Positions 1-64,000 of a stretch of DNA of 64,000 bases are shown here, piece after piece. This DNA comes from Thermococcus sp. 18S1. Lineage in GTDB: Archaea; Methanobacteriota_B; Thermococci; Thermococcales; Thermococcaceae. Numbering within the stretch: position 1 is the stretch's first letter; every line of letters starts with the position of its first letter. The translations under genes and the position numbers were made by a program. The stretch spans positions 1,860,001 to 1,924,000 of the forward strand of contig NZ_SNUU01000001.1 of the NCBI RefSeq assembly GCF_012027645.1. The letters are read 5' to 3'. The notes beneath the pieces were generated by a model. The model did no database searches, was not told the origin of the DNA, and saw only the letters and a list, made by a program, of their open reading frames with translations.

Positions 1-1395
1 GGTTGAATCGCCGACAACGGCGACGACCCTTTCCTCGGCCGAATGCTGGACGCCGTGGGCTATGCCGAGGGAAGCCCCCATGGCCAGGAGGGAGTCCGTC
101 CAGCCGATGTGCTCCAGAGCCAGCATGGAGTAGCAGCCGATGTCGTTGGCTAGGTAGTAGTTCTCTATCCTGCCCATCGCCCTCCTCAGCGTCCAGAAGG
201 TGGCCCTGTGGGGACAGCCGGCGCAGAAGGTCGGCATCCTAGGCGGGGCGAACTTGGCGAGCTCCCACATCTTCTTAAAGTGCCCCTCGTAATCGAATGG
301 GAGCTCCTTCCCAAGCACTTCTGCCAGAACCTTTATGACTATCGGCACGTTGTACTCCAGCATCTCAAGGAAATGGCCGCTCTTCTTGCCGATGATCTCA
401 AGCTCCGGGTTCCTGTCCTTGGCGATTTCCCTCACGAAGCCCTCGATGTAGGGCGAGAGCTCCTCGACGACGATGACCTTCTCAAGCCCCTCTATGAAGT
501 CGCCGATGAGACCCTCGGGCATGGGATTCAGGACGCCGAGCTTGAGGATGTATGCTTCTCCACCGAGCTTCCCAAGGCTCTCAAGAACGTAGGAGTACGG
601 AACGCCGGAGGTTATGATGCCGATCCCCTTCGCTTCTCCGGCCTCAACCTTCCTGAGCTCTTTTCCATCGAAGAACTCGACGCGGTTTATGGCCAAGAGC
701 TCGGGGTCGTCCTTCATCCTTGCCATCTTCTCAAGCAGCTCCGCCTTGAACTTTCTGGCGAGGGAACCCACGGTCGCGTAGCCCCTCCTGTTCTCCTTCC
801 AGGAAAGCTTTTCGAAGGGCTTCCTCTCAAGTTTTCCGACCTCCACCAGGCCGCTCTGGTGGTTCACCCTCGTCGTGGTTCGGACGAGAACCGGGCTTCC
901 GTACCTCTCGCTTATCTCGAAGGCTTTCTTGACGAGCTCGTAGGCTTCCTGAGGATTTGCCGGCTCAAGCATGGGCAGGTAAGCGGTGTAGCCGAACCAC
1001 CTGCCGTCCTGCTCCGACTGGGAGGAGTGCGCGTAGGGGTCGTCCGCTATGACGATCACCAGGCCAGCTTTCACGCCGGTGTACGCGAGCGAGTAGAGCG
1101 TATCTGATGCAACGTTTCCGCCAACGCTCTTCATGGAGGTGAAGCCCCTCAGACCGACGAAGGCAGCACCCGCGACGGTCTCCAGGGCAACCTTTTCGTT
1201 CGCAGCGATCTCCACCACGATGTCGTCGCGGTAGCGGGACACCCTGTCAAACGTGTCCAGAATCTCCGTCTGGGGGGAGCCAGGGTAGAAGGCCGTCACC
1301 TTCACATCGGCCTCCAGCGCGGCCCTGACTATCGCTTCATTCGTCAGCATGTACCCCATGTGGGGTTCCTCTTTCAGAACTTCCTTCAGGGACAT
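1..1395 (-). CDS. iorA: Indolepyruvate ferredoxin oxidoreductase alpha subunit, 3' part cut by window edge
   Basis: IorA with IorB oxidatively decarboxylates aryl pyruvates from aromatic amino acid transamination to aryl-acetyl-CoA and reduces ferredoxin in the cytoplasm. 465 residues are visible from the ATG at 1395. The N-terminal pyruvate-oxidoreductase domain has YPGSPQTEI near residue 37. The thiamine diphosphate domain begins in the second half, with CAGCPHR near residue 388 and VVGDS at the very edge. The two-cluster ferredoxin domain usual at the C-terminus lies outside the window, so no stop is seen. A TATA box and a 16-base palindrome precede it. Family identification is firm; the substrate preference is inferred from the family. 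Confidence 0.93.
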   Translation of the reverse strand, partial: MSLKEVLKEEPHMGYMLTNEAIVRAALEADVKVTAFYPGSPQTEILDTFDRVSRYRDDIVVEIAANEKVALETVAGAAFVGLRGFTSMKSVGGNVASDTLYSLAYTGVKAGLVIVIADDPYAHSSQSEQDGRWFGYTAYLPMLEPANPQEAYELVKKAFEISERYGSPVLVRTTTRVNHQSGLVEVGKLERKPFEKLSWKENRRGYATVGSLARKFKAELLEKMARMKDDPELLAINRVEFFDGKELRKVEAGEAKGIGIITSGVPYSYVLESLGKLGGEAYILKLGVLNPMPEGLIGDFIEGLEKVIVVEELSPYIEGFVREIAKDRNPELEIIGKKSGHFLEMLEYNVPIVIKVLAEVLGKELPFDYEGHFKKMWELAKFAPPRMPTFCAGCPHRATFWTLRRAMGRIENYYLANDIGCYSMLALEHIGWTDSLLAMGASLGIAHGVQHSAEERVVAVVGDST

Positions 1396-1423
1396 AACAA
1401 CACCGTAGGGTTTTGGAAGCGAA

Positions 1424-1451
1424 CCTATATAGCATTTTTCTGAACAGAAAA
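1424..1451 (-). promoter_or_regulatory. iorA promoter with adjacent 16-base palindrome
   Basis: On the minus strand the sequence GCTATATAGG (about 1425-1434) is a TATA box about 30 bases before the iorA start. Directly upstream of it, at 1436-1451, is TTTTCTG-AA-CAGAAAA, a perfect inverted repeat with 7-base arms, placed where the BRE would lie. This is a good position for an operator. The binding factor is not known. Confidence 0.55.
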
Positions 1452-1498
1452 CGGCAGTGTTAAACAATCCTGGGATGAAAAATGAAAGCATTAAATGG

Positions 1499-2608
1499 TC
1501 AGAGCAGCCCCTCTATGAGCTCCCCGACGTTCCCCCTGGCCTTGCCGCGGAGCCTTTCGAGGTGACTGCTGAGAGCTTCCCCAATGCCGTGGACGAAGAG
1601 GCTCATCGCCTCGTCACTGTCAAGGCCCCTCGACCTGAGGTAGAAGAGGGCATCCTCGTCGAACTGCCTCACCGCCGAGGAGTGGAAGGCAGACTCGATT
1701 TCTCCCGTATCGACCTCAAGCATCGGCACGCTGACGCCGAGTGAACCCTCGTCCATTATGGTTATCTGTGACACGACACCGCTCGACGAGTTCCTGGCGC
1801 TCTCGAAGACCTTGGCAACTCCCCTGTGAACCGTCCAGCCGTTCTCGTAGGAGAACCCGTGAACCCTCGTCTCGCTCACCGTTTTTTCTCCGTACTGGAG
1901 GACGTTGGTGAGGTAGTCCACGGCTCTTCCGATGGCTATCGGCATGCCCCTGAGTATCAGCTGGCTCCCTTTACCCTCAAGGGAGTAGTCCTCACGGTGG
2001 TGGCTCATCTCCCCGGCGCTTATGACCGTGAAGGCCCTGACCTTGGCGCCCTCCCCGAGGCTCGCCCTGAGGAGGTAGTGCGACAGCGATGAGTGCCTTC
2101 CAACGGTCAGAACCTCAAGCTCGGCGTTCCTGGCCTTAAGCTCGACCACGAGGGACTTCGTCCCCTCTTCAGCCATGTCGTAGATTATTATTGGAGCTTT
2201 AACGTTCTCGGCCTCGATGCTGATGTGGTGGCTGATGAAGGCTTTGCTTGAGAGGTGGGAGACTATAACCAGGGGCTCCACCAGATCCCCGGTAATCCTC
2301 AGCCTGTACGCTTTCCCGAGGGCGTAGAAGTGGAAGCCGAGGATTCTCGACTCTTCGGGCTGGGAAAGGCCCAGCGTTCCCTCGCTCAGCTCAACGCCGG
2401 CCGGAAGGCTGAACTCCGCCCCACTTCCCGATAAAACGACGTGCCCCTTTATCGGAACGTCCTTGGCTTCCGCCTCTACCGGCAGTTTGAGCGGGGAGTT
2501 TTCCTCGAAGAGCTTCCACTTGGTGTAGCTCTTAATCGTTGGGCTGTCGCCGTATTTCTGGTAGGTGAGCCTCTCAAGGGCCTCGCGGGTGATTGAAGGT
2601 AGCACCAT
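1499..2608 (-). CDS. sufD: SufD-like iron-sulfur cluster assembly protein
   Basis: A 369-residue SufB/SufD-family protein, last gene of a sufC-sufB-sufD operon. With SufB and SufC it forms the cytoplasmic scaffold that builds Fe-S clusters. The family's right-handed beta-helix region fills the middle (residues about 80-290), and the C-terminal helical part carries the usual YLRSRGLDSDEA segment, parallel to YMNQRGISEEEA in the SufB of this operon. It is shorter than SufB, as is usual for SufD. The ATG overlaps the sufB stop in a TGATG arrangement, so translation is probably coupled. The B versus D assignment rests on length and order. Confidence 0.88.
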   Translation of the reverse strand: MVLPSITREALERLTYQKYGDSPTIKSYTKWKLFEENSPLKLPVEAEAKDVPIKGHVVLSGSGAEFSLPAGVELSEGTLGLSQPEESRILGFHFYALGKAYRLRITGDLVEPLVIVSHLSSKAFISHHISIEAENVKAPIIIYDMAEEGTKSLVVELKARNAELEVLTVGRHSSLSHYLLRASLGEGAKVRAFTVISAGEMSHHREDYSLEGKGSQLILRGMPIAIGRAVDYLTNVLQYGEKTVSETRVHGFSYENGWTVHRGVAKVFESARNSSSGVVSQITIMDEGSLGVSVPMLEVDTGEIESAFHSSAVRQFDEDALFYLRSRGLDSDEAMSLFVHGIGEALSSHLERLRGKARGNVGELIEGLL

Positions 2609-4035
2609 CAGCCAACACCCCCAACCTCGCTGAACTCCAGCTCTATGACCTTCTTGAGAACCTCCACGTACTCGAATGGCAGGCCTTCGAGGATTTCGCT
2701 GATGAATCCAAGGACTATGAGGCTCTTCGCCTCCTCCTCGCTTATGCCCCTCTGGTTCATGTAGAAGAGCTTGTCCTCGCCGAGCTTTCCGGTCGTCGCC
2801 TCGTGGATTATGCTCGCGCTCGGCTCGTCGCTCTGGTTGTGCGGGTAGGTGTAGGCCTTGCTCTCCTCGTCGAGGATTAGCGAGTCACACGAGACCGTGG
2901 CGGTGGAGTTCTTTGCACCCTTGAGAATCCTCACCAGCCCGCGGTAGATGTTTATTCCACCGTTGGCGCTTATGCTCTTGGAGACTATCTTCGAGCTGGT
3001 GTTTGGAGCCAGATGCCAGGTTTTTGCCCCGGTGTCCTTCATGAAGGGGCCGTTGCTCAGCGAGACGACGTACTGTGCGGTTCTAGCTCCCTCGCCCTTC
3101 AGGACGCTCGACGGATAGGTGTAGGTTATCTGACTGCCGATGCTGCCCTCTATCCACTCGACGTAGGCGTTCTCCTCTATGATGGCGCGCTTGTTGTTGA
3201 AGTTGATGACGTTCCTGCTCCAGTTCTGTATGGTGGTGAACTTGACGGTGGCGTTTTTGTGGGCGTATATCTCGACCATACCGTCGTGGAAGGAGAAGCC
3301 CTTGTACATCGGCGCGCTGCAGCCCTCTATGAAGTGGATGTAGCTTCCCTCGTCGGCGACAAGAAGCGTGTGCTCGAACTGTCCCTCCAGGGCCGAGCCT
3401 ATGACGAAGAACGCCTCGACCGGGAAGGGGATTCTGACGCCCTTCGGCACGTAAACGAAGACTCCACCGCTCCAGAGGGCGTGGTGTAAGGCGGAAAACT
3501 TGTGCTCTCCCGCCGGAAAGACCCTGCCGAAGTACTTCTTCACAAGATCGGGATACTTCTGAACCGCCTCCTCCATGGGAAGCATGATGATTCCCATCTT
3601 CTCGAACTCTGCCTTGAGGTTGGAGTAGACGCTCTCGCTGTCGAAGACCGCCGTTAAGCCGGAGAGAAACTTCTTCTCTATTTCCGGGATGTTCAGGCGC
3701 TCGAAGGTTCTCCTGATGTTCTCTGGCAGGTCGTCCCAGTCTTTAACCTCATTGCCTATTTCCGGCTTGGAATACAGGGTGAGGCTCTCAAGGTCTAGCT
3801 CCTCAACACCGACGACCCACTTGGGCATCGGGAGCTTGTGGAACAGCTCAAGGGCCTTGAGGCGGTGCCTGAGCATCCACTCCGGCTCGTTCTTTATCCT
3901 CGAGAGCTCCTCGACCATGTCCCTCGTGAGTTCCCCCTTGAGCTCTATCTCCTTAGGGTACGGGACGGCGGTACCGAGGATCTCCTCAAGGGAGCCCGCC
4001 TTGAGTATCTCTTCAAGCCTTGACTGCTGTGCCAT
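2608..4035 (-). CDS. sufB: SufB iron-sulfur cluster scaffold protein
   Basis: A 475-residue SufB, the main scaffold on which Suf-type Fe-S clusters are assembled. The beta-helix core includes the family blocks GVRIPFPVEAFF, LLVADEGSYIHFIEGCSAP and VEWIEGSIGSQITYTYPS. A C-terminal helical domain contains YMNQRGISEEEAKSL. I place the start at the ATG at 4035, behind GGTGGGTGG, rather than the in-frame GTG at 4041. The gene overlaps the end of sufC by 23 bases and joins sufD through TGATG. No SufS or SufU is next to it, so the sulfur donor must be encoded elsewhere. Confidence 0.95.
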   Translation of the reverse strand: MAQQSRLEEILKAGSLEEILGTAVPYPKEIELKGELTRDMVEELSRIKNEPEWMLRHRLKALELFHKLPMPKWVVGVEELDLESLTLYSKPEIGNEVKDWDDLPENIRRTFERLNIPEIEKKFLSGLTAVFDSESVYSNLKAEFEKMGIIMLPMEEAVQKYPDLVKKYFGRVFPAGEHKFSALHHALWSGGVFVYVPKGVRIPFPVEAFFVIGSALEGQFEHTLLVADEGSYIHFIEGCSAPMYKGFSFHDGMVEIYAHKNATVKFTTIQNWSRNVINFNNKRAIIEENAYVEWIEGSIGSQITYTYPSSVLKGEGARTAQYVVSLSNGPFMKDTGAKTWHLAPNTSSKIVSKSISANGGINIYRGLVRILKGAKNSTATVSCDSLILDEESKAYTYPHNQSDEPSASIIHEATTGKLGEDKLFYMNQRGISEEEAKSLIVLGFISEILEGLPFEYVEVLKKVIELEFSEVGGVG

Positions 4036-4756
4036 TACCACCCACCGCCGCGAAGCCCTTCTCCTCTATGAGCTTTACAAGCTCCATTCCGCCGGAAACC
4101 ACCAGCTTTCCATCCTTCAGCACGTGCACCCTCTGGGGGTTCAGGTACTCCAGTATTCTTCCGTAGTGGGTGATGAGAAGTATCGCCGTCCCCTCGCTGT
4201 GCAGCTTGGCTATAACCCCCGCGATGACCTTGAGGGAATCAACGTCCACACCGCTGTCCGGTTCGTCCAGAATGAGCAGCTTGGGCTTCACGAGGTAGGC
4301 CTGAAGCATCTCAAGCTTCTTCCTCTCACCGCCGGAGAAGCCGACGTTGAGCTCCCTGGAAAGCATTGAACTGTCGAACCCGAGCTCCTCCACCGCCTGG
4401 AAAATTCTGTCGTAGGCCTCAACCTCGTCTATCCCCCGAAGGTTCTTCAGCGTCCTCTGGAGGAAGTTGATAACCTTGACGCCCTCGACCTCAACCGGGT
4501 GCTGGAAGCTGAGAAAGATACCCTTCCTGGCCCTCTCCTCGGGCTTTGCACTGGTTATGTCCTCTCCCCCAAACAGTATCCTTCCCTCGGTAACGCTGTA
4601 CCTCGGGTGTCCGGCTATCGTTAAAGCCAGCGTGGACTTTCCGCTCCCGTTTGGCCCCATGACGACGTGAAGCTCGCCGGAGGCGAGTTCAAAATCCACT
4701 CCCTTCAGAATTTCCTTATCGGCAACCTTAACATGGAGATTTTCCACTTTCAGCAT
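4013..4756 (-). CDS. sufC: SufC ATPase of the SufBCD complex
   Basis: A 247-residue ABC-type ATPase that drives conformational change in the SufBD scaffold; it is cytoplasmic and not a transporter. It shows Walker A GPNGSGKST, signature FSGGERKKLEM, Walker B LLILDEPDSGVD and the switch histidine in LLITHYGR. The chosen ATG at 4756 is preceded at good spacing by GGTGATG. The ATG at 4762 lies inside that site and a 269-residue reading from 4822 would start before the promoter: TTTTAAAA near 4804-4812 is the likely TATA box. First gene of the operon. Confidence 0.95.
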   Translation of the reverse strand: MLKVENLHVKVADKEILKGVDFELASGELHVVMGPNGSGKSTLALTIAGHPRYSVTEGRILFGGEDITSAKPEERARKGIFLSFQHPVEVEGVKVINFLQRTLKNLRGIDEVEAYDRIFQAVEELGFDSSMLSRELNVGFSGGERKKLEMLQAYLVKPKLLILDEPDSGVDVDSLKVIAGVIAKLHSEGTAILLITHYGRILEYLNPQRVHVLKDGKLVVSGGMELVKLIEEKGFAAVGGNGTAVKA

Positions 4757-4867
4757 GAGCATCACCGTTTTTTCTTTACCCGCGTTTGGGTAGAAAAGTA
4801 CACTTTTAAAACCTTTCTTCACAGATGTGGGTAACCGAAGAACGGGGGGAAGGCAAAAGGAAGAAAA

Positions 4868-5392
4868 TCAGCCTCCCGCCTGAAGGAGAAGCCCCGGAAG
4901 CTGGGGCTGCCTCTGGCCGAGCTCCTGATCGAGCATGAAGAGAACCTGCGGGCTGTCCTTCGCGAACTTGAGCTTATCGACTATTTTCTTGACGTTTGCC
5001 TCTTCCTCGACCTGCTCGTTTATGAACCACTCAAGGAATGCCCTCGTGGAGTAGTCCTTCTCCTCCTCCGCAAGTGCGGCAAGCTCGTTTATGCACTTGC
5101 TTATGAACTGCTCGTGTTCGTAGGCGGCCTCAAAGGCAGCGAGCGGTGACTCCCACTCCTTTGGTGGTTTTTGAACCTCCTTCAGCTCGACCCTGCCGTT
5201 CCTGTCGTAGATGTAGTTGTAGAACCTCAGGGCATGGCCAAGCTCCTCCTCGGCCTGGGCCTTCATCCAGTTGGCGAAGCCCTCAAGGTTCATGTCCTCA
5301 AAATAGGCTGCCATCGAGAAGTACAGGTAGGCCGAATAAAGCTCTCTGTTCAGCTGCTCGTTGAGGGCTTCGAGCATCTTTTCGCTCAGCAT
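4868..5392 (-). CDS. ftn: Ferritin (non-haem, iron storage)
   Basis: A 174-residue classical ferritin that oxidises Fe(II) and stores ferric mineral in a 24-subunit cytoplasmic cage. The four-helix bundle carries ferroxidase ligands in [13 protein letters not shown], the [15 protein letters not shown] segment and a later [26 protein letters not shown] stretch typical of bacterial and archaeal FtnA. The ATG at 5392 has a strong GGAGGTGG site; the GTG at 5401 lies within that site. A TATA box (CTTTTAAAG on the minus strand, about 5424-5433) precedes it. It sits between suf and thiI, linking iron storage with Fe-S and sulfur chemistry. Confidence 0.95.
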
Positions 5393-5441
5393 CTCCACCA
5401 CCTCCAGGTATAGTTACACCCGGTTACTTTAAAAGCTTTCC

Positions 5442-6533
5442 TCATACCAGCCCTTCCCGCTCCAGCACCTCAAGCACGCGCTGAAACTCCTCAGGCTTCC
5501 CGCTCGTGACGACCCTCTCCGGCCGGAACGGGCAGTCGCAGTAGGGATACTCAAGGAACGCCTCGTAGGTACCTATCTTTCTCGCTATCGCCACTATCTC
5601 CTCCTTGTCCATGCCGAGGAGGGGCCTGTGAACCGGGAAGCGCACGCTCATCGTCTCGAAATACAGGTTCGAGAGGGTTTGCGAGGCCACCTGTCCGAGG
5701 CTGTCGCCGGTCACTATCCCGAGCGCACCCTTTTCCCTCGCTATCTCAGCGGCCCTTCTCAGCATCGCCACTTTGCAGACCACGCACGTCCACTCCTGCT
5801 TTCTCGCCTTGATGAGGGCACTCACGTAGGGCTTCAAAATCTCAAAGTGGTTCTCCACTATCAGCTCTATCGGTTCGGGGGAGTAGTCCTCCAGTATGTC
5901 AACGACCCTCTCGACGACGTTTCTCGCGTTCAGCCCCTGATCAAAGTGCACCGCAATGACCTCTGCCCCCCTCTTGAGCATGAGGAAAGCGGCAACGGGA
6001 GAATCTATGCCCCCGCTCAGCAGAACGACGACCTTTCCCTGGGTGCCAACGGGCAGACCTCCAACGCCCCTGAGCTTTTCGAGGAATACGTAGGCCTTCC
6101 CGGCTATTATCTCTATTCCAACGACGAGCTCGGGGTTCTTGAGGTCCACCTTCCAGCCGAAGTTCTCGACGATAAAGGCTCCGATCTCGCGGTTTATCTC
6201 CATGGATGTCTTGAGAAAGGTTTTATCGAGCCTCTGGGTTTCGACCTTGAAGCTTTTTGGATTCAGCCCCTTCAGGGCGTCCTTCAGGTATGCCGGAATG
6301 TCCTCGTAGTCCATTTCCCTCGCGGGGGAGACCGAAACCACACCGGGCACTTTGGCGATTATTTGGGCCGCCTCGTCCGGGGCATCGACCAGTATCCGCC
6401 CCCTGATTATCTTCGCCCTCCCCTTTATCCCCTTCCTCCTCAGCGCGGCGAGTATGTTGTCCCGGAGCTTCCTCTCGAACTCCCTCCTTTTGCCGCCCTT
6501 GATGCCGACCTCGCCGTAGCGCACGATTATCAC
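5442..6533 (-). CDS. thiI: ThiI tRNA 4-thiouridine sulfurtransferase
   Basis: A 363-residue ThiI, which adenylates and thiolates U8 of tRNA. An N-terminal ferredoxin-like and THUMP region is followed by the PP-loop pyrophosphatase domain with SGGIDSPVAAF. Two cysteine pairs are visible, WTCVVC and YCDC. There is no C-terminal rhodanese domain; archaeal ThiI proteins of this length are known to lack it. The start is the GTG at 6533, one base after the stop of the upstream E1-like gene and with GGGTGGTTGA as ribosome site; a 382-residue reading would run back into that gene. Confidence 0.92.
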   Translation of the reverse strand: MIIVRYGEVGIKGGKRREFERKLRDNILAALRRKGIKGRAKIIRGRILVDAPDEAAQIIAKVPGVVSVSPAREMDYEDIPAYLKDALKGLNPKSFKVETQRLDKTFLKTSMEINREIGAFIVENFGWKVDLKNPELVVGIEIIAGKAYVFLEKLRGVGGLPVGTQGKVVVLLSGGIDSPVAAFLMLKRGAEVIAVHFDQGLNARNVVERVVDILEDYSPEPIELIVENHFEILKPYVSALIKARKQEWTCVVCKVAMLRRAAEIAREKGALGIVTGDSLGQVASQTLSNLYFETMSVRFPVHRPLLGMDKEEIVAIARKIGTYEAFLEYPYCDCPFRPERVVTSGKPEEFQRVLEVLEREGLV

Positions 6534-6534
6534 T

Positions 6535-7506
6535 TCAACCACCCAGATAGCGGGCAAAGAAGTTCTTGGCTTCCTTCTCGTCTTCGGCACCGCGGATTAC
6601 CATCCTGCCCGTCTTGAACACCAGTATCTCGGCGTAGTCGTCTTCGAACTGGATGAACTGGCTCGTCTTCAGGTACTCGATGCCGAGCTTCTCAAGCCTC
6701 TCCGCGAACTCGTCGAGGTTTATGCTCATGGGCATGGGCGGGGTCACCTGTATCGAGCCGTCGCACATGCGCTCGACCTTTATCCGCTTTTCGAGAAACG
6801 TGAGCTCCTTCCTAACACAGGCGGGACAGTCCTCCCTCCTCGGTATCCGGACCTTCTCGAAGTCCATGCTCTTGAGGTCGAAGAAGAACAGCTCACTTTC
6901 GACTTCTTCGCCTAGCAGAATCTTTGCCGCCAGGGCAACGGCCAGCGATGCCGCGAAGCTCGGAACGTAGCTCATTATTCCCGCTATCGCACAGGTCGGC
7001 AGGGGTCTCTCCGGGAGCTTGGGCATCAGGCAGCGGAAGCAGGCGGTTTTGCCGGGGATTATCGGCATTATGTTGCCGTAGGTTGCCAGAACACCCACGT
7101 AAATCCAGGGCTTTCCGGTCTTTATCGCGTAGTCGTTCACAACCTGCCTCGTGTAGATGTTGTCCGTTCCGTCGATTATGAGGTCCGCCTCGTCGAGAAG
7201 GCTCACCGTTCCGGGGTTGAGGTCCTCGAAGTGCCCGATGACTCCAAACCGCTCCTTCAGAACCTCGACCTTCGGCTTTCCGACGTCCTCTTTGGTGTAT
7301 ATCGTCCTGGGGAGGTCGCTCTCGTCCACAAAGTCCCTGTCGATAACGATTATTCTTCCAACGCCGAGCTTGTGCAGGAAGTAAACCTCCCAGCTCCCCA
7401 GCGCGCCGGCCCCGATGACAGCCACAGTGCTCTCGCTCAGCTTTCTCTGTCCCTCCATTCCTATGATCGGAAAGTGTCTCGAAAAGTCCATCTTCACCCC
7501 TACCAT
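6535..7506 (-). CDS. ThiF/MoeB/HesA-type E1-like adenylyltransferase
   Basis: A 323-residue E1-like enzyme that would adenylate the C-terminus of a small sulfur-carrier protein (ThiS/MoaD/SAMP type). The nucleotide-binding glycine motif is VIGAGALGSWEV. The Asp of LIIDGTDN, two zinc CxxC pairs (CFRC, CPAC) and the TCAIAGI segment with the likely catalytic Cys are present. A C-terminal extension of about 90 residues follows the second CxxC and is outside the core fold. It is transcribed with thiI one base apart, which suggests a joint role in sulfur transfer to tRNA, thiamine or molybdopterin. ATG 7506 is chosen; ATG 7491 is also possible. Confidence 0.88.
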   Translation of the reverse strand: MVGVKMDFSRHFPIIGMEGQRKLSESTVAVIGAGALGSWEVYFLHKLGVGRIIVIDRDFVDESDLPRTIYTKEDVGKPKVEVLKERFGVIGHFEDLNPGTVSLLDEADLIIDGTDNIYTRQVVNDYAIKTGKPWIYVGVLATYGNIMPIIPGKTACFRCLMPKLPERPLPTCAIAGIMSYVPSFAASLAVALAAKILLGEEVESELFFFDLKSMDFEKVRIPRREDCPACVRKELTFLEKRIKVERMCDGSIQVTPPMPMSINLDEFAERLEKLGIEYLKTSQFIQFEDDYAEILVFKTGRMVIRGAEDEKEAKNFFARYLGG

Positions 7507-7653
7507 ACTCTCACCACTGGGGGCTCGGTGGAGGGGATAAAAAGGATTTTGGAAACCAAAGGTTGTATGATTCCCAGAGCCTTCAAAGCTACTTGAACGG
7601 CTCAACCAAAAGGGATTTCTATCCGAACGGCCAACGATGCAATGGGGGTTAAA

Positions 7654-8193
7654 ATGCACCGCTTCAGTCCCGAGCATGCGCACGTACTGGACTCCGAATG
7701 GAGGCGAAAGATCTTTCCGGCCGAGGAGGTAATAGAGTTCGCCGTCGGCGAAGTCCCCCAAAGAGAAGCCGCCGTGGACGTTGGCGCCGGTACGGGCTAT
7801 CTGACCGTGCCCCTGGCGAGGGCTTTCAAAAAGGTCTACGCCATCGAGATAAACCCAAAAATGGCGGAGAAGCTTGAGGACAGACTCAGACGGGAGGGTA
7901 TAACGAACGTGGAGGTAATAGTTACGGAAGAGCCCCCGGATCTGGGGGACTTTGACCTGGCAGTTTTCTCCAGCGTTCTCCACGAGATGGAGAGACCCGA
8001 GGAATACCTCCGCTGGGCTGGAGAGGCGTTCGTCCTCGTGGCGGAGTGGAAGAAGGAGCCGATGCCATTTGGTCCTCCGGTGGAGGAGAGACTCTCCCCC
8101 GAGGATATCCTCAGACTTGCCGAAAACTTCGAGCCGGTAAAATACAGGGAGCTTGAGTACCATTATCTGATGCTTCTAAAACCGAAAACGTGA
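7654..8193 (+). CDS. Class I SAM-dependent methyltransferase
   Basis: A 179-residue small methyltransferase of the class I Rossmann type. Motif I is VDVGAGTGYLTVPLA near residue 40, motif II ends in AIEINPKM, and a DLAVFSSVLHEM segment matches the motif IV/post-motif region. The substrate cannot be read from the sequence; similar stand-alone domains act on small molecules. I use the ATG at 7654, behind GGGGGTT, instead of the one at 7642. It is transcribed away from thiF and runs with nine bases between it and a nitroreductase gene, so the two are probably one operon. Confidence 0.85.
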   Translation: MHRFSPEHAHVLDSEWRRKIFPAEEVIEFAVGEVPQREAAVDVGAGTGYLTVPLARAFKKVYAIEINPKMAEKLEDRLRREGITNVEVIVTEEPPDLGDFDLAVFSSVLHEMERPEEYLRWAGEAFVLVAEWKKEPMPFGPPVEERLSPEDILRLAENFEPVKYRELEYHYLMLLKPKT

Positions 8194-8202
8194 GGTGGTC
8201 GC

Positions 8203-8739
8203 ATGGAGTTTTTTGAAGTTCTCCGGAAAAGACGGAGCGTAAGGAGATTTCAGGACAAACCCGTGCCGCATGAGCTCGTGGAAAGACTCCTTCAAGCTGC
8301 ATTTCTCTCACCGAGTTCCTTCAACAGGAGGCCCTGGCACTTCATCGTGGTTGACGATAGGGAAAAGCTCCTGGCACTCTCAAAGGCCAAGCTCGGCGCC
8401 TCAGGTCTGGCAACGGCTCCTCTGGCGATAGTCGTCACCGCAGACGAAAGCCGGAGCGACGTATGGGTAGAGGATTCCAGCATAGCGGCGGAACACATAC
8501 AGCTGGCAGCTTTTGACCTCGGGCTGAGCTCCTTCTGGGTGCAGATAAGGAACAGAATGCACGATGAAAGAAGAACCGCCGAGGACTACGTGAGGGAACT
8601 GCTCGGAATACCGTCAAACTACCGCGTCCTCTGCATCATAGGGGTTGGTTATCCCTCGGAGAAAAAGCCTCCCCACGGGGATGAGGTCTTTGAGTGGGAG
8701 AAGGTAAGCTTTAACCGCTTTGGCGAACCCTGGAAATGA
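8203..8739 (+). CDS. Nitroreductase-family FMN oxidoreductase
   Basis: A 178-residue flavin reductase of the nitroreductase superfamily. Typical features are the N-terminal KRRSVRRFQDKPV segment that binds FMN phosphate, the SPSSFNRRPWHFIVV region and the late GVGYPSEKK loop. These enzymes dimerise and use NAD(P)H; the physiological acceptor here is unknown. The start ATG follows GAGGTGGTCGC. Its place at the entry of a long run of redox-defence genes fits a redox role but does not prove it. Confidence 0.9.
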   Translation: MEFFEVLRKRRSVRRFQDKPVPHELVERLLQAAFLSPSSFNRRPWHFIVVDDREKLLALSKAKLGASGLATAPLAIVVTADESRSDVWVEDSSIAAEHIQLAAFDLGLSSFWVQIRNRMHDERRTAEDYVRELLGIPSNYRVLCIIGVGYPSEKKPPHGDEVFEWEKVSFNRFGEPWK

Positions 8740-8832
8740 TTCCACACTGTCAACTGTTCTTCCATTTAATTTTCCAAGGTGCAAAAAATAAACGCCATAA
8801 AGCGGCCAGAGTAGAAAGTCTCGGTGGGATAT

Positions 8833-9054
8833 ATGGAAGCGAAGGTGTGCAAATTCTGTGCCGGTGAAAGGCTTGACGAGGTCGTTGACGTCCTCAGGAA
8901 AGCCGGTTACGAGGTAAGCGTCGAGGGCTGCATAGGACTCTGCGCCAAGTACGACTGCGGAAGGATAAACGTCATCGCTGGAGGGCTTGAGATCTCAGCC
9001 TCGGACATGGAGGAACTCAGGGCTCACCTCGGCACGACGGGGGTGGGTGGATGA
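8833..9054 (+). CDS. Small cysteine-rich protein, DUF1450-like
   Basis: 73 residues with CKFC near the N-terminus and CIGLCAKYDC in the middle, five cysteines in all. The spacing resembles the DUF1450 (YuzB) family, which has a thioredoxin-like fold with a cysteine cluster. Such a layout could hold an Fe-S cluster or zinc; this is inference. The ATG at 8833 has GGTGGG before it, whereas the upstream GTG overlaps that site. Its stop overlaps the start of the next gene in an ATGA, so the two proteins are made together. Confidence 0.7.
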   Translation: MEAKVCKFCAGERLDEVVDVLRKAGYEVSVEGCIGLCAKYDCGRINVIAGGLEISASDMEELRAHLGTTGVGG

Positions 9055-9377
9055 AGGCGCTGGTGATAATATCAAGCGCGGACGAGAGGGCAATACCGGG
9101 CTTCATGTGGGCGGTCAACGCGATAAAGAACGGATGGGCGGAGGACGTTGAGGTGATACTCTTCGGTCCCATCGAGGATGCGATTGCAAGGGGTGATGAG
9201 CGCTTCATCCCGTGGATAGAGAGGCTCAGGGAGCTGGGGAGGCTTCCGACGGCATGCCGGAGAATAGCGGAGGAGAAAGGCTTCGTGGACATGCTCGGAA
9301 GGCACACCAGAGTCGAGTACGTCGGCTCAATCATCGCCGAGCTAATTGAAGAAGGCTACGTTCCGATGACGTTTTGA
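9051..9377 (+). CDS. DsrE/F-like small protein
   Basis: 108 residues beginning MKALVIISSADE, with alternating hydrophobic strands and helices (VEVILFGPIEDAIARGD) as in DsrE/DsrF-like proteins, which relay sulfur or bind small ligands. One cysteine, in LPTACRRIAEE, sits where many DsrE-like proteins carry their reactive Cys. It is translationally coupled to the DUF1450-like gene. A T-rich stretch after the stop (9380-9413) probably ends transcription. The family call is from pattern only. Confidence 0.65.
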   Translation: MKALVIISSADERAIPGFMWAVNAIKNGWAEDVEVILFGPIEDAIARGDERFIPWIERLRELGRLPTACRRIAEEKGFVDMLGRHTRVEYVGSIIAELIEEGYVPMTF

Positions 9378-9438
9378 TGAAAAAAGCTTCAAAAAAAGAC
9401 TTTTTAACCACCCTATTAATCTTTTTCAGGTGAAAGGA

Positions 9439-10740
9439 GTGCGCAGGGCGCTTTTGATGCTCGTGATTCTATCGCTACTCATACCGCTGGTCAGCGCGGG
9501 AACCGTCAAATACGGGAACCTGTCTTTTCATGACGTCGCGACCGATAAGGAACTCCAGGAGCTGGTCTCCTCGAACGAGGGGAGGTACTTCTTCGTCTTC
9601 TACCACTCCGAGAGCTGTCCGGCGTGCAACTACATGAAAACGAGCGTCTTCCCAACGGCCACCGCCGAAAAAGCACTCAACGGGTTCGTGCTCGTTTCAG
9701 TGGACGTTTACAAAGGCCGCTCGATAACGACGCTTAGGTACAGGGTTTACGACCCCGTCCTCGTCATACAGCCCGAGAACGCCGGCTACTACCGGCCCAA
9801 AACTCCTGGGGAAGAGATAAGCGTCGGCGTCCCTGGAACGCCAACCATGGTCGTCTTCAAGGCCGTTAACGGGACTATGGTCCTGAAGGGAGTGGCGGTT
9901 GGGGCTCTGAACCCCGATGGGCTGGCGTACTTCCTGGAGAAGGTCACTGAGGGGGAGGAATCCCAAACCGCCACCCAGCCCGGTGAACAAAAGTCTTCCA
10001 CCCAGGGGGTTTCAGAAGCCTCCGAAGGGAGGAGCAACCTCGGCCTGGCCGTGCTCCTGCCGATATTCTCCGCCGGAATCGTCAGCGTCTTCTCGCCCTG
10101 TGTTTTACCTGTCATAGTCGGAACCCTCTCCCTGACCTTCGCCAGGAGGAAGGTTGAGGCGATAATAGCCGGAATGGTGGCTTCCTTTGCCCTTCTCGGT
10201 GCCCTCGTCGGCAGCCTCGGCGGCTACGCCTCCCAGATACAGGGGGCGCTCTACCTCATCGGCGGGGTCGGCTTCGTGGTCATCGGCGCGAGCTTCGTGA
10301 GCGAGAGGGTAAGCACAAGGATGGAAAGGCTGCTGAGCTTCTCGGCCACGGACAGGGTAGCCTCAAAGAGGGGCATAGCCTACGACTTCGCCCTCGGTTC
10401 GGCGTTGGGTGCAACATGGCTGGGGTGCATTGCCCCCTACGTCGGCTTCGCGGTGATAACAGCTGCTCTGAGCGGAGATACGCTGAGCGGGGTCATCGTC
10501 ATGGGGACTTATGGCCTCGGAATGGGCTTCACCGTTTACCTGCTGACGGCATCGAAGGACCTCGGCGAGTGGGTTAACAGGAAGTTCCTGTCCGGAAGGC
10601 TCTCCCTGAGCGGAAAGGGCAAGGCAAGGTGGGAGCAAGCCCTCGGAGTGATTCTAATCCTGCTCGGCCTGATGATGCTGACGGAGCTCACACCGCTCAA
10701 ACTCTGGAGTTCCCTCTTTGAATCGCTCTCACAGCTATGA
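9439..10740 (+). CDS. Thioredoxin domain fused to CcdA/DsbD-like membrane electron carrier
   Basis: 433 residues. A signal peptide (residues about 1-22) leads to an extracellular thioredoxin-like domain with CPAC near residue 58, a low-complexity linker rich in S, T, Q and E (about 175-195), then a CcdA/DsbD-beta type domain of six membrane helices with the paired cysteines in SPCVLPVIVG and GCIAPYVGF. The fusion would carry thiol electrons across the membrane to an external thioredoxin. The start is the GTG at 9439, five bases after GGTGA; the GTG at 9430 lies in that site. Next to MsrAB and DUF302 it fits thiol-disulfide maintenance. Confidence 0.87.
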   Translation: MRRALLMLVILSLLIPLVSAGTVKYGNLSFHDVATDKELQELVSSNEGRYFFVFYHSESCPACNYMKTSVFPTATAEKALNGFVLVSVDVYKGRSITTLRYRVYDPVLVIQPENAGYYRPKTPGEEISVGVPGTPTMVVFKAVNGTMVLKGVAVGALNPDGLAYFLEKVTEGEESQTATQPGEQKSSTQGVSEASEGRSNLGLAVLLPIFSAGIVSVFSPCVLPVIVGTLSLTFARRKVEAIIAGMVASFALLGALVGSLGGYASQIQGALYLIGGVGFVVIGASFVSERVSTRMERLLSFSATDRVASKRGIAYDFALGSALGATWLGCIAPYVGFAVITAALSGDTLSGVIVMGTYGLGMGFTVYLLTASKDLGEWVNRKFLSGRLSLSGKGKARWEQALGVILILLGLMMLTELTPLKLWSSLFESLSQL

Positions 10741-10752
10741 GGAGGTGGTTTG

Positions 10753-11106
10753 ATGTACAGGTACAGGAGGAAACTCAGCCTGGGCCTCAAGGAGGCCGAG
10801 GAGAAGTTTAAGGCAAAGCTGGAGGAGAAGGGCTACAAGGTTGTTCTTGAGTTTACCCCGAGCGACGTCGTCAAGTCCAAGGTCGGCGTCGATATGGAGC
10901 CTTACAGAATTCTCTGGGTCTGCAACCCCAAGATATTCTACGAGATGACCAAGGAGGACTACGAGATAGGCTCCTTCGCCCCGTGCCCGGTGCTCTTCTA
11001 CCTGAAGGACGGCGAGACCTACGTGGCCATAAACACCGCCGACGACGTGCTGGAGATCATCAAGGAGCCCCTTGAGGTCGTCAGGGGAGTCATTGAGGAG
11101 CTCTGA
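10753..11106 (+). CDS. DUF302 family protein
   Basis: 117 residues of the DUF302 fold: the N-terminal RKLSLGLKEAEEKFKAKLEEKGYKV helix-strand, then ILWVCNPKIFYEM and a SFAPCPVLFYLKDG segment with the conserved Cys-Pro. Function is unknown; family members often sit beside thiol-redox and sulfur genes. It follows the thioredoxin-CcdA gene by 12 bases with GGAGGTGG as ribosome site, so it is in the same operon. The ATG at 10753 is preferred to the TTG just before it. Confidence 0.85.
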   Translation: MYRYRRKLSLGLKEAEEKFKAKLEEKGYKVVLEFTPSDVVKSKVGVDMEPYRILWVCNPKIFYEMTKEDYEIGSFAPCPVLFYLKDGETYVAINTADDVLEIIKEPLEVVRGVIEEL

Positions 11107-11109
11107 GCC

Positions 11110-11123
11110 CCTCTTTTTTATTT
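11110..11123. terminator. T-tract terminator between convergent genes
   Basis: CCTCTTTTTTATTT follows the DUF302 stop directly and overlaps the end region of msrAB. Archaeal RNA polymerase stops at such U-runs without a hairpin. Confidence 0.45.
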
Positions 11124-12134
11124 GAAAAGTCCCTCGTAGGCCACGTAGCCGTACCTCCTCAGTTTTTCTTCGGGTATGAACTTCAGCGAGGCCGAGTTTA
11201 TGCAGTACCTCTTCCCAGTTGCCGTTGGCTCCTCAAAGACGTGGCCGAGGTGAGAACCGGCGAAGCGGCTTCTAACCTCCCTCCCGCAGAGGAGGCCCTC
11301 GCACTCCCCGGCTTCAACTATCGCCCACTCCTCAAGGGGCTTCGTAAAGCTCGGCCATCCCGTTCCTGAGTCGAACTTGTCGAGGGAACTGAAGAGCGGC
11401 TCACCGGACACCACATCGACGTAGATGCCCTCCTCGTAATTGTCCCAGTACTCGTTCCGGAAGGGCGGTTCGGTTGCCCCGAGCTGTGTGACCGCGTACT
11501 GGAGGGGCGTCAGCAGTTTCCTAAGCTCTGAATCGGCCGGCTTTCTCCAGCCGAGCCAGTAGCGCTCCCTCTCCGGGAACAGGCGGAAGTGCCGGTTCTC
11601 CTCCCAGACGGCTTTTATGAAGCCGAGCCTCCCGGAGTATGTCTTGTAGCGCCTGTAATGTTCAGAAAAGCTGAGGTAGTAGCCTTGATGGTAGTCCTCC
11701 GCCGGATAGAACTCCCTGGCGGGCAGTATCTCCGTCGCTATCGGTTCATCGAAGATTCCAGAAAGCCCAAGCCTCCTCCGGGATTCCTCCGCAAGGGCTT
11801 TCTGCTCGTCATTTAGGTAGAAAATCGCCGTCCTGTACTGCTCGCCCCTGTCGGCGAACTGGCCGTACGGGTCGGTCGGGTCTATGTTCTTCCAGAAGAC
11901 CTCTAAAAGCCTCTCGTAGGAAATCTTTGAGGGGTCGTAGATGACCCTGACGGCCTCGCGGTGGCCGGTCTCTCCAGTCGAGACCAGCTCGTAGGTCGGG
12001 TTCTCGACCCAGCCGCCGGTATAGCCAGCTACCGCCTCAATTACCCCCGGAAGTCTCTCGAACGCTTCCTCCATGCACCAGAAGCAGCCGCCCGCAAAGA
12101 CGGCAACATCAAGTTCATTTTCTTTTCGGTTCAT
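11118..12134 (-). CDS. msrAB: MsrA-MsrB fusion peptide methionine sulfoxide reductase
   Basis: 338 residues that repair both stereoisomers of methionine sulfoxide. The MsrA domain comes first (residues about 8-165) with [11 protein letters not shown]; the MsrB domain follows (about 200-335) with GTGWPSF and catalytic [11 protein letters not shown]. The MsrB half keeps CEGLLC but not the full set of CxxC zinc ligands. The ATG at 12134 is chosen because the TATA box (CTATATAAA on the minus strand, 12167-12176) predicts transcription to begin near 12145, after the other in-frame ATG at 12158. It fits the oxidative-damage theme of the region. Confidence 0.95.
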
Positions 12135-12166
12135 ATCGACCAGCCAACCCAAATACATCGGTAATC

Positions 12167-12223
12167 TTTATATAGTTTTGCGCATTATTACATGATGGTG
12201 GTTATAAGTGAACAAGTTTGTTC
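12167..12223. promoter_or_regulatory. Divergent promoters of msrAB and the 2-oxoacid oxidoreductase, with a palindrome
   Basis: The msrAB TATA box is at 12167-12176 on the minus strand. On the plus strand GTTATAAG (12201-12208) is a likely TATA box, followed at once by GAACAA-GT-TTGTTC (12210-12223), an inverted repeat with 6-base arms. It covers the zone between TATA and the predicted start of transcription, an operator-like position. The plus-strand leader would then be about 90 bases. Confidence 0.45.
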
Positions 12224-12322
12224 CGAAATCTGCCCGAAAGGGTTTTCGTTTTGTGCTCGAACTTCTGATGAGGCTGATGGAGACACGGACTCCCGGCAGA
12301 AGGCCTGTGGGAGTGATGTCCC

Positions 12323-14035
12323 ATGTCTGAGTTCCGTGGTGAGGTTTCCATAGTTCTCGGCGGAGCGGCCGGGCAGGGAATCCAGACCGTTGAAGGAATT
12401 CTGACGTACGCGCTGAAGCGCTCGGGCTATCACGTCTATGCCAACAAGGAGTACATGTCCCGCGTGAGGGGCGGGATAAACACCACCGAGATACGCGTTT
12501 CTTCAAGGCGCGTTAGGGCCTTCGTGAAGAGAATAGATATCCTCGTCCCCTTCAAGCAGGGCGTTCTGAGCTGGGTGGAGGACAGGATTTCAGACACTAC
12601 CGTCGTCCTCGGTGAGAGGGAGAACGTCGAGGAGAGCTTTCTCAACAGGGTGAACCTCGTCGAGGTGCCCCTCACGAAGCTTGCCCTCGAAACGGGGAGC
12701 CAGCTCTACCTCAACACAACCGCCGCCGGCCTGATAGTCGGCCTCTTCCATGGCGACTTCGGGGCGGTCGGGGAGTACATAAGGAAGCGCTTCGGGAGCA
12801 AGGGCGAGAACGTCGTGAATAAGAACATCGATGCGGCGAAGAAGGGCTACGACCTTGGCGTTAAGCTCTGCGAGGAAGGGACGATAAGGGTCGAGATTGA
12901 GAGGGACGAGAAAGTCAGGGAGGAAATCATCCTCAGCGGGACGGAGGCCGTTGGCATAGGTGCCCTCGCCGGAGGCATGAACTTCCTCAGCTTCTACCCG
13001 ATGAGCCCCTCAACGGGCGTTTCGACCTTCGCGGCACAGCACGCAGAGGAGTTCGGGATAATCGTCGAGCAGGTTGAAGACGAGATTTCGGCGATAAATA
13101 TGGCTCTGGGTGCCTGGTTCGCCGGAGCCAGGGCCATGGTGAGCACCTCGGGCGGCGGCTTTGCGCTGATGAGCGAGGCGCTGAGCCTGGCGGGAATGGC
13201 GGAGAACCCGATCGTGATACACCTCGCCCAGAGGCCGGGGCCTGCAACGGGCCTGCCGACGAGGACGATGCAGGGTGACCTAAACCTCGTCCTCTACGCC
13301 GGCCACGGCGACTTTCCGAGGATAATCCTCGCGCCCGGCAGTATGGAGGAAGCCTTCCACCTCAGCGCCGAGGCCTTCAACCTGGCGGACAGGTATCAGG
13401 TTCCGGTCATAATACTCACCGACCAGTACTTCGTGGACACCTACTACAACCTGCCGAAGCCCGAGCTGGGGAAGGTGAGGTTCGAGAGGCACATTGTCGA
13501 GGCAAGGCCCGGCTACAGGAGATACGAGCTTACGGAAGACGGGATATCGCCCAGAGCGGTTCCGGGCTACGGCGAGGAGGTTGTGGTGGCCAACGGCAAC
13601 GAACACGACGAGTGGGGGGACATAACGGAAGACGCCGAGCTTACGAGAAAGATGCAGGAGAAAAGGGCCAAACTAAAGCTCGAAACGATAAGAAAGAACG
13701 CGCCCCTGCCGAGGCTCTTCGGAAGTGAAAAAGCTAGGTACCTCGTGGTTTCGTGGGGCTCAACGCTTCATGTCGTTGAGGAGGCCATAGAGAAGCTCGG
13801 AAGGGACGATGTGGCCCTGCTCCACTTCAGCTGGGTCTACCCGCTCAACCCGGAGACAAAGCGGTTCTTCGAGGGCAAAACAATAATCGTCGTCGAGAAC
13901 AACATCACCGGCCAGTTTGCCGACCTTTTGAGAAAGGAGCTGGGCGTTGAGGTTCACCACAGGGTTCTGAAGTACGACGGGAGGCCGTTTTCCGTGGAAG
14001 AGGTTTTTGACGCCCTGAAGGGGGTGATAGAATGA
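12323..14035 (+). CDS. 2-oxoacid:ferredoxin oxidoreductase, fused gamma-alpha subunit
   Basis: 570 residues. The gamma domain comes first (about 1-190; GGAAGQGIQTVEGIL and the RVRGGINTTEIR block), then the alpha-type pyrimidine-binding domain (GTEAVGIGALAGG, YPMSPSTG) and a transketolase-like C-terminal domain. With the beta subunit it decarboxylates 2-oxoacids to acyl-CoA and reduces ferredoxin. This gamma-alpha order is that of the two-subunit archaeal KorA-like enzymes. The substrate cannot be decided from the sequence. The stop overlaps the beta-subunit start in ATGA. Confidence 0.92.
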   Translation: MSEFRGEVSIVLGGAAGQGIQTVEGILTYALKRSGYHVYANKEYMSRVRGGINTTEIRVSSRRVRAFVKRIDILVPFKQGVLSWVEDRISDTTVVLGERENVEESFLNRVNLVEVPLTKLALETGSQLYLNTTAAGLIVGLFHGDFGAVGEYIRKRFGSKGENVVNKNIDAAKKGYDLGVKLCEEGTIRVEIERDEKVREEIILSGTEAVGIGALAGGMNFLSFYPMSPSTGVSTFAAQHAEEFGIIVEQVEDEISAINMALGAWFAGARAMVSTSGGGFALMSEALSLAGMAENPIVIHLAQRPGPATGLPTRTMQGDLNLVLYAGHGDFPRIILAPGSMEEAFHLSAEAFNLADRYQVPVIILTDQYFVDTYYNLPKPELGKVRFERHIVEARPGYRRYELTEDGISPRAVPGYGEEVVVANGNEHDEWGDITEDAELTRKMQEKRAKLKLETIRKNAPLPRLFGSEKARYLVVSWGSTLHVVEEAIEKLGRDDVALLHFSWVYPLNPETKRFFEGKTIIVVENNITGQFADLLRKELGVEVHHRVLKYDGRPFSVEEVFDALKGVIE

Positions 14036-14907
14036 ATCTGCCCACCGGCAGGGAGGCCTTTGAGCCCAGAAGGTCGGGAAGCGAGGACGTCGCCTGGTGC
14101 CCGGGCTGCGGCAACTTCGGCATAAGGAACATACTCATCTCGGCTCTGGCCGAACTCGGACTGAGGCCAAGCGAGGTGGCGATAATCAGCGGTATAGGCC
14201 AGGCCGCGAAGATGCCCCACTACATCAACGCCAACGGCTACCATACGCTCCACGGCAGGGCGATACCCATAGCGACGGGCGTTAAGGCGGCAAACCCGGA
14301 ACTGACGGTTATAGCCGAGGGCGGAGACGGCGACATGTACGCCGAGGGTGGCAACCACCTTCTCCACGCGATAAGGAGGAACCCGGACATAACGGTTCTC
14401 ATCCACGACAACCAGATATACGGCCTCACGAAGGGACAGGCGTCACCGACGACGATGGTTGGAACCAAAACCCCAACCCAGCCGTGGGGAGTCTTTGAGG
14501 AGCCCTTCAACCCCGTTGCGCTGGCGGTAGCCATGAACGCCTCTTTTGTGGCCAGAACCTTCATGGGCTACTACCGGGAGAGCGTCGAGATAATCAAGAA
14601 GGCGATCCGGCACAAGGGCCTGGCCATAGTCGACGTCCTCCACCCGTGCGTCAGCTTCAACAAGGTGAACACCTACGCCTGGTACAGGGAGCACACCTAC
14701 TGGATGGATGATGGCCCCTTCGACAGGGAAGAAGCCTTCAGGCGCGCGATAGAGACCGACCCGCTCCCGCTGGGAATCTTCTACGTCAACGAGAAGCCGA
14801 CATTTGAGGAGAGCGTTCCGGCATACATAACTGATAAGAGGCCCCTGTGGAAGCGCGAGCCGAAGCTTGACCTCGTTGAGAAGTTCTTCGAGAGTAAGAG
14901 GCTCTGA
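14032..14907 (+). CDS. 2-oxoacid:ferredoxin oxidoreductase beta subunit
   Basis: 291 residues carrying the thiamine diphosphate site. WCPGCGN near residue 22 supplies part of the [4Fe-4S] ligands, GGDGDMYAEGGNH is the Mg-ThDP motif, and a further cysteine in LHPCVSF is the usual fourth-ligand position. No separate ferredoxin domain is present, as in the two-subunit archaeal enzymes in which ferredoxin docks from outside. Translationally coupled with the gamma-alpha subunit. Confidence 0.93.
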   Translation: MNLPTGREAFEPRRSGSEDVAWCPGCGNFGIRNILISALAELGLRPSEVAIISGIGQAAKMPHYINANGYHTLHGRAIPIATGVKAANPELTVIAEGGDGDMYAEGGNHLLHAIRRNPDITVLIHDNQIYGLTKGQASPTTMVGTKTPTQPWGVFEEPFNPVALAVAMNASFVARTFMGYYRESVEIIKKAIRHKGLAIVDVLHPCVSFNKVNTYAWYREHTYWMDDGPFDREEAFRRAIETDPLPLGIFYVNEKPTFEESVPAYITDKRPLWKREPKLDLVEKFFESKRL

Positions 14908-14954
14908 GGGAACCTTTCATTTTTCCAATTTGAGAGCACTGGAGGTGTGTCCTT

Positions 14955-15407
14955 ATGGAGATTGGAGAATATGCCCCGGATTTCGTTCTGAAGGATCAGA
15001 ACGGAGAGGATTTCAGACTGAGCGATTTCAGAGGGAAGAAGGTTCTGCTGTCCTTCCACCCGCTTGCCTGGACGGGGATATGCGAGAAGCAGATGAAGGC
15101 GCTTGAGGAAAACCATGAACGCTTTGAGAGCCTGAACGTCGTTCCCGTCGGGATAAGCGTCGATGCCGTGCCGAGCAAGAAGGCCTGGGCCGAGCATATC
15201 GGCCTCAAGAAGCTCAGGATTCTGAGCGATTTCTGGCCGCATGCGGAGGTTGCGAAGCTCTACGGCCTGTTCCGTGAAAAGGAGGGCTTTTCAGAGAGGG
15301 CAAACGTCCTCATAGACGAAGACGGAAAGGTTCTCTTCTTCAAGGTCTATCCGATAAGGGAAGTGCCCGACCTGGAGGAGATATTCAAGCTTTTGGAGGG
15401 AGGGTGA
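14955..15407 (+). CDS. 1-Cys peroxiredoxin, AhpE-like
   Basis: 150 residues that reduce H2O2 and organic peroxides. The thioredoxin-fold core has APDFVLKDQNGEDF and the peroxidatic Cys in WTGICEKQM, close to the AhpE type. It is the only cysteine, so an external thiol or rubredoxin-type donor must regenerate it. The ribosome site GGAGGTGTG precedes the ATG. It opens the 15-26 kb oxygen-defence island and lies 100 bases before the flavodiiron gene. Confidence 0.9.
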   Translation: MEIGEYAPDFVLKDQNGEDFRLSDFRGKKVLLSFHPLAWTGICEKQMKALEENHERFESLNVVPVGISVDAVPSKKAWAEHIGLKKLRILSDFWPHAEVAKLYGLFREKEGFSERANVLIDEDGKVLFFKVYPIREVPDLEEIFKLLEGG

Positions 15408-15444
15408 GTTCCTTTTCAGAATTTTAACTCTACCCAATTTCGTC

Positions 15445-15477
15445 CTTAACTTTTTGGTTAAGAAAGCCTTTTTATGC
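15445..15477 (+). promoter_or_regulatory. Flavodiiron gene promoter with upstream inverted repeat
   Basis: CTTAAC-N6-GTTAAG (15445-15462) stands just before a TATA box, CTTTTTATG (15468-15476), about 30 bases before the start codon at 15507. The repeat covers the BRE zone. It shares AAC-N6-GTT with the palindrome at 12210-12223. Confidence 0.45.
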
Positions 15478-15506
15478 TTCCGCACCAAATAGGTTCGGTG
15501 ATAGAA

Positions 15507-16736
15507 ATGCCGGATGTGAAGGTTGAGAAGATTCTTGACGATCCGGAGCTGTACATAATCCGGGTCGATGATGACAGAATAAGGTACTTCGAAGCCACCT
15601 GGGACATACCCGAGGGGATAACCTACAACGCTTACCTGATGAAGCTCGACGGTGCGACGGTTCTCTTCGACCTGAGCAAAACCGAATACACCGACCTCTT
15701 CATGGAGGCCCTCGGCAAGCTGGTGGACCCAAAGGAGATAACCCACGTCGTAATCCACCACACGGAGCCCGACCACACCGGGGCCCTGCCGGCCTTCCTT
15801 GAGGCCAACGGCTACAAGGCCAAACTCATAGGCACGAGCTTCGCCAAGCGCTTCCTGGAGGGTTTTTATGGCGAGAAGGTGGTCGAGAACTTCCACACCA
15901 TAAAGGACGGCGAGGAGATGAGCATAGGTGGAAAGACCTTCCGCTTCATAACCGTTCCCTGGCTTCACTGGCCGGACACTATGATTACCTACGTCGTCGA
16001 GGACAGGCTCATATTCAGCTGCGACGCTGGCGGTGGCTATGGTATCCCTGAGACAATAGATGACAGCGACGAGATGGTCGTTCAGAGGTACCTACCCCAC
16101 GTGACCAAGTACATAGTGACCGTCATAGGCCACTACCACAAGTACATCGTCCAGAACATCAAGAAGCTCAAGAGCCTGGGAATAGTCGAAGAGGCCAGGA
16201 TGATCCTTCCAGGGCATGGCCTCATATGGAAGAAAAACCCGACCGGGATATTCGAGCACTACGAGCGCGTGGGTGCGGGGATTCCAACAAAGGGAAAGGT
16301 TCTCGTCATCTACGACTCCATGTACGGATTCGTGGAGAGAAGAATGGAGATCGTTATAGAGGAGCTTAAGAAGCACGGGATGAAGCCCGTCGTCTACAAG
16401 TTCACCGACAAGGAAGCCCCGGCGGTGAGCGACATACTCGGAGAAGTCCCGGACAGCGAGGCGATAATAATAGGTGCCTCGACCTACGAGGCCGAGATAC
16501 ACCCGCGCATAAGGTACACCCTCTACGAGATAGTGGACAAGACCAACTACGAAAAGCCGGTCCTCATCGTCGGAGCCTTCGGATGGGCCGGAGTTGCGGG
16601 CAAGAAAATAGAGACCCTGATAACACGCAGCAAGTTCGACCACGTTGATACCGTTGAGAGCCGAGGCATGCCGAGGCCGGACGACGAGGAACGCCTTAGG
16701 GAGGGTGTAAGAAAACTTGTGACGTGGATCTCGTGA
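15507..16736 (+). CDS. fprA: Flavodiiron protein (FprA), oxygen reductase
   Basis: 409 residues. The N-terminal metallo-beta-lactamase-like domain holds the diiron ligands: HHTEPDHTG (near residue 90), then LHWPDT, SCDAGGGYG and GHGLIW. The C-terminal flavodoxin domain starts near residue 265 with VIYDSMYGF and has GASTYEAEIHP and GAFGWAG as FMN loops. It reduces O2 to water (or NO to N2O) in the cytoplasm using reduced rubredoxin. The ATG at 15507 follows GGTGATAG; the longer reading from 15474 would begin inside the TATA box. Confidence 0.95.
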   Translation: MPDVKVEKILDDPELYIIRVDDDRIRYFEATWDIPEGITYNAYLMKLDGATVLFDLSKTEYTDLFMEALGKLVDPKEITHVVIHHTEPDHTGALPAFLEANGYKAKLIGTSFAKRFLEGFYGEKVVENFHTIKDGEEMSIGGKTFRFITVPWLHWPDTMITYVVEDRLIFSCDAGGGYGIPETIDDSDEMVVQRYLPHVTKYIVTVIGHYHKYIVQNIKKLKSLGIVEEARMILPGHGLIWKKNPTGIFEHYERVGAGIPTKGKVLVIYDSMYGFVERRMEIVIEELKKHGMKPVVYKFTDKEAPAVSDILGEVPDSEAIIIGASTYEAEIHPRIRYTLYEIVDKTNYEKPVLIVGAFGWAGVAGKKIETLITRSKFDHVDTVESRGMPRPDDEERLREGVRKLVTWIS

Positions 16737-16802
16737 GAGTTTTTCTTTTTCACCCACACAAGTTTAAATACTTCAATGTAAAAAATGGAAATGGTGATGC
16801 AG

Positions 16803-17342
16803 ATGGAGGATGTTCTTGACAAACTTGCCCAGCTCTCCCCCAAGGAGATACTGGGCTACGCCATTGCCTCCGAGGAGGACGCGAAACAATTCTATGAGGC
16901 CCTGGCGGCGAAAAGCGGCGAAGTTCTTGGAGACTTCTTCAGGGACCTTGCCAAGGCGGAAGCCAGCCACAAGAAGATACTGCTGAAGCTACACGAAGAC
17001 CTCTTCGGGGATACCAGCTATGTTGTCCCAGAGGGAATACCCTTCGCCGAGACCTCTGTGAAGGTGGACACCGTGGCAAACCTTATCGAAGCAATGAGGG
17101 TTGCACTCGTCAACGAAAAAACTGCCGAGAGGATATACACCCATCTAAGCGAAATATTGCCTGAACACAGAGGAATATTCGGCTTCCTGGCCGCACAGGA
17201 GAAGGCGCACTACGCATCGATAAGGAGCCACGTTGAGTACCTCGAGGATGTCACACAGGGACAGCCGGAGTACGTGAACGCCCCCATAGAGTTCTTTGGG
17301 GCGCAGCTTGAGCTTTACCTGGGCCCCCACACCAGACGGTGA
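16803..17342 (+). CDS. Rubrerythrin-like diiron protein without rubredoxin domain
   Basis: 179 residues forming a ferritin-like four-helix bundle with two E-x-x-H pairs, EASH (53-56) and EKAH (133-136), as expected for a diiron site. The C-terminal rubredoxin domain of rubrerythrin is missing. Probable role is peroxide reduction or iron oxidation with outside electrons. Several ATGs occur in a row; 16803 is right for GGTGATG. It is nine bases upstream of the rubredoxin reductase gene in one operon. TATA box TTTAAATA lies at 16763-16770. Confidence 0.82.
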   Translation: MEDVLDKLAQLSPKEILGYAIASEEDAKQFYEALAAKSGEVLGDFFRDLAKAEASHKKILLKLHEDLFGDTSYVVPEGIPFAETSVKVDTVANLIEAMRVALVNEKTAERIYTHLSEILPEHRGIFGFLAAQEKAHYASIRSHVEYLEDVTQGQPEYVNAPIEFFGAQLELYLGPHTRR

Positions 17343-17351
17343 GGTGGCAGC

Positions 17352-18437
17352 GTGAGGATAGTTATAGTCGGCAACGGGCCCGGTGGGGTTGAACTCGCCA
17401 AGCACCTGGCCGGGGAGTTTGATGTAACACTCGTGGAAAAGGAAAACCTGCCCCACTACTCCAAGCCCATGCTGAGCCACTACATAGCGGGCTTCATCCC
17501 CGAGGAGAAGCTCTTTCCGTATTCCATCGACTGGTACGGGGAAAAGGGAATAAACCTGCTCCTCGGAACCGAGGCAAAGCTGATCGACAGGCTCAGAAAG
17601 GTTCTCGTGACGGAGGGGGGCGAGATACCCTACGACGCCCTCGTCATAGCGACCGGAGCGAGGGCCAGAGAACCCTCTATAAAAGGGAAGGAGCACATCC
17701 TAACGCTTAGAACCCTCAAAGATGCAAAGCTGATAAAAGAGCGCCTTGAGGAGGAGGGCGAGATAACCATCCTCGGCGGGGGATTCATAGCGCTCGAACT
17801 GGCCGGGAATCTGGCCAAGGCTGGCTATAGGGTTCGGCTGATCCACAGGGGGAGAACCTTACTCGGACTTGACGAGGAACTGAGTGGAATTATAACGGAA
17901 AAGCTCGAGGGGGTGGGCGTTGAGTTCCATCTGGAAACGAACGCCCTGGGCGCTGATGAGGATGGTCTGAAAACCGACAAAGGCTACATCAAGGGCAGGC
18001 TGAAGGTCTGCGCCTTCGGAATAGTGCCGAACAAAGAGCTGGCTGTGAGGAGCGGTATCCACGCCGGCAGGGGGATACTCATAGACGACCGCTTTAGGAC
18101 CTCCGCGCGGGATGTCTACGCGATGGGTGACTGCGCCGAACACGGTGGCACCGTGGGGGGAACGGCAAAAACTGCGGTGGGACAGGCGAAGGTTCTCGCC
18201 AACATACTGAGGGGCGTTGAGGATCGATACGACTTCTCCTTCAGGTCGGCCTTCTTCAAGTTCGCAGACTTCGGCGTGGCGATTATCGGAAAGACGAAAG
18301 GGTCCGGGAGCTGGATCGAGAGGGACACAAAAGCATTCTACGAAGGGGAACGCCTCGTTGGGGCCGTTGTCCTTGGTAATGTAAAAAAAGCGTTCAGGCT
18401 CGAAAAAGCCATTAAAGAGGGACTGTCTATTGACTGA
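17352..18437 (+). CDS. NAD(P)H:rubredoxin oxidoreductase
   Basis: 361 residues, GTG start after GAGGTGG. A two-dinucleotide-binding FAD enzyme: GNGPGGVE near residue 7 for [15 protein letters not shown] near 136 for NAD(P)H, and VYAMGDCAE near 255 for FAD. It passes electrons from NAD(P)H to rubredoxin, feeding superoxide reductase, rubrerythrin and the flavodiiron protein, all within 4 kb. The length and the early [13 protein letters not shown] segment match the Pyrococcus enzyme family. Cotranscribed with the rubrerythrin-like gene before it. Confidence 0.92.
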
Positions 18438-18451
18438 AGTGCAGATTTCGT

Positions 18452-18490
18452 CAAACCTTTGGTTTGGAAAATCGTTATATACTCCAAACC
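18452..18490 (+). promoter_or_regulatory. Rubrerythrin promoter: TATA box flanked by repeated CCAAACC elements
   Basis: CAAACC-TTT-GGTTTG occupies 18452-18466. The last part overlaps GGTTTGGA (18461-18468), whose exact reverse complement TCCAAACC is at 18483-18490, with the TATA box GTTATATAC (18475-18482) in between. The three half-sites on both sides of the TATA box suggest a regulator that blocks or assists TBP. Confidence 0.6.
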
Positions 18491-18529
18491 CGAAGATGTT
18501 AGTGCAGCATCGTTTGTTGGTGATATGGT

Positions 18530-19045
18530 ATGGTAGTGGAAAGAAAAATGACCCGGAAGTTTCTGGAGGATGCCTTCGCCGGCGAGAGCATGGCCCACAT
18601 GAGATACCTGATTTTTGCCGAACAGGCGGAGAAAGATGGATATCCCAACATAGCCAAGCTTTTCAGGGCTATCGCCCATGCGGAGTTCATTCACGCGAAG
18701 AACCACTTTATAGCCCTCGGGCACCTGGGTAAGACCCCGGAGAACCTTCAGGCAGGTATAGACGGTGAAACCTACGAGGTCGAGGAGATGTACCCGGTCT
18801 TCAAGAACACCGCCGAGTTCCAGGGGGAGAAGGATGCCGTTAGAACCACCCACTACGCTTTGGAGGCCGAGAAAATACACGCCGAGCTTTACACCAAAGC
18901 CAAAGAGCTTGCCGAGAGCGGGAAGGACATTGAGATAAAGAAGGTTTACATCTGTCCCGTCTGCGGCTACACTGCGGTTGACGAGGCACCCGAATACTGC
19001 CCTGTGTGCGGTGCCCCCAGGGACAAGTTCGTGGTCTTTGAGTAA
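18530..19045 (+). CDS. rbr: Rubrerythrin
   Basis: 171 residues. An N-terminal diiron four-helix domain (about 1-130) carries FAGESMAHMRY, the AHAEFIHAKNH motif and EAEKIHAEL. A C-terminal rubredoxin-type domain has CPVCGYTAVDEAPEYCPVCG. It reduces hydrogen peroxide with electrons from rubredoxin and its reductase. The ATG at 18530 follows GGTGATATGGT. Its promoter has an elaborate set of inverted repeats. It is the only gene of the island with the complete two-domain rubrerythrin layout. Confidence 0.96.
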   Translation: MVVERKMTRKFLEDAFAGESMAHMRYLIFAEQAEKDGYPNIAKLFRAIAHAEFIHAKNHFIALGHLGKTPENLQAGIDGETYEVEEMYPVFKNTAEFQGEKDAVRTTHYALEAEKIHAELYTKAKELAESGKDIEIKKVYICPVCGYTAVDEAPEYCPVCGAPRDKFVVFE

Positions 19046-19064
19046 ACCTTTCGTTTTTCCACTT

Positions 19065-19091
19065 CTCAAGTTTGAGGCGCAAACCTTATAA
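19065..19091 (+). promoter_or_regulatory. Rubredoxin/superoxide reductase promoter
   Basis: TATA box CCTTATAAGG (19082-19091) about 35 bases before the rubredoxin start. Just upstream lies CTCAA-GT-TTGAG (19065-19076), a 12-base inverted repeat, and a CAAACC half-site like those of the rubrerythrin promoter. Confidence 0.5.
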
Positions 19092-19124
19092 GGGCGGACT
19101 AATAACATTAGGATGGTGGAAGAA

Positions 19125-19286
19125 ATGGCGAAATGGAAGTGTATAGTCTGTGGCTACATCTACGATGAGGACGAGGGCGACCCCGACACGGGGATTGAGC
19201 CCGGAACCAAGTTCGAAGACCTTCCCGAGGACTGGGTCTGCCCGCTCTGCGGTGCACCAAAGGACATGTTTGAAAAGATAGAGTGA
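19125..19286 (+). CDS. rub: Rubredoxin
   Basis: A 53-residue rubredoxin, the electron carrier between the NAD(P)H:rubredoxin reductase and superoxide reductase, rubrerythrin and the flavodiiron protein. One iron is bound by two CxxCG knuckles, CIVCGY near residue 6 and CPLCGA near residue 39, at the normal spacing. The start ATG at 19125 follows GGATGGTGG; an upstream ATG at 19113 would add four residues. Ten bases separate it from the superoxide reductase gene, so they form one operon. Confidence 0.96.
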
Positions 19287-19296
19287 GGTGGTTGAG

Positions 19297-19644
19297 ATGA
19301 TAAGCGGAACCATAAAGAGTGGAGACTGGAAGGGGGAGAAGCACGTCCCCGTTATAGAGTACGAGAAGGAGGGCGACCTCGTTAAGGTCGAGGTCCAGGT
19401 CGGCAAGGAGATACCGCACCCGAACACCCCCGAGCACCACATCGCCTGGATTGAGCTCTACTTCCACCCCGAGGGGGAGAACTTCCCGATTCTCGTCGGC
19501 AGGGTTGCCTTCACAAACCACAGCGACCCGCTCACCGAGCCCAGGGCGGCCTTCTTCTTCAAGACTGCCAAGAAGGGCAAGCTCTACGCCCTGAGCTACT
19601 GCAACATTCACGGCCTCTGGGAGAACGAGGTCACGCTTGAGTGA
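19297..19644 (+). CDS. sor: Superoxide reductase (neelaredoxin type)
   Basis: 115 residues of the one-iron superoxide reductase, which converts superoxide to H2O2 without making O2. The iron centre ligands are visible: HVP near residue 17, HPNTPEHH in the first half, and CNIHGLW near the C-terminus (Cys plus His). No N-terminal desulforedoxin domain is present. The glutamate of the GEKHVP segment matches the family's sixth ligand. ATG at 19297 behind GAGGTGG. Electrons come from the rubredoxin encoded just before it. Confidence 0.97.
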   Translation: MISGTIKSGDWKGEKHVPVIEYEKEGDLVKVEVQVGKEIPHPNTPEHHIAWIELYFHPEGENFPILVGRVAFTNHSDPLTEPRAAFFFKTAKKGKLYALSYCNIHGLWENEVTLE

Positions 19645-19660
19645 TTTTTCTGCCCCAACC

Positions 19661-19672
19661 CCCTCTTTTTTA
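19661..19672 (+). terminator. T-tract terminator after superoxide reductase
   Basis: CCCTCTTTTTTA lies about 20 bases after the stop, preceded by a shorter T-run at 19645-19649; typical archaeal U-tract terminators. Confidence 0.45.
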
Positions 19673-19752
19673 ATGATTCGTCAGGAGTCGGCCGGAAGGT
19701 TTATCTGGAGAAGCGTTGAATCTACAGCATAGCAAGATGGACGCTGGAAAAT

Positions 19753-20400
19753 ATGGCCGAACTGTGGTATAATATCGTGATGAGTGTTACAGGAGTGCTT
19801 ATATTCTTCGGTATTTTCCTTGCATGGACGATTCTCCGCAAGATTGAAAAGCACAGGGAGGATGCCGGGAGCCCCAACCCGACAGTTATGCTGCTCGGGG
19901 GACTTCTGACTTCTCTGGGATTCACCTGGGAGATTCTCGGCAACGACAAGATTGGGGCCGTGGTGCTTTCCCTCATCCTGATTGGCCCCGCGATGATCGG
20001 ATACGCACTCGCCAACGTTGGTGTCGAGAGAATAACCGGGAGGCTCATGATTCAGAGCGTTCTAACGCTTCTGAGCCTGTTTCTGGCAGGGAACTACTCG
20101 ACTGTTGCCGTTGATGTAGCTTATGCCGGCCCGTTCCTAGCTCTCCTCCTCCTAATGAACGCCCATATGATGATTGAAAATGGAATCCAAAGACATCTAA
20201 TAGTGCTCTCCTCATGGCTCATCGTCCTGTTCTCCTGGACCCGATACGCCTTGGAGGATACCTCCGGGCTGCTGAAGGTCATGATAGTACTGCCATACGT
20301 TGCCGCGGTGCTCCTCTGGGTAGGCGTTCTCACGGTGACATACTTCAAATTATCCTCTAACTACCCCACATTACACATAACCGCCCAGGAAGGCTTATAA
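19753..20400 (+). CDS. Uncharacterised membrane protein, six to seven helices
   Basis: 215 residues, almost all hydrophobic segments: about six or seven membrane helices, with a charged cytoplasmic stretch KIEKHREDAGS after the first helix. I do not recognise a named family. In size and style it resembles the membrane half of the DUF835 protein encoded at 21780, but it has no DUF835 domain. It sits between the superoxide reductase and a DUF59 gene, and its stop is only 33 bases before the latter. Confidence 0.7.
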   Translation: MAELWYNIVMSVTGVLIFFGIFLAWTILRKIEKHREDAGSPNPTVMLLGGLLTSLGFTWEILGNDKIGAVVLSLILIGPAMIGYALANVGVERITGRLMIQSVLTLLSLFLAGNYSTVAVDVAYAGPFLALLLLMNAHMMIENGIQRHLIVLSSWLIVLFSWTRYALEDTSGLLKVMIVLPYVAAVLLWVGVLTVTYFKLSSNYPTLHITAQEGL

Positions 20401-20433
20401 CCGAACACTCCAAATCCACCACGGGTGAGAAAA

Positions 20434-20793
20434 ATGAAGGTTTACATGCCAAACAGGGAATGGCCTGAGCACTACAGAGCGGTTCTGGACGAGCTCGCCA
20501 AAATAACCGACCCCGTTACTGGAGGAGACATCCTGGATTCCGGTGTCGTTGCCGGCCTGGAAGTCGCGGACGACACGTTAAAGGTATGGCTCAACTTCGA
20601 GAGTCACGCCGAGTACAACATAACCGGAGCGAGTGCGATAGCGTACTCCAAGATAATCGGGGACATAATCGAGCGCTTTGCCCTTGTGAAGTTCCAGAAC
20701 GTCTACGTCTACGACCTCAAGAACAACCCTGTTGGAGTGTTTGAGAACAAAAAGGGATACACAATCGAAGACATCAGCACTGAGAGGGTCTGA
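20434..20793 (+). CDS. DUF59 (MIP18-like) protein, first copy
   Basis: 119 residues of the DUF59/MIP18 fold, with the usual ITDPVTGGDILDSGVVAGLEV opening of the family. DUF59 proteins take part in Fe-S cluster assembly or transfer. No cysteine is present, so it would not ligate a cluster by itself. The start is the ATG at 20434 behind GGTGAG. A TATA box is suggested at GGCTTATAA (20392-20400). Three bases separate it from a second DUF59 gene. Confidence 0.8.
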   Translation: MKVYMPNREWPEHYRAVLDELAKITDPVTGGDILDSGVVAGLEVADDTLKVWLNFESHAEYNITGASAIAYSKIIGDIIERFALVKFQNVYVYDLKNNPVGVFENKKGYTIEDISTERV

Positions 20794-20796
20794 GAT

Positions 20797-21144
20797 TTGG
20801 GCCTCTTTGACGTTTTTACACGGAAACAGACGCTATCCGAACCAAGGGAAGACCTGCCCCCCGATGTCAAGAACGTGGTTCGAATCCTGCGGAAAGTGAA
20901 AGACCCAGAGACTGGACTGGACATCGTAGATGAAGGACTTCTCTACGGTATTACGGTCAAAGGTCGGAGTGTCGAGCTGTTTCTTCTGATGGCCCGATCA
21001 ACACCTGAATGTCACTTCTGTCAGATGCTGGCCATAAACCTGCAGAACAAGATCTTAAGTGACATAGTTGAAGTCCTAAAGCAGGAAGGGTTTAATAAGA
21101 TAAAGATTTACAATGAAATTGGTCTGCTACTTGCGGAGGGATGA
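20797..21144 (+). CDS. DUF59 (MIP18-like) protein, second copy
   Basis: 115 residues, TTG start after GAGGGTCTGAG. The DUF59 core reads KDPETGLDIVDEGLLYGITV, and the ECHFC pair in the STPECHFCQML helix is where the family may bind metal or a cluster. It is more complete than the first copy. The tandem pair lies inside the oxygen-defence island, followed three bases later by a rubrerythrin-like gene, which suggests Fe-S repair or metallation of diiron proteins. That role is inference. Confidence 0.82.
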   Translation: MGLFDVFTRKQTLSEPREDLPPDVKNVVRILRKVKDPETGLDIVDEGLLYGITVKGRSVELFLLMARSTPECHFCQMLAINLQNKILSDIVEVLKQEGFNKIKIYNEIGLLLAEG

Positions 21145-21147
21145 GTT

Positions 21148-21672
21148 ATGGTTCGACAGGAAATTGATGAGGGACTTCCCCTCGAGAAGGTCCGGGACTT
21201 CTCGCTCGAGGAACTCCTTGGAATGGCCATAAAGGCCGAGATCGGGGCGAGAAAGTTCTACGAGAGCCTTGCCGAAAGAATAGAGATCCAGGCCCTAAAG
21301 GATAAGATAGAGTGGCTCGCCGGGGAGGAGGGCAAGCACGAGGCGCTGCTCAGGAAAATGCACGAGTCAATGTTTCCCGGGAAGGAGATTATCTATCCAA
21401 CGGAGCATATAGGGCCGGAGCTCCAGCCCGTGGCGAGGGAGCTTCACCGGGCCGAAGATATTCTGGAGCTCATCAGATGGGCCATCAGAGCGGAGGATAT
21501 AGCGGCTAAATTCTACGCCGAGATCGAGAATCTCGTCGATACCGATGACAAAAAGAGGCTCATGCGCTACATCAGTGACATGGAGAAGGGCCACTACTAC
21601 ACACTGAAGGCTGAGTACGAGCTTCTTCTCGACTGGGAGATGTACAGCGGAATGATGCACGTTGGACCTTGA
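21148..21672 (+). CDS. Rubrerythrin-like diiron protein
   Basis: 174 residues with E-x-x-H pairs at 61-64 (EGKH) and 146-149 (EKGH) in a ferritin-like bundle, and no rubredoxin domain. The C-terminal HYYTLKAEYELLLDWEMY resembles the ends of the paralogues at 25583 and 31713, so these form one subfamily. It is cotranscribed with the two DUF59 genes. Probable peroxidase or iron-handling role. Confidence 0.82.
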   Translation: MVRQEIDEGLPLEKVRDFSLEELLGMAIKAEIGARKFYESLAERIEIQALKDKIEWLAGEEGKHEALLRKMHESMFPGKEIIYPTEHIGPELQPVARELHRAEDILELIRWAIRAEDIAAKFYAEIENLVDTDDKKRLMRYISDMEKGHYYTLKAEYELLLDWEMYSGMMHVGP

Positions 21673-21677
21673 GGTAC

Positions 21678-21705
21678 TGGACATCAGGGACGTCCATGCC
21701 TTTTT
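21678..21705 (+). terminator. Hairpin plus T-run terminator
   Basis: TGGAC-N9-GTCCA can extend to an eight-base stem with one mismatch and is followed by TTTTT at 21701-21705. It lies six bases after the rubrerythrin-like gene. Confidence 0.5.
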
Positions 21706-21779
21706 ATTATTGCCTCGCCGTTAAAGTTTTTAAGCAATAGCCTCCACAATGGAATGTATCCCATCATGGAGGATTAGAG

Positions 21780-22820
21780 ATGATAATAAGTCCTCAATGG
21801 TTAACTGTGGCGCTAAAAATAGCGGCCAGTGTTGTATTTTTGAGGGCTTATCTAAAGAGTAGCAGGAAATCAGCTCTCTTCCTATCCTTCGGGTGGATAA
21901 GCAGTATTCCCGTGTCCCCAATCGGTATGGGCTCAAATCCGGAAGTAGAATGTATCTTCACCGGAACGGCGGTTGCGTTCACACTTCTGGGCATACTGAC
22001 CCTGATTGAGGAGGAGGGCGGCAGAAAATCGCCCAAGGCAATGCATCTCACCCTCCCCACACTCCCCGCGTTGTACGGTATAATAGAAGCATCCCTCGGC
22101 GGCTCATGCACTGGAACCTATGTTACCAGCGGGGTTCTGTTGCTTATAGCGGGAGTTGTATTCACCGAACTCATGTCCACATACTACAGAAGAAATGCAA
22201 CTTTGTTTGGGGCAGTCCTGGGTATCTCAGGCATCGCGAGCATGTTGCACCCCGTAGCGTATGAGAACGGCCTCCTCACGCCCAACGTTGTCATGTACAC
22301 CTCCCTACTGATGGCCACCATGACGGCATACGCGTACTACAGCGTTATATACAGCAGGCATTTTCTGGAACTGGAAAATCTTGCCTCCATGCGAGGGACG
22401 GAAACAGTCGTTTCAGGGAGCAGTATAGTGTCCGAGAAAGACTTCAAAGAAATTTCAGCTCGCCTTGATGGATACCCTGCACTGGCATTCCTCCGCAATT
22501 CAACGCCGATGAACGGATGGATAAGCTACCGGATAAGCACCGTGCAGGGTCCCAACGTGATACCCCCGACTGCAATGTACCGGATCACGGAGACCGCCAA
22601 CATGTACCTCCTGGAGATGGAGAGGATGGGAAACAAAGGAATCATCATAATTGAGGCAGTCGAATTTCTTAAACTCTACAATGACTTCAGAAGCGTTGTC
22701 AAAATGCTGGCAACTCTAAGGGACAGCGTTCTCATCCACGATGGGGCCCTTATTATCGTCACCGAAAAAGATATCTGGGATGAGGGAGAGTGGAACATCC
22801 TGCTGAGGACCCTCGGGTGA
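21780..22820 (+). CDS. Membrane protein with C-terminal DUF835 domain
   Basis: 346 residues. About seven membrane helices fill residues 5-200; the last 130 residues form a cytoplasmic DUF835-type domain (GWISYRIST near the start of it, GIIIIEAVEFLKLYNDF and LIIVTEKDIWDEGEW later). DUF835 is common in Thermococcales, often joined to sensor or membrane parts, and its role is not established. The ATG follows GGAGGATTAGAG. Position in the oxygen-defence island suggests a membrane sensor; this is inference. Confidence 0.8.
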   Translation: MIISPQWLTVALKIAASVVFLRAYLKSSRKSALFLSFGWISSIPVSPIGMGSNPEVECIFTGTAVAFTLLGILTLIEEEGGRKSPKAMHLTLPTLPALYGIIEASLGGSCTGTYVTSGVLLLIAGVVFTELMSTYYRRNATLFGAVLGISGIASMLHPVAYENGLLTPNVVMYTSLLMATMTAYAYYSVIYSRHFLELENLASMRGTETVVSGSSIVSEKDFKEISARLDGYPALAFLRNSTPMNGWISYRISTVQGPNVIPPTAMYRITETANMYLLEMERMGNKGIIIIEAVEFLKLYNDFRSVVKMLATLRDSVLIHDGALIIVTEKDIWDEGEWNILLRTLG

Positions 22821-22841
22821 TCTTCCGATTAAACCCACCAT

Positions 22842-23285
22842 TCACTCCCTGTACTTTGCTATTAGCTCCGCCAGAATCCTGTGGTGCTCCTTCTCGTTCT
22901 CGACAAGGGCCTCGGCGAGGCTCTTAAACAGGGGGTGGGTCATCTTCTCCGCCATCTTCTGGTAGGTCTCTATCATGTCCTTCTCGATGTCCAGGTGCAT
23001 CTCGGCAAAGCGCTTGACCAGGGCTTTCTGCTCGGGTACGAGTTCGACCTCCTTGATCTCCTCTATTGGCCCCTCTCCCGCGAGCTTCTCCAGCTCCTTC
23101 TGGGCTTCCAGAATGGCCTTCATCAGGTGCTTGTGGATTATTGTGTCGACGGCTATCCTGCCAACGACTTCCTCAACCTTGGTGTACCTCAGTCCCTGTC
23201 CCCTTATGAGGCCGAGACCATCGGTGTAGCTCGCGGCGGCCTTCTTTTCGGTCTCATAGGCCCTCTTAACAAGTGGTTCAACCAT
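22842..23285 (-). CDS. Ferritin-like four-helix protein
   Basis: 147 residues of long amphipathic helices. The last helix has EKEH (in ENEKEHHRILAEL) and an earlier one IHKHLMKAIL, in places where diiron ligands would sit, but the first glutamate pair is less clear than in the other paralogues. It could bind iron or be a structural relative. The ATG at 23285 follows GGTGATG. It is separated from the encapsulin-cargo-like gene by about 125 bases and has its own TATA-like TTAATAACG. Confidence 0.7.
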   Translation of the reverse strand: MVEPLVKRAYETEKKAAASYTDGLGLIRGQGLRYTKVEEVVGRIAVDTIIHKHLMKAILEAQKELEKLAGEGPIEEIKEVELVPEQKALVKRFAEMHLDIEKDMIETYQKMAEKMTHPLFKSLAEALVENEKEHHRILAELIAKYRE

Positions 23286-23411
23286 GCACATCACCAGAAC
23301 TACATGAACATCGAACCTTAATAACGTTTTTCATTGAGCAAAAGGGTGCATCAACATACTGCTTAGTGCACGAGAATCGAAAGGAAGCGAGGGAAAAGAG
23401 GAACGAAAAGG

Positions 23412-23714
23412 TCACAGTTCGACCTTTATGCCGGTCTCTTCCTCAACCTCCTCAAAGCCTTCCTTCATGTACTTCACGAGCTCCTCATCGACCTCAAGGA
23501 GCGCCGCCAGAAACTCCCCAACGTGCTCCTTTTCCTCGTTGGCGACGTCGTAGAATATGTGCTTTATCCTCTCATCCTCTATCAGCTCGGCCAGCTGTTC
23601 GTAGAAGCTTATGGCGTCGAGCTCGGCCTCGATGGCCCAGCGAAGGGCTTGAGCTATTTCCCTCTTTGAGAGGGGCTTCTCCCTCCCGAGGAGGTAGGGC
23701 TTTTCAGCGAGCAT
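23412..23714 (-). CDS. Stand-alone relative of the encapsulin-linked ferritin-like (EncFtn) domain
   Basis: 100 residues. The sequence from SKREI to ETGIK matches, in my reading, the N-terminal ferritin-like domain that Pyrococcus furiosus carries fused to its encapsulin shell. It has E31, then E61-x-x-H64 in ANEEKEHVGEF, the spacing of the EncFtn ferroxidase. The ORF stops where the shell would begin and no shell sequence follows in this window. EncFtn proteins form annular decamers that oxidise iron. ATG 23714 behind GGTGGTGA. Confidence 0.8.
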   Translation of the reverse strand: MLAEKPYLLGREKPLSKREIAQALRWAIEAELDAISFYEQLAELIEDERIKHIFYDVANEEKEHVGEFLAALLEVDEELVKYMKEGFEEVEEETGIKVEL

Positions 23715-23756
23715 GGTATCACCACCCCAAGTTCTCATCCATCCTAAATAACACTT

Positions 23757-24308
23757 TCACCTGAGGAACTTCGAGACGAACGGGCTCTCTCCGGGCTTGG
23801 TTCTCCTGAAGTGGCCGCTCGGCTTGCCGGTAAGGAGCTCCTCAAACCAGGCCTCGTGCTCGATCTCCTCGTGGAGTATCGCTAGGGCCAGGTCGTACGT
23901 TCTCGGGTCTTTTCCAAAGGTGTACTTGCATATCTCGGTGTAAACACCGACCGCACAGCGCTCCGCCTCCAGAAGAACCTTGAGGATGTTCTCAACGATC
24001 GGCTCCTCGGGAAGGTAAGCGTCGCGGCACCAGGCCATCTTGGAGAAGTCAACGATGTCCCTCGGGAGCTCACCGCCGAGCTCGTAAATCCTCGGCACCA
24101 GAGCCTCAAAATGGTTCCTGTCCTCAAGGCGGGCGTCCTCGACTATCTCCTTTATCGTTTCACCTTCCATACCTGCCGCATGGTTCCTCAGAACCGTGTA
24201 GTAGTAATAGGTCGTAAACTCCGCGGCGGCTGCTTTAAGCAACATGTCCAGGAGTTTTTCCACATCTATTCCGGCTTTCTCAACAAGCCTTCGGTTGTGT
24301 TCAGACAT
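23757..24308 (-). CDS. Dps-like protein (DPSL, thioferritin type)
   Basis: 183 residues, a ferritin-like protein of the archaeal Dps-like class that uses H2O2 to oxidise iron in a 12-subunit cage. Diiron motifs are [18 protein letters not shown] and [12 protein letters not shown]. The pair in [12 protein letters not shown] is the cysteine motif that separates DPSL from true Dps. ATG 24308 follows GGTGA. It is divergent from the Fur/PerR gene across a shared operator region, and beside the EncFtn-like gene, the order I recall for the P. furiosus encapsulin locus. Confidence 0.9.
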
Positions 24309-24342
24309 AGTTTTCACCAAAAACTGTTGGCATTTCTACCTA

Positions 24343-24390
24343 ATAAACTTTTCTATTTAGAAGTTAGTTCTAATTAGAAAGACTTATAAG
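24343..24390. promoter_or_regulatory. Shared operator between the Dps-like gene and the Fur/PerR gene
   Basis: Overlapping inverted repeats: TTCTA-TT-TAGAA (24351-24362), TTAGAA-N5-TTCTAA (24357-24373) and the perfect palindrome TTCTAATTAGAA (24368-24379). The regulator's TATA box CTTATAAG follows at 24383-24390, placing transcription start almost at its ATG. On the minus strand a TATA-like GTTTATTAGG (24339-24348) serves the Dps-like gene. The half-site TTAGAA is similar to that of bacterial PerR/Fur boxes, so autoregulation is likely. Confidence 0.65.
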
Positions 24391-24411
24391 CCGGGGAGTG
24401 TAGCTTAAATC

Positions 24412-24789
24412 ATGTGGAAAGAAAAGGCCCTCAAACGGCTCAAAGAGAGCGGATACAAGCTCACACCGCAGAGGCTCAAACTGGTGGAGATACTCGATAG
24501 AATCGGGAACGAGCACCCATCGCTCAAGGATGTTCTCGGCGAAATCAGGGCGGAGTTCCCAACCATGAGCTTTTCCACGCTCTACTCCAACGTCCTGACG
24601 CTGAAAGAGCTCGGCCTGCTCGAACTCTTCTCCCTGGACGGAGAAACGAGGGTGGAGCTCAACACGGAGCCGCACATCAACCTGATAAGCGGGGGCAAGG
24701 TTATCGACTTCAACGACCCCGAGATAATCGAAAAGATAAGGAAGAAGATCGGCCGGGACGTTAAGCTCGTCAACGTTCTGGTGGAATAA
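24412..24789 (+). CDS. perR: Fur/PerR-family metalloregulator without cysteines
   Basis: 125 residues. The N-terminal winged helix has the family's GYKLTPQRLKLVEIL and FSTLYSNVLTLKELGL recognition region; the C-terminal dimer part is short, with PHINLISGGKVIDF. It contains no cysteine at all, so the structural Cys4 zinc site of Bacillus PerR is absent. Candidate regulatory-metal ligands are H33-like in NEHPS and the DFNDPE region. The transcript appears leaderless. Its position next to Dps-like, rubrerythrin and peroxiredoxin genes favours peroxide or iron sensing; the exact metal is unknown. Confidence 0.85.
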   Translation: MWKEKALKRLKESGYKLTPQRLKLVEILDRIGNEHPSLKDVLGEIRAEFPTMSFSTLYSNVLTLKELGLLELFSLDGETRVELNTEPHINLISGGKVIDFNDPEIIEKIRKKIGRDVKLVNVLVE

Positions 24790-24900
24790 AGTGCAATAGC
24801 CGCATCAATCCCCTTTTTCCTTGTCTGGAGGCGTAGAAATAATTCTCTGGCAAAGTCTTTTATAGTACCGTTTCTCTAACACTATAGAGGACGTGATATT

Positions 24901-25602
24901 ATGAAGGTTCTGGTTCTCTCCACATTGCACCAGTTCCACGGCCACGTGGATTACTACACTTATGAAGACCTGGAGCGTATAATTTGGAGCTTCTCACCCG
25001 ATATCCTCGCCGTTGAACTGAGGCCTTCCGACGTTGAAGGCAGGGTGCCTCAGAGGATAAAGCAGGAGTACCAGAAAAGCGTTTATCCCCTGATCGATAA
25101 ACTAAAATGCGAGGTCATCCCACTCGAACCGGCCGAGCCGAAGTATTCCGAACTGATACAGATGGCGAGGGAATCAATGGAAAACGTACAGAAAAACAAT
25201 CCAGAGGCTCTGGAGCACTTCAAGCTCTACGTGGAGGCTTTGTATGAGGTGCTCTTCCAGTGGTGGAGTTCAGTCCTTGATGTCAATTCCTACGAGACAG
25301 ACCGGCATTTTGAGATCAAGCGCAGGTACCAGAACTCACTGTTCGGGGATAAAGAGGGCAGGGCATGGGAAGAATGGAACCGGCATTTCCTGGAACAGAT
25401 CCTCAAGGCAAATGAAGGGAGGAAGGACGGCAAGATGCTGGTTCTGGTTGGAGCCGAGCATTCGTACTGGCTGCGCGGGGAGCTCCGTAAAAGGCACGAC
25501 GTCCAATTACTGGAAGCCCCCGAAGTTCTGCCGGATATCATAGGATCCCGAGGTTCACGCCCCGGCAGTGGGAAGCAGGAATTCAGTCCACCTCAAGGCT
25601 GA
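24901..25602 (+). CDS. Uncharacterised protein, possibly TraB/TIKI-like fold
   Basis: 233 residues, no signal peptide. The start MKVLVLSTLHQFHGH, the ILAVELRPSD segment and the late VLVGAEHSYWLRGEL have the spacing of H, E-x-R and G-x-x-H motifs seen in the TraB/ChaN/TIKI superfamily; this is a weak fold guess. A helical middle (residues 60-160) is rich in charged residues. TATA box TTTTATAG near 24857. Its last 20 bases overlap the convergent rubrerythrin-like gene. Confidence 0.6.
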   Translation: MKVLVLSTLHQFHGHVDYYTYEDLERIIWSFSPDILAVELRPSDVEGRVPQRIKQEYQKSVYPLIDKLKCEVIPLEPAEPKYSELIQMARESMENVQKNNPEALEHFKLYVEALYEVLFQWWSSVLDVNSYETDRHFEIKRRYQNSLFGDKEGRAWEEWNRHFLEQILKANEGRKDGKMLVLVGAEHSYWLRGELRKRHDVQLLEAPEVLPDIIGSRGSRPGSGKQEFSPPQG

Positions 25603-26062
25603 AATCCTGATAGTCCATCCAGATGCCGGTCTTCATCACCGAGTCGTACTGGGCCTTGAGCAGCTCGTAGTGGCTCTTCTCCACCTTCGCCAGCTCTTCA
25701 AACACGCGCCGGACGTCCTCGTGTTCCGCCTCCCTGGCGGCCCTCTCGTAAAACTCCCAGGTCTTCTTTTCCTGCTCCATGCCTATTCTCACTGCATCCA
25801 CTTCACTCAGCTTGCTCTCGTCGGCCTCCACCCGAAGGCTCTCAAGGACGGCCCTGTCAACGGCGGGAAGTTCGCATTCCTCTATGAGCTTCTCGACGAA
25901 CTTCTCCTCGAACAGCTCCCAGTGGCCCGCCTCTTCGTTTGCCAGGAACAGAAACATCTTCCTGGCCCTCTCGTCACCGGCCTTTTTTGCCAGCCTTATG
26001 TAGAACTTCAACTCGGCCTTCTCAACTTCAAGGGCCAGGGCCAGAGCTTCAAGTTCGTTCAT
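25583..26062 (-). CDS. Rubrerythrin-like diiron protein
   Basis: 159 residues, ferritin-like, with E-x-x-H pairs at 44-47 (EAGH) and 128-131 (EKSH) and a C-terminal HYELLKAQYDSVMKTG similar to the paralogues at 21148 and 31713. No rubredoxin domain. It is transcribed behind bcp with 17 bases between them, so the peroxiredoxin and this protein are probably one operon and may act together on peroxide. Confidence 0.82.
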   Translation of the reverse strand: MNELEALALALEVEKAELKFYIRLAKKAGDERARKMFLFLANEEAGHWELFEEKFVEKLIEECELPAVDRAVLESLRVEADESKLSEVDAVRIGMEQEKKTWEFYERAAREAEHEDVRRVFEELAKVEKSHYELLKAQYDSVMKTGIWMDYQDFSLEVD

Positions 26063-26079
26063 ATTATCACCACATTAAT

Positions 26080-26544
26080 CTAGCCTTCCCCGCTAATTAG
26101 TCTTTTGGCCTCCTCGAGTACCTTTGCCGCGTGCCCCTTCGCGCGGACGTTGCGCTTTTCCCACACGATTTCTCCTTCTGGGTTGAGTATGAACGTGCTC
26201 CTTATCGCGCCTTCATATTCCCTGCCGTAGCGCTTCTTCTTACCCCACGCACCAAGGGCCCTGTGAAGCTCAGCGTTTGGGTCGCTGATGAGCCTGACCC
26301 TCAGTCCGTGCTTCTCTCTAAAGCGGACGTGGCTTTTCGGAGAGTCCCTGGAAACCCCTATCACCTGAAAGCCGAGCTTTTCGAACTCCCCAAGCAGTTC
26401 CGTGAACTCCTTCGCCTCGGTGGTACAGCCGGGCGTGTTGTCCTTGGGGTAGAAGTAGAGAACCGTCCACCTTCCAAGAACAACATCACGGAGGGATTTC
26501 TCGGTTCCGTCCTCGTCTAGAATCCCGATGTCCAGGTAGTTCAT
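26080..26544 (-). CDS. bcp: Bcp-type peroxiredoxin
   Basis: 154 residues that reduce peroxides. The Bcp hallmark YPKDNTPGCTTEAKEF holds the peroxidatic Cys; it is the only cysteine, so this is a 1-Cys form that needs an outside thiol or electron donor. The C-terminal part has STFILNPEGEI. The promoter carries a TTAGG-N4-CCTAA box overlapping a TTCTAATTAG sequence, which links it to both the Fur/PerR operator and the Mrp/NifX cluster promoters. Confidence 0.93.
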   Translation of the reverse strand: MNYLDIGILDEDGTEKSLRDVVLGRWTVLYFYPKDNTPGCTTEAKEFTELLGEFEKLGFQVIGVSRDSPKSHVRFREKHGLRVRLISDPNAELHRALGAWGKKKRYGREYEGAIRSTFILNPEGEIVWEKRNVRAKGHAAKVLEEAKRLISGEG

Positions 26545-26554
26545 CGGATCACCA

Positions 26555-26584
26555 TTCTAATTAGGTTTCCCTAATTGATAAGCC
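26555..26584 (-). promoter_or_regulatory. bcp promoter with AATTAGG-N4-CCTAATT box
   Basis: An 18-base inverted repeat (26559-26576) with 7-base arms lies between a TATA-like CTTATCA (26577-26583, minus strand) and the start codon. Its left flank reads TTCTAATTAG, 10 of 12 bases of the perfect palindrome in front of the Fur/PerR gene. Confidence 0.6.
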
Positions 26585-26629
26585 TTTCGCCGCAACCGTT
26601 AAAATTCCGGGCGGGTAGGGGTTTAGGGG

Positions 26630-27163
26630 ATGGCGGTGAAAATTGAGAGGGTCGAGATTCCCATTGAGCTGAAGGATGAGCTGGTTCACTTCGTCTTCAG
26701 GGTTTATCAGGGCACGAACGGAGCATATCCGGCGCTGGAATGGGTGGAAAACAAGCCATCAACGGACGACTTTGAGGGCTTCAGAAAGGTTTACGAACCG
26801 TTCCTTGAGTTCCGCCTTGGAAAGGAGTTCGACGAGCTCTACGTTCTGAGGGACGATGGGGGAAAGATAGCCGGAACGGTCGCCCTCGTCTACAACCTCG
26901 AAGGCAAGGACGTCTGGTGGGTGCCGGAGGAGATACGGGGGGAGAAAACCGGGCTCATAGAGTTCTTTATGGTCGACCCCTCGTACAGGGGCAGGGGCTA
27001 CGGCTCCCGGCTGCTGGAGTTTGCCATTCAGCGCCTCAGGGAGCTCGGAAAAGTACCCTATGTGATAACCTTCCCGGAGCTTGAGGCTTATTCATATTAT
27101 ATGAGAAAGGGATTCGTCAAGGTGATGGACTACAGGGAGTTCGTTGTGCTGAAAAAAGTGTGA
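26630..27163 (+). CDS. GNAT-family acetyltransferase
   Basis: 177 residues of the GNAT fold. The acetyl-CoA site is in IEFFMVDPSYRGRGYGSRLLEFAI (the R-G-x-G-Y-G loop), followed by an AYSYYMRKGFVKV segment typical of the last helix and strand. The N-terminal 70 residues are less conserved and would shape the acceptor site. The substrate is unknown. Stand-alone gene with ATG after GGGGATGG-like sequence. Confidence 0.85.
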   Translation: MAVKIERVEIPIELKDELVHFVFRVYQGTNGAYPALEWVENKPSTDDFEGFRKVYEPFLEFRLGKEFDELYVLRDDGGKIAGTVALVYNLEGKDVWWVPEEIRGEKTGLIEFFMVDPSYRGRGYGSRLLEFAIQRLRELGKVPYVITFPELEAYSYYMRKGFVKVMDYREFVVLKKV

Positions 27164-27257
27164 GCCAATAGCCAGTACCCAGAACTGCCCAAGAATCCTT
27201 TTATACACTGACGAGTAGAGCAGCTGAGGCCCTATTTTGGGCAAAGGTCGTGATGTT

Positions 27258-27830
27258 ATGAGAAAGAGTATTTTCGCATTTCTTGTAATCATACTCCTCA
27301 TCGGTGGGACGTACATCCTGGGCAGAGATGACGAAAACACAGCCCCGGCCGAGGCACCAAAGGAACCGGGCGTCATCCAGGTCACGGGGCTCGTTGAAAG
27401 GCCCTACAACCTCACCTATGACGAGCTCTCGAAGCTCCCCTCCAGGGAAGTAGAGGCGCCTCTCTACTGCGTCGGCGAACCGGGAAAGGTCAGGAAAAAC
27501 GGGACGTGGAAGGGTGTTCCGCTAAAGACAGTCCTCGAGCTCGCAGGCCCACAGAGTAGGGCATACAAGGTGGCCCTCTACGCCAGCGACGGTTTTACGA
27601 CGGACTTCTACCTCGACACTGTAAGGGAGGACGAAGACATAATCATAGCATATGAGTTCAACGGCGAGCCGATAACCCCCCGAATAGTTGCCCCCGGCAG
27701 ATGGGGATACAAGTGGATAAAGTACCTGACAGGAATCGAACTTGTAAGCTACGACTTCACTGGCACATGGGAGAGCGCCGGATATCCTGACGACGCTTAC
27801 ATCCCCGATGATTTATCCCCCGGCCGGTGA
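27258..27830 (+). CDS. Membrane-anchored molybdopterin-domain oxidoreductase (SUOX/YedY fold)
   Basis: 190 residues. An N-terminal membrane anchor or signal sequence (1-20) precedes one sulfite-oxidase-type molybdopterin domain: VTGLVERPYNLTYDEL, then YCVGEPG with the cysteine that ligates Mo in the family, WKGVPLKTVLELAG and RWGYKWIKYLTGIEL. It lacks the extra C-terminal dimer domain of sulfite oxidase. It would work outside the cytoplasm. The next gene, five bases on, encodes a small membrane protein that may pass electrons, as YedZ does for YedY. ATG 27258. Confidence 0.8.
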   Translation: MRKSIFAFLVIILLIGGTYILGRDDENTAPAEAPKEPGVIQVTGLVERPYNLTYDELSKLPSREVEAPLYCVGEPGKVRKNGTWKGVPLKTVLELAGPQSRAYKVALYASDGFTTDFYLDTVREDEDIIIAYEFNGEPITPRIVAPGRWGYKWIKYLTGIELVSYDFTGTWESAGYPDDAYIPDDLSPGR

Positions 27831-27834
27831 GGAT

Positions 27835-28182
27835 ATGAAGGCAAAAACCGCCCTGAGACTGGTTGAGTGGACGTCCCTGCCGCTGCTCCTCTTAGCGGGG
27901 CTTCTTGTCATAAGCGGCTACGGGCTGACGAGCGAGGCGGCCATAAACGCTTCACTGGGACTTTTGACCTTCTCCCGCTCTCAGGCAATCCATCTCAGCC
28001 GGCTGGTTAAGATGGGCTTCGTCTTGCTCCTGCTCGTCCACACCTACGCGGGAACGGAAGTGCTGGCAAAGAAGGTAGAAAAGACCGGCCATCAAAGGCT
28101 TGCGGCACTTATGGAGTACTCCGTGCTGGCGTTTCTGATCTACGTGGGCTGGATAGCGGTGAACGGGGAGTTCGGGGAATAA
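27835..28182 (+). CDS. Small membrane protein, probable partner of the molybdopterin protein
   Basis: 115 residues with three to four membrane helices. Histidines in AIHLSRLVKMG and LLLVHTYAGTEV lie near helix ends about one turn-pair apart and could bind haem b, as in small cytochrome b anchors. I do not recognise an exact family. The ATG at 27835 follows GGTGAGG right after the upstream stop, so the two genes are one unit. Confidence 0.7.
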   Translation: MKAKTALRLVEWTSLPLLLLAGLLVISGYGLTSEAAINASLGLLTFSRSQAIHLSRLVKMGFVLLLLVHTYAGTEVLAKKVEKTGHQRLAALMEYSVLAFLIYVGWIAVNGEFGE

Positions 28183-28185
28183 GGC

Positions 28186-28896
28186 TCATTCTAGATTTTG
28201 GCCCGTATCCTTCCCAGATGGGCGGAACATATCGGATATACCATCTACTATTTCCCCGAACTTCCCCTTCAGGTAAACCTTTCCGCCGCTGATGACCACC
28301 CCGTAGTCGGCCAGCCCTTCAAAGGGCTCCCATATGTGGCTTATGAGAATGAAGCTCCTACCCCTGCCCTTCCACTTCCCGATGATGCCCACGATTTCGG
28401 CGACGCTCTCAAAGTCCAGGTTGGCCAGCGGCTCGTCCAGGAACACAACCGCCGGCTCTCCCACGAAGGCCTGCGCGAGGCTGAGCCTCTTCACCATTCC
28501 CGAGGAGTAGCCGTCTATCCTCCTATCGAGGGCGTCTTCGATGCCAAAGAGTCCGGCGGCCTTTTCAACATCGTCCGGGTTCGCTCCCCGCGTCCGCGCA
28601 ATGAACTCCAGCCACTCCCGTCCCGTCGTCAGCTTCGGGAACCTTCCAGGGTCGAAGGCCACGCCAACGGATTTCCTCGTTTCTGGGTGCTTCCAGGGGT
28701 CCTTTCCGAGGAGCTTCACGGTCCCCTTAGTCGGCTTGTAGAGGCCCAGTGCGACCTTCATGAAGGTGCTCTTTCCACCGCCGTTGGGTCCGAGGATGAG
28801 CGTCAGACCCTCTGGTATCTCGACGGTGACACCCTTAAGGGCTTTTATCGGCCCGAAGTACTTGTGCAAATCCCTTGCCTCGATTACCGCGCTCAT
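28186..28896 (-). CDS. ABC transporter ATP-binding protein
   Basis: 236 residues. Walker A is GPNGGGKST, the signature is YSSGMVKRLSLAQ (a diverged LSGGQ), Walker B is VVFLDEPLANLD and the switch His is in LISHIWEP. It powers the permease encoded at 29327. The ATG at 28896 is behind GGTGGCAGGAG and overlaps the end of the gene before it. It closes a five-gene operon of secreted and membrane proteins. The substrate is unknown; CcmA/NatA-like exporters are the closest style. Confidence 0.9.
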   Translation of the reverse strand: MSAVIEARDLHKYFGPIKALKGVTVEIPEGLTLILGPNGGGKSTFMKVALGLYKPTKGTVKLLGKDPWKHPETRKSVGVAFDPGRFPKLTTGREWLEFIARTRGANPDDVEKAAGLFGIEDALDRRIDGYSSGMVKRLSLAQAFVGEPAVVFLDEPLANLDFESVAEIVGIIGKWKGRGRSFILISHIWEPFEGLADYGVVISGGKVYLKGKFGEIVDGISDMFRPSGKDTGQNLE

Positions 28897-29330
28897 CTCC
28901 TGCCACCCCCGAGGAGCGTCAGCGCCAGAAGCCCGCCGAACAACGCCGATGCCCACAGGTGGGCGGATTTCTGCTTCCCTGGGAAGCCTACATCAACGGG
29001 CGTTATCGTTATCGTGATGCCCTGGGTGGAGTTCCCGCCGAACTCGTAGAAGCCGGGGTGGGGGAAGACGAGCGCGAAGGCCCCGTTGCCCTCCACTTCG
29101 CCGGTGAATATAGTCTCCCCCGTCTGCAGGTCTTCTATCCAGAACTCCCCGGTGCCGACGGCGTAGAGCTTCACCGATGCCATTGAGGATATGTAAACTG
29201 CAGTCGCACTCCTTTCGGAGACGAAGGCCGTTTTGTAGTGAACGTCGCTCGGCTTTAGGTTCGACTGAAGGCCAAGGCTTACAAGCGAGACCAGCATGAG
29301 GACGAGGAGGAGCGCCCGGAAGAGCCTCAT
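28893..29330 (-). CDS. Secreted or membrane-anchored protein of the ABC operon
   Basis: 145 residues. A signal peptide (1-20) is followed by a beta-rich extracellular domain with KLYAVGTGEFWIEDLQTGE and a C-terminal membrane helix (LWASALFGGLLALTLLGG). Not recognised as a named family. The ATG overlaps the permease stop in ATGA, and the stop overlaps the ATPase start, so its expression is locked to the transporter. It could be an external subunit of it. Confidence 0.75.
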   Translation of the reverse strand: MRLFRALLLVLMLVSLVSLGLQSNLKPSDVHYKTAFVSERSATAVYISSMASVKLYAVGTGEFWIEDLQTGETIFTGEVEGNGAFALVFPHPGFYEFGGNSTQGITITITPVDVGFPGKQKSAHLWASALFGGLLALTLLGGGRR

Positions 29331-30070
29331 CTCACGTCCCTCCAGTTGCCGATGAGCAGGTATAGGGCAAGTAACACCAGCGCCGGGAGGAGGGTTATCT
29401 TCACGAAGGCCCACGAGAACAGCGGATCCATTCGAATCGAAATGGTGGCGAAATAGTGACTTGTCAGGAAATTCCTCCACGGCACCGGCCCGTACCACGT
29501 CGTCCCCAAAAATTCGGGGAGGTAAAGGACTATGAAGCCCCCGAAGATGGAGACGTAGGTGTTGGGCGAGGCTATCGCTATCAGGGCCGCAACCGAGGTC
29601 ATGAAGAGCAGGGCGGAGAGGTAGAAGAACGCCATCTGGAGGGTGTGGGTTTTCAGAACGCTGAGCACGGCGCCTGGCGTGGCCGAGAAGTGCAGGGCAA
29701 AGACGAGGAGATGTACCGAGAAGACGAAGAGGAAGAGCGCGAGGAAAGCCGCCAGGAACTTGGCTAGGAGTATTTTAACCCTCGAAACCGGGAGGGAGTA
29801 CACCGAGAGGGCAACGCCCTCGTCCCTTTCCAGCCTTACGGCCAGGGTTATTATGAAGGGAACCAGTATCGCGAGGATCAGGTAAACGTCGCCGGTGAAG
29901 GCGTCCCTGAAAACGGAGCCAAGCACCTCGACCCCATGCGGCCCGCCATGGGGACCGGCGCTCCATGTCATGTAGTACCTCTTCATCACCGTCCCAACGA
30001 GAACCGCCCCGGCCGAGGCCAGGACTAAATTAAGCGGGGAGCGGAGCTCCCAGCGGAGGACTTCCCTCAC
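29327..30070 (-). CDS. ABC transporter permease, ABC-2 type
   Basis: 247 residues with six membrane helices, an ABC-2-like export permease. Between the first two helices is a histidine/glycine-rich outer loop (residues about 25-50, with GPHGGPHG) that might bind metal. The GTG start at 30070 overlaps the stop of the preceding gene, and GGAGGTGGAGG serves as ribosome site. A longer reading of the frame would run deep into that neighbour. Confidence 0.85.
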   Translation of the reverse strand: MREVLRWELRSPLNLVLASAGAVLVGTVMKRYYMTWSAGPHGGPHGVEVLGSVFRDAFTGDVYLILAILVPFIITLAVRLERDEGVALSVYSLPVSRVKILLAKFLAAFLALFLFVFSVHLLVFALHFSATPGAVLSVLKTHTLQMAFFYLSALLFMTSVAALIAIASPNTYVSIFGGFIVLYLPEFLGTTWYGPVPWRNFLTSHYFATISIRMDPLFSWAFVKITLLPALVLLALYLLIGNWRDVR

Positions 30071-31119
30071 CGCCTCCACCTCCAGAGGAAGAGCACACCG
30101 AGAACCGCGGCGATGCCAGCGACGGCGAAGACCGCCGTCCTGGACGGGCCTTCGTCGGGAAGTTCCTCGGCCCTGGTGAAGTCTATGTTGGTCCTGGCCA
30201 GGACGAGGCCGAAGGGCGGCATCTTGTTGCTCTCCTTGATCTCCTTCTCGTGCTCCTCGGCAAACTCGGTGTCCTGAATCATGGTACTGCTCACGCCGAG
30301 GGCCTTCCACAGCGGGCTGAAGGGCGTGAAGAAAGCTATCGCCAGACCGCTCGAGCCGTCGTAGAGGATAACGTCCTTTCCCATAGTCCAATTGTCGAGG
30401 CTCATCATGTTCGTGCGGGCCATGTAAACCGGGGCGTTGAAGTCGCCGTAGTACGTCATCGCGGTCGAGTTTATCATCCTGACCGTCTCAACCTCCAGCC
30501 CCGGCAGTATCTCAAGCCCGGTCACGTTGGCCGGGTTCTCGACCCAGAGGAAGTTCCCGCCAGCGGGGGTGCCGTTCACGTAGATTTTTCCCATGATCAG
30601 GTCGATCTCGACGACCCCGGCCCTGCTGAAGTTCTCCGGCACGTAGGACTTGTTGAACAGCCTGCCCTCTCCCTCCATAATCATCAAGCCAAGGGAGCGC
30701 TGCGCCGTCCGTTCAGAGTAGCTCTCCTCGCACACGGTGACGTTGCCGCCAGCGATCGGTACCTCCAGGCAGTCGCCTCCGGTGAAGTTGTAGCGCTCCT
30801 GGTACTTCCGGAGAAGGGCCCTCGCTTCCTCCAGGCTGAGGGTGGAATACGCCTCCCGGGTGCAGTTGAATCCGAGGAGCAGGAGAGATACCCTGGCCCT
30901 ATTGTCTGAAACGTTGAGGACGCGCCACGTGAACTCCACCCGGGGGCAGTAATAGGTCACGTTCCCAGTGGAGGTGTTCAGGTCGATTGACAGCCAGCCC
31001 CTGGCGACGTACTTGGCGTATATCCCCTCCTTGAACCAGTAGGGCGTTGCCGAGGCGAGCGGGCTTAGGACCAAAAGAACAAAAAAGAGGAGAACGAAGA
31101 ACCTGGAAACCCTCTCCAT
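30067..31119 (-). CDS. Signal-peptide protein with C-terminal membrane anchor
   Basis: 350 residues: signal peptide (1-24), a large extracellular domain with many N-x-S/T sites and four to six cysteines (for example YYCPRVEF, GFNCTREA, GDCLEV, TVCEES), then a membrane helix near 322-345 and a short RWRR tail. Unrecognised. It lies at the head of the permease/ATPase operon and right after the small secreted protein, so it may be a receptor or processing partner. Confidence 0.75.
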   Translation of the reverse strand: MERVSRFFVLLFFVLLVLSPLASATPYWFKEGIYAKYVARGWLSIDLNTSTGNVTYYCPRVEFTWRVLNVSDNRARVSLLLLGFNCTREAYSTLSLEEARALLRKYQERYNFTGGDCLEVPIAGGNVTVCEESYSERTAQRSLGLMIMEGEGRLFNKSYVPENFSRAGVVEIDLIMGKIYVNGTPAGGNFLWVENPANVTGLEILPGLEVETVRMINSTAMTYYGDFNAPVYMARTNMMSLDNWTMGKDVILYDGSSGLAIAFFTPFSPLWKALGVSSTMIQDTEFAEEHEKEIKESNKMPPFGLVLARTNIDFTRAEELPDEGPSRTAVFAVAGIAAVLGVLFLWRWRR

Positions 31120-31144
31120 GTGATTCCCCCCGATTAAGATTCAC

Positions 31145-31558
31145 TCAGCTTTCTTCAGTTGTACTTGTGTAAGCAACCCCAGGGACCCAGGTTATCTCGG
31201 CGTAGATGGTCTTGGGCCAGAAGGGGCACCAGCCTGTGGCGGCTATCTGGGCGGAGTCCCAGGCGTATCCGGCCGGTGGGGTTGCGGTGGACGGGCTGAA
31301 TTTCTGGTACCACAGCTCGCAGACTCCGGTCACAGTAGTGCCACCATATATGTTGTAGAGGTAACCGGGCTGGCTCTGGCTCGCGTACCCGCTTATCCAG
31401 CAGTAGAGGCTTCCATCATCTGTGGGCGCGTAGATGTTCTCGTCGTGGACGAGGGGGTCCCTGGTTATTGCCTCCGGCTCGTTGCCGTCCAGTGCCGCGG
31501 CTACTCCTGCAAAGAACAAAACTCCCAACATAAACAGGGCCAACACCTTCCTTGGCAT
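31145..31558 (-). CDS. Small secreted cysteine-containing protein
   Basis: 137 residues. A signal peptide ends near residue 22 (VAAALDG). The mature part is aromatic and rich in G, S, T, Y and W, with three cysteines (LYCWIS, GVCELWY, TGWCPFW). No homologue comes to mind. Twenty-five bases separate it from the 350-residue gene, so it is probably the first gene of the ABC operon. A secreted product encoded with its own ABC exporter could be a surface protein, a binding protein or an antimicrobial. The start ATG at 31558 is preceded by a G-run. Confidence 0.7.
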   Translation of the reverse strand: MPRKVLALFMLGVLFFAGVAAALDGNEPEAITRDPLVHDENIYAPTDDGSLYCWISGYASQSQPGYLYNIYGGTTVTGVCELWYQKFSPSTATPPAGYAWDSAQIAATGWCPFWPKTIYAEITWVPGVAYTSTTEES

Positions 31559-31712
31559 CGCCCCCCCCAACGGGGTTTTGCACTTAATGTTACATCAATG
31601 CCGCTTATTAATCTTTCGGTGTTCCAAAGGTCTCTACAAACAACTTTAAAAAACAATGATGAACACATCAAAACCTGGATAATCCTAACACGGAAAAAGA
31701 GTAAGAAGCGGG

Positions 31713-32237
31713 CTAGAAGTTGAAGTTGATGTCCTTCATCAGCTGGTCGTAGAACTCCTCCTTGTATATGTCGGGATAGCGCATTATGTAGTCGTACTGC
31801 TTCTTCAGGATGTTGTAGTGGTTGCGCTCCATGTCCGCGAGGATTTCCAGAATAAGCCGCGTGTTCTCGGTGGCGGCGTAGCCGGCCAGCTCGCGGTAGA
31901 GCTTCTCGCTGACCAGCTCGGCCTGCATGGAGACCTCGTAAACTTCATCGACGGTGAAGTCCGGCTTCTGAATGAGCTCCGCAAGCCTCTCGGCTATGAC
32001 TCTGAACTCGCCCATAACGTCGATCTCTATTTTCTTGGGCTCTGTCCTGGCCCCTTCAAACTTCTCGGCCATCTTCTCGATTATCTCGCGGTGTTTGTCC
32101 TCCTCACGGGCCAGAAACATCAGCTCGTCGCGTATTATGTCGCTGGTGGAGAGGGAGGCCAGCTTCTCGTAGGCTTCCTTGGCCCGTATCTCCGCGTTTA
32201 TGGCAATCTCAAAAACCTCTTTGTCAGTTATCTCCAT
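31713..32237 (-). CDS. Rubrerythrin-like diiron protein
   Basis: 174 residues with E-x-x-H pairs at 46-49 (EDKH) and 137-140 (ERNH) in a ferritin-like bundle; the C-terminal HYNILKKQYDYIMRYPDIY matches the paralogues at 21148 and 25583. No rubredoxin domain. ATG 32237 follows GGTGAATTT; a TATA-like CGTTAATAGG is at about 32271-32280 on the minus strand. It lies 5 kb outside the main oxygen-defence island but clearly belongs to the same family. Confidence 0.82.
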   Translation of the reverse strand: MEITDKEVFEIAINAEIRAKEAYEKLASLSTSDIIRDELMFLAREEDKHREIIEKMAEKFEGARTEPKKIEIDVMGEFRVIAERLAELIQKPDFTVDEVYEVSMQAELVSEKLYRELAGYAATENTRLILEILADMERNHYNILKKQYDYIMRYPDIYKEEFYDQLMKDINFNF

Positions 32238-32305
32238 AGGAAATTCACCGATATAACATTCACCCAGCACCCTATTAACGTTTCGCAGGCAGATGATTTA
32301 CAAAC

Positions 32306-32392
32306 TTAATCGCGCCGATGGAATGGCCCGGCCCACCCCCGGGAATAACGGCCGAAGCTGCCGGGAGAGCCGCAGGGGAACAAGCTTAAAAA
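32306..32392 (+). ncRNA. Possible structured RNA or GC-rich leader, unproven
   Basis: An intergenic patch much richer in GC than its surroundings. It can pair CCCGGC (about 32328) with GCCGGG (about 32362), CGGCC with GGCCG, and CCCC with GGGG, and is followed by ACA. GC-rich intergenic islands in hyperthermophiles are often small RNAs, but no exact C/D or H/ACA layout can be made to fit. Confidence 0.2.
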
Positions 32393-32413
32393 CCCCTCCG
32401 AAAAGCTCCAACC

Positions 32414-33412
32414 ATGCTCTACCTGGAAATCCTTGGAAACCTTCCGGAGATGGCAAGGGACGAAGTGAAGGCCATGCTGGAGCTGGCCGGCGGAAAGATA
32501 GCCGGGCAGGACTACCTGTTCCTGAAGCTCGATGCGGATGAGACGGCTTTCCCCTACCTCAACCGGCTCGGCCTCTCTCACGAATATGGAGAGCTCATTG
32601 TGGAGGCCGACTCCATAGAGGAGCTCCTCCAGAAGGCCGAAGAGGTGGACTGGCCGATTAAAGGAACCTTTAAGGTCGACACCGAAACCATGGCCAACTG
32701 CAGGCACGACGTTCTCGACCTGCCCAAGAAGCTCGGCGCGGTTATTCACGCCCAGGGCTTCAGAGTGAACCTCTCGAAGCCGGACACCCTCGTCCGGGTT
32801 TACTGCGGCGAGAAAGTCTACGCAGGGATAAGGCTCCGCTTCTTCGACCCCAAGGACTTCGAGAGCAGAAAAGCCCACCACAGGCCGTTTTTCAGGCCGA
32901 TTTCCCTCCACCCGAGGGTTTCAAGGGCGCTGGTGAACCTCACCAAGGCAAGAAAGGAGCTCCTAGACCCCATGATGGGCGCCGGAGGAATCCTCATGGA
33001 GGCCGGACTGCTCGGCCTGAAGGTCTACGGGGTGGACATAAGGCCGGAGATGGTCGAAGGTGCGGAGATGAACCTCAGGCACTACGGGATAAAGGACTAC
33101 GAACTCAGGCTCGGCGATGCCACGAAGCTGGAGGAGCTGTTCCCGGAAAAGAGGTTTGAGGCCGTCGCCACCGACCCGCCCTACGGGACCTCGGCGACCC
33201 TCGCAGGAAGAAGGAGGGACGAGCTTTACAGGAAGGTGCTGAAGAGCATCTACGGTGTCCTTGAGGAGGGCGGCAGACTGGCGATAGCCTTCCCGACGAG
33301 CTTCGATGGGGAGGCGGAAGCTGAAAAGGTGGGCTTCAAACTGGTAGGAAAGTACTATCAGAGGGTCCATAAAAGCCTGGAAAGGTACTTCTACGTGTTT
33401 GAGAAGCCTTAA
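32414..33412 (+). CDS. trmG10: tRNA (guanine-N2) methyltransferase Trm-G10
   Basis: 332 residues. It makes N2-methyl and N2,N2-dimethylguanosine at position 10 of tRNA. An N-terminal THUMP region (about 1-155) binds tRNA; the methyltransferase domain has [16 protein letters not shown] (SAM site) and the catalytic DPPYGTSA near residue 255. The layout matches the Pyrococcus enzyme. TATA box CTTAAAAA (32384-32391) puts transcription start next to the ATG, so the mRNA is probably leaderless. Confidence 0.93.
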
Positions 33413-33673
33413 CGCTCAAACAAGACTTTCAGAAAATTTAAATATTTCCGGCGTGCAATTCTCATTTGAACAACCTCCGAAAAGCCGCTTGTTTCTGTGT
33501 GACAGTATTGTGTGTAAACAAGAGATTTTGAGAATCTCTGCGGATAGGGTTTATGCAGAAAGTGTTCCGATTGAATCATAGGACTTTGTTTATGATATTC
33601 AAAACTCCGCGTTTCTTCAGTTCCAACGCATCACAGCGAAACGTTATTATATATCCTCACAGATACGAGAGGT
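33413..33673. other. AT-rich gap, left side of a probable insertion
   Basis: 261 bases with no convincing gene. It holds AT-rich promoter-like stretches (AAATTTAAATATT near 33440; TTATTATATATCC near 33644, the TATA box of the next gene). A 60-residue frame from 33399 has no ribosome site and no similarity that I recognise. Composition changes sharply at the end of trmG10. Confidence 0.6.
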
Positions 33674-34327
33674 GTGCTATGGCGTGGGAAGATAATAAAA
33701 GACCTGATTGAGTTGGCGGAATGGCTTGTGATTATAATGTATTTTTGGGCCCTTCTCTCTCCAGCTACTTTGGAATATTTTGCACCCCCTAATCAGGAAA
33801 TTGAGTATCAGGTTGGAAATCCACGCCCGATATATTTCTATGATGTGGATCCTAGTTCATGCACTGAAAAGGACAGGGTTGAGATTGAGGCTGCTTTGGA
33901 GTATCTTTCCAAGAATACTGGCGTGAAGTTCGTCCGCCTCCCCTATCCAATAGCATCATCGATAGGGGGAATTGGGTACCGATGTACTGCACCAAGTATT
34001 AAAAGCGCTCTTGGAGAAGAGTCCCACGGGCTCTTTATATTTTCTATTTTTATATTCACGTGGAGCAACGTAAGAATTCCCTCTGGCCACTTAGCGAGAG
34101 ATATAATTCTCCATGAGACTCTTCATGCAATGGGATTGGGACATAATAATGACCCGCAGAGCATCATGTACCCCTACGTCACAGGAAATGATTACATTGA
34201 GGATCGCTTAATAAAATTCATAAGTAGAAGCTACTATAAAAATCCCCTTGCTTACTTAAATATAATTCCTCGGAATATTGTGGTTGTCACCTTTTTCATT
34301 TTATTCATTCGCGCAAATCGGGAATAA
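33674..34327 (+). CDS. Membrane-anchored metzincin-type zinc protease
   Basis: 217 residues. The zinc motif HETLHAMGLGH fits HExxHxxGxxH and is followed by SIMYP, the Met-turn of metzincins of the matrixin (M10) kind. A hydrophobic segment near residues 17-36 and another at the C-terminus (VVVTFFILFI) suggest membrane anchoring with the catalytic domain between them. Codon use is AT-rich, unlike the neighbours, which signals transfer. The GTG at 33674 lies about 25 bases after the TATA box, so a leaderless start is likely; other starts are possible. Confidence 0.8.
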   Translation: MLWRGKIIKDLIELAEWLVIIMYFWALLSPATLEYFAPPNQEIEYQVGNPRPIYFYDVDPSSCTEKDRVEIEAALEYLSKNTGVKFVRLPYPIASSIGGIGYRCTAPSIKSALGEESHGLFIFSIFIFTWSNVRIPSGHLARDIILHETLHAMGLGHNNDPQSIMYPYVTGNDYIEDRLIKFISRSYYKNPLAYLNIIPRNIVVVTFFILFIRANRE

Positions 34328-34417
34328 GTTCTTTATAATATCCACAAACGCCGGTACGCCTAAAGGTATATAACTCAACATCCGAGGAGCGAAATGTTCT
34401 TATAGTTTCGGATAATT

Positions 34418-35113
34418 ATGCGGTATGTGGTCAAATCCTTGTGGGTGGTATCCTTGCCAGAGGAGCGGGAACTTCACTATCTCGTCACAAGGATTATCAA
34501 TCCTACCTTGAATTGGGTTATTGTCGCGCTCCGCTCTAATCATGTTGTTTATGGTCGGGAGGGGTATACTGGTTTAAAGTGGACTGACCATACTCTTGGC
34601 GACTATTTTGCAAGTGAGCTTGAGGATTGGAAGAACGCTTTATGGTACAAGTATAAAGACAACTTTCTGGAGAAGGCGGAGGAAATTCTGGATTCTCTCT
34701 TGGATATTATGGTAAGAATGGATGCAAGACTGCAACATGACAACAAGCAACGGATAATGAATAAGTTGTGGGAGATGGTAGGAGAGACTGCAGAATATCT
34801 CCAGGTGGAGGGGTATGTTGAGGCTAAGCGAGAGGAGTTTGCAAGGAGGGTTGAGGAGATTAAAAAGTATGATGAGAAGATAAAGAAGAAGTTGGAGGAG
34901 CTAAATAGAGACAATGATGCTTCGGAGACTAATACCCTGTTGCAATCGAGACATCCAAAACCGCTAAGACTCATAGACAAGCTTGATCTCCCACAAGTTT
35001 GGCTGGACGCTCTTTTGGTGCTCCTATTGGTGTCTTTGGGGTTTGTGGTTGCGTATCTGCTCTTTGGAAAAGGTTGGTGGGACGTACTAAGAGCCGCATT
35101 ACTTGGATCTTAA
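34418..35113 (+). CDS. Unrecognised coiled-coil protein with C-terminal membrane helix
   Basis: 231 residues. The middle (about 70-185) is charged helix with a strong coiled-coil character (VEEIKKYDEKIKKKLEEL); a single membrane helix near 200-222 precedes a short tail, so it is a tail-anchored protein facing the cytoplasm. No family recognised. Like the metzincin gene before it, it is AT-rich and lacks a ribosome site. It stops four bases before the truncated DUF257 frame opens, so it marks the right part of an inserted segment. Confidence 0.65.
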   Translation: MRYVVKSLWVVSLPEERELHYLVTRIINPTLNWVIVALRSNHVVYGREGYTGLKWTDHTLGDYFASELEDWKNALWYKYKDNFLEKAEEILDSLLDIMVRMDARLQHDNKQRIMNKLWEMVGETAEYLQVEGYVEAKREEFARRVEEIKKYDEKIKKKLEELNRDNDASETNTLLQSRHPKPLRLIDKLDLPQVWLDALLVLLLVSLGFVVAYLLFGKGWWDVLRAALLGS

Positions 35114-35116
35114 TAA

Positions 35117-35692
35117 TCTATAGTCGGTATACTCCTGTACCGCCTTCTTAGGTGTCTGCAAAAGAACGGACTTCCCGTTATTATAGTGGACGAACTGGAT
35201 CAGCTCCACATCTTCAGAGCCCAGATGAAGCTGGCGGGCATTGACACCGGGCTCATAGACGGTGCCAACGTAATAAAAATCGGCGGTTTGCTCAAGACCG
35301 GAAACGTCCTCGGCAAAGTTGACCTCAGCAAGGAGTTCCCGATAAGGAAAAAGCACTATGAGGAGGTCCTGGAGAAGGTAAACGCGGACTACACCGTCAG
35401 AATCGTGCTCGGCTTTGACAAGGTTCTGGCGATGCACGAAGAGGAAAGAAAAGACCTGGAGTCCCTTTTTGGCTACATGATAAGGCCGTACCTCGGCGAT
35501 GAAAGCAGGACAACTGTCTACTTCATAAACACCGAGCTTTTCAGCGAGAGAACCCGCAAGGAGTTCCGGGAGCACGCCAGCAGGGTCTTCAAGGTGAGGT
35601 TCGAGGACGACCGCATCAAGCTTAAAATCATAAAGTCCCCTTCCCTCTCGGAATACGGGAAGAGGATAGAGATAAAGGTCAAAAACACCTAG
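35117..35692 (+). pseudogene. DUF257 family gene lacking its 5' end
   Basis: The open frame begins at 35117 with no start codon and reads through VGILLYRLLRCLQKNGLPVIIVDELDQLHIF into a normal DUF257 body (KIGGLLKTGNVLGKV, YTVRIVLGFDKVL, ERTRKEFREHA). DUF257 is a Thermococcales family of unknown role. About 25-30 N-terminal residues and the promoter are missing, exactly where the AT-rich segment ends. A GTG at 35186 could rescue translation of a 168-residue remainder. Codon use returns to the GC-rich style of the chromosome. Confidence 0.75.
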
Positions 35693-35696
35693 GGCC

Positions 35697-36338
35697 TCAA
35701 TCCTCAAGCCATATCTCCAGCCTCTGCTTTCCTTTTCCGAGGCTGGAGCGCTTGAACTTCTTCAGGTGGCCTATTTCCCTTATGTCCCTCACGTGGGTTC
35801 CGCCGCAGGGGATTACCTCGAAGTCCCTTATCTGGGTGTAGCGGGTCTCCCCTTCCCACCATATCTTCATCTCGCCGCCCTCATCAACGAGCCCGTTGAA
35901 GGTCTCTATAATCTGCTCCTTCCACTGGTTCACGTTCTCAGGGTAGGTTATGTCGTAGCGGCCCTTCTGGACGCTCATGCCGCTGCCGTAGAGCTCCCAC
36001 TCACCGGGCAGGACGACGTTAAGGACGTGCTCCATGAGGTGCATCGCCGTGTGAATCCTCATGAGCTTGTATCGGTAGTCCCAGTCGATTTTAAGCTCAA
36101 CCTCGTCGTCGGGCTTGAACTTCTCGGGCTCGGCTACCACATGCCAGACGTTCCCTTCCTCGTCCTTGTAGACGTCCAGAACCTCAACGCCGTTTATCGT
36201 CCCCCTGTCGTGGGGCTGGCCGCCGCCGGTTGGATAGAATATCGTCTGATCGAGGAGGAGGGCGCTCTCTTTAACCTCAAGAACCTTCGCCTTCGCTTCC
36301 CTCAGGTAGGCATCCTCGTAGTAGAGCTTGCGCGTCAT
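35697..36338 (-). CDS. alaX: AlaX-type alanyl-tRNA editing protein
   Basis: 213 residues, a free-standing editing domain related to AlaRS that removes Ser or Gly from tRNA-Ala. Zinc motifs are HTAMHLMEH and CGGTHV. The N-terminal FYPTGGGQPHDRG region is the glycine-rich strand of the AlaRS editing family, and the length fits AlaX-M. The ATG at 36338 follows GGTGGTC. It converges with the DUF257 remnant, leaving four bases between stops. Confidence 0.93.
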   Translation of the reverse strand: MTRKLYYEDAYLREAKAKVLEVKESALLLDQTIFYPTGGGQPHDRGTINGVEVLDVYKDEEGNVWHVVAEPEKFKPDDEVELKIDWDYRYKLMRIHTAMHLMEHVLNVVLPGEWELYGSGMSVQKGRYDITYPENVNQWKEQIIETFNGLVDEGGEMKIWWEGETRYTQIRDFEVIPCGGTHVRDIREIGHLKKFKRSSLGKGKQRLEIWLED

Positions 36339-36410
36339 TTTGACCACCAACTAAAATTGGAGCGCTCCTTTAAATGGGTATCGAAACGTGGAAGAAAGGA
36401 AGAAAGAAGC

Positions 36411-37883
36411 TCAGCGCCTCTTCCAGAAGGCCACCGCCAGGACCACGATAAGCGCCGCAACGATGACCGCGGCCATCTTCTGAGTGTCGCTCATTCCCCC
36501 GTTGGATCCCTCAGCCGGCAGGGTGTACCTGACCGTTGCGCTGGTGCGGTTGGCGAGGAGGGCTTTCACGTCCTCCGGCTGGGCGCCGTAGCGGATGTAA
36601 ACGTTGGAGACAATCTCCAGGGTGTTCCCCCTGCGGACAACGGTCATGGTAAAGCGGTTGCCCTTGATCTCGGTGCTGATGTTGTCGGGCACCTCGATGA
36701 ACTCCCCGCCGTCGGTCAGGTTGAGGGTGAGGTGCAGGGTGTTGTTTACCTCGTACTCGCTCCTGTCCTGGAGGCTCTGGGCCATTCCCATCGTTGGATC
36801 AAAGGTGTAGACGTATGATCCGTTCTCGTACTTTGTGAAGTTCCTAAGCATGTACTCCGCGTCGATGACGAGGGGCGCGGTTGTCTCGTTGAGTCCGAGG
36901 ATGGTGACCTTACCCCCGTCCACTATGGCCCCCTGGTAACCGAGCGCAAGGGAGTACGTCCTGAGTATGTACTCAGTAACGTTCTGAACCCCGTACGACA
37001 CTATCTCGGCCTTTCTGGCGATGACGTCCCTGAGGGGCTCCACGTATTCGTCCTTCATGTGCAGCCTGACGGTGCCGTTGGAGTACACGTCAATGGTAAC
37101 GTACTCGTTGGTTATGCTCTTCTCGTAGTGTTCGACTCCCTCGTAGGGGGTCTTATAGCGGATGTAGTAGTCCCCGTAATCCCCGAAGAGGGACTTAAAA
37201 CCATCCGGGGTCAGCCAGGGCTCGAGGTATATGCGGGAGCGAACGATGACGGTATCGCCCGCAGCACTCGACTCGACCGCGAACCTGCTCTGGTTGTACT
37301 GCTTGACGAAGGGTTTGGGGTAGCTCAGGAGCGTCGCGTTGGGTGGAAGGACAACTATGAACGTGTTGTTGGCCTCAATTCCAAAGGGGAACCCCGTATC
37401 GGGGACCATCATGGAGCCATAGCCCCTGGTCGGATCGATCCAAAGTTCCCAGTAGTTATCATACGAGTAGTACCGGGCGTAGTCGAGGGCTATCGCGTTG
37501 AAGACGAGGGTTATGTTGTTGCCCTCCTCTATGCCGTAGGACTTCATGGTCTCGTTCACCAGCTTTACTCCGGCCTGGGTGAGCCCCTGGATGTACCGGG
37601 CGAGCTGCTCCTGTTCGAACTTCTCTATAGCCTCCTCCATCGTCATGTTGCCGTTCTGGGTCTCGTTGAGAATCTTCTCTATCTGCTTCTCGATCTCCTC
37701 CTTCGGTCCCAGCCAGACGCTCGTCATGGTTATGTTGGCGCTGCCGTTGGGCAGAACGATTATCTTGAACGTGAAGTCCTGCTTGTAGACCACGGGGGCA
37801 GTATCCTCGGCAAGCGCGAAGTTCGGGCCAACGAGAGACGTCAGAAGAATCGCCGCAAAAATAACCGCAAAGACTCTTTTCAT
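36411..37883 (-). CDS. Secreted surface protein with C-terminal membrane anchor
   Basis: 490 residues: signal peptide (1-25, ending FALAED), a long extracellular region with many N-x-S/T glycosylation sites, and a C-terminal membrane helix (about 467-486) followed by KRR. No catalytic motif is seen. Composition rich in Y, T, N and V is typical of archaeal cell-surface proteins. The ATG follows GGAGGTAGTG. Function unknown. Confidence 0.75.
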   Translation of the reverse strand: MKRVFAVIFAAILLTSLVGPNFALAEDTAPVVYKQDFTFKIIVLPNGSANITMTSVWLGPKEEIEKQIEKILNETQNGNMTMEEAIEKFEQEQLARYIQGLTQAGVKLVNETMKSYGIEEGNNITLVFNAIALDYARYYSYDNYWELWIDPTRGYGSMMVPDTGFPFGIEANNTFIVVLPPNATLLSYPKPFVKQYNQSRFAVESSAAGDTVIVRSRIYLEPWLTPDGFKSLFGDYGDYYIRYKTPYEGVEHYEKSITNEYVTIDVYSNGTVRLHMKDEYVEPLRDVIARKAEIVSYGVQNVTEYILRTYSLALGYQGAIVDGGKVTILGLNETTAPLVIDAEYMLRNFTKYENGSYVYTFDPTMGMAQSLQDRSEYEVNNTLHLTLNLTDGGEFIEVPDNISTEIKGNRFTMTVVRRGNTLEIVSNVYIRYGAQPEDVKALLANRTSATVRYTLPAEGSNGGMSDTQKMAAVIVAALIVVLAVAFWKRR

Positions 37884-37997
37884 TACACACTACCTCCATT
37901 CAATCTGTACCGGTAGTTAGCGCCACGTTGAAGTATTTAACTTTATCCCATCGTCTGATCGGTCAGAAGAAACTTGAAAGAGAAAAAGGAGAACTGC

Positions 37998-39290
37998 TCA
38001 CTCCTTCCACTTCGAGGTGTCGAGCTCCCCCTCGGTCTTGGCCACGATCGTCGTTCCCGCGAGGTCGCCGGTGACGTTCACCATCGTCCTGCCCATATCG
38101 AGGATGGCGTCGATTCCGAGTATCATGGCGTAGGCCAGGGCAACCGGACTTCCGGCGGTGAGGTCGAGACCGACGCTCTGGAGAACCATGGCGAGCATTA
38201 TCGCCCCCGCACCCGGAACTCCTGCCGTTCCTATCGAGGCCAGAACAGCCGTGAGAACGACCACGAGCTGCTGGCTCAGGGAGAGTGGCTGACCGATGGC
38301 GTATGCGACGAACAGGACCGTAACTCCCTGGTAGAGCGCGGTTCCGTCCATGTTTATCGTCGCGCCGAGGGGCAGCGTGAAGGAGAATATGCCCCTGTCG
38401 ATGCCCATTCCCTCCTCCGCAACGCGCATCGTAACCGGCAGCGTTCCGCTGGAGCTCCTCGTGACAAATGCCGTCAGCATGGCGTCCTTTGCCCTTTTGA
38501 GGAACTTCACCGGATCGATGCCAAAGATTTTGAGCAGGACGGCATAAACAAACAGTATCTGGAGAATCAGACCGGCATAAACGGCCAGAACGACCGTTGT
38601 CAGCGGCCCGATGACCTTCGTGCCCTGAATCGCCATGACGTAGGCTATGAGCGCGAAGACACCTATAGGTGCGTACTGCATGACACCCCCGACTATGAGG
38701 TACATCGCCTCGGCGAGACCGTCAAAGGCCCTGAGAAGCGTCGTTCCGGCGGCCCTAAGCCTCTCGTCCTCCCGGTTGATGAGGTACGTGAGGGCTATTC
38801 CGAGGACTATCGCAAAGAATATCGTCTGAAGGACCGCACCGCTGGAGAGCGACTCAAACGGGTTCGTCGGCACTATGTTCAGGAGGGTGTCAACCAGGGA
38901 CGGCGGCTGGGCCTCGATGGCCTTACCTGCGCCGGTTCCGAGGTCAACTCCCCTCCCCACATGGAAGAGGTTGCCCATGAGCAGGCCGAAGAACACCGCG
39001 AACGCCGAGGTAAACAGGTAGTAAACGACGATCTTGACGCCAACACGGCCCAGCCTGGCGGGGCTGATGCTCGATGCACCCACCACAAGGGACGCGAGGA
39101 CTATTGGCATGACGAGCATCTTCAGGAGCCTGACGAAGAGGTCGCCGAAGGGCTTTACGTACGTCTCAACGGCGTCCTGCCAGCCGAAGTGGGCCGCCAC
39201 CAGGCCGAACACTGCGCCCAGAATAAGGCCCCAGAGTATCTTCCAGAGAACCGGGTAGTCCAGATACCTCCTCAGAAGTCCCTTTCCCAC
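37998..39290 (-). CDS. gltP: Sodium-dependent aspartate/glutamate transporter (GltPh/GltTk family)
   Basis: 430 residues, the length of the Thermococcales aspartate transporters. It shows the re-entrant loop [11 protein letters not shown] (HP1), NMDGTALY in TM7, and the HP2/TM8 region [12 protein letters not shown] with the substrate-binding D and R residues of [18 protein letters not shown]. It couples aspartate uptake to Na+. The GTG at 39290 behind GGGGGTGG gives the correct family start; the longer frame would begin before it. Confidence 0.95.
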
Positions 39291-39393
39291 TGTTCCACCC
39301 CCTTTATTGGGCTGACTGATTGCCAGCAAAATCAATCAGTTCGAGATGATATATTAATTTTATCCGCCAAATATTGACAAAATGGCAAAGAAC

Positions 39394-40104
39394 TCAGAAG
39401 AACCTTAGCGAAACGTCCCCATACAGGATTCTCCTTAACTGTCCGTCAATGCTCATGAGTAATGAGCCATCGTCCAGTATGTCCAGTGCTATGCCAGAGA
39501 TTTTCTCATCACCTTCGGTTACGGTGACGGCCTTCCCCAGTATGAACGCCCTCTCGCGAACCTTCGCCATCAGCAGGTCTGGCCTCTCGAGGAAAACCCT
39601 ATACCATCCCCCCAGATGGAACAGGAGCCTCTCGAGAACAGCATCGGGCGGCAGCTCCCTGCCGGTAAACTGCATCATCGACACAGCGTTTCTCCTGAGA
39701 TCTTCGGGGATGGCGTTGTTCACGTTGAGGCCGATTCCCAGTATGCTGTACTCCCCGGCCTTCCCCTCGGTCAGTATTCCCGATATCTTCCTGCCCCCCG
39801 CCCACACGTCGTTGGGCCACTTTATTCCGGACTCTATTCCAAAGTCCGCGAGCGTATCGACGACCGCCAGCGCCCCGACGAAGACGAGCCTTGGATCGAC
39901 CCTGGGGGGCTTGAGGACAACGCTCATCCAGAGACCGCCCTCGGGGGACGCCCAGGAGCGGCCCTTCCTGCCCCTACCAGCGGTCTGTTTCTTCGCCACG
40001 ACAACCGTTCCTTCCGGGACATCCCGCGCTATTCGCTTCGCGTACTCGTTGGTGGAGTCAACCTCGTCCAGGGTTATGATCTTTCTTCCCACGATGCGCT
40101 CCAT
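39394..40104 (-). CDS. birA: Biotin-protein ligase
   Basis: 236 residues, the DNA-binding-free form of BirA. It makes biotinyl-AMP and attaches biotin to a lysine of the carrier domain. The adenylate loop is [15 protein letters not shown], with KWPNDVW and GIGLNVNN also present. The ATG at 40104 follows GGTGGTGG; the longer frame would run into the promoter. Its likely client, the biotin carrier domain with EAMKMENE, is encoded 1.1 kb away at 41165-42946. Confidence 0.95.
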
Positions 40105-40156
40105 TCCCACCACCGAAGTGATTTCCTGGAACACCTTAAACAACCTTCGCCCAAAA

Positions 40157-40195
40157 ACCTTAAATCCTCAAAAGAATATATCACTCCCGGTGATT
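40157..40195 (+). promoter_or_regulatory. fba promoter with Thermococcales glycolytic motif
   Basis: TATA box CTTAAAT (40158-40165) followed by TATCAC-TCCCG-GTGATT (40179-40195), one base off the consensus TATCAC-N5-GTGATA bound by Tgr/TrmBL1. In Thermococcus kodakarensis a motif placed downstream of the TATA box goes with repression in the absence of sugar. The motif overlaps the ribosome site of the gene. Confidence 0.85.
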
Positions 40196-40198
40196 AGT

Positions 40199-41044
40199 AT
40201 GGATGCATACCAGAACGTGGGCATAAAGAGGAGGATGAAGCGCTTCTTCAGGAGGGACGGAAGGGCCCTCATCTTCGCCATGGATCACGGATTCGAGCAC
40301 GGGCCGACGGACTTCGAGGAGCACTGGGAGCACGTGAACCCGAGGATCATCATAAAGAAGGTCGTCAGGGCCGGAATCGACGGCGTCATGATGCTCCCGG
40401 GCCTCGCGAGGATTGCCGGCGACGAGGTCAAGCCCAACGTGGGAATGATGATAAAGCTCACCAGCAAGACCAACCTCCGCCCGAAGGACGACCAGCTCCT
40501 CCAGAGCCAGCTGGGTTTCGTCGAGGACGCGGTGAAGCTCGGCGCCGATGCGATAGCGGCCACCGTCTACTGGGGCAGCCCGCAGGAGGACGCTATGATG
40601 CGCCAGTTCGCGGAGATAGCGAGCTACGCCCACGACCTCGGCTTCCCGGTCGTCCAGTTTGCCTACCCGCGCGGACCGTACATAAACGAGAAGTACGGGA
40701 AGAAGGAAGACTACCGCGTCGTCATGTACGGCGCCAGGGCGGCCGTTGAGAGCGGCGCGGACATGATAAAGACCTACTGGACCGGCTCCAGGGAGACCTT
40801 CGCCAAGGTCGTTGACGCCGCCGCGGGGGTTCCGGTTCTCCTCAGCGGCGGGGCGAAGACCGACAACCCCGTGGACTTCCTCAAGCTCGTCTGGGAGGTC
40901 ATAGAGGCCGGTGGCGCTGGAGCGGTCGTTGGCAGAAACATCTTCCAGCGCGAGGACCCGGAGCCGTTCATAAAGGCACTCCTCCGCGTCGTCCACAGGA
41001 ACGAGGACCCGGAGGAAGCGGCGAAAGCCGAGGGGCTCCTCTGA
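40199..41044 (+). CDS. fba: Archaeal class I fructose-1,6-bisphosphate aldolase
   Basis: 281 residues of the DhnA-type aldolase used in the modified Embden-Meyerhof pathway and gluconeogenesis. [11 protein letters not shown] near residue 27 is the phosphate-binding opening of the barrel; the Schiff-base lysine is K191 in [16 protein letters not shown] and [12 protein letters not shown] form the late phosphate loops. The start is the ATG at 40199 with GGTGAT before it; the same frame is open far upstream, but that part is antisense to birA. Control by the glycolytic motif fits the function. Confidence 0.96.
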
Positions 41045-41164
41045 GCCCCATCAGTTTTCAAAGTTTTCCTTCGTGGCACTATTTCGTCTTCTGTCGAATT
41101 CTTCTCCCCCGAACGTCGTTAGACTTTTAAATAGCTGACTGTAGCCCGGGATGGGGGTGAGGGT

Positions 41165-42946
41165 ATGAGCAGGGTTGAGATAATAGACACGACGTTTAGG
41201 GACGCTCACCAGTCCCTCATAGCCACACGGCTCACGACCGATGACATGCTCGCGGTAGCGGAGAAGATGGATAAAATAGGCTTCTACTCCATGGAGGTCT
41301 GGGGAGGGGCTACCTTCGATGTCTGCATCCGCTACCTCCGCGAAGACCCATGGGAGAGGCTGAGGCTCCTCAGGGAGAATCTGAGGAACACGAAGCTCCA
41401 GATGCTCCTCCGCGGGCAGAACGTCGTCGGCTACCGCCACTATCCCGACGACGTGGTTGAAAGGTTCGTCGAGCTGGCCCACAGGAACGGGATAGACATA
41501 TTCCGTGTTTTCGACGCCTTAAACGACGTCAGGAACATGAAGGTGGCGATAAGGAAGGCGAAGGAAGTCGGAGCGGAGGTACAGGGGGCCATAGCCTACA
41601 CCACGGGCAAAATCTTCACGCTCGAATATTACATGAAGAAGGTGGAGGAGCTTTTGGCCCTGGACGTTGATGTGATAACCATCAAGGACATGGCGGCACT
41701 GCTGACGCCGCGGAAGGCTTACGAGCTGGTGAGCGAGATAAAGGAGCGCTACGGCGTCCCGGTCAATGTCCACACCCACTCCACAACGGGAATGGCGGTC
41801 GCGACCTACCTCAAGGCGGTGGAAGCGGGTGCGGACTACATAGACACGGCCATAAGCCCGCTCGCCTTCGGAACGGCCCAGCCGGGAATACAGACCATCT
41901 GGCACGCCCTGCCCGAGGCCGTTGGGAGCCACCTCGACAGGGAGCTCATCCACGAGGTTTCGAGGTACCTGAAGAGGCTCCTGGAGGAGAAGTACTCCGG
42001 AATGCTCCACAGGGAGGCCCTCATGGTGAACCCATACGTTCTGAAGTACCAGGTTCCTGGCGGGATGTACTCCAACCTAATCTCCCAGCTGAAGGAGATG
42101 AAAGCCCTCGACCGGCTCCAGGAGGTTCTGGAGGAGATTCCGCGCGTCAGGGAAGACCTCGGATGGCCGCCGCTGGTGACGCCGACCAGCCAGATAGTCG
42201 GGACGCAGGCGGTTCTCAACGTCCTCTTTGGGAGGTACGAGAGGATAACCGAGGAGGTCAAGAACTACATCAGGGGACTCTACGGAAGGCCGCCGGGGGA
42301 GATAAACCCCGAGCTGCGGGCAAAGGTCCTTGGGGAGGAGGAACCCATAACCGTAAGGCCAGGAGAGCTGCTCGAACCCGCGCTGGAGAAATGCAGAAAG
42401 GAGCTCGAGGAGCTGGGCTACCTGGAGAATGAGGAGGACGTTCTGACCTACTGCCTCTTCCCGCAGGTGGCGCTTGAGTTCTTCAAGAGGCGGAAGGAAG
42501 GCGCAAGGAAGCCCAAACTCCCGCCGGCGGTTCAGAGGTTCAAGATTTACGTGAACGGCGTCGAGTTCGAGGTCGGCGTTGAGGGCGTTGACCTGAGCGC
42601 CCTCAGGTACCTGCCCCAGATAGCCGGGACTTCGGCCCCACCCAGTGCTCCGAAAACTGGCACTGCCCCCGTTCCTTCGCCTGCGCCCGTTGCTGCCCCT
42701 GTTCCGGCTCCGGTTGCTCCAGCTCCCGCTGGGGAGGGTGTTGTGACAGCCCCCATGCCGGGTAAGATTCTCAGAATCCTCGTGAAGGAGGGCGAGCAGG
42801 TCAAAACCGGACAGGGGTTAGTGGTCTTAGAAGCAATGAAGATGGAGAACGAAATCCCCGCGCCAAAAGATGGAGTAGTCAAGAAAATCCTCGTAAAAGA
42901 AGGCGACACCGTAGACACCGGACAAGCACTAATAGAACTCGAATGA
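41165..42946 (+). CDS. pycB: Biotin-dependent carboxyltransferase (PycB/OadA type) with biotin carrier domain
   Basis: 593 residues. The carboxyltransferase barrel (1-300) has TTFRDAHQS with the metal-binding Asp, DIITIK-like DVITIKDM, and HTHSTTG with metal-binding histidines. A conserved PYC_OADA domain (about 300-460) follows, then a linker rich in P, A and V (about 490-523) and the biotinyl domain with EAMKMEN. It acts as pyruvate carboxylase subunit B or oxaloacetate decarboxylase alpha; sequence alone cannot decide. The last 40 codons use different codons from the rest. TATA box CTTTTAAATAG near 41127. Confidence 0.9.
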   Translation: MSRVEIIDTTFRDAHQSLIATRLTTDDMLAVAEKMDKIGFYSMEVWGGATFDVCIRYLREDPWERLRLLRENLRNTKLQMLLRGQNVVGYRHYPDDVVERFVELAHRNGIDIFRVFDALNDVRNMKVAIRKAKEVGAEVQGAIAYTTGKIFTLEYYMKKVEELLALDVDVITIKDMAALLTPRKAYELVSEIKERYGVPVNVHTHSTTGMAVATYLKAVEAGADYIDTAISPLAFGTAQPGIQTIWHALPEAVGSHLDRELIHEVSRYLKRLLEEKYSGMLHREALMVNPYVLKYQVPGGMYSNLISQLKEMKALDRLQEVLEEIPRVREDLGWPPLVTPTSQIVGTQAVLNVLFGRYERITEEVKNYIRGLYGRPPGEINPELRAKVLGEEEPITVRPGELLEPALEKCRKELEELGYLENEEDVLTYCLFPQVALEFFKRRKEGARKPKLPPAVQRFKIYVNGVEFEVGVEGVDLSALRYLPQIAGTSAPPSAPKTGTAPVPSPAPVAAPVPAPVAPAPAGEGVVTAPMPGKILRILVKEGEQVKTGQGLVVLEAMKMENEIPAPKDGVVKKILVKEGDTVDTGQALIELE

Positions 42947-43118
42947 AGAGCTGTACACTTATTTTTCATTTCTTCGGTAGATGAACTTCCCGATGTCCTG
43001 GCAGGGGACGGGTTTCCACCCATCAGCCCATAAACGAAATGTATTCAGTTTTTTGCCGAAAAGCATTTATATTTAAAAAATGTACATCGGAGTGCAGAAT
43101 ATACATGGAGGTGCAACC

Positions 43119-44879
43119 ATGAACTCAGCTGTAATAGTTCTTCTGGCCGGTGTTATATACCTGGCCATGTACTTCAGCTACGGCAAGAGCCTTCAGAGCA
43201 AGGTCGTCAAGGCCGACCCCAACAGACCGACTCCTGCCCACAAACTCTACGATGGGGTTGACTACGTTCCAGCGCACCCGCTCGTTCTATACGGCCACCA
43301 CTTTGCATCGATAGCGGGAGCGGGCCCGATAGTTGGTCCCGCCCTGGCAATGGCCTGGGGATGGCTTCCGGGGCTCATATGGGTCTGGTTCGGAAACGTC
43401 TTCATCGGTGCAGTCCACGACTATCTGGCACTGATGTCATCGGTTCGCTACGATGGTAAGTCCGTCCAGTGGATAGCAGGAAAGCTCATGAGCAGGAAGA
43501 CGGGCATATCCTTCGAGGTATACATCTGGTTCGCCCTGCTGCTCGTCGTCGCCGCCTTCGTTGCCGTCACCGCCAAGCTGCTCACAGTAACGCCTCAGGC
43601 CGCAACCGCGACGCTCCTCTTCCTGCTCGTCGCGGTGATACTGGGATACCTCATGTACAAGGTCAAGATGGAGTTCAAGATGGCAACGATAATCGGCATC
43701 ATCCTGCTCATCATAGCGGTGTGGATCGGCCTCAAGTACCCGCTGATCTTCGTGGACGGCCAGACCGACCCGACCTCGGCCGCCTACACAACCGCATACC
43801 ACTACTGGAACATAATCCTGATGGTGTACATCATAATCGCGGCCTCGCTCCCGGTGTGGGTGCTCCTCCAGCCCAGGGACTACCTCAACGCCTACATCCT
43901 GTGGTTCGGACTGCTCTTCGGCGGCATAGCCCTCATATTCCTGGCCAAGGACTTCACCGCCCCGGCGTACACCATGTGGAGCGCCAACGTCATTAAGGGA
44001 ATCACTGCGGACGGCTCCGTTCCGGTGGCGTCGCCCTTCTGGCCCACGATACCGCTCGTCATAGCATGCGGTTCCCTCAGCGGATTCCACTCGCTCGTGG
44101 GTTCAGGAACCACATCGAAACAGCTCGACAATGAGATTCACGGCCTGATGGTCGGATACGGAGGAATGTTCACCGAGGGATTCCTCTCAACCATCGTCAT
44201 CACCGCCATAGCCGTCTACGGAGTCCAGCTCACCGGCCTCAGCGGTGATCCCACTGAGTGGGGCATCAACTACATCAACGTCGGCGGTCTCGGCACCTTC
44301 CTCGGAGGCTACGCCAAGGCAGTCAGCGAGTTCTACGGCGTCAGCGAGACCTTTGGAAAGACCTTCGCGACCCTCTGGGTCTCAGCATTCACCCTCACCT
44401 CGCTCGACACGGCCACGAGGCTCGGCCGCTTCGCCTGGCAGGAGCTCTTCGGAATGATCTCCGACACCAGCAAGGGCACCATGAAGCTCGTTACCAACAA
44501 GTGGGTCGCGTCGATAATCATCGCCGGCCTTGGAACGTACCTCGCATGGGGCGCCGGCTACAAGGTCATCTGGCCCGCGTTCAGCGCAATGAACCAGATG
44601 CTCGCTAGTATCGCCATGATGACCGCTGCACTTTGGGTTGCAAAGGTCCAGAGGGCCGGAAACTGGAGCTGGGCGGTTTTAATCCCTGCCCTCTTCCTCT
44701 GGATTACGGTGACGGCGGCGATAATCTGGTACCTCATCTACGTTCCGATGGTCGGCCAGTACCTCATAGCGGTCAAGGGTGCGCTCGTGGTCAGCCTGCT
44801 CCTCAACCTGCTCCTCGCCTGGGACTTCTGGGTTGCCTGGAAGAAGCCCAAGGAAGAGTACGCCGCGAGTGCGGCCTGA
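43119..44879 (+). CDS. cstA: CstA carbon-starvation family transporter
   Basis: 586 residues, about 16 membrane helices. The CstA hallmark region is at the N-terminus: HHFASIAGAGPIVGPALAMAWGWLP and FGNVFIGAVHDY. Family members import pyruvate or peptides; which one applies here is unknown. The ATG at 43119 follows GGAGGTG; the ORF can be read further up but would enter the promoter (CATTTATATTTAAA near 43063-43076). It is near the carboxyltransferase, which uses pyruvate or oxaloacetate. Confidence 0.93.
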   Translation: MNSAVIVLLAGVIYLAMYFSYGKSLQSKVVKADPNRPTPAHKLYDGVDYVPAHPLVLYGHHFASIAGAGPIVGPALAMAWGWLPGLIWVWFGNVFIGAVHDYLALMSSVRYDGKSVQWIAGKLMSRKTGISFEVYIWFALLLVVAAFVAVTAKLLTVTPQAATATLLFLLVAVILGYLMYKVKMEFKMATIIGIILLIIAVWIGLKYPLIFVDGQTDPTSAAYTTAYHYWNIILMVYIIIAASLPVWVLLQPRDYLNAYILWFGLLFGGIALIFLAKDFTAPAYTMWSANVIKGITADGSVPVASPFWPTIPLVIACGSLSGFHSLVGSGTTSKQLDNEIHGLMVGYGGMFTEGFLSTIVITAIAVYGVQLTGLSGDPTEWGINYINVGGLGTFLGGYAKAVSEFYGVSETFGKTFATLWVSAFTLTSLDTATRLGRFAWQELFGMISDTSKGTMKLVTNKWVASIIIAGLGTYLAWGAGYKVIWPAFSAMNQMLASIAMMTAALWVAKVQRAGNWSWAVLIPALFLWITVTAAIIWYLIYVPMVGQYLIAVKGALVVSLLLNLLLAWDFWVAWKKPKEEYAASAA

Positions 44880-44914
44880 CGTCTTTCATTATTTTCGATT
44901 TTTGGGTGGTGAAA

Positions 44915-45205
44915 ATGAAGGACGGAGAAAAAGACCCTCTAGAGAACGTTAAGGCCTTCTTAAAGGGTTTTTTTGGTGCGTTTAAACAGAGCTCAACCGA
45001 GTATCTCGAATTCGAGCTGAGGGAGCTTGAAAACGTCTTCGCGCTCACTCTCATGGGGGCTTTCGTTGGAATCCCCAGCCCGCCGACGACGCTCGTGATA
45101 AGGATACTGCCACACATGACGCGCGAGCTGTACATAATGCAGCGCAGGGCTGTGGATATGGACGACGTGCTCGGCGAGCTGGCAGGAATGTTTGAAATCA
45201 CGTGA
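44915..45205 (+). CDS. Small helical protein upstream of the Get3/ArsA-like ATPase
   Basis: 96 residues, mostly helix, with a hydrophobic middle (VFALTLMGAFVGIPSPPTTLVIRIL) that could be a membrane hairpin or a groove-binding helix, between charged ends. ATG after GGTGGTG; nine bases separate it from the ATPase gene. I do not recognise the family. The constant neighbour suggests a partner or client of the ATPase. Confidence 0.65.
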   Translation: MKDGEKDPLENVKAFLKGFFGAFKQSSTEYLEFELRELENVFALTLMGAFVGIPSPPTTLVIRILPHMTRELYIMQRRAVDMDDVLGELAGMFEIT

Positions 45206-45214
45206 GGTGGTCCG

Positions 45215-46207
45215 ATGAGGGAGTTTTTCCTGCCCAAAAAGGGCTACCGTGTCGTCTTTTTCATAGGCAAGGGTGGGGTCGGCAAAACGACCAGTTCGGC
45301 GGCGGCCGCTGCGGCGCTCGCGGATAGGGGCTACCGGACGCTGATAGTGTCGCTCGACCCTGCCCACAACCTCGGTGACGTGCTGATGGTGAAGTTGAAG
45401 GACAAACCGAAGAATGTAGCCGAGAACCTCTACGCGGCTGAGCTCGACATGGAGAAGCTGATAAAGACCTACCTCAAGCACCTGGAGGAGAGCATGAAGC
45501 ACACCTACCGCTACCTCACGGTCATAAACCTGGAGAAGTACTTCGAGGTCCTGATCTACTCCCCGGGAATCGATGAGTACGCCACGCTGGAGGCCGTGAG
45601 GGAGATACTCGCAAACGGGGACGACTGGGACGTTATAATCTTCGACACACCCCCCACGGGACTGACCCTCCGTGTTCTCGCGCTCCCCAGAATCTCCCTA
45701 ATCTGGACCGACAAACTCATCGAGATAAGGAAGGCCATCCTCGACAGGCGCGCCGCGATAGCCAACATCCACGGGGAGCAGGAGTTCACCGTCGAGGGCG
45801 AGAAGATAAAGCTGCCCACGAGGGAGCAGGACGACGCGGTGATGAAGGAGCTGAAGTCCTACCGCGAAGAGGTGGCTTTCGTGGAGGGGGTTATAACCGA
45901 CCCAGAGAAGACAAGCGTTGTGGCTGTCATGAACCCCGAGATGCTCCCGCTCTACGAGACGGAGAGGGCCTACAAAAGCCTGAAGAAGTTCAAAGTCCCC
46001 TTCAACATGATAGTCATGAACAAGGTTCTGGAGCTGAGGGCGGAGGTTCCGGAGTTAAAGGCCAAGATAACGGCCCAGGAGAGGGTTCTCGAAGAGGTTG
46101 GGAAGAAGTTCCGGGGAATCGAGGTGGTGAGGATACCCATCTTCGCGGAGGAACCCCGCGGGCTGGAGCGTCTCAGAAATCTCGGGGGAACGATAGTTGG
46201 AGAGTGA
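45215..46207 (+). CDS. ArsA/Get3-family ATPase
   Basis: 330 residues with one ATPase domain. P-loop GKGGVGKTT near residue 18, the switch I DPAHNLGDV, and the DTPPTGLTLRVL motif that is diagnostic of the ArsA/Get3 family. A helical part (about 85-215) corresponds to the client-binding region of Get3. The CxxC zinc pair of eukaryotic Get3 is missing. Possible roles are membrane-protein targeting or metal export; no arsenic genes lie nearby, which favours the former. Confidence 0.88.
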   Translation: MREFFLPKKGYRVVFFIGKGGVGKTTSSAAAAAALADRGYRTLIVSLDPAHNLGDVLMVKLKDKPKNVAENLYAAELDMEKLIKTYLKHLEESMKHTYRYLTVINLEKYFEVLIYSPGIDEYATLEAVREILANGDDWDVIIFDTPPTGLTLRVLALPRISLIWTDKLIEIRKAILDRRAAIANIHGEQEFTVEGEKIKLPTREQDDAVMKELKSYREEVAFVEGVITDPEKTSVVAVMNPEMLPLYETERAYKSLKKFKVPFNMIVMNKVLELRAEVPELKAKITAQERVLEEVGKKFRGIEVVRIPIFAEEPRGLERLRNLGGTIVGE

Positions 46208-46484
46208 AGAAATCTACGAGAGGCTTAAAAGGGTGAAGGAGCCCATAACAGAGGTGGATATAGTGAGCCTCGGGCTCGTCGAGGCCGTCACCGCAGATGA
46301 GGAGGGCGTCAGGGTATACCTCCGCCTCTCCGAGGGCATGGAGCACCCGTTTCAGAACGCCCTCAGCTGGCCCGTTCGCTGGAGGATCGTGAGGGACGTT
46401 GCCGCTGCCCTCGACGATGTCGCTGGTCTTGAGATACTCGACGCACGAACCCTCGAAAGATATTACCCGCTGGAGGAGGATTGA
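46197..46484 (+). CDS. DUF59 (MIP18-like) protein
   Basis: 95 residues of the DUF59 fold (RVKEPITEVDIVSLGLVEAV). No cysteine. The TTG start at 46197 overlaps the end of the ATPase gene by 11 bases and uses a GGGGG-type site, so it is coupled to it. Pairing a DUF59 protein with a Get3/ArsA-like ATPase recalls how DUF59 proteins accompany Mrp-type ATPases in Fe-S transfer; the function here is unknown. Confidence 0.8.
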   Translation: MESEEIYERLKRVKEPITEVDIVSLGLVEAVTADEEGVRVYLRLSEGMEHPFQNALSWPVRWRIVRDVAAALDDVAGLEILDARTLERYYPLEED

Positions 46485-46485
46485 A

Positions 46486-47139
46486 ATGGACAATCAGGTG
46501 CTGTTTGCTGCTATATTCATTATTGCCGGTATTTCCGCCCTTCAGTTCTACAGGGGGCGGAAGCTGAACCTCATGCTGATGGAGCACTACATACGGGCCG
46601 TCAAAGAGGTGATCAAACCCGAGGATGAGCTTTACACCTGGCTCGGCGGCTACATCGGCTTTCGCGCCGAGTACAAGGTCAACAGGGGCAACATCAGGAA
46701 GTTTGAGTACACCCTGACCCTCCTTCCGAGGCACAGCCTGCTTTACTTTCCGATAGCCCTCATAACAAGCAGACACGACAAGCTCTACGTTGTCGTCCGG
46801 CCGTTCTCCGAGATAAAGCGCGAGGCGCACCTGATACAGAAAGGCTACTACAGAATGAGGCCGAGCATAGACGATGAGGAACTGCTCAAGAAGGAGGTAA
46901 TTGAGATAGCTGGGAAGAAGTACGAGGCCCTTTACGAGAAGAGGCGTGACGTGGAAAACCTGAAGGCACTCATCGAGAGCTTCTCAAACCCCCACAACGT
47001 CAAACACGTCTCCCTGACACCGAAGACCAACGTGTTCTACATCCAGATGAAGCCCGAACCCGAGACCATCGGTTCGGACATCGAGAGGGCAGTGCGCTTC
47101 GTTAACGAGAGGCTCAAGGAGAGCCCCTTCTCCCCGTGA
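46486..47139 (+). CDS. Membrane-anchored protein of the Get3/DUF59 operon
   Basis: 217 residues. One N-terminal membrane helix (about 4-21) is followed by a cytoplasmic alpha/beta region with YTWLGGYIGFRAEYKV and many charged residues. The start is one base after the DUF59 stop, with GGAGGA as ribosome site. Unrecognised family. It completes a four-gene unit: small helical protein, ATPase, DUF59, membrane protein. Confidence 0.72.
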   Translation: MDNQVLFAAIFIIAGISALQFYRGRKLNLMLMEHYIRAVKEVIKPEDELYTWLGGYIGFRAEYKVNRGNIRKFEYTLTLLPRHSLLYFPIALITSRHDKLYVVVRPFSEIKREAHLIQKGYYRMRPSIDDEELLKKEVIEIAGKKYEALYEKRRDVENLKALIESFSNPHNVKHVSLTPKTNVFYIQMKPEPETIGSDIERAVRFVNERLKESPFSP

Positions 47140-47205
47140 ACCTTTCTTTCATCCGGGGAAAACGTTAAATCCTCCGACCACCCATTTTTTAGGGCGGTGG
47201 GTGTT

Positions 47206-47982
47206 ATGGATGTCTATAAAGTCAGCTTCGGCGAACCTAGACTCGGATGGGTCGTTCTCGTCCACGGCCTGGGTGAGCACAGCGGGAGGTACGAGAGATT
47301 AATCGGAGAGCTCAACGATGCCGGCTTCGCAGTCTACACCTTCGACTGGCCCGGCCACGGTAAGAGCCCCGGCAAGAGGGGACATACAAGCGTTGAAGAA
47401 GCGATGGAGATAATCGACGCCATTATAGATGAAATCGGCGAAAAGCCATTCCTCTTCGGCCACAGCCTCGGCGGTCTGACGGTTATACGCTACGCCGAAA
47501 CGAGGCCCGGGAGGATACGGGGCGTGGTGGCGTCCTCACCTGCACTCGCCAAGAGCCCAGAAACGCCCGGCTTCATGGTGGCCCTCGCGAAGTTCCTCGG
47601 GAAAATCGCCCCAGGGATAGTCCTCTCCAACGGACTGAAGCCGGAGCTGCTTTCCAGAAACCCCGAGGCGGTGAAGCGCTACGTCGAAGACCCCCTCGTC
47701 CACGACAGGATTTCCGCAAAGCTCGGAAGGAGCATCTTTGAGAACATGGAGCTGGCCCATGAGGAGGCGGGAAGGATAAAGGTTCCCGTGCTGCTAATCG
47801 TCGGCACCGGGGACGTGATAACACCGCCCGAGGGCTCGAGGAGACTTCTGGAGGAGCTCACAGTTGGGGACAAGGCAATCAGGGAATTCGAAGGAGCCTA
47901 CCACGAGATATTCGAGGACCCCGAATGGGCGGATGAACTCCACAGGACAGTGGTTGAGTGGATGACCGGGCACGCAGGGTGA
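47206..47982 (+). CDS. Alpha/beta hydrolase, monoacylglycerol lipase-like
   Basis: 258 residues. The oxyanion region VLVHGLGEHSGRY, nucleophile elbow GHSLGG near residue 88, then the acid in GTGDVITPP and the His in EGAYHEIFED form the triad of lysophospholipase/monoglyceride-lipase-like hydrolases. Cytoplasmic, no signal peptide. The ATG at 47206 follows GGTGGG. In archaea the natural ester is unclear because bulk lipids are ethers. Seven bases later a peptidase-like gene begins. Confidence 0.87.
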   Translation: MDVYKVSFGEPRLGWVVLVHGLGEHSGRYERLIGELNDAGFAVYTFDWPGHGKSPGKRGHTSVEEAMEIIDAIIDEIGEKPFLFGHSLGGLTVIRYAETRPGRIRGVVASSPALAKSPETPGFMVALAKFLGKIAPGIVLSNGLKPELLSRNPEAVKRYVEDPLVHDRISAKLGRSIFENMELAHEEAGRIKVPVLLIVGTGDVITPPEGSRRLLEELTVGDKAIREFEGAYHEIFEDPEWADELHRTVVEWMTGHAG

Positions 47983-47988
47983 ATTCCC

Positions 47989-48789
47989 ATGATCTTTGAT
48001 ACATTTCAGGATTTTATGGAGCGCTGGGATGGGAGTTCTGAAAGCTGGGTAACATACATCAGCAACTACCCTGAGCTTTTCGAAAAAATTAAGGAGGACT
48101 ACGCGAGATACGGGGCGAGCTGGAGGGATTACCTGAAACTGCTGGACAAGAGAAAGCCGGAGGAGTTCCCCAAAGCATACGAAAGCCTCATGAGAGCGCT
48201 GCCAAAACTCACCGCCGATGTCGAGAGGCTGTTCGGAATCACCCCGGACGAGTACAACATCGTCATATACGTCGGCCTTGAGAACGGGGCCGGATGGGTG
48301 ACGGAATTCAAAGGAAAGCCCTCACTTCTTTTTGGTCTGGAAGCAATAGCCGAGCTTGGATGGTACGATGGAATCTCTGGACTGATTGCACACGAATTCG
48401 GACATCTTGTGCACTGGCTCATGAGGAACGAGAACCTGGAAAAGCTCGAAGAAGATTCCATTATGGGGCTGTATACTGAGGGATTCGCCCAGAGGGTTGA
48501 GGACATTGTAACCGGGAGGCCGTGGCACCTCGAATACGATGGATGGTTCGAATGGTGCACGAGAAACGAGCGGCGCATTAAGGAGGAGTTCTCAAGAAGG
48601 GTCCGGGAAAACGAACCCCTGAACCCGTTCTTTGGCTCGTGGTACGAGCTCTTTGGAATGAAGTTTACCGGCTACTATCTTGGCTACAGGTTCATCAGAT
48701 GGCTTGAAGAGACGCTCTCCTTTGAAGAGATAGCAAAACTGGAGAAAGAAAGGGCCAGGGGCATGATTCTGGAGTTCCTCGAGGGCTAG
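47989..48789 (+). CDS. Putative HExxH zinc metalloprotease
   Basis: 266 residues. HEFGHLVHW near residue 135 is a zinc motif, with a downstream glutamate in YTEGFAQR (about residue 163) as likely third ligand, the gluzincin pattern. No signal peptide or membrane helix, so it would work inside the cell. It may be related to the DUF2268-type peptidases. It runs in the same direction as the hydrolase gene seven bases before and overlaps the convergent purA stop by four bases. Confidence 0.75.
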
Positions 48790-49805
48790 ATGTTTTCCCT
48801 TCTGTCTATTATGTGCTCCAGCTCGGGTCCCGTCTTAATAAGCCCAACCGGGACACCGACGCGTTCCTCGATTTCCTCAACGAACTCCCTGGCCGTCCTC
48901 GGCAGTTTGTCGTAGTCCGTGACGCCGAAGGCATCCTTATCATACTTGTCCAGCATCGTCAGGGCGAGCATCGTCGCGCCGTTGAGCCTCGCGGAGTAGC
49001 GGGCGAACTCGAAGTCGAACCAGCCCACCCTCCTTCTCCTTCCCGTGACGGTTCCGTACTCAACGAGGCCCAGCTTCTCCGCCTCCTCCTGGCTCATCTC
49101 GGTCGGGAACGGCCCCTCCCCAACCCTCGTCGGGAAGCTCTTGAACACGACTATGACGTCGTCAACCCTCGTCGGGCCTATTCCCACGTCGCTCGCTATG
49201 GCTGAAGCGGTCGTGTCCTTCGAGGTGACGTAGGGATAGGTTCCGTAGTAGAGGCTCAGTCCAAAGCCCTGCGTCCCCTCAACGAGAACCAGCTTCCCAT
49301 CATCCAGGGCGTCGTTGACCTCCTGAGCCACATCCGTCAGGTAGGGCTCAAGCTCAGGGATTTCCTTTGCAAGCTTCGCCCTTCTCATGACCCTGTCGGC
49401 GTTAGCTGGCCCGCAACCGCTTCCTGTGGTCCCTATCTTGTCGTGAAGGTGGCTGTTGCTCCTGTCGAGCTTCTTGTGCTCGTCCTCGATTATGGAACAG
49501 CGGTAGTCTATGCCAACCCTCTCGGCGACGTTGAAGTCCCTGAGGTGCTCAAGCTCGTGGAAGAACACTCCAGGATCAACCAGAACGCCCGCACCCACGA
49601 GAAGCCGGGCCTTCGTCTGGATGAACGCCGTTGGAAGCTGCCTGACCGCGTACTTTCTGCCGTTGATAAAAACGCTGTGGCCCGCGTTCGTTCCAACGCC
49701 GCCGCGCGCTATGACCTCAGGCTCGTCCTTCAGGGCAAGGTAAGCGATAACAGAGCCCTTGCCCTCGTCTCCCCATTGACCGCCAACAACGATGTAGCTC
49801 GGCAT
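48786..49805 (-). CDS. purA: Adenylosuccinate synthetase
   Basis: 339 residues, the short archaeal form of PurA, which makes adenylosuccinate from IMP, Asp and [13 protein letters not shown] at the N-terminus is the GTP/IMP loop; GVGTNAGHS and TTGSGCGPA follow; [11 protein letters not shown] is near residue 255. Its partner for the next AMP step, purB, is at the right edge of the window. TATA box GTTATAAG (minus strand, about 49838-49845). Confidence 0.96.
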
Positions 49806-49865
49806 GGCTCCTTACCCAGGTTTAAGTCAATAGGGGGCTTATAACGGTTTCGAATTTAACAAAGA

Positions 49866-49879
49866 AGTGTCAAAACACT
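49866..49879. promoter_or_regulatory. Inverted repeat between divergent purA and epimerase genes
   Basis: AGTGT-CAAA-ACACT, five-base arms, lies between the purA TATA box and the epimerase TATA-like GGTTAAAAC (49899-49907). Its place between two divergent promoters suits an operator, but the arms are short. Confidence 0.3.
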
Positions 49880-49937
49880 CCACCCGGGCCCCGCAAAAGG
49901 TTAAAACCCGTGGCAAACACTACCTGTGGGGGTAGCT

Positions 49938-50870
49938 ATGAGGAACAAGCTGGTGGTTGTCACGGGAGGAGCGGGATTCATCGGCTCCCACATCGCCTGG
50001 GAGCTTGTCAAGGACAACGATGTGGTTATAATAGACAACCTCTACACCGGGAAGGAGGAGAATGTTCCACCGGGAGCAAAACTCGTAAAGGCAGACATAA
50101 GGGACTACGAATCAATAGCCGAGCTGATAAGTCACGCGGATTACGTTTTCCACGAAGCTGCTCAAGTCAGCGTCGTCGAGAGCGTCAGGGACCCGGTTTT
50201 CACCGAGGATGTCAACGTCATCGGCACGCTCAACATTCTGAAAGCCCTTCTGGAAGGTCAAGGAAAGCTGATTTTCGCGTCCTCCGCGGCGGTTTACGGG
50301 GACAACCCGAACCTGCCCCTGGGGGAGGCTGAGAGGCCGAGACCACTCTCACCGTATGGTGTGACCAAGGCAACCGCAGAGGAGTACCTGCGGGTCTTCA
50401 ACGAGCTCTACGGGGTTCCAACCGTCGCGCTGCGCTACTTCAACGTCTTCGGCCCGAGGCAGAGCGCCAACCAGTACGCGGGGGTCATAAGCATATTCAT
50501 CAATCGCGCGCTGAAGAACGAACCGCTCGTCATCTACGGAGACGGCAAACAGACGAGGGACTTCATTTACGTGAAGGACGTCGTTAGGGCGAACATACTT
50601 GCCGCAGAGAGCCGGAGGAGCAACGGGAAGGTTTTCAACGTTGCAACCGGAAAGCAGACAACCATCCTCGAGCTGGCGATGAAGGTAATAGAGATAACCG
50701 GCGCCAACAGTTCGGTACTCTTCGACAAGCCCAGGCCGGGAGACATAAGGCACAGTCTGGCAGATATAAGCGAGATCAAGAGCCTTGGCTTCGAGCCAGA
50801 GTGGAGCCTGGAGGACGGGCTGAAGAAAACGGTGGAGTGGTATTCCAAAGGCCTTCAGCACTCAAAGTGA
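49938..50870 (+). CDS. galE: NAD-dependent sugar-nucleotide epimerase (GalE-like)
   Basis: 310 residues, extended short-chain dehydrogenase. GGAGFIGSH near residue 9 binds NAD; the catalytic set is S in SSAAVYG and Y-x-x-x-K in YGVTKATAEEY. It probably interconverts UDP-glucose and UDP-galactose or a related pair for surface glycans and glycoproteins. ATG 49938 is behind GGGGGT. Its last 95 bases overlap the antisense 3' end of the DUF2341 gene. Confidence 0.9.
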   Translation: MRNKLVVVTGGAGFIGSHIAWELVKDNDVVIIDNLYTGKEENVPPGAKLVKADIRDYESIAELISHADYVFHEAAQVSVVESVRDPVFTEDVNVIGTLNILKALLEGQGKLIFASSAAVYGDNPNLPLGEAERPRPLSPYGVTKATAEEYLRVFNELYGVPTVALRYFNVFGPRQSANQYAGVISIFINRALKNEPLVIYGDGKQTRDFIYVKDVVRANILAAESRRSNGKVFNVATGKQTTILELAMKVIEITGANSSVLFDKPRPGDIRHSLADISEIKSLGFEPEWSLEDGLKKTVEWYSKGLQHSK

Positions 50871-52530
50871 AGTTAGAAACCAACTCCTTTATTCCTTCTC
50901 CCGTGCCATTATTCATCTGAACTAATGGAGTGTAGTTCGCCGGAAGCCTGAGTGGGACACTTTTTCCAGTTAGTAGAGCGCCGTTTAACCCATGAACTGA
51001 CGTAGGAGCAACTGCAGTTGGAAGAGACCCTGCGACAGTGGTTGTTGGAGGCCGTGGATGAAAGACAAGCTTGTAATACCAGAGCCCAACCGAGACGGAA
51101 GGCTCGGGATTGACGTAGTTCCTGACGACCACCCAGTAGTACCTGCTGGGTATGTTGTTGTAATCACTCCACTGGCCGAAACCAATCCTTCCGTCCCCGG
51201 TCACGGTCACGGCGTAGCTCGACATCCGGGTGTAAGTGCTGACGATACCCCAGTTGCCATCAGGACTCTTCTGGTAGAAGCTAAGCCGGCCGTTGTAGAA
51301 GGTCATTGTGATGTAAACCCCGATGTTCCAATAGTACTGATTGTTGGTCCTTGAGGCGTCCCAGTAGCCGGTGATATCTGGGTCTCCCGGAAGGGTAAAA
51401 GTCAGCAGTCCCTTAGCCTCACTGTCGAATCCCCAGATGGTCCCGTATCTCGCGCCTATTCCCTCTGTGTATGCCCTGTTATCCGGAGCTATGTAGCCCA
51501 TGAGGAATGGCCCTAGGGAGTAGTACCGGGTGTTGGTGTTGGGGGCGTTGTTAAACCTAGTTCCATCGTCATAGACAAGGTACGCTCCTATGTGAACCGC
51601 ATAGTGGGTGCCAAAGGTTTTCTTAGTCCACACCCACTGGTTCGCAGACAGGGCGAGATAGCCACCGGTCACGGTAACCGGGACGTTGCTCTCCCATGCA
51701 GAGGGGTTGAACGTGTTGAAGTCATCAACGAAGAGGAATGTCCTATAAACGTTATTGTAGCCACCGTAAGGATTGGGCCATACCCCATAGTTGAGACAAA
51801 GTGTACGGGAGGAGCCTGCTACGAGAAGAGGAAGCTTAACCCACAGGTACGCGATCCTGTTGTTGGTGTCCACTCTCTGAATCCAGAAGTACAGTGGGTT
51901 GCCAGCATCATCCGTGAAGTAGATGTTGGTTTCATTGATGATGTTCCAATCGACCTTCCAGGTCTCATTGTTGCCGTTGTTGCTGTCGTCCAGCACTATC
52001 AATATACTGTAGTCGTAAAGGGTTTGTCCGCTGTTTTCCGTAACCGTTATTGGGGTACAGAAAACGGTGGTATTTGCGACTCCAACCCCCAGCTCTCTGC
52101 TCGTAACCAGTATGTTACCTGCGGTGAAAGTGGTTTGATAGTTGGGGGTAATTACTGTAACAACAGCACGAACCACAGCACTTCTAGAGGCCCCACTAGG
52201 ATTAACGAGGGCGTACTCCAAGATGCTTCCCGCTGTTAAATCCGCAGTGAGAACAATAGAGTAATTGTAAGCTATGGTGTTGTCGTTGGCGTCTCTGAGA
52301 GAAACGTAAATCTGCGTCCCCACGGGGAGGTCCTCTGAGAAAACCAGTTCTCCTTGTGTCAGGCCGGAGTTGAACCATATTGAACCCTGAAGAACGGGAG
52401 AAATAAGCCTTTGACTCCCAGTACCAATTTCTTGAACATCCACGTTAATCCTAGGCACGGCTAGCCCAAAAGTTCCTAGAATCAGCAGCGCAAACACCAC
52501 GGCAAGGAATTTTATCCTCACTCTATTCAT
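50776..52530 (-). CDS. DUF2341-domain surface protein
   Basis: 584 residues. An N-terminal hydrophobic export segment (about 7-24) leads to beta-rich repeats; a DUF2341 region lies near 180-290 (WKVDWNIINETNIYFTDDAGNPLYFWIQRVD), followed by a concanavalin-like part with FVDDFNTF. ATG 52530 after AGGGGAT; TATA box TTTAAATG near 52557. The last 30 residues run antisense to galE and look unlike the rest, so the original 3' end may be lost. Codon use is less GC-biased than that of the neighbours. Confidence 0.8.
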   Translation of the reverse strand: MNRVRIKFLAVVFALLILGTFGLAVPRINVDVQEIGTGSQRLISPVLQGSIWFNSGLTQGELVFSEDLPVGTQIYVSLRDANDNTIAYNYSIVLTADLTAGSILEYALVNPSGASRSAVVRAVVTVITPNYQTTFTAGNILVTSRELGVGVANTTVFCTPITVTENSGQTLYDYSILIVLDDSNNGNNETWKVDWNIINETNIYFTDDAGNPLYFWIQRVDTNNRIAYLWVKLPLLVAGSSRTLCLNYGVWPNPYGGYNNVYRTFLFVDDFNTFNPSAWESNVPVTVTGGYLALSANQWVWTKKTFGTHYAVHIGAYLVYDDGTRFNNAPNTNTRYYSLGPFLMGYIAPDNRAYTEGIGARYGTIWGFDSEAKGLLTFTLPGDPDITGYWDASRTNNQYYWNIGVYITMTFYNGRLSFYQKSPDGNWGIVSTYTRMSSYAVTVTGDGRIGFGQWSDYNNIPSRYYWVVVRNYVNPEPSVSVGLWYYKLVFHPRPPTTTVAGSLPTAVAPTSVHGLNGALLTGKSVPLRLPANYTPLVQMNNGTGEGIKELVSNFTLSAEGLWNTTPPFSSARPPGSTLARSQGS

Positions 52531-52739
52531 ATCCCCTGTGAATAGTGCAGCGGAACATTTAAACGTATCCGAAACAAAGGCACCAAAACTCCCAATTTTA
52601 CGAAACAAACGTGAGTAAACACGCTTTTCTCAGAACATTAGGTTCCAACCCCCGCAGCAATTCAGATAGTGTTGGCAGAACCTCCCAAATGAAGCGGACA
52701 GACAAAGTAAAATCGAAAGGAAACATTGGGGAAAGTGCC

Positions 52740-53183
52740 TCACTTCTTCACGCTGAACCCCATGGCCTGCCTCTGCTGAAGCTCCTGCGCCTTCTGGGCG
52801 AGCTCTCCCAGCTGTCCCTCCAGCTTTTTGAGCGCCTCCTGGGTCTTGGCTATCGCCTCATCGTACTCCCTGATGCGCGCGTCCAGATAAGTTATTGCGT
52901 CATCGAGGTTCTTCTCGATAGCGTAGCCGGCGCCGACGCTGACTATCGCGTTCTCCTTGTCGTCTATGTGCGCCTTCAGGAAGGAGCCCGCCCCGATCGG
53001 CACCAGTATCTCCGGCTTCTCCTCCTCGACCTTCTTGAGTTCCTCCAGCGTCTCTTTTACCGCCTGGAACTCGTTCCTCCCCAGGGTGAGCAGTTCGAGG
53101 TTCTGGGCCAGGAGCTGCGCCTGGGCCTGAAGGAGCTGGTACTCGTAAGCGAGCCTTTCAAGCTGCTCGTTCATCTCGGCCAT
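52740..53183 (-). CDS. pfdA: Prefoldin alpha subunit
   Basis: 147 residues, the alpha subunit of the hexameric chaperone prefoldin, which holds unfolded proteins for the thermosome. Two coiled-coil arms (about 5-55 and 95-140) flank a beta-hairpin region with [17 protein letters not shown]. This is the usual length and shape of archaeal prefoldin alpha. ATG follows GGTGGTG. The 200 bases upstream of its end toward 52531 contain only promoter sequence of the DUF2341 gene. Confidence 0.95.
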
Positions 53184-53258
53184 TTTACACCACCGGGGAG
53201 ACTACGCGGGGAGGCTTTTAAGGTTTGGGTTGGTAAGCAAAGGGAGAAGAAAAGGGGC

Positions 53259-54146
53259 TCACTTGAGTATCTCTTCCCTGACCCTCCCAGCTATCTCCCT
53301 CATCGCATCGGCCGCCTTCGAGTCGGGAAAGGCCTCGACGAAGGGCTTGAGCATGCTCATGCTCCTCGGAATGGCCCTGTCGTAGGGTATCTCGCCGAGT
53401 ATCGGAATTCCCTCGGCTTCAGCCCACTCCCTTAGAGCAGTGAAGCCAGGGTTAAAGTCGGCCTTATTGATGATGAGGTAAGCCGGCTGCCTGAAGTGCT
53501 GGACGACCTTGTATGCCCTCCGCACGTCGCTGAGGGAAGCAGGGGTAGGCTCCGCCACGAGTATCGTCAGATCAGCCCCACCTATGCTCGCTATAACCTG
53601 ACAGCCGATTCCTGCGGCGCTGTCAACCACCATGTGCTCGATGCCGAGCTCCCCCATGAGCTTCTTCGCCCACTCCTTCTCCTCGGTAACGAGCTTTCCG
53701 CTGTTGGGCCTGCCGACGTCGAGCTGGGCCGAAATCAGCGGAAAGCCGTAGCGGGTGGTCGTCTTCCTGACGACTCCAGAGCGAACCTCGTCAAGGCTTA
53801 TCGTCCCCGGAACCGGACAAACGAGGCCACAGACGTTGCAGCCCTCACAGGTCAGCTCGCTGACAACGTAGTCGCCGTCTATGACCTTGATACAGTCGTA
53901 GGGGCAGCGCTCCTGGCAGATGCCGCACCTTATGCAGCTCTCCGTGTTTATCCTCGCCACCTTCGCCCCTATCAGCTCCCTCTCCTCCTCCCAGCGCTCC
54001 ACGCCGAGGAGCAGGTCGAGGTTCGGCGCGTCCGCATCGGCATCAACGGCAACGAACCGGTACTCGTCCTTCAGCAGGTAGAGGAGCGAGGCTGTGACGG
54101 TACTCTTTCCAACGCCTCCCTTGCCGCTCGCTATGACCAGCTGCAT
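53259..54146 (-). CDS. Mrp/MinD-type P-loop ATPase with inserted ferredoxin domain, second
   Basis: 295 residues. The deviant Walker A is GKGGVGKST near residue 9. A two-cluster ferredoxin insert lies at about 60-105, with CIRCGICQERCPYDC and CEGCNVCGLVCP. The later VDSAAGIGC and LIINKADFN are MinD-type switch motifs. Such ATPases accompany orange protein (ORP) and NifX-like genes in anaerobes, where a role in metal-sulfur cofactor handling or septum placement has been proposed. Its ATG overlaps the stop of the paralogue before it. Confidence 0.9.
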   Translation of the reverse strand: MQLVIASGKGGVGKSTVTASLLYLLKDEYRFVAVDADADAPNLDLLLGVERWEEERELIGAKVARINTESCIRCGICQERCPYDCIKVIDGDYVVSELTCEGCNVCGLVCPVPGTISLDEVRSGVVRKTTTRYGFPLISAQLDVGRPNSGKLVTEEKEWAKKLMGELGIEHMVVDSAAGIGCQVIASIGGADLTILVAEPTPASLSDVRRAYKVVQHFRQPAYLIINKADFNPGFTALREWAEAEGIPILGEIPYDRAIPRSMSMLKPFVEAFPDSKAADAMREIAGRVREEILK

Positions 54147-55015
54147 CACTCACCACCTCCGAGGAACTCAACGACCCTGGAAGCAATCTCCCTGAAGAGC
54201 CCCGCCTCGGGATAATCCGTCAGGACTATGGGCTTCCCCTCAACGTAGCTCCTTATGATGTTCTCGCTGTACGGAATCTCCGCGATTACCTCCGCACCGT
54301 ACTTCTCGGCAATCTCGCGCACCTTAGCCACTTCGCCGAGGTCCGAGCGGTTCACAACGACCATCGCGGGAACCTCCATCAGCTTCGCCAGCCTGAGAAT
54401 CAACTCGCCGTCGTGAATTCCGAGGGGAGTTGGCTCGATGACGGCTATGATGAGCCTCGAGTCCTCAAGGGCCTTCGAGACGGTGTTGCTCGTTCCCGCG
54501 GCGGTATCAACCATCAAAAGCTCCTTCTCAAGCCCCTGGGCACGCTTCTTGGCCCTGGAAACTATCGGCATCGCCCTCTCCTCACCCTCAAGGAGCCTTC
54601 CCGTGACGAGCGGGAAGCCGTAGGGGGTCTCAGTGAGGTAAGTGTGCCCCATCAGCTTCTTGCCCGGCAGAATAGCCCCCGGGACAGGACAGACTATCTC
54701 ACAGGCGGCGCAACCGGAGCAGAGGTTCGGCATCAGGAAGGGCGTCCCATCGCGCATGGTTATTATCGCGTGCTCCTCACAGACCTCGGCGCACTTCCTG
54801 CAGCGGGTGCACTTCCCATAGTCGAAGCGCGGCATGAACAGTTCAACCGGCTCTTCGTTGGCCAGCTCCACGCCCAGCAGAAGGTGGTCGTTGGGAGCCT
54901 CAACATCAAGGTCAGCTAAGACGAGATCGTAGTGCTCCCTGAGTGCTATCGCCAGATTGATCGCAACCGTTGACTTTCCAGTGCCACCTTTTCCACCGCT
55001 CACCGCTATCTGCAA
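54146..55015 (-). CDS. Mrp/MinD-type P-loop ATPase with inserted ferredoxin domain, first
   Basis: 289 residues, TTG start behind GGAGGTGAGAGC. P-loop GGKGGTGKST near residue 7; ferredoxin insert at about 65-115 with CTRCRKCAEVC and CSGCAACEIVCP; VDTAAGTSN and VVVNRSDLG follow. It is a paralogue of the next gene, and the pair probably forms a heterodimer. It diverges from a NifX-like gene across a promoter with a TTAGG-N4-CCTAA box and a 14-base near-palindrome. Confidence 0.9.
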   Translation of the reverse strand: MQIAVSGGKGGTGKSTVAINLAIALREHYDLVLADLDVEAPNDHLLLGVELANEEPVELFMPRFDYGKCTRCRKCAEVCEEHAIITMRDGTPFLMPNLCSGCAACEIVCPVPGAILPGKKLMGHTYLTETPYGFPLVTGRLLEGEERAMPIVSRAKKRAQGLEKELLMVDTAAGTSNTVSKALEDSRLIIAVIEPTPLGIHDGELILRLAKLMEVPAMVVVNRSDLGEVAKVREIAEKYGAEVIAEIPYSENIIRSYVEGKPIVLTDYPEAGLFREIASRVVEFLGGGE

Positions 55016-55031
55016 GCTCTCACCTCCAGAA

Positions 55032-55073
55032 TTAGGCTAACCTAAAAGCTTTTAAGCTTTGTGCATACGCTCA
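55032..55073. promoter_or_regulatory. Divergent Mrp/NifX promoter with two operator motifs
   Basis: TTAGG-CTAA-CCTAA (55032-55045), TATA sequences for both directions (about 55047-55058), and TGTGCATACGCTCA (55060-55073). The first box resembles the core of bacterial DtxR/IdeR iron boxes. Seen from the minus strand the order is 14-mer, TATA, box, start; from the plus strand it is box, TATA, 14-mer, start. Confidence 0.7.
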
Positions 55074-55087
55074 AAACGGTGATGCTC

Positions 55088-55495
55088 ATGAGGTGCCTGA
55101 AGGTCGCGTTTGGAATGGAAAACGATGAGACGCTCATAGATGCCCACTACGGGGACTCGGAGTTCTTCGCGACATACGAGGTCTGCGAGGACAAGAGTGT
55201 TAAGCTGCTCGAAAAGAGGCACAACAAGGCCAAGGACTTCGAGGAAGAGGACGACGGCCATGGCGACCCCAGGAAGTTCAAGGCCGTCGTGAGCCAGCTC
55301 CTCGACGTTGACGTCCTAGCAGCATTCAGAATGGGTCCAAACTTCCTGAGGATCCGCGACAAGACCAACAAGGTGGCATTCTTCACGAGGACGAGGGACT
55401 TAAACCTCGCCCTGCAGAGGTTTATCGAGAACTTCGACGACCTCTGGGAACAGGTACAGGCGAAGAAGGCCGAAAAGCCCCCGATAGAGGAGTAA
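55088..55495 (+). CDS. NifX-like (dinitrogenase Fe-Mo cofactor family) protein, first
   Basis: 135 residues with the NifX/NifB-C ribonuclease-H-like fold: CLKVAFGMENDETLIDAHYGDSEFFATYEV is the typical opening, with the conserved D-x-H-x-G-x-S pattern; residues around LLDVDVLAAFRMGPNFLRI match the second half. It may bind a metal-sulfur cofactor. ATG 55088 follows GGTGATG. Divergent from the two ferredoxin-ATPase genes, the arrangement seen around ORP genes. Confidence 0.82.
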   Translation: MRCLKVAFGMENDETLIDAHYGDSEFFATYEVCEDKSVKLLEKRHNKAKDFEEEDDGHGDPRKFKAVVSQLLDVDVLAAFRMGPNFLRIRDKTNKVAFFTRTRDLNLALQRFIENFDDLWEQVQAKKAEKPPIEE

Positions 55496-55829
55496 ACAAG
55501 AGGTCCGGGATAGCTCTAAGGTTTCCCGTTTCACAGCCCATACAGGGTTTTGGCATTCCTAGATTTCGAATACCTGCGAGGGATGAGCTGCTCACAATGG
55601 GCTGCTACTTCGCAGTCTCCTGTATATTCGGTCTAAAGCTTTCTTTCAGTGCCAGGCCTCCCCTCGCCATTGAACGTTTCGGACTATCCACCCACATCAT
55701 AATTCCAGCGTATAACCCAGATGAAAAGAAGGCGTTGCCAATGAGAGCAATTTCACTGTTTCTGGGACCAATTATCTCAAGAACGCTGCATATTCTGCGC
55801 CGCTTGTGTACTGCCACAGTACCGCCTTG
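55496..55829. other. Gap with no clear gene
   Basis: 334 bases between two NifX-like genes. Frames of 70-78 residues exist on both strands but none has a ribosome site or recognisable similarity; the minus-strand one (55605-55817) has an internal hydrophobic stretch and might be a fragment of an old membrane-protein gene. A TATA-containing promoter for the next gene begins at its right end. Confidence 0.5.
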
Positions 55830-55869
55830 TTAGGGCAACCGAAAACTTTAAATGCTGTGCATATGCACA
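55830..55869 (+). promoter_or_regulatory. NifX-like promoter with box, TATA and perfect 14-base palindrome
   Basis: TTAGG-GCAA-CCGAA (55830-55843, one mismatch in the inverted repeat), TATA box CTTTAAAT (55846-55853), then the perfect palindrome TGTGCATATGCACA (55856-55869). Same order and nearly the same spacing as the plus-strand promoter at 55032-55073. Confidence 0.7.
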
Positions 55870-55899
55870 AAATAATAGAACGAAAGTGAGGTGGTTGAG

Positions 55900-56475
55900 A
55901 TGAGAATCGCAGTACCAACCAACGGAGGGGGGCTTGAAGACACAGTTGCTCCGGTCTTTGCCAGAGCCCCAGCGTTCCTCATAGTGGACGTTGACGAAAA
56001 CGGCAACGTCACCAGCAGCAGGGTCATCCAGAACGGTGCCGCCATGGCGGGAGGCGGAGCCGGGCCAATGGCCATCCAGACCCTCATCAACGAGGGCGTC
56101 GAAGCGGTGATAGCACCGCAGGTCGGCCCCAATGCTATGGGGGCTGCACAGGCCGCGGGGATAAGGGTCTACCAGGTCGTACCTGGAACCCCAGTCGAGG
56201 AGGCCATAAAGGCCGTCGTCAACGGAAGCGTTGGCCAGTTCACGGCCCCAGTCCCGCCTGCCCCAGCGACGCCGACATACCCGCCATATCCCGCTTACGG
56301 CTACGGCTTTGGTCCCGGCAGAGGCCAGGGCCGCGGTGGCGGCTGGGGAAGAGGCAGAGGCTTCGGTCGTGGATGGGGAAGAGGAGGGAGGGGCCAGGGA
56401 TCCAGACTTGGCTACTGCCCCTGGACCGGCCAGCCCAGCAGGCGAGCCCTTCGCTGGCTCTACGGTCGGTGGTGA
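55900..56475 (+). CDS. NifX-like protein with Pro- and Gly/Arg-rich tail, second
   Basis: 191 residues. Residues 1-115 form the NifX-like domain (MRIAVPTNGGGLEDTVAPVFARAPAF, then GPNAMGAAQAAGIRVY). A proline-rich linker (about 118-135) leads to a Gly/Arg-rich stretch (RGQGRGGGWGRGRG) and a final CPWTGQPSRRALRWLY. Such RG-rich tails occur in proteins next to DUF5320-type genes and could bind nucleic acid or a partner. ATG after GAGGTGGTTGAG; T-run terminator TCTTTTTTATT after the stop. Confidence 0.85.
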   Translation: MRIAVPTNGGGLEDTVAPVFARAPAFLIVDVDENGNVTSSRVIQNGAAMAGGGAGPMAIQTLINEGVEAVIAPQVGPNAMGAAQAAGIRVYQVVPGTPVEEAIKAVVNGSVGQFTAPVPPAPATPTYPPYPAYGYGFGPGRGQGRGGGWGRGRGFGRGWGRGGRGQGSRLGYCPWTGQPSRRALRWLYGRW

Positions 56476-56539
56476 ACTATCTCTTTTTTATTATTTGCAT
56501 TATGGGCATGAACGCGATAACGTATCGGGGGAACGGAGA

Positions 56540-56761
56540 ATGCCGAGAGGAATGGGAAGGGGATACAGCAGATTAGGACACGGATTCTATCCATTCAACG
56601 GCGCGTATGGTCTAATCGACCTACTCCTTCTTACAGGAATTCTGTATTTACTGTTCAAGCTCTTTGTTGCTGCGTTTCCCTACGCTCTGGGCCTGGGGGT
56701 GCTCCTAATCCTCCGGTCGTTCCTGAGGCCCCGTTTCGGGGGATGGGGGAGAGTATTTTGA
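56540..56761 (+). CDS. Small membrane protein with MPRGMGRG start
   Basis: 73 residues. MPRGMGRGYSRLGHG at the N-terminus is like the opening of DUF5320/DUF134-linked proteins of such clusters; two hydrophobic segments follow (about 25-42 and 45-60), then an RPRFGGWGR tail. Probably a small membrane protein belonging to the NifX cluster. ATG at 56540 with GGGGGAACGGAGA before it. Function unknown. Confidence 0.7.
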   Translation: MPRGMGRGYSRLGHGFYPFNGAYGLIDLLLLTGILYLLFKLFVAAFPYALGLGVLLILRSFLRPRFGGWGRVF

Positions 56762-56798
56762 GCGTATGCAAACTTTTTTAAATTCGGTTTTCCTAATT
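56759..56798 (+). promoter_or_regulatory. Third NifX-like promoter, mirrored operator order
   Basis: TGAGCGTATGCAAA (56759-56772; 13 of 14 bases equal the reverse complement of the motif at 55060-55073), TATA sequence TTTTTTAAATT (56775-56785), then AATTCGG-TTTT-CCTAATT (56781-56798, one mismatch). Order is 14-mer, TATA, box, start, the same as on the minus strand at 55073-55032. Confidence 0.65.
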
Positions 56799-56816
56799 CT
56801 TTCGGAGGTGGTGTGA

Positions 56817-57248
56817 ATGAGGATCATAGTCTCAACCGTAAACGGAGGACTCGAAGACCGGGTAAACCCGGCATTCGGAAGAACTCCCACTTTCACAATA
56901 GTTGACGTCGAGAACGGAGAAATAACCAACGCCCAGGTCGTTCAGAACCCGGGCTACAGCCAGCCAAGAGGAGCCGGAGTTACCGCGTCACAGTTCTGCA
57001 TAGACCAGGAGGCAGACGTGGTAATAGCAGGTCATTTTGGACCCAACTCCTCCGGGGTACTTCAGGCCGCAGGCATAAGGATAGTCTCGGCCCCCGCCAC
57101 TATGACCGTCAGAGAGGCGGTTGAGGCCTTCCTGCGGGGTGAGCTCACCCAGGCCGTTCTCAATCCAGAGGGCGGAGGAGCCGGCAGAGGAATGGGAAGA
57201 GGAGGAAGGGGCCAGGGAATGAGTAGCGGCCGCAGTGGCGGCTGGTGA
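56817..57248 (+). CDS. NifX-like protein with Gly/Arg-rich tail, third
   Basis: 143 residues. The NifX-like domain fills 1-110 (IVSTVNGGLEDRVNPAFGRTPTF, later GHFGPNSSGVLQAAGIRI) and the last 30 residues are Gly/Arg/Ser-rich (GRGMGRGGRGQGM). It has one cysteine, in ASQFCIDQEADV. ATG after GGAGGTGG. It is the closest in design to the second NifX-like protein, so the two may form a mixed complex. Confidence 0.85.
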   Translation: MRIIVSTVNGGLEDRVNPAFGRTPTFTIVDVENGEITNAQVVQNPGYSQPRGAGVTASQFCIDQEADVVIAGHFGPNSSGVLQAAGIRIVSAPATMTVREAVEAFLRGELTQAVLNPEGGGAGRGMGRGGRGQGMSSGRSGGW

Positions 57249-57365
57249 ACCCGAGCCATTTCTTTCAACATTTTCGCGAGAACACTCCCGCCAAAAGTTA
57301 AGGTTCTACCCCACCGCCAGCGAAATGTTAAAATATTCCAGAGCGAAGAAAATAATGGTGAGTCC

Positions 57366-57554
57366 ATGCGCGGTCCGTTCCCAGACCAAGTCACCATTAA
57401 GAGGTCCGATCCCCTTGCCCGCGAAAGAACAGAAAGGTTCCAACGCGAGAGGGGAGAACTCCGGAAGTATTCAACCATAGAAACTGCAGTAGTCATAATC
57501 CTCGCAGTACTGGCCCTGGGATTTGCAGTTTTCATCCTGAAAAACTATCTGTAA
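57366..57554 (+). CDS. Small single-helix membrane protein
   Basis: 62 residues: a charged, Arg/Glu-rich cytoplasmic N-terminal part (about 1-37) and one membrane helix (about 40-60). ATG after GGTGAGT; TATA-like GTTAAAATATT at 57326-57336. No known family. It could be a regulator or anchor in the NifX cluster or an independent small protein. Confidence 0.6.
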   Translation: MRGPFPDQVTIKRSDPLARERTERFQRERGELRKYSTIETAVVIILAVLALGFAVFILKNYL

Positions 57555-57618
57555 GCGCAGTTCACAGACCATGCGCCAGATAAACACCAATATAAAACAC
57601 ACAACGGGCGAGCGGGGA

Positions 57619-58587
57619 ATGCAGGGGTACTTCTTTTGGTTTCTCCTCGCCTCGCTGTCAGTCTTCTTTGCCGAGGTGACGGTGGCTTCATACCTCTATC
57701 CGTACTTCACGCCCTGGGGAATAATTTCCCTCCTTCCCCTCTACGGCCTCCACACACTGGTTCTCGCAGGAATCGTCTACCGTTTTGGGAAGCCCCGGTT
57801 CGAGACCCTCTACCTCGCAGGGATACTCTTCGGCCTCTATGAGGCGTACATAACCAAAGTGGTGTGGAACCCAGAGTGGGACTCCTTCCTCAAGATCGGC
57901 GGCGTCGGAATCCTCGAGGTTCTCGTCGTGGTGCTCTTCTGGCACCCGTTCATGTCGTTCATAATCCCTGTTGGAGTCGCGGAGCTCCTGACTTCAGGGA
58001 GAAAGATTCTTCCCAATATCATGCTTGGACATCCGTACCTTACTGCCGCACTCCTCGGCATCGTCGAATCCTCAAACGCCCCTACTCCGCCCCATTCGTT
58101 CCTCTCCACGTTCTCATCTTCGGCGTTCCTGATCACACTAATCTACCTGTGGTTGGAGCGTTTTGAAGGTGGACGCTATGATATGAAGGAGCTCCTCCCC
58201 TCATCACGGGAGCTTAGGCCTCTGTTCATCGCCCTTCTGGCGTACTACATTCTTTTTGGCTCCTTGCTCAGGAGGGAAGCACTCCCCGGCTTCTCCGCCC
58301 AGATTCCAATCTGGCTTCTCTACGCGGCCACATTTTTCCTGCTGTACCGCGCCCTGAAGAAGTCCCAGGAGCATGAAGAGGTCAAAATCACAGAATGCAG
58401 ACCCGAGCTTAGAAGGCTCACTGAACTTGCGGGGGTCTTCATAATCTCTGCAACTGTATCCACCTCAATCAAAACGTTCGTACTGCCACAGCTAGGCGTT
58501 GCCATCATCCTGGTCCTCTGGGCCTTTGCGAGCGTTGTTGCGGTCGTGAGTCTTGTGAAGAGCGCCAGATGGGCATTTACTCAGTAA
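57619..58587 (+). CDS. Uncharacterised polytopic membrane protein
   Basis: 322 residues with about nine or ten membrane helices and no soluble domain. A TATA box (CAATATAAAA, 57588-57597) lies about 25 bases before the ATG at 57619, which also follows GCGGGGA, so the transcript is short-leadered or leaderless. The in-frame ATG at 57571 would lie before the promoter. A short cytoplasmic loop near 255-270 holds EHEEVKITEC. Family not recognised. Confidence 0.72.
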   Translation: MQGYFFWFLLASLSVFFAEVTVASYLYPYFTPWGIISLLPLYGLHTLVLAGIVYRFGKPRFETLYLAGILFGLYEAYITKVVWNPEWDSFLKIGGVGILEVLVVVLFWHPFMSFIIPVGVAELLTSGRKILPNIMLGHPYLTAALLGIVESSNAPTPPHSFLSTFSSSAFLITLIYLWLERFEGGRYDMKELLPSSRELRPLFIALLAYYILFGSLLRREALPGFSAQIPIWLLYAATFFLLYRALKKSQEHEEVKITECRPELRRLTELAGVFIISATVSTSIKTFVLPQLGVAIILVLWAFASVVAVVSLVKSARWAFTQ

Positions 58588-58641
58588 TGCCGCGGGAGGT
58601 TTTTATAGAATGCCGCCAAGAATAACATCGGGGTGATTTCA

Positions 58642-58950
58642 GTGGCAGTTATGAGGCTCTGGCACGGAAGGGTGCCGATCGAAAAGGCGGACGAATACGA
58701 AAAGTTCCTCATCGAGAGGGCGGTTCCTGACTACGGTTCCGTTGATGGACTTTTAAAGCTCTACTTCACGAGGAAAGACGAAGGAGACGTTGCTCACTTC
58801 CTTCTCGTCACGATATGGGATTCAATGGAGTCCATCAAGAAGTTTGCAGGCGAGAACCCGGAGATAGCGAAGTACTACCCGGAAGACGACGACTTCCTGC
58901 TGGAGAAGGAGAAGTACGTTCAGCACTACAGAATCTTCTACGAAGGGTGA
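58642..58950 (+). CDS. Dimeric alpha-beta barrel protein, ABM-like
   Basis: 102 residues, GTG start five bases after GGGGTGA. VMRLWHGRVPIEKADEYEKFLIERAVPDY and HFLLVTIWDSMESIKKFAGEN follow the antibiotic-biosynthesis-monooxygenase/EthD-like ferredoxin fold, which forms dimers. No cofactor motif can be seen; members range from monooxygenases to structural relatives. Five bases separate it from the DUF998 gene, suggesting one operon. Confidence 0.75.
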   Translation: MAVMRLWHGRVPIEKADEYEKFLIERAVPDYGSVDGLLKLYFTRKDEGDVAHFLLVTIWDSMESIKKFAGENPEIAKYYPEDDDFLLEKEKYVQHYRIFYEG

Positions 58951-58955
58951 CGTGA

Positions 58956-59525
58956 ATGAAAAAGAGCCAGCCCTGGGCTGGCATCCTTTCTCCCCCAATC
59001 GCCCTCGGGGGGATAGGTGCGGCGATCATCATAAACCGCTCCTGGTGGCGACTCACGGACAACGCGATAAGCGACCTGGGAAAGGTTGGTCTTCCGTACA
59101 GCGGGGTGATGAACGTCCCCCTGTTCATATCAGCGGTCCTCGCCATCTATTACGCGGTGGGTCTTTTCAGGGAGGTTAAAAATCCCCTCTCCAAGCTTGG
59201 AATCGGTGTTTTCATAATTGGGCTGGCTTTCCTAGCGGGAATAGCGGTCTTTCCGGAAGGAACCGAACCGCACTACCACGTCAGCTGGGGCTTCTTTCTG
59301 GCGGGGAGCGTTGGATACCTGATAGCCGGGGCCGGTCTATGGCTCGAAGGCCTGAGGAAGTTCGGAGCCTTCACGGCCCTGCTCTTCACCGCCGAGGTTC
59401 TCCTCGCGAGATGGGCGTTTGAGACCTTCACCGGCGTTGCCATCGCCGAATTCATCGGAATTTTTGCCATGACAATCTGGCACTACGCGCTGCTGTGGGA
59501 GAAATTCTTCGCCGAAAAGGGTTAG
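58956..59525 (+). CDS. DUF998 membrane protein
   Basis: 189 residues with six membrane helices. The motif NAISDLGKVG after the first helix and FPEGTEPHYHVSWGFF in the middle are typical of DUF998, an uncharacterised family of bacterial and archaeal membrane proteins. It follows the ABM-like gene closely and converges with a DUF296 gene five bases later. Confidence 0.87.
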   Translation: MKKSQPWAGILSPPIALGGIGAAIIINRSWWRLTDNAISDLGKVGLPYSGVMNVPLFISAVLAIYYAVGLFREVKNPLSKLGIGVFIIGLAFLAGIAVFPEGTEPHYHVSWGFFLAGSVGYLIAGAGLWLEGLRKFGAFTALLFTAEVLLARWAFETFTGVAIAEFIGIFAMTIWHYALLWEKFFAEKG

Positions 59526-59530
59526 AGAGC

Positions 59531-59962
59531 TTAAATGCTGGTCTCGTCCCACAGCGCCAATCCATTCTCCTGCGGCTTTCTTTCAAGCAGTTCGCCGAGG
59601 AGTTCCTGCATGAAAACCTCCGCCACGAAGACCTCGCCCTCAACAAGATGCCCGCCGTAGAGCATGCCATCCGAGTCGCCCAGGGCAACGTGGATGTGGG
59701 CGAACGGCTCGCCGTCCTTGACACTTATGTTGCCCGCGAGAGAGACCAGCTCATAGGTACCTGTCAGCTCGATGACTTTGTACTCACCCGCATCCTCATC
59801 GAAGTAACCTATCTTTGGATTCCTCAAACTCCCGATGGCACTGACCGTCCCTACCAGGACGTTGTTCTTCTTTGCAAATTCGTTTATGAACTTCAGGAGC
59901 TCCTCCCCCTCGGGAACCCTGAACAGGAAATTTCTGCCCCTAGAGAACCTCACGGTACTCAC
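59531..59962 (-). CDS. DUF296 (PPC domain) protein
   Basis: 143 residues of the plant-and-prokaryote-conserved (PPC) domain. FRVPEGEELLKFINEFAKKN opens it, and FAHIHVALGDSDGMLYGGHLVEG carries the conserved histidines that may hold zinc. Prokaryotic members lack the AT-hook of plants and form trimers; their function is unknown. Start ATG after GGTGAG-type sequence. Confidence 0.88.
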   Translation of the reverse strand: MSTVRFSRGRNFLFRVPEGEELLKFINEFAKKNNVLVGTVSAIGSLRNPKIGYFDEDAGEYKVIELTGTYELVSLAGNISVKDGEPFAHIHVALGDSDGMLYGGHLVEGEVFVAEVFMQELLGELLERKPQENGLALWDETSI

Positions 59963-60010
59963 CTCAAAGCTAATAAGCCTCCCCGGATTTAACGGTTTTG
60001 GGTGAAAGGA

Positions 60011-60583
60011 ATGGACATCAAAGGGGCGATAATGCGTATCTTTCCAGAGATTCCGGAATTCGGTGAGGTTGACTTCTCCCAGTACTCAACACCCTACGCG
60101 GCGGTACTGATGGCTTTCCTCGAGAGCGGTAACCTCGGTTTAAAGGAATTTGAGGAGTTCATTGAGGAAAACGGTGGAACGAAGGCCGACGTTGGAAAGT
60201 TTCTCATCTCAATATTCCAGTATCTTCTCATCAGGTACCGCCGCTACGGAGACGAAAATGTCGAGGTGCCGGCGTTTAAGGCCTTCCTGACCCTCAAGGG
60301 CTGGCTCAATGAAAACGGCTTCGAGAACGATTACAGGCGGCTCCTACATTCGTTCGTCGGCTACCTCGTGGATATAGCGGAGAAAATTGCGGAAAAATCC
60401 AACTGCGAGCTGGGTCCTGCCTACATGAAAACCGCCTACCTGCTAACGGTCGAAGCGGAAGAAACCTTTGAGGAGGAGTATTTCAACGAACTCAAGAAGA
60501 AGGCCGAAGAGAGGCTTGCAAAGATTTATAAGAAATGTGGAATCGATGAGAGGCCTCCCGAAAAAAGGGAGAAGGGCTGTTAA
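60011..60583 (+). CDS. Uncharacterised soluble helical protein
   Basis: 190 residues, predicted nearly all helix, no signal peptide or membrane segment, with a highly charged C-terminal third (EEEYFNELKKKAEERL). ATG 60011 after GGTGAAAGGA. Three cysteines, one in the last residue. I do not recognise a family. The stop overlaps the convergent ChrB-like gene by four bases. Confidence 0.65.
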   Translation: MDIKGAIMRIFPEIPEFGEVDFSQYSTPYAAVLMAFLESGNLGLKEFEEFIEENGGTKADVGKFLISIFQYLLIRYRRYGDENVEVPAFKAFLTLKGWLNENGFENDYRRLLHSFVGYLVDIAEKIAEKSNCELGPAYMKTAYLLTVEAEETFEEEYFNELKKKAEERLAKIYKKCGIDERPPEKREKGC

Positions 60584-61011
60584 GCCTCCCCTTCCTCAAT
60601 CTGCTTCTTGAAGTAGGCGTACATGGCATCGTAAAGGTAGAACTCCTTCTCCAGGGTCTCATGGTCATTCTCGCATATCATCCTGTATCCCCTCGCCAGT
60701 ATATCGAGGGCAACCGCCAGAGGCTGGGGGTTCTCGACGTGAGTATCGGCCTCCCGAACTATCTCGGCGATCTTCAGAACGGCGGGGTCGGTTATGTTGT
60801 ACTTCTCAACGAAAGCGTCGAAGGAGCACTTTCCGTCGTGATGCCCGAGCTCAACCCCCTTAAAATCGAAGGGTATTCCCTCGGTGATTGTCGCGGGGTC
60901 AGTATCGCGGGGCACAAAGATAAACTCCGCCTCAGGGTCGATAAAGCGCTTTATAAGCCAGGGACACGCCACGCGGTCAACGTGGACATGTTCACGGGTC
61001 ACCCACTTCAT
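60580..61011 (-). CDS. ChrB C-terminal-like protein
   Basis: 143 residues similar to the C-terminal chromate-resistance domain of ChrB: REHVHVDRVACPWLIKRFIDPEAEFIFVP at the start and GHHDGKCSFDAFVEKY in the middle, with conserved His and Cys that could bind metal. It lacks the N-terminal part of ChrB. Many genomes have this domain without chromate genes, so a more general role is likely. ATG 61011 with GAGGCGATT before it. Confidence 0.85.
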   Translation of the reverse strand: MKWVTREHVHVDRVACPWLIKRFIDPEAEFIFVPRDTDPATITEGIPFDFKGVELGHHDGKCSFDAFVEKYNITDPAVLKIAEIVREADTHVENPQPLAVALDILARGYRMICENDHETLEKEFYLYDAMYAYFKKQIEEGEA

Positions 61012-61090
61012 AAAATCGCCTCGGAAAAGAATCGACGTCTTTCTATTTACGGGTTGCGAAAATAGAGAAGGCAAAAAAAGGAGTCAACAG

Positions 61091-61549
61091 TCATCTCTCA
61101 AGGGTTACCTCCGCGTAACTCCTCGGGTCTTCCCATATCTTGACCCGGATTTTTCTCACGTTATCCCCAGCTTTTTCGGCTATTCTCTCCGCGAACCACT
61201 CGGCTATGTACTCTGCCGTAACGTTGGGCTTATCCAGAATAACTGCCTCATCGGCAGGCAGTTCCAGGTGTTTTCCGTTCTTTTCAATAACAATAAGGTC
61301 TTCATTCCTCTCCACAACCCAGCTCTCGCTCACGAGGATCCTGTGATCCAGGAGTTTTATGAGCCTGCTGAGGTGGTTGAAGTCAAATATCATGCCGTTC
61401 TCATTAACGTCGCCCCATATCTCGACGTCAACGTTGTACGTGTGGCCGTGAATTCTGAGGCACTTGCTCTCATATGGGAGTGCAAGAAAGTGGGAGCTGT
61501 CAAAGTCCTTGTGCCAGCCTATCTTCCTCTCGATCACATGGAAACCCAT
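61091..61549 (-). CDS. queD: 6-pyruvoyl-tetrahydropterin synthase/QueD family protein
   Basis: 152 residues of the PTPS/QueD T-fold. Zinc histidines are in SSHFL and IHGHTY; the Cys before them in KCLRIHGH is at the family's catalytic position; FNHLSRLIKLLDHRIL and ENVTAEYIAE-like NVTAEYIAEWFAE complete it. In archaea such enzymes feed the archaeosine (tRNA G+) or pterin pathways. ATG 61549 after GGTGAGAG. Confidence 0.9.
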   Translation of the reverse strand: MGFHVIERKIGWHKDFDSSHFLALPYESKCLRIHGHTYNVDVEIWGDVNENGMIFDFNHLSRLIKLLDHRILVSESWVVERNEDLIVIEKNGKHLELPADEAVILDKPNVTAEYIAEWFAERIAEKAGDNVRKIRVKIWEDPRSYAEVTLER

Positions 61550-61635
61550 ATCTCTCACCACTAGGGGGTTCGCGGGAGGAGTTATAACCCTTACTGGGCA
61601 GAAAGCCTATAAACCCCAAGCATCAATGGGTTTTG

Positions 61636-61998
61636 ATGGCCATGCCGAGGGGAATGGGAGGCGGTCGAGGCCGCGGAAGGGGAAGAAGAAGGAAAATGAG
61701 AATGATAGGCTTCGTCCCGGAGGTTAGACATTTTTATCCTGCATTGCCCCCCATGGGCCAGCCCAAACCGCCGATTTTCATGACATACGAGGAATTCGAG
61801 GCCCTTAGGCTGGTGGATCACGAGGGACTGACCCAGGAGGAGGCCGGAAAAAGAATGGGGGTTTCTAGGGGCACGGTGTGGAGGGCACTGAGCTCGGCCA
61901 GAAAAAAAGTTGCTCAGATGCTGGTTGAGGGAAGGGAACTCATAATTTTACCCCAAGGAAACGAGATTCCAAAAACTCCCAGTGAGGAAGAGCTATAA
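61636..61998 (+). CDS. DUF134 helix-turn-helix protein
   Basis: 120 residues. A Gly/Arg-rich N-terminus (MPRGMGGGRGRGRG), then the DUF134 block VPEVRHFYPA and a sigma-region-4-like helix-turn-helix: MTYEEFEALRLVDHEGLTQEEAGKRMGVSRGTVWRALSSARKK. DUF134 genes often accompany NifX-like, DUF5320 and Mrp genes, so this is a candidate regulator of the cluster 5 kb to the left. TATA box CTATAAA (61607-61613) gives a leaderless start at the ATG 61636. Confidence 0.85.
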   Translation: MAMPRGMGGGRGRGRGRRRKMRMIGFVPEVRHFYPALPPMGQPKPPIFMTYEEFEALRLVDHEGLTQEEAGKRMGVSRGTVWRALSSARKKVAQMLVEGRELIILPQGNEIPKTPSEEEL

Positions 61999-62059
61999 TC
62001 GGTTATATTCTTGAAAGCACCTGCTATTGGTGAATATCTGTCAATCTAACTGTTCTCTG

Positions 62060-62087
62060 GCCGATTTGAAATTTTAGGTTGCCCTAA
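62060..62087 (-). promoter_or_regulatory. TTAGG-N4-CCTAA box and degenerate copy of the NifX promoter
   Basis: The box is at 62074-62087. On the minus strand the 24 bases beginning TTAGGGCAACC agree with the plus-strand promoter at 55830-55853 except at three positions, but the TATA part is weakened and no 14-mer palindrome follows. Confidence 0.5.
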
Positions 62088-62834
62088 TTCATGGTCCCAT
62101 TTATCTCTCAAAGTTTTCAGTGAATTTTTACTATAATAAAAAGTTAGAATATGAAGTTTGAATTTTTCATTGAAATTACTAAAATAAAAAGCCTAAAAAA
62201 TCATAAAGACTAATTACCAATAAATGACACTAAAGAAAGATTTTAAAAATAGATTTAATAGTAGTAAAAAATCCAAAAAATTTACGATGTCTATTCGGAA
62301 AAATTGGCAAAATGAATATATCTGGGCATGAGAAGTGCAGTGAACCCATTAAAAACGAATGGAAAATCTATAATAAGCGCCATGATGGGAAGTCCCGCTG
62401 CAGCCAGAACACGAAAACCTGCAAGGATGGCTATTTTCTCGTCAGCTTCAAGCGTTATTGCTGTTATTGAACAAGCTCGGAGCGACAGTCTGAGAGTAGC
62501 CATCATTCTCCACTAGGGCCCCAGAATCTCTTGCTGTCATGTCATTGCAGCTGTATTTTCTCTTGGCCTCTCCTAGTTTAAGGTAATTATCTACTTTATT
62601 AGAGGGCGGGTACTTCTTTCTTTAAGGCTCTTAACGTCCGCAGCGGATCATCTAACGGATCTTTGTTTGAGCAGGTACCGAAGTGTGAGATTAGAGCAAA
62701 CGCAACCCTATCAGATACAAGCGAGCGAGTTGAATATCGCAAGGTCCAGCAGAAAACACAACTATTATACAGCGAGGCATCGCCTGTAAATCGAAGCTCG
62801 CACGCACTTTATAATGTATGTTAATGTACCCTAA

Positions 62835-62864
62835 TTTTGGATATAATGTGCCTTATATCCAAAA
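62835..62864. repeat. Perfect inverted repeat with 12-base arms
   Basis: Arms TTTTGGATATAA (62835-62846) and TTATATCCAAAA (62853-62864) around a 6-base spacer. Each arm contains a TATA-like sequence. No gene starts nearby. Confidence 0.8.
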
Positions 62865-63635
62865 CTTGTGGACATATAAGAACATTAAGAAGGGCAGAAA
62901 CAGAGGGGCCGAGGGACAAAACTGCAGAGGGGCATCATTACATACCCCAAGTTTTATGAGTTGTAGGTTCTGCTACCCATCACCAGCCCGTCCGTAGATT
63001 CCACGGCAAATTAAGTGATCCACCTATGAGATGTCGTGTGAGCGTCAGGATCATCAACTTGTACCGACTCATCGGGGAGGTTTCACTGGCATAACTACAA
63101 ATGCAACTACCAGCGCATGGGGCATGATTGAACAACACAAACTAAACGGCACAATAGCAGCAACTAATTACCCCAGCCAACTGATGGTGGGGGCACAACT
63201 ATGGACACCTTCTCCGAATTGAGGATTTTATCGGTAAGGTCAGCTTCTAAAGACCAAAAATTGGTTACAATTAAAGGTAGTGTCAATCCAGCCGTGAGGG
63301 CTACTGCCACTGTCTCCGAGTCCACGGGCAGGGACAAACTCAACCGTCGGTATATGGCAGCCACACATTTATCCTACACAAAATAATTGAATAAATTACA
63401 ATAGAAAAGAGTCAAAAATCTAAATTTTTTAACATTTTGATAAGTAATTTTGAACCAAATAATCAACGAATTAACTACACAATACACCATAAATGCAAAT
63501 AGCAATCTAAATTAAGAACACAAAAATTACTATAGCTAAACGTGATAATTCGCCCAAAAATTTGAGAGACAAATTCGATGATAATGACAGAGCAACAAAA
63601 AAGATGCAGAGAACAAAAAGCAAAAAATTAAAGCC

Positions 63636-64000
63636 TCACAGCACCTCTTTTCGCTCTTTCTCCTCTATCCAAGCTATTACGTTTTCGACTATCCGGGGTG
63701 CCATGCCTATGTAGTTCTCCGGCTTCAGGCTCTCGAAGTCGTCCTCAGTTAAGAACTTTCTCACCTCTTCGTTTTCCCTGACGACATCTATCAGGTCCCT
63801 GTTCTCTCTGAACGCCTTCATGGCTAGCCCTCTGACGAGTTCATGTGCCTCCTGCCTTCCCATACCTTTCTCCGTCAGCTTCAGCATCAGCGGCTCGGCC
63901 ATTATGAGGTTGTTGGTCATGTAGAGGTTCCGTTCAATATTCTCCGGGAAGAACTCCAGTCCCGAGAGGACCTTCTTCATGCTCTTGAGCATCTCGTCAA
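63636..64000 (-). CDS. purB: Adenylosuccinate lyase, C-terminal part, 5' end beyond window
   Basis: The last 121 codons of PurB, which splits adenylosuccinate to AMP and SAICAR to AICAR. The segment PENIERNLYMTNNLIMAEPLMLKLTEKGMGRQEAHELV is the C-terminal helical domain of the fumarase/aspartase superfamily member PurB, ending in WIEEKERKEVL and a TGA at 63636. The catalytic and substrate domains lie to the right of the window. The AT-rich gap follows its stop. Confidence 0.93.
   Translation of the reverse strand, partial: DEMLKSMKKVLSGLEFFPENIERNLYMTNNLIMAEPLMLKLTEKGMGRQEAHELVRGLAMKAFRENRDLIDVVRENEEVRKFLTEDDFESLKPENYIGMAPRIVENVIAWIEEKERKEVL

Follow-up and report, generated by a model that had tools for sequence, protein, structure and literature searches.

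A conserved EncFtn-type ferritin-like protein without an encapsulin shell in Thermococcus sp. 18S1

The gene described here lies in the window, by which we mean the whole 64,000-nucleotide stretch of Thermococcus sp. 18S1 DNA that was analysed. It encodes a free EncFtn-type ferritin-like protein (FLP) that is transcribed in the same direction as a Dps gene and divergently from a Fur-family regulator. The features are as follows.

about 4967..5371, minus strand: canonical ferritin (PF00210, 165.8 bits), which lies away from FLP in the window and may act as an iron sink
21148..21672, plus strand: FerA, 174 aa, closely homologous to the PF1190 product of P. furiosus (2fzf)
22842..23285, minus strand: FerB, rubrerythrin-like ferritin-superfamily protein, 147 aa, the downstream neighbour in many loci
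23286..23411, no strand: spacer 3′ of FLP, 126 bp, the slot of the shell domain in fused genomes, with no detectable shell remnant
23412..23714, minus strand: FLP, 100 aa, an intact ORF with family and fold matches
within FLP: putative ferroxidase ligands E31, E61 and H64, and proposed C′ site E60 plus E63 (names from PMC11202242)
23757..24308, minus strand: DPSL, an archaeal Dps of the mini-ferritin family, 183 aa, whose stop codon lies 42 bp before the FLP start
24333-24346, 24350-24363 and 24367-24380, no strand: three tandem TTTCTANNTAGAAA-like boxes with 2, 1 and 1 mismatches and starts 17 bp apart
24412..24789, plus strand: Fur/PerR-family regulator, 125 aa, divergent from DPSL-FLP
25583..26062, minus strand: FerC, ferritin-superfamily protein, 159 aa, a candidate for PF1196 (P. 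furiosus archaeoferritin) by position

Positions 18530-26544 of the window form a dense oxidative-stress island with rubrerythrin, rubredoxin, FerA, FerB, FerC, FLP, Dps and Fur, and also a desulfoferrodoxin-type superoxide reductase and an AhpC/TSA peroxiredoxin. Two FeS_assembly_P proteins are likewise encoded around FLP-Dps-Fur. By Pfam, FLP-Dps-Fur is surrounded by rubrerythrin and three more ferritin-superfamily proteins. FerB had no PDB relatives at E 0.01, and positions 22000-25500 contained no Rfam families. DPSL aligned with the archaeal Dps 7stw over 183 of 183 residues (E 7.6e-110). The Dps-like neighbour noted in the original prediction is thus real, and in P. furiosus, too, PF1193 (Dps) stands next to the EncFtn homologue PF1192 (PMC5012862, PMC3401498), as the prediction had stated. 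The same sources place PF1190 (2fzf), PF1195 (Fur) and PF1196 (archaeoferritin) around this pair, and because of this order the window resembles the P. furiosus cluster minus the shell half of PF1192. We did not adopt the identification of FerC as PF1196; its position fits, but primers given in PMC3401498 imply protein ends unlike those of FerC in the loci inspected. FLP and DPSL probably belong to the same operon.

The boxes between DPSL and Fur were analysed in the window and across loci. The 64-kb window contained five TTTCTANNTAGAAA-like matches, three of them in the DPSL-Fur intergenic region (24333..24380), where 1.85 were expected in the window and 6 of 100 shuffles reached five; the window total alone is weak evidence for a motif. 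Across the 38 fetched loci with both DPSL and Fur, at least two boxes were present in 32 intergenic regions (mononucleotide shuffles predict 0.0), and the spacing was 17 bp in all 40 cases. This conservation across loci is a stronger argument for the boxes than the count in the window. They were present at both free and fused loci, and the Fur-family protein may bind them.

The original prediction had identified the 100-residue protein with the ferritin-like domain that is fused to the encapsulin shell in P. furiosus, ending at the junction. This identification held. In sequence searches of the PDB, FLP matched 5n5e, the crystal structure of the P. furiosus EncFtn domain, with E 4.6e-27, and its residues 1-98 aligned to residues 1-98 of 2e0z, the fused P. 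furiosus protein (PfV), with E 1.7e-26. Its C-terminal end coincides with the point where fused proteins start the linker and shell. The protein matched the Pfam family PF22277 (EncFtn-like) at 30.5 bits (cut-off 27) in a near tie with PF02915 (Rubrerythrin, 30.2 bits), and its best NCBIfam models, EncB_fam (66.5 bits) and TIGR04535 (54.1 bits), were below their cut-offs of 90 and 125, respectively. Matches to PHROGs were all weak (best E 0.0039, unknown function). Alignment with fused Thermococcales homologues, which had been proposed as a check, showed FLP to be 59-69% identical to the fused forms in 10 relatives.

An AF2 model built from 46 sequences (pLDDT 92) predicted helices at residues 17-44, 48-75 and 77-94, that is, a half-ferritin two-helix fold plus a short C-terminal helix. 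The model superposed on 5n5e with a TM score of 0.91, and the two 5n5e chains were the sole Foldseek matches at E ≤ 0.001; after them, among the matches listed, EncC, NE0167 and R. rubrum EncFtn followed with E values of 0.01 or weaker. Every one of the best 50 Foldseek matches listed was EncFtn-type. FLP residues E31, E61, H64 and Y38 correspond to R. rubrum E32, E62, H65 and Y39, and alanine substitution of E32, E62 or H65 in R. rubrum EncFtn abolished or reduced activity (PMC11202242). E31, Y38, E60, E61 and H64 were invariant in all 80 aligned Thermococcaceae loci. FLP is a single two-helix half without a rubredoxin domain, whereas rubrerythrins are defined by both ExxH halves in one chain plus rubredoxin. 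It has the characters of the s-FLP class, being short (100 aa) and having neither a long tail nor a targeting peptide; its C-terminus, inspected by eye, does not fit the targeting pattern [LF]x[VI]xx[LI] given in PMC11202242. The sequence comparisons and the fold model together support the assignment of the window protein as an EncFtn domain, not an ordinary rubrerythrin.

A search of the genome for a shell gene, also proposed with the original prediction, was negative in the window genome (99.92% complete), both with PF04454, the Pfam family for the Family 1 shell, and with a 235-aa Thermococcales shell query. This query matched 10 of the 94 Thermococcaceae genomes (9 of 74 high-quality genomes), always inside a fused ORF. 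A separate shell gene acting in trans was likewise rejected, because none was found by Pfam in the window's own genome or its relatives, or by the 235-aa query. Across the wider phylum, PF04454 matched 11 of 115 genomes. The 11th match (G101, locus L142, contig C51) was identified by PHROGs as a phage major head protein (E 4.7e-16), adjoins a match to a head-maturation protease and was therefore not counted as an encapsulin; it is an example of a PF04454 (encapsulin/Linocin) false positive in encapsulin searches.

Shell remnants were also sought beside free FLP genes. No shell pseudogene was detected in 70 unfused loci by tblastn at E 0.01, and a finer DNA comparison of the four loci whose free FLPs are nested among fused forms (see below) revealed a remnant in one, G079. 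When the window spacer was compared with the 10 fused shell genes, the longest common words were 7-10 bp. The 10-bp word, shared with L043, was equalled in 3 of 60 shuffles, indicating that the window spacer contains no shell signal above chance. Of the features that define Family 1 encapsulin cargo, FLP has neither an accompanying shell gene that we could find nor a targeting peptide. These results confirm that the window encodes a real, conserved, shell-less EncFtn.

FLP was found in 85 of the 94 Thermococcaceae genomes (E 1e-8), unfused in 75 and fused in 10, and the nine genomes without it were incomplete (53-82%). The fused ORFs were 346-378 aa long. The count of 75 includes G050, in which the N-terminal part of FLP is broken by a TGA codon. 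In Thermococcaceae the unfused FLP is the usual state, and fusion is exceptional. The fused alleles and most of the unfused ones occupy a common slot, with FerC - (Fur / Dps) - FLP - FerB as the frequent order, and some loci, notably those of genus g3 (a tool label), are without most of these neighbours. FerC was upstream of FLP at 70 of 80 loci, including all 10 fused ones. Dps was present in 41 of the 94 genomes, always beside FLP (39 fetched loci, the window, and G091, whose locus is at the end of a contig). By clade (defined below), it accompanied FLP at 29 of 57 main-clade, none of nine sub-clade, all 10 fused and none of four nested loci. At the 41 loci without Dps, FLP directly followed FerC in 31, with a gap of 0-412 bp, so that FLP stood directly after DPSL (39) or FerC (31) at 70 of the 80 loci. 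Three Dps genes were damaged. In two fused genomes, the Dps of G077 (L054:5382-5983) was in two pieces with a stop, and in G080 (L055:4581-4919) the match covered the last 56 residues only and Fur was shortened; in G057 (L065, main clade, free FLP), Dps had an inner stop.

Outside the family, 12 class-level relatives had unfused FLPs with open frames of 93-110 aa. None of these 12 loci had a significant shell match, and the seven that were read ORF by ORF had no shell gene adjoining FLP. A narrow-pattern scan of named genomes returned three loci, all from Thermococcales, and a search for free FLP on plasmids or phages gave no match. Viral contigs yielded one FLP relative, at L143:3584-4279 (IMG/VR UViG_3300005965_000002, 258 kb), where an EncFtn-like domain, 46% identical to FLP over the match, forms the C-terminal part of a 232-aa protein; genes for a ribose-phosphate pyrophosphokinase and ClpS lie nearby. 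The top fold match among viral proteins was BFVD A0A140F3M3 from Pyrobaculum filamentous virus 1, 87 aa long; the match is weak (TM 0.75 by query length, E 3.3e-3). An archaeal virus may thus carry a stand-alone EncFtn-like protein.

To place the free FLPs relative to the fused ones, an unrooted tree was built from 81 FLP domains (the 80 fetched loci plus PfV); residue column counts refer to the 80 loci. The window's own copy is represented in both by identical rows, and G024, G049, G050 and G091 were left out of both. The 11 fused rows and four unfused rows formed one clade (100/99), and the window-identical copies fell in a separate clade of 57 unfused rows (the main clade). The four nested unfused FLPs carry the fused-clade residues A63, Q79 and E82. 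The tree as drawn implies three losses among them, of which well-supported branches force two; on such branches the least number of forced changes is three overall, one being the main split. In G079 (L046, free and nested), FLP was 92.4% identical over 303 bp to that of the fused G075 (L047), and the downstream DNA 89.8% identical over 2 kb. The shell of G079 is replaced by a 171-bp spacer. Right after the FLP stop, this spacer has 19 bp that are identical to part of the shell gene (codons LQEASK); the longest such stretch in 300 spacer shuffles was 13 bp. The nested free FLPs and this remnant show that shells do get lost, and the loss in G079 is recent. That the unfused form is the usual state and that shell loss is visible in another lineage had escaped the original prediction.

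Two rooted trees were used to examine the window's own lineage. Tree 1 contained seven of the 12 class-level outgroups, and tree 2 contained 11 together with one row from a viral contig, for which a long branch was flagged. Both were built without L051 (divergent N-terminus, long branch), with 25 of the 57 main-clade rows and without Sulfolobales fused FLPs. EncC was tried as an outgroup and dropped from later trees because its branch had eight changes per site. The root was placed next to the fused forms of the Pyrococcus type, and the remaining fused forms grouped with the free clade: free rows and fused rows with W26 formed one clade with support of 92/99 (tree 1) and 87/88 (tree 2). Because the fused forms are paraphyletic in these trees, one ancient loss is favoured for the window lineage. 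Three residues accord with this grouping. W26, Q22 and F37 are present in six of the 10 fused forms and lacking in the other four; W26 and Q22 occur in all free main- and sub-clade FLPs and F37 in most of them, and the outgroup FLPs have E22 and mostly L37. We therefore regard an ancient shell loss in the window's own lineage as likely, so that the free state there would be derived and not primitive.

The strongest alternative is that the free FLP is primitive, in which case the protein stood alone in the ancestors of Thermococcaceae, the shell was fused to it once and spread by exchange at the locus, and the window lineage lost nothing. A free ancestor would fit the unfused class-level relatives without a shell match, the majority of unfused forms (75 of 85) and the window spacer, in which no shell remnant was found. 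In addition, the AU test did not reject monophyly of the fused forms together with the nested ones (p 0.159 for tree 1 and 0.153 for tree 2), and the polarity of columns was evenly split (two clear columns per side; weak columns two versus one). The FLP trees have only 100 columns. On the other hand, not one of the 200 bootstrap trees in either rooted run had a branch that separated the fused forms from all other rows, and both the well-supported grouping of free rows with W26-type fused rows and the residues that they share oppose primitive absence.

Exchange at the locus, which this alternative needs, is visible. Two genomes from a different genus (g5, a tool label; L111 and L113) encode an FLP protein identical to that of the window. 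In DNA comparisons of the window with the g5 genomes, FLP and Dps were 90-92% identical and Fur 84-85%, versus 68-77% for the flanking genes Rbr, Rd, SOR, h20425, h20797, FerA and GNAT. Because FLP-Dps is far more alike than its flanks, the block has moved between genera, and this exchange blurs the FLP tree. In the fused G035, from the window's genus, FLP was 71% identical versus 73-94% for other genes, which hints that this FLP was likewise exchanged. The identities of FLP and shell among fused genes are not parallel, a pattern suggestive of, and compatible with, exchange at the junction, but the AU tests were not significant (p 0.36 and 0.47) and we do not claim this discordance as proof of recombination. 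Overall, we consider a primitive free FLP unlikely, though a serious competitor. With regard to the shell "lost or split off" in the original prediction, its absence stood, loss is favoured but not proven in view of the AU values, and splitting off disagrees with a shell query that matched only inside fused ORFs.

The unfused main-clade FLPs are under purifying selection, with a median dN/dS of 0.079 (742 pairs with dS 0.1-1.5); the value for fused FLPs was 0.046 (eight pairs). The free and fused forms differ at the outer C′ site, which is proposed to serve Fe(II) entry and consists of Glu61 and Glu64 in R. rubrum, and in archaeal fusion forms position 64 of that numbering is occupied by A or T (PMC11202242). 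At the equivalent FLP position 63, we found E in all 66 main- and sub-clade sequences and A in all 14 fused and nested ones; the 12 class-level outgroup sequences have T. E63 thus gives the free lineage a bacterial-type acidic C′ site that is missing from the fused forms examined.

The explanation that we consider reasonably probable as a whole is that FLP is a stand-alone cytosolic EncFtn ferroxidase of the iron and peroxide response, which hands Fe(III) to Dps or ferritin and whose shell was deleted early. A di-iron ferroxidase centre would be built from E31, E61, H64 and Y38 of two paired two-helix monomers, and the assembly is probably the open decameric ring that the excised P. furiosus domain (5n5e) adopts. 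FLP would be expressed downstream of Dps under the divergent Fur-family regulator and would work in the cytosol without an encapsulin shell, oxidising Fe(II) when the cell is under iron or peroxide stress. The resulting Fe(III) would pass to Dps or another ferritin-superfamily store and not to an encapsulin lumen. In evolutionary terms, the shell half of an ancestral fused EncFtn-encapsulin gene would have been deleted once, early in Thermococcaceae, with about three later deletions in relatives. Ferroxidase activity and ring assembly are proposed for the window FLP by analogy with the excised P. furiosus domain, and Fe(III) hand-over is a hypothesis.

The need for a partner follows from work on R. 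rubrum EncFtn, which is able to oxidise iron but not to mineralise it, and which outside the shell aggregates in the presence of iron (PMC5012862). A shell-less EncFtn should therefore work poorly or do harm if no partner takes over its product. In the window, Dps would be the obvious Fe(III) sink. DPSL is missing from 28 of 57 main-clade, nine of nine sub-clade and four of four nested loci, so Dps is not a universal partner; as about half of the main-clade loci are without it, FerC or ferritin must serve there, or the role is peroxide scavenging or that of a chaperone. A more specific arrangement, a two-part store in which a Dps dodecamer is supplied by an FLP ring that oxidises Fe(II), E63 aids iron entry and cytosolic hand-over replaces the shell, is in our estimate doubtful. 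If it were true, a single locus across Thermococcaceae would display, as a series found in nature, how the shell is kept, lost and replaced.

FLP could alternatively act mainly as a peroxide scavenger, an iron chaperone or an accessory subunit of DPSL or FerC, and not as a mineralising ferroxidase. Its setting in a dense oxidative-stress cluster, its place directly after DPSL or FerC and the lack of any mineral compartment in our searches are consistent with such a role, which we nevertheless judge improbable, because all of the ferroxidase ligands and the acidic C′ site, with its role proposed in PMC11202242, are conserved. It is very unlikely that FLP is housed in trans by a different shell, for example an A-domain encapsulin of Family 4: PMC8346489 reports Family 4 proteins in all Thermococcus and Pyrococcus genomes sequenced at its time, but the Family 4 operons named there carry other enzymes, no Family 1 shell was found in the window genome and the FLP C-terminus is without the targeting pattern of PMC11202242. 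That FLP is an ordinary small rubrerythrin-type protein with a superficial EncFtn likeness is scarcely credible, since the similar PF02915 score and the sub-threshold EncB_fam score are outweighed by the identity to fused FLPs, the end-to-end alignment with 5n5e and 2e0z, the uniformly EncFtn-type fold matches among the best 50 listed and the single two-helix unit of 100 aa.

The encapsulin shell is a virus-like, virus-derived protein compartment. A conserved and selected shell-less EncFtn in 75 of 85 FLP genomes sits oddly with the view, drawn from R. rubrum in PMC5012862, that EncFtn must be housed in an encapsulin to store iron. The 75 free and 10 fused genomes form a comparative set for the purpose of the shell, for how cells cope without it and for the loss of a virus-derived compartment. 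Candidates for testing are E63 as an adaptation to the shell-less state, Dps as a replacement sink and the recent deletion in G079 versus G075. A literature search that covered few subscription papers found no description of a stand-alone Thermococcales EncFtn.

Among known systems, FLP is closest to the PfV EncFtn domain (PF1192/PFC_05175; 5n5e, 2e0z), which it resembles in fold, length to the junction, ligands and adjacency to Dps. It differs from PfV in having no shell domain and in carrying E63 where all fused forms examined have A, and free FLPs further have N59, L79, Y82 and E93 where fused forms have mostly R, Q, E and L/M, respectively. The s-FLP class, represented by N. europaea NE0167 (3k6c), is likewise short and without a targeting peptide and is among the best fold matches. 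NE0167 is bacterial and about 26% identical to FLP over the match, whereas FLP is linked to an archaeal Dps and Fur; encapsulation of the s-FLP class is left open in a review (PMC11202242), whereas shell absence was tested for the window FLP. The EncFtns with targeting peptides, R. rubrum Rru_A0973 and M. xanthus EncC, have in common with FLP the two-helix unit, the ferroxidase centre and the E64-type C′ glutamate. In contrast to them, FLP has no targeting peptide, no shell was found for it and it has D56 where the bacterial motif has H. Finally, the archaeal Dps 7stw is kin to the neighbouring gene and shares iron and peroxide handling with FLP as common ground, but Dps belongs to another ferritin subfamily and forms its own cage, which makes it a partner candidate only.

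Follow-up and report, generated by a model that had tools for sequence, protein, structure and literature searches.

The suf promoter of E. coli is under the dual control of Fur and IscR. For the archaea, Leyn and Rodionov are said to have predicted, in 2015, metal regulons with palindromic DtxR sites, Thermococcus included. A structural study has put forward TTAGGNNNNCCTAA as a 14-bp consensus for IdeR/DtxR sites (PMC8464063). In Pyrococcus furiosus, the site of the metal-responsive regulator CopR is a palindrome, TTNNCAWWWTGNNAA, located directly upstream of the BRE (PMC7830388). In Desulfovibrio, studies of the orange protein (ORP) and MrpORP indicate that a NifX-type (Di-Nase) domain and an Mrp/NBP35 ATPase cooperate in Fe–S delivery (PMC6345978).

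Here we analyze a 64-kb stretch of DNA (C1:1860001–1924000 of a 1.99-Mb Thermococcaceae genome), referred to below as the window, in which four transcription units—the MinD1-MinD2 operon, NifXa, NifXb and NifXc—start from three intergenic regions. Each region contains a TTAGG-N4-CCTAA box and a 14-mer of the TGTGCATATGCACA type, which flank a TATA-like element on opposite sides. The module is a variant of the known dual-regulator iron/Fe–S promoter. As in suf, Fe–S-related genes would sense iron status and a second signal via two adjacent sites, although here the promoter is of the archaeal TBP/TFB kind, the regulator DtxR-type rather than Fur, and the genes NifX/Mrp rather than suf. The box, with its inverted TTAGG/CCTAA pentamers four bases apart, is identical to the 14-bp IdeR/DtxR consensus, and both the DtxR-family gene and feoAB of this organism carry it. 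The DtxR part of the module is therefore a known site type, and the initial annotation, which knew of no description of the repeated grammar, needs correcting as far as the box is concerned; what appears to be new is the 14-mer operator. Unlike the IdeR/DtxR operator, the predicted site here is archaeal, consists of a single box, and is paired with an operator of unrelated sequence on the other side of the TATA box. The palindromic DtxR sites resemble those of the predicted archaeal metal regulons ascribed to Leyn and Rodionov. The CopR site is likewise a palindrome next to the BRE for a metal-responsive regulator, although its sequence (TTNNCAWWWTGNNAA) differs from the motif found here (TGTGCATATGCACA). 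Finally, NifX-type and Mrp-type partners occur in both Desulfovibrio and this organism, and NifXc matches ORP, but the partners fused in MrpORP are here separate genes of a putative archaeal DtxR/14-mer regulon. The NifX and Mrp/MinD products are members of families whose role is to carry Fe–S clusters or deliver them.

Paired sites in the window

In agreement with the initial annotation, which reported a composite module in three intergenic regions, both motifs were found at the coordinates listed in Table 1, flanking TATA-like elements. A third box had been placed at 56781–56798; it is present, with best coordinates (56783–56796) that fall inside this span. Start-to-start offsets between box and 14-mer are 28, 26 and 24 bases in regions A, B and C, in line with the proposed ∼22–28 bases. 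The TATA-like element of region A may work in both directions, and the right half of box B overlaps a BRE-like CCGAAAA. Between NifXb and NifXc lies a short Arg/Gly-rich membrane ORF (56541–56761; MPRGMGRG...), and similar MPRG-type starts are also seen in DUF134 and, in locus L073, in a tiny ORF behind a 14-mer.

Table 1. Sites, promoter elements and genes of the NifX/MinD locus (positions within the window)
Feature	Position	Strand	Basis or remark
MinD2, second MinD/Mrp ATPase with ferredoxin domain, in MinD1 operon	53259..54149	-	
MinD1, MinD/Mrp-type P-loop ATPase with inserted 4Fe-4S ferredoxin domain	54146..55015	-	Pfam CbiA, NUBPL-type ParA, Fer4
DtxR/IdeR-type box A, TTAGGCTAACCTAA	55032..55045	.	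exact; common to divergent MinD1 and NifXa promoters
TATA-like element of region A, AGCTTTTAAGCTT, near-symmetric, between both operators	55046..55059	.	sequence; inferred from spacing
14-mer operator of region A, TGTGCATACGCTCA (minus strand TGAGCGTATGCACA)	55060..55073	-	2 mismatches
NifXa, NifX/ORP-like (Nitro_FeMo-Co) protein	55082..55495	+	start ATG 55082 or 55088
DtxR/IdeR-type box B, TTAGGGCAACCGAA, upstream of NifXb	55830..55843	+	1 mismatch
NifXb TATA element, CTTTAAAT	55846..55853	+	
NifXb 14-mer operator, TGTGCATATGCACA, perfect palindrome, downstream of TATA box	55856..55869	.	exact
NifXb, NifX/ORP-like protein with Gly/Arg-rich tail	55900..56475	+	
NifXc 14-mer operator, TGAGCGTATGCAAA, upstream of TATA box	56759..56772	+	3 mismatches
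NifXc TATA element, CTTTTTTAAA	56773..56782	+	
DtxR/IdeR-type box C, TTCGGTTTTCCTAA, between NifXc TATA box and start codon	56783..56796	+	1 mismatch
NifXc, NifX/ORP-like protein	56817..57248	+	matches ORP domain of MrpORP and solved ORP structure
DUF134 (PF02001) helix-turn-helix protein, candidate 14-mer reader	61642..61998	+	
Further DtxR-type box, TTAGGTTGCCCTAA, downstream of DUF134	62074..62087	.	exact; kept in at least 13/30 orthologous loci

Neither motif is rare when considered singly. At two mismatches, the box was found 22 times in the window, compared to 23 expected from shuffles; for the 14-mer at three mismatches, the analogous numbers are 15 and 12.6. Boxes with one mismatch showed no genome-wide enrichment either (49 versus 49 for the reversed control). 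We then defined a pair as a box (≤1 mismatch) and a 14-mer (≤3 mismatches) within 40 bp. Such pairs occur only at these three places in the window, and at least one was seen in 1/60 first-order Markov simulations of it. The case for the module rests on pairing and conservation.

Conservation across the Thermococcaceae

To keep the choice independent of the motifs, we used protein search to gather the orthologous promoters of up to 94 Thermococcaceae genomes and then read them from the genomic DNA. For MinD1, the box (≤1 mismatch) was present in 81/83 promoters and the 14-mer (≤3 mismatches) in 77/83, compared to 0.4 and 0.5% of shuffles, respectively. At NifXb, 48 of the 49 promoters contain the exact 14-mer, a motif to which none of 980 shuffles came within two mismatches, and 42 contain the box (≤1 mismatch). 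NifXc promoters showed the box in 66/70 cases and the 14-mer in 58/70, at the same respective thresholds. Spacing is similarly constrained. The motif offset is +28 (70) or +27 (8) in 78/83 MinD1 promoters; −26 (27), −29 (12) or −27 (7) in 46/49 NifXb promoters; and +24 (44) or +25 (11) in 55/70 NifXc promoters. Column information ranges from 1.58 to 1.99 bits in the 14-mer, versus 0.11 to 0.22 in the upstream flank. The initial annotation would have been refuted by motifs that lack conservation at orthologous promoters, or that random intergenic DNA contains just as often; instead, both motifs recur at fixed offsets and their pairing is rare.

The order of the sites depends on the gene. NifXb promoters read TTAGG-N4-CCGAAAA-n-TTTAAAT-nn-TGTGCATATGCACA, while those of MinD1 and NifXc have the opposite order, namely 14-mer, TATA, box. 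NifXa is divergent from MinD1 at 29 loci and from NifXb at 15, and in either arrangement the two genes share one module.

The exact 14-mer is found in 85/94 Thermococcaceae genomes, at one to three copies each, and its reversed control in none of them. It is absent from 21 genomes of sibling families. An exact-string scan for the composite across 84,980 genomes, from which close relatives of the window were possibly left out, returned three matches, all Thermococcus, and a pattern scan of viral contigs found none.

Two overlapping regulons

Besides the modules, exact boxes in this genome precede feoAB, genes for a ZIP transporter and a peroxiredoxin, and an Mrp/NBP35 gene, where the box directly follows the TATA box. 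The feoAB/feoA promoter (C1:1641372–1641434, locus L005) carries two DtxR-type boxes, which flank the TATA box, and lacks a 14-mer. It shares the two-slot layout of the NifX/Mrp modules, but with one box type used twice.

This genome encodes a single canonical DtxR-family protein (C1:981510), with Fe_dep_repress and Fe_dep_repr_C domains for DNA binding and metal binding. Its own promoter contains TTTGG-N4-CCTAA directly after the TATA box, a feature kept in 30/30 orthologues, none of which shows a 14-mer there. There are good grounds, then, to suppose that this protein binds the boxes. Its closest named families are MntR-type, and its metal is uncertain because the best NCBIfam match, MntR, falls below the cut-off. 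The protein has ACQFEH where B. subtilis MntR has VEGIEH, and a cysteine at this position is typical of iron-type DtxR/IdeR. It is probably an Fe2+ sensor. In T. kodakarensis, a role in the control of iron acquisition has been proposed for a DtxR homologue, TK0107 (PMC12827226).

One further box, located downstream of DUF134 (Table 1), is followed at orthologous loci by a conserved stretch (ATTTATCTCTCA...TTTTTACT). This stretch recurs in the window as an inverted repeat at 63542–63574 (whole region, 62090–63600), and the ∼1.4 kb enclosed contains neither convincing genes nor anything matched by Rfam.

The 14-mer has a different distribution. In this genome, the exact sequence occurs twice, once in the NifXb promoter and once before the gene for a CDF cation exporter (C1:701549). 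Exact or near-exact non-coding copies are limited to the three modules and the one before the CDF gene; the remaining matches with ≤2 mismatches lie mostly within ORFs. Family-wide, the 14-mer precedes NifXb, MinD1, a CDF exporter gene and a remote paralogue of NifX, ∼31–37% identical to NifXc. In single genomes, it is also seen before an Mrp/NBP35 gene or near FeoA. In promoters of the remote NifX gene, the 14-mer abuts the TATA box on its upstream side, and the box was found in none of 12 examples (best box, 3–5 mismatches). In CDF promoters the 14-mer follows the TATA box, with box-like sites ∼60–80 bp upstream of it in many cases but not all. The neighbors of the remote NifX gene with a 14-mer-only promoter are an FmdE-like gene plus one for an iron-type ABC binding protein (L041/L049), or a TehA/SLAC1-like transporter (L049, L053, L081, L132), all named by eye.

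Because box and 14-mer occur apart, we conclude that there are two regulons, which overlap at the NifX/Mrp promoters. The initial annotation had left the choice between two regulators and one with two sites; separate occurrence favors the former, and the sequences of the two sites are unrelated, which speaks against the latter. The regulon marked by the 14-mer is a small one of its own, made up of NifX-like genes, Mrp/MinD ATPases and a CDF exporter. This family-wide operator has apparently not been described before: a literature search for the string, whose scope did not include the main archaeal DtxR regulon paper, found nothing relevant. This regulon, which is compact, extends across the family and has a near-invariant operator, is of interest in model archaea as tractable as Thermococcus and Pyrococcus. 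It also links NifX/ORP and ferredoxin-domain Mrp/MinD proteins, both poorly understood, to iron control and a metal exporter, which points to iron or Fe–S cofactor handling.

Proposed two-sided control and a candidate second regulator

How might two sites act on one TATA box? We think it fairly probable that these are two-input promoters, in which a DtxR-family site and the site of a second regulator flank the TATA box and both repress sterically. One slot would be occupied by the single canonical DtxR-family metalloregulator, and the other by a different protein. With the TATA centre set at ∼−26, and transcription starts inferred, spacing would place one site over the BRE/upstream edge (∼−46 to −32) and the other in the TATA-to-start interval (∼−21 to −7). 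Metal-loaded DtxR-type protein and the second regulator would each shut the promoters, blocking TBP/TFB or RNA polymerase from either side. Full expression of the NifX-like and Mrp/MinD genes for Fe–S/cofactor carriers would then be seen only once both signals release, the first being iron status and the other a second metal or Fe–S signal. We infer the binding of the box by the DtxR-family protein, the repression by both proteins, and the steric block. One caveat here is that the 14-mer regulon includes a CDF exporter, which is at odds with simple repression by metal sufficiency; another is that the upstream site at NifXc and MinD1 could activate instead.

Activation is central to one alternative, which we consider rather unlikely. 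The 14-mer protein would activate MinD1 and NifXc from a site upstream of the BRE, much like CopR, and repress NifXb, while the DtxR-type protein represses everywhere. At MinD1, NifXc and the remote NifX gene, the 14-mer does adjoin BRE/TATA on the upstream side, the place taken in P. furiosus by the activator motif of CopR (PMC7830388). At NifXb and the CDF gene, however, it lies downstream of the TATA box, so the genes would respond oppositely to one another under this scheme, and the CopR motif itself (TTNNCAWWWTGNNAA) is unlike the 14-mer. The swapped site order between NifXb and NifXc/MinD1 fits two-sided repression better than position-specific activation, and it makes these promoters a clean natural test of two factors sharing one archaeal TATA box. 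That one regulator reads both box and 14-mer would explain why most of these promoters contain the two, but we deem it very improbable, given their unrelated sequences and their separate occurrence within the Thermococcaceae. Still harder to credit is that the motifs reflect chance plus the common ancestry of paralogous promoters. A promoter could have been passed on to the NifX paralogues through duplication, yet NifXb and NifXc differ in the order of their sites, the 14-mer is common to the non-homologous MinD1 and CDF genes, and motif columns are conserved where flanks are not. Conservation in orthologous promoters, together with the column information, refutes this explanation.

Within the two-input reading, which protein reads the 14-mer? 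DUF134 is the leading, if tentative, candidate, with somewhat less than an even chance of being, along with DtxR, one of the two components of the module. It is single-copy in 85/94 Thermococcaceae genomes, its helix-turn-helix resembles sigma region 4, and its gene lies 5 kb from NifXb in the window. In sibling families, DUF134 is arranged with NifX and MinD-type genes much as in an operon. Moreover, the DUF134/NifX promoters of three of these families contain, just after the TATA box, a palindrome (TATG(A/C)AT-N4-AT(T/G)CATA) with a half-site resembling TGTGCAT. On the other hand, this palindrome has four additional central bases compared to the 14-mer, the exact 14-mer is absent from sibling families in which DUF134 is present, and DUF134's own promoter in the Thermococcaceae lacks it. 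As own-promoter sites are common but not obligatory, this last point lowers the claim without excluding it. The fuller proposal, that DUF134 reads TGTGCATATGCACA and, with a DtxR-type iron sensor, double-locks the TATA box of NifX/Mrp genes, is a shade more doubtful still. If it were true, DUF134 proteins, which neighbor NifX genes in sibling archaeal families, would gain an operator and a regulon.

Nine genomes apparently lack DUF134, and these absences are uninformative. The best case, G067, was considered as a natural DUF134 knockout retaining 14-mers, but this reading was withdrawn because the expected DUF134 position is a run of N (a scaffold gap). CopR/TRASH regulators were rejected as 14-mer readers on account of their mismatched motif (TTNNCAWWWTGNNAA), since the 14-mer lacks the outer TT/AA around its CATATG centre. 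Next to the CDF gene there is a ribbon-helix-helix-like gene, which was also set aside, being adjacent in only four of the CDF loci checked. The sequences in this genome that nearly match the 14-mer, most of which are inside ORFs, showed no autoregulated transcription factor.

In the three sibling families (L151–L154, L164, L170), the TATG(A/C)AT-N4-AT(T/G)CATA palindrome is located directly before the start codon and is possibly the DUF134 operator. In one sibling-family genome (G109, locus L156), DUF134 is immediately preceded, on its own strand, by a gene of the DtxR family, which has a gene for an Mrp-type ATPase next to it.
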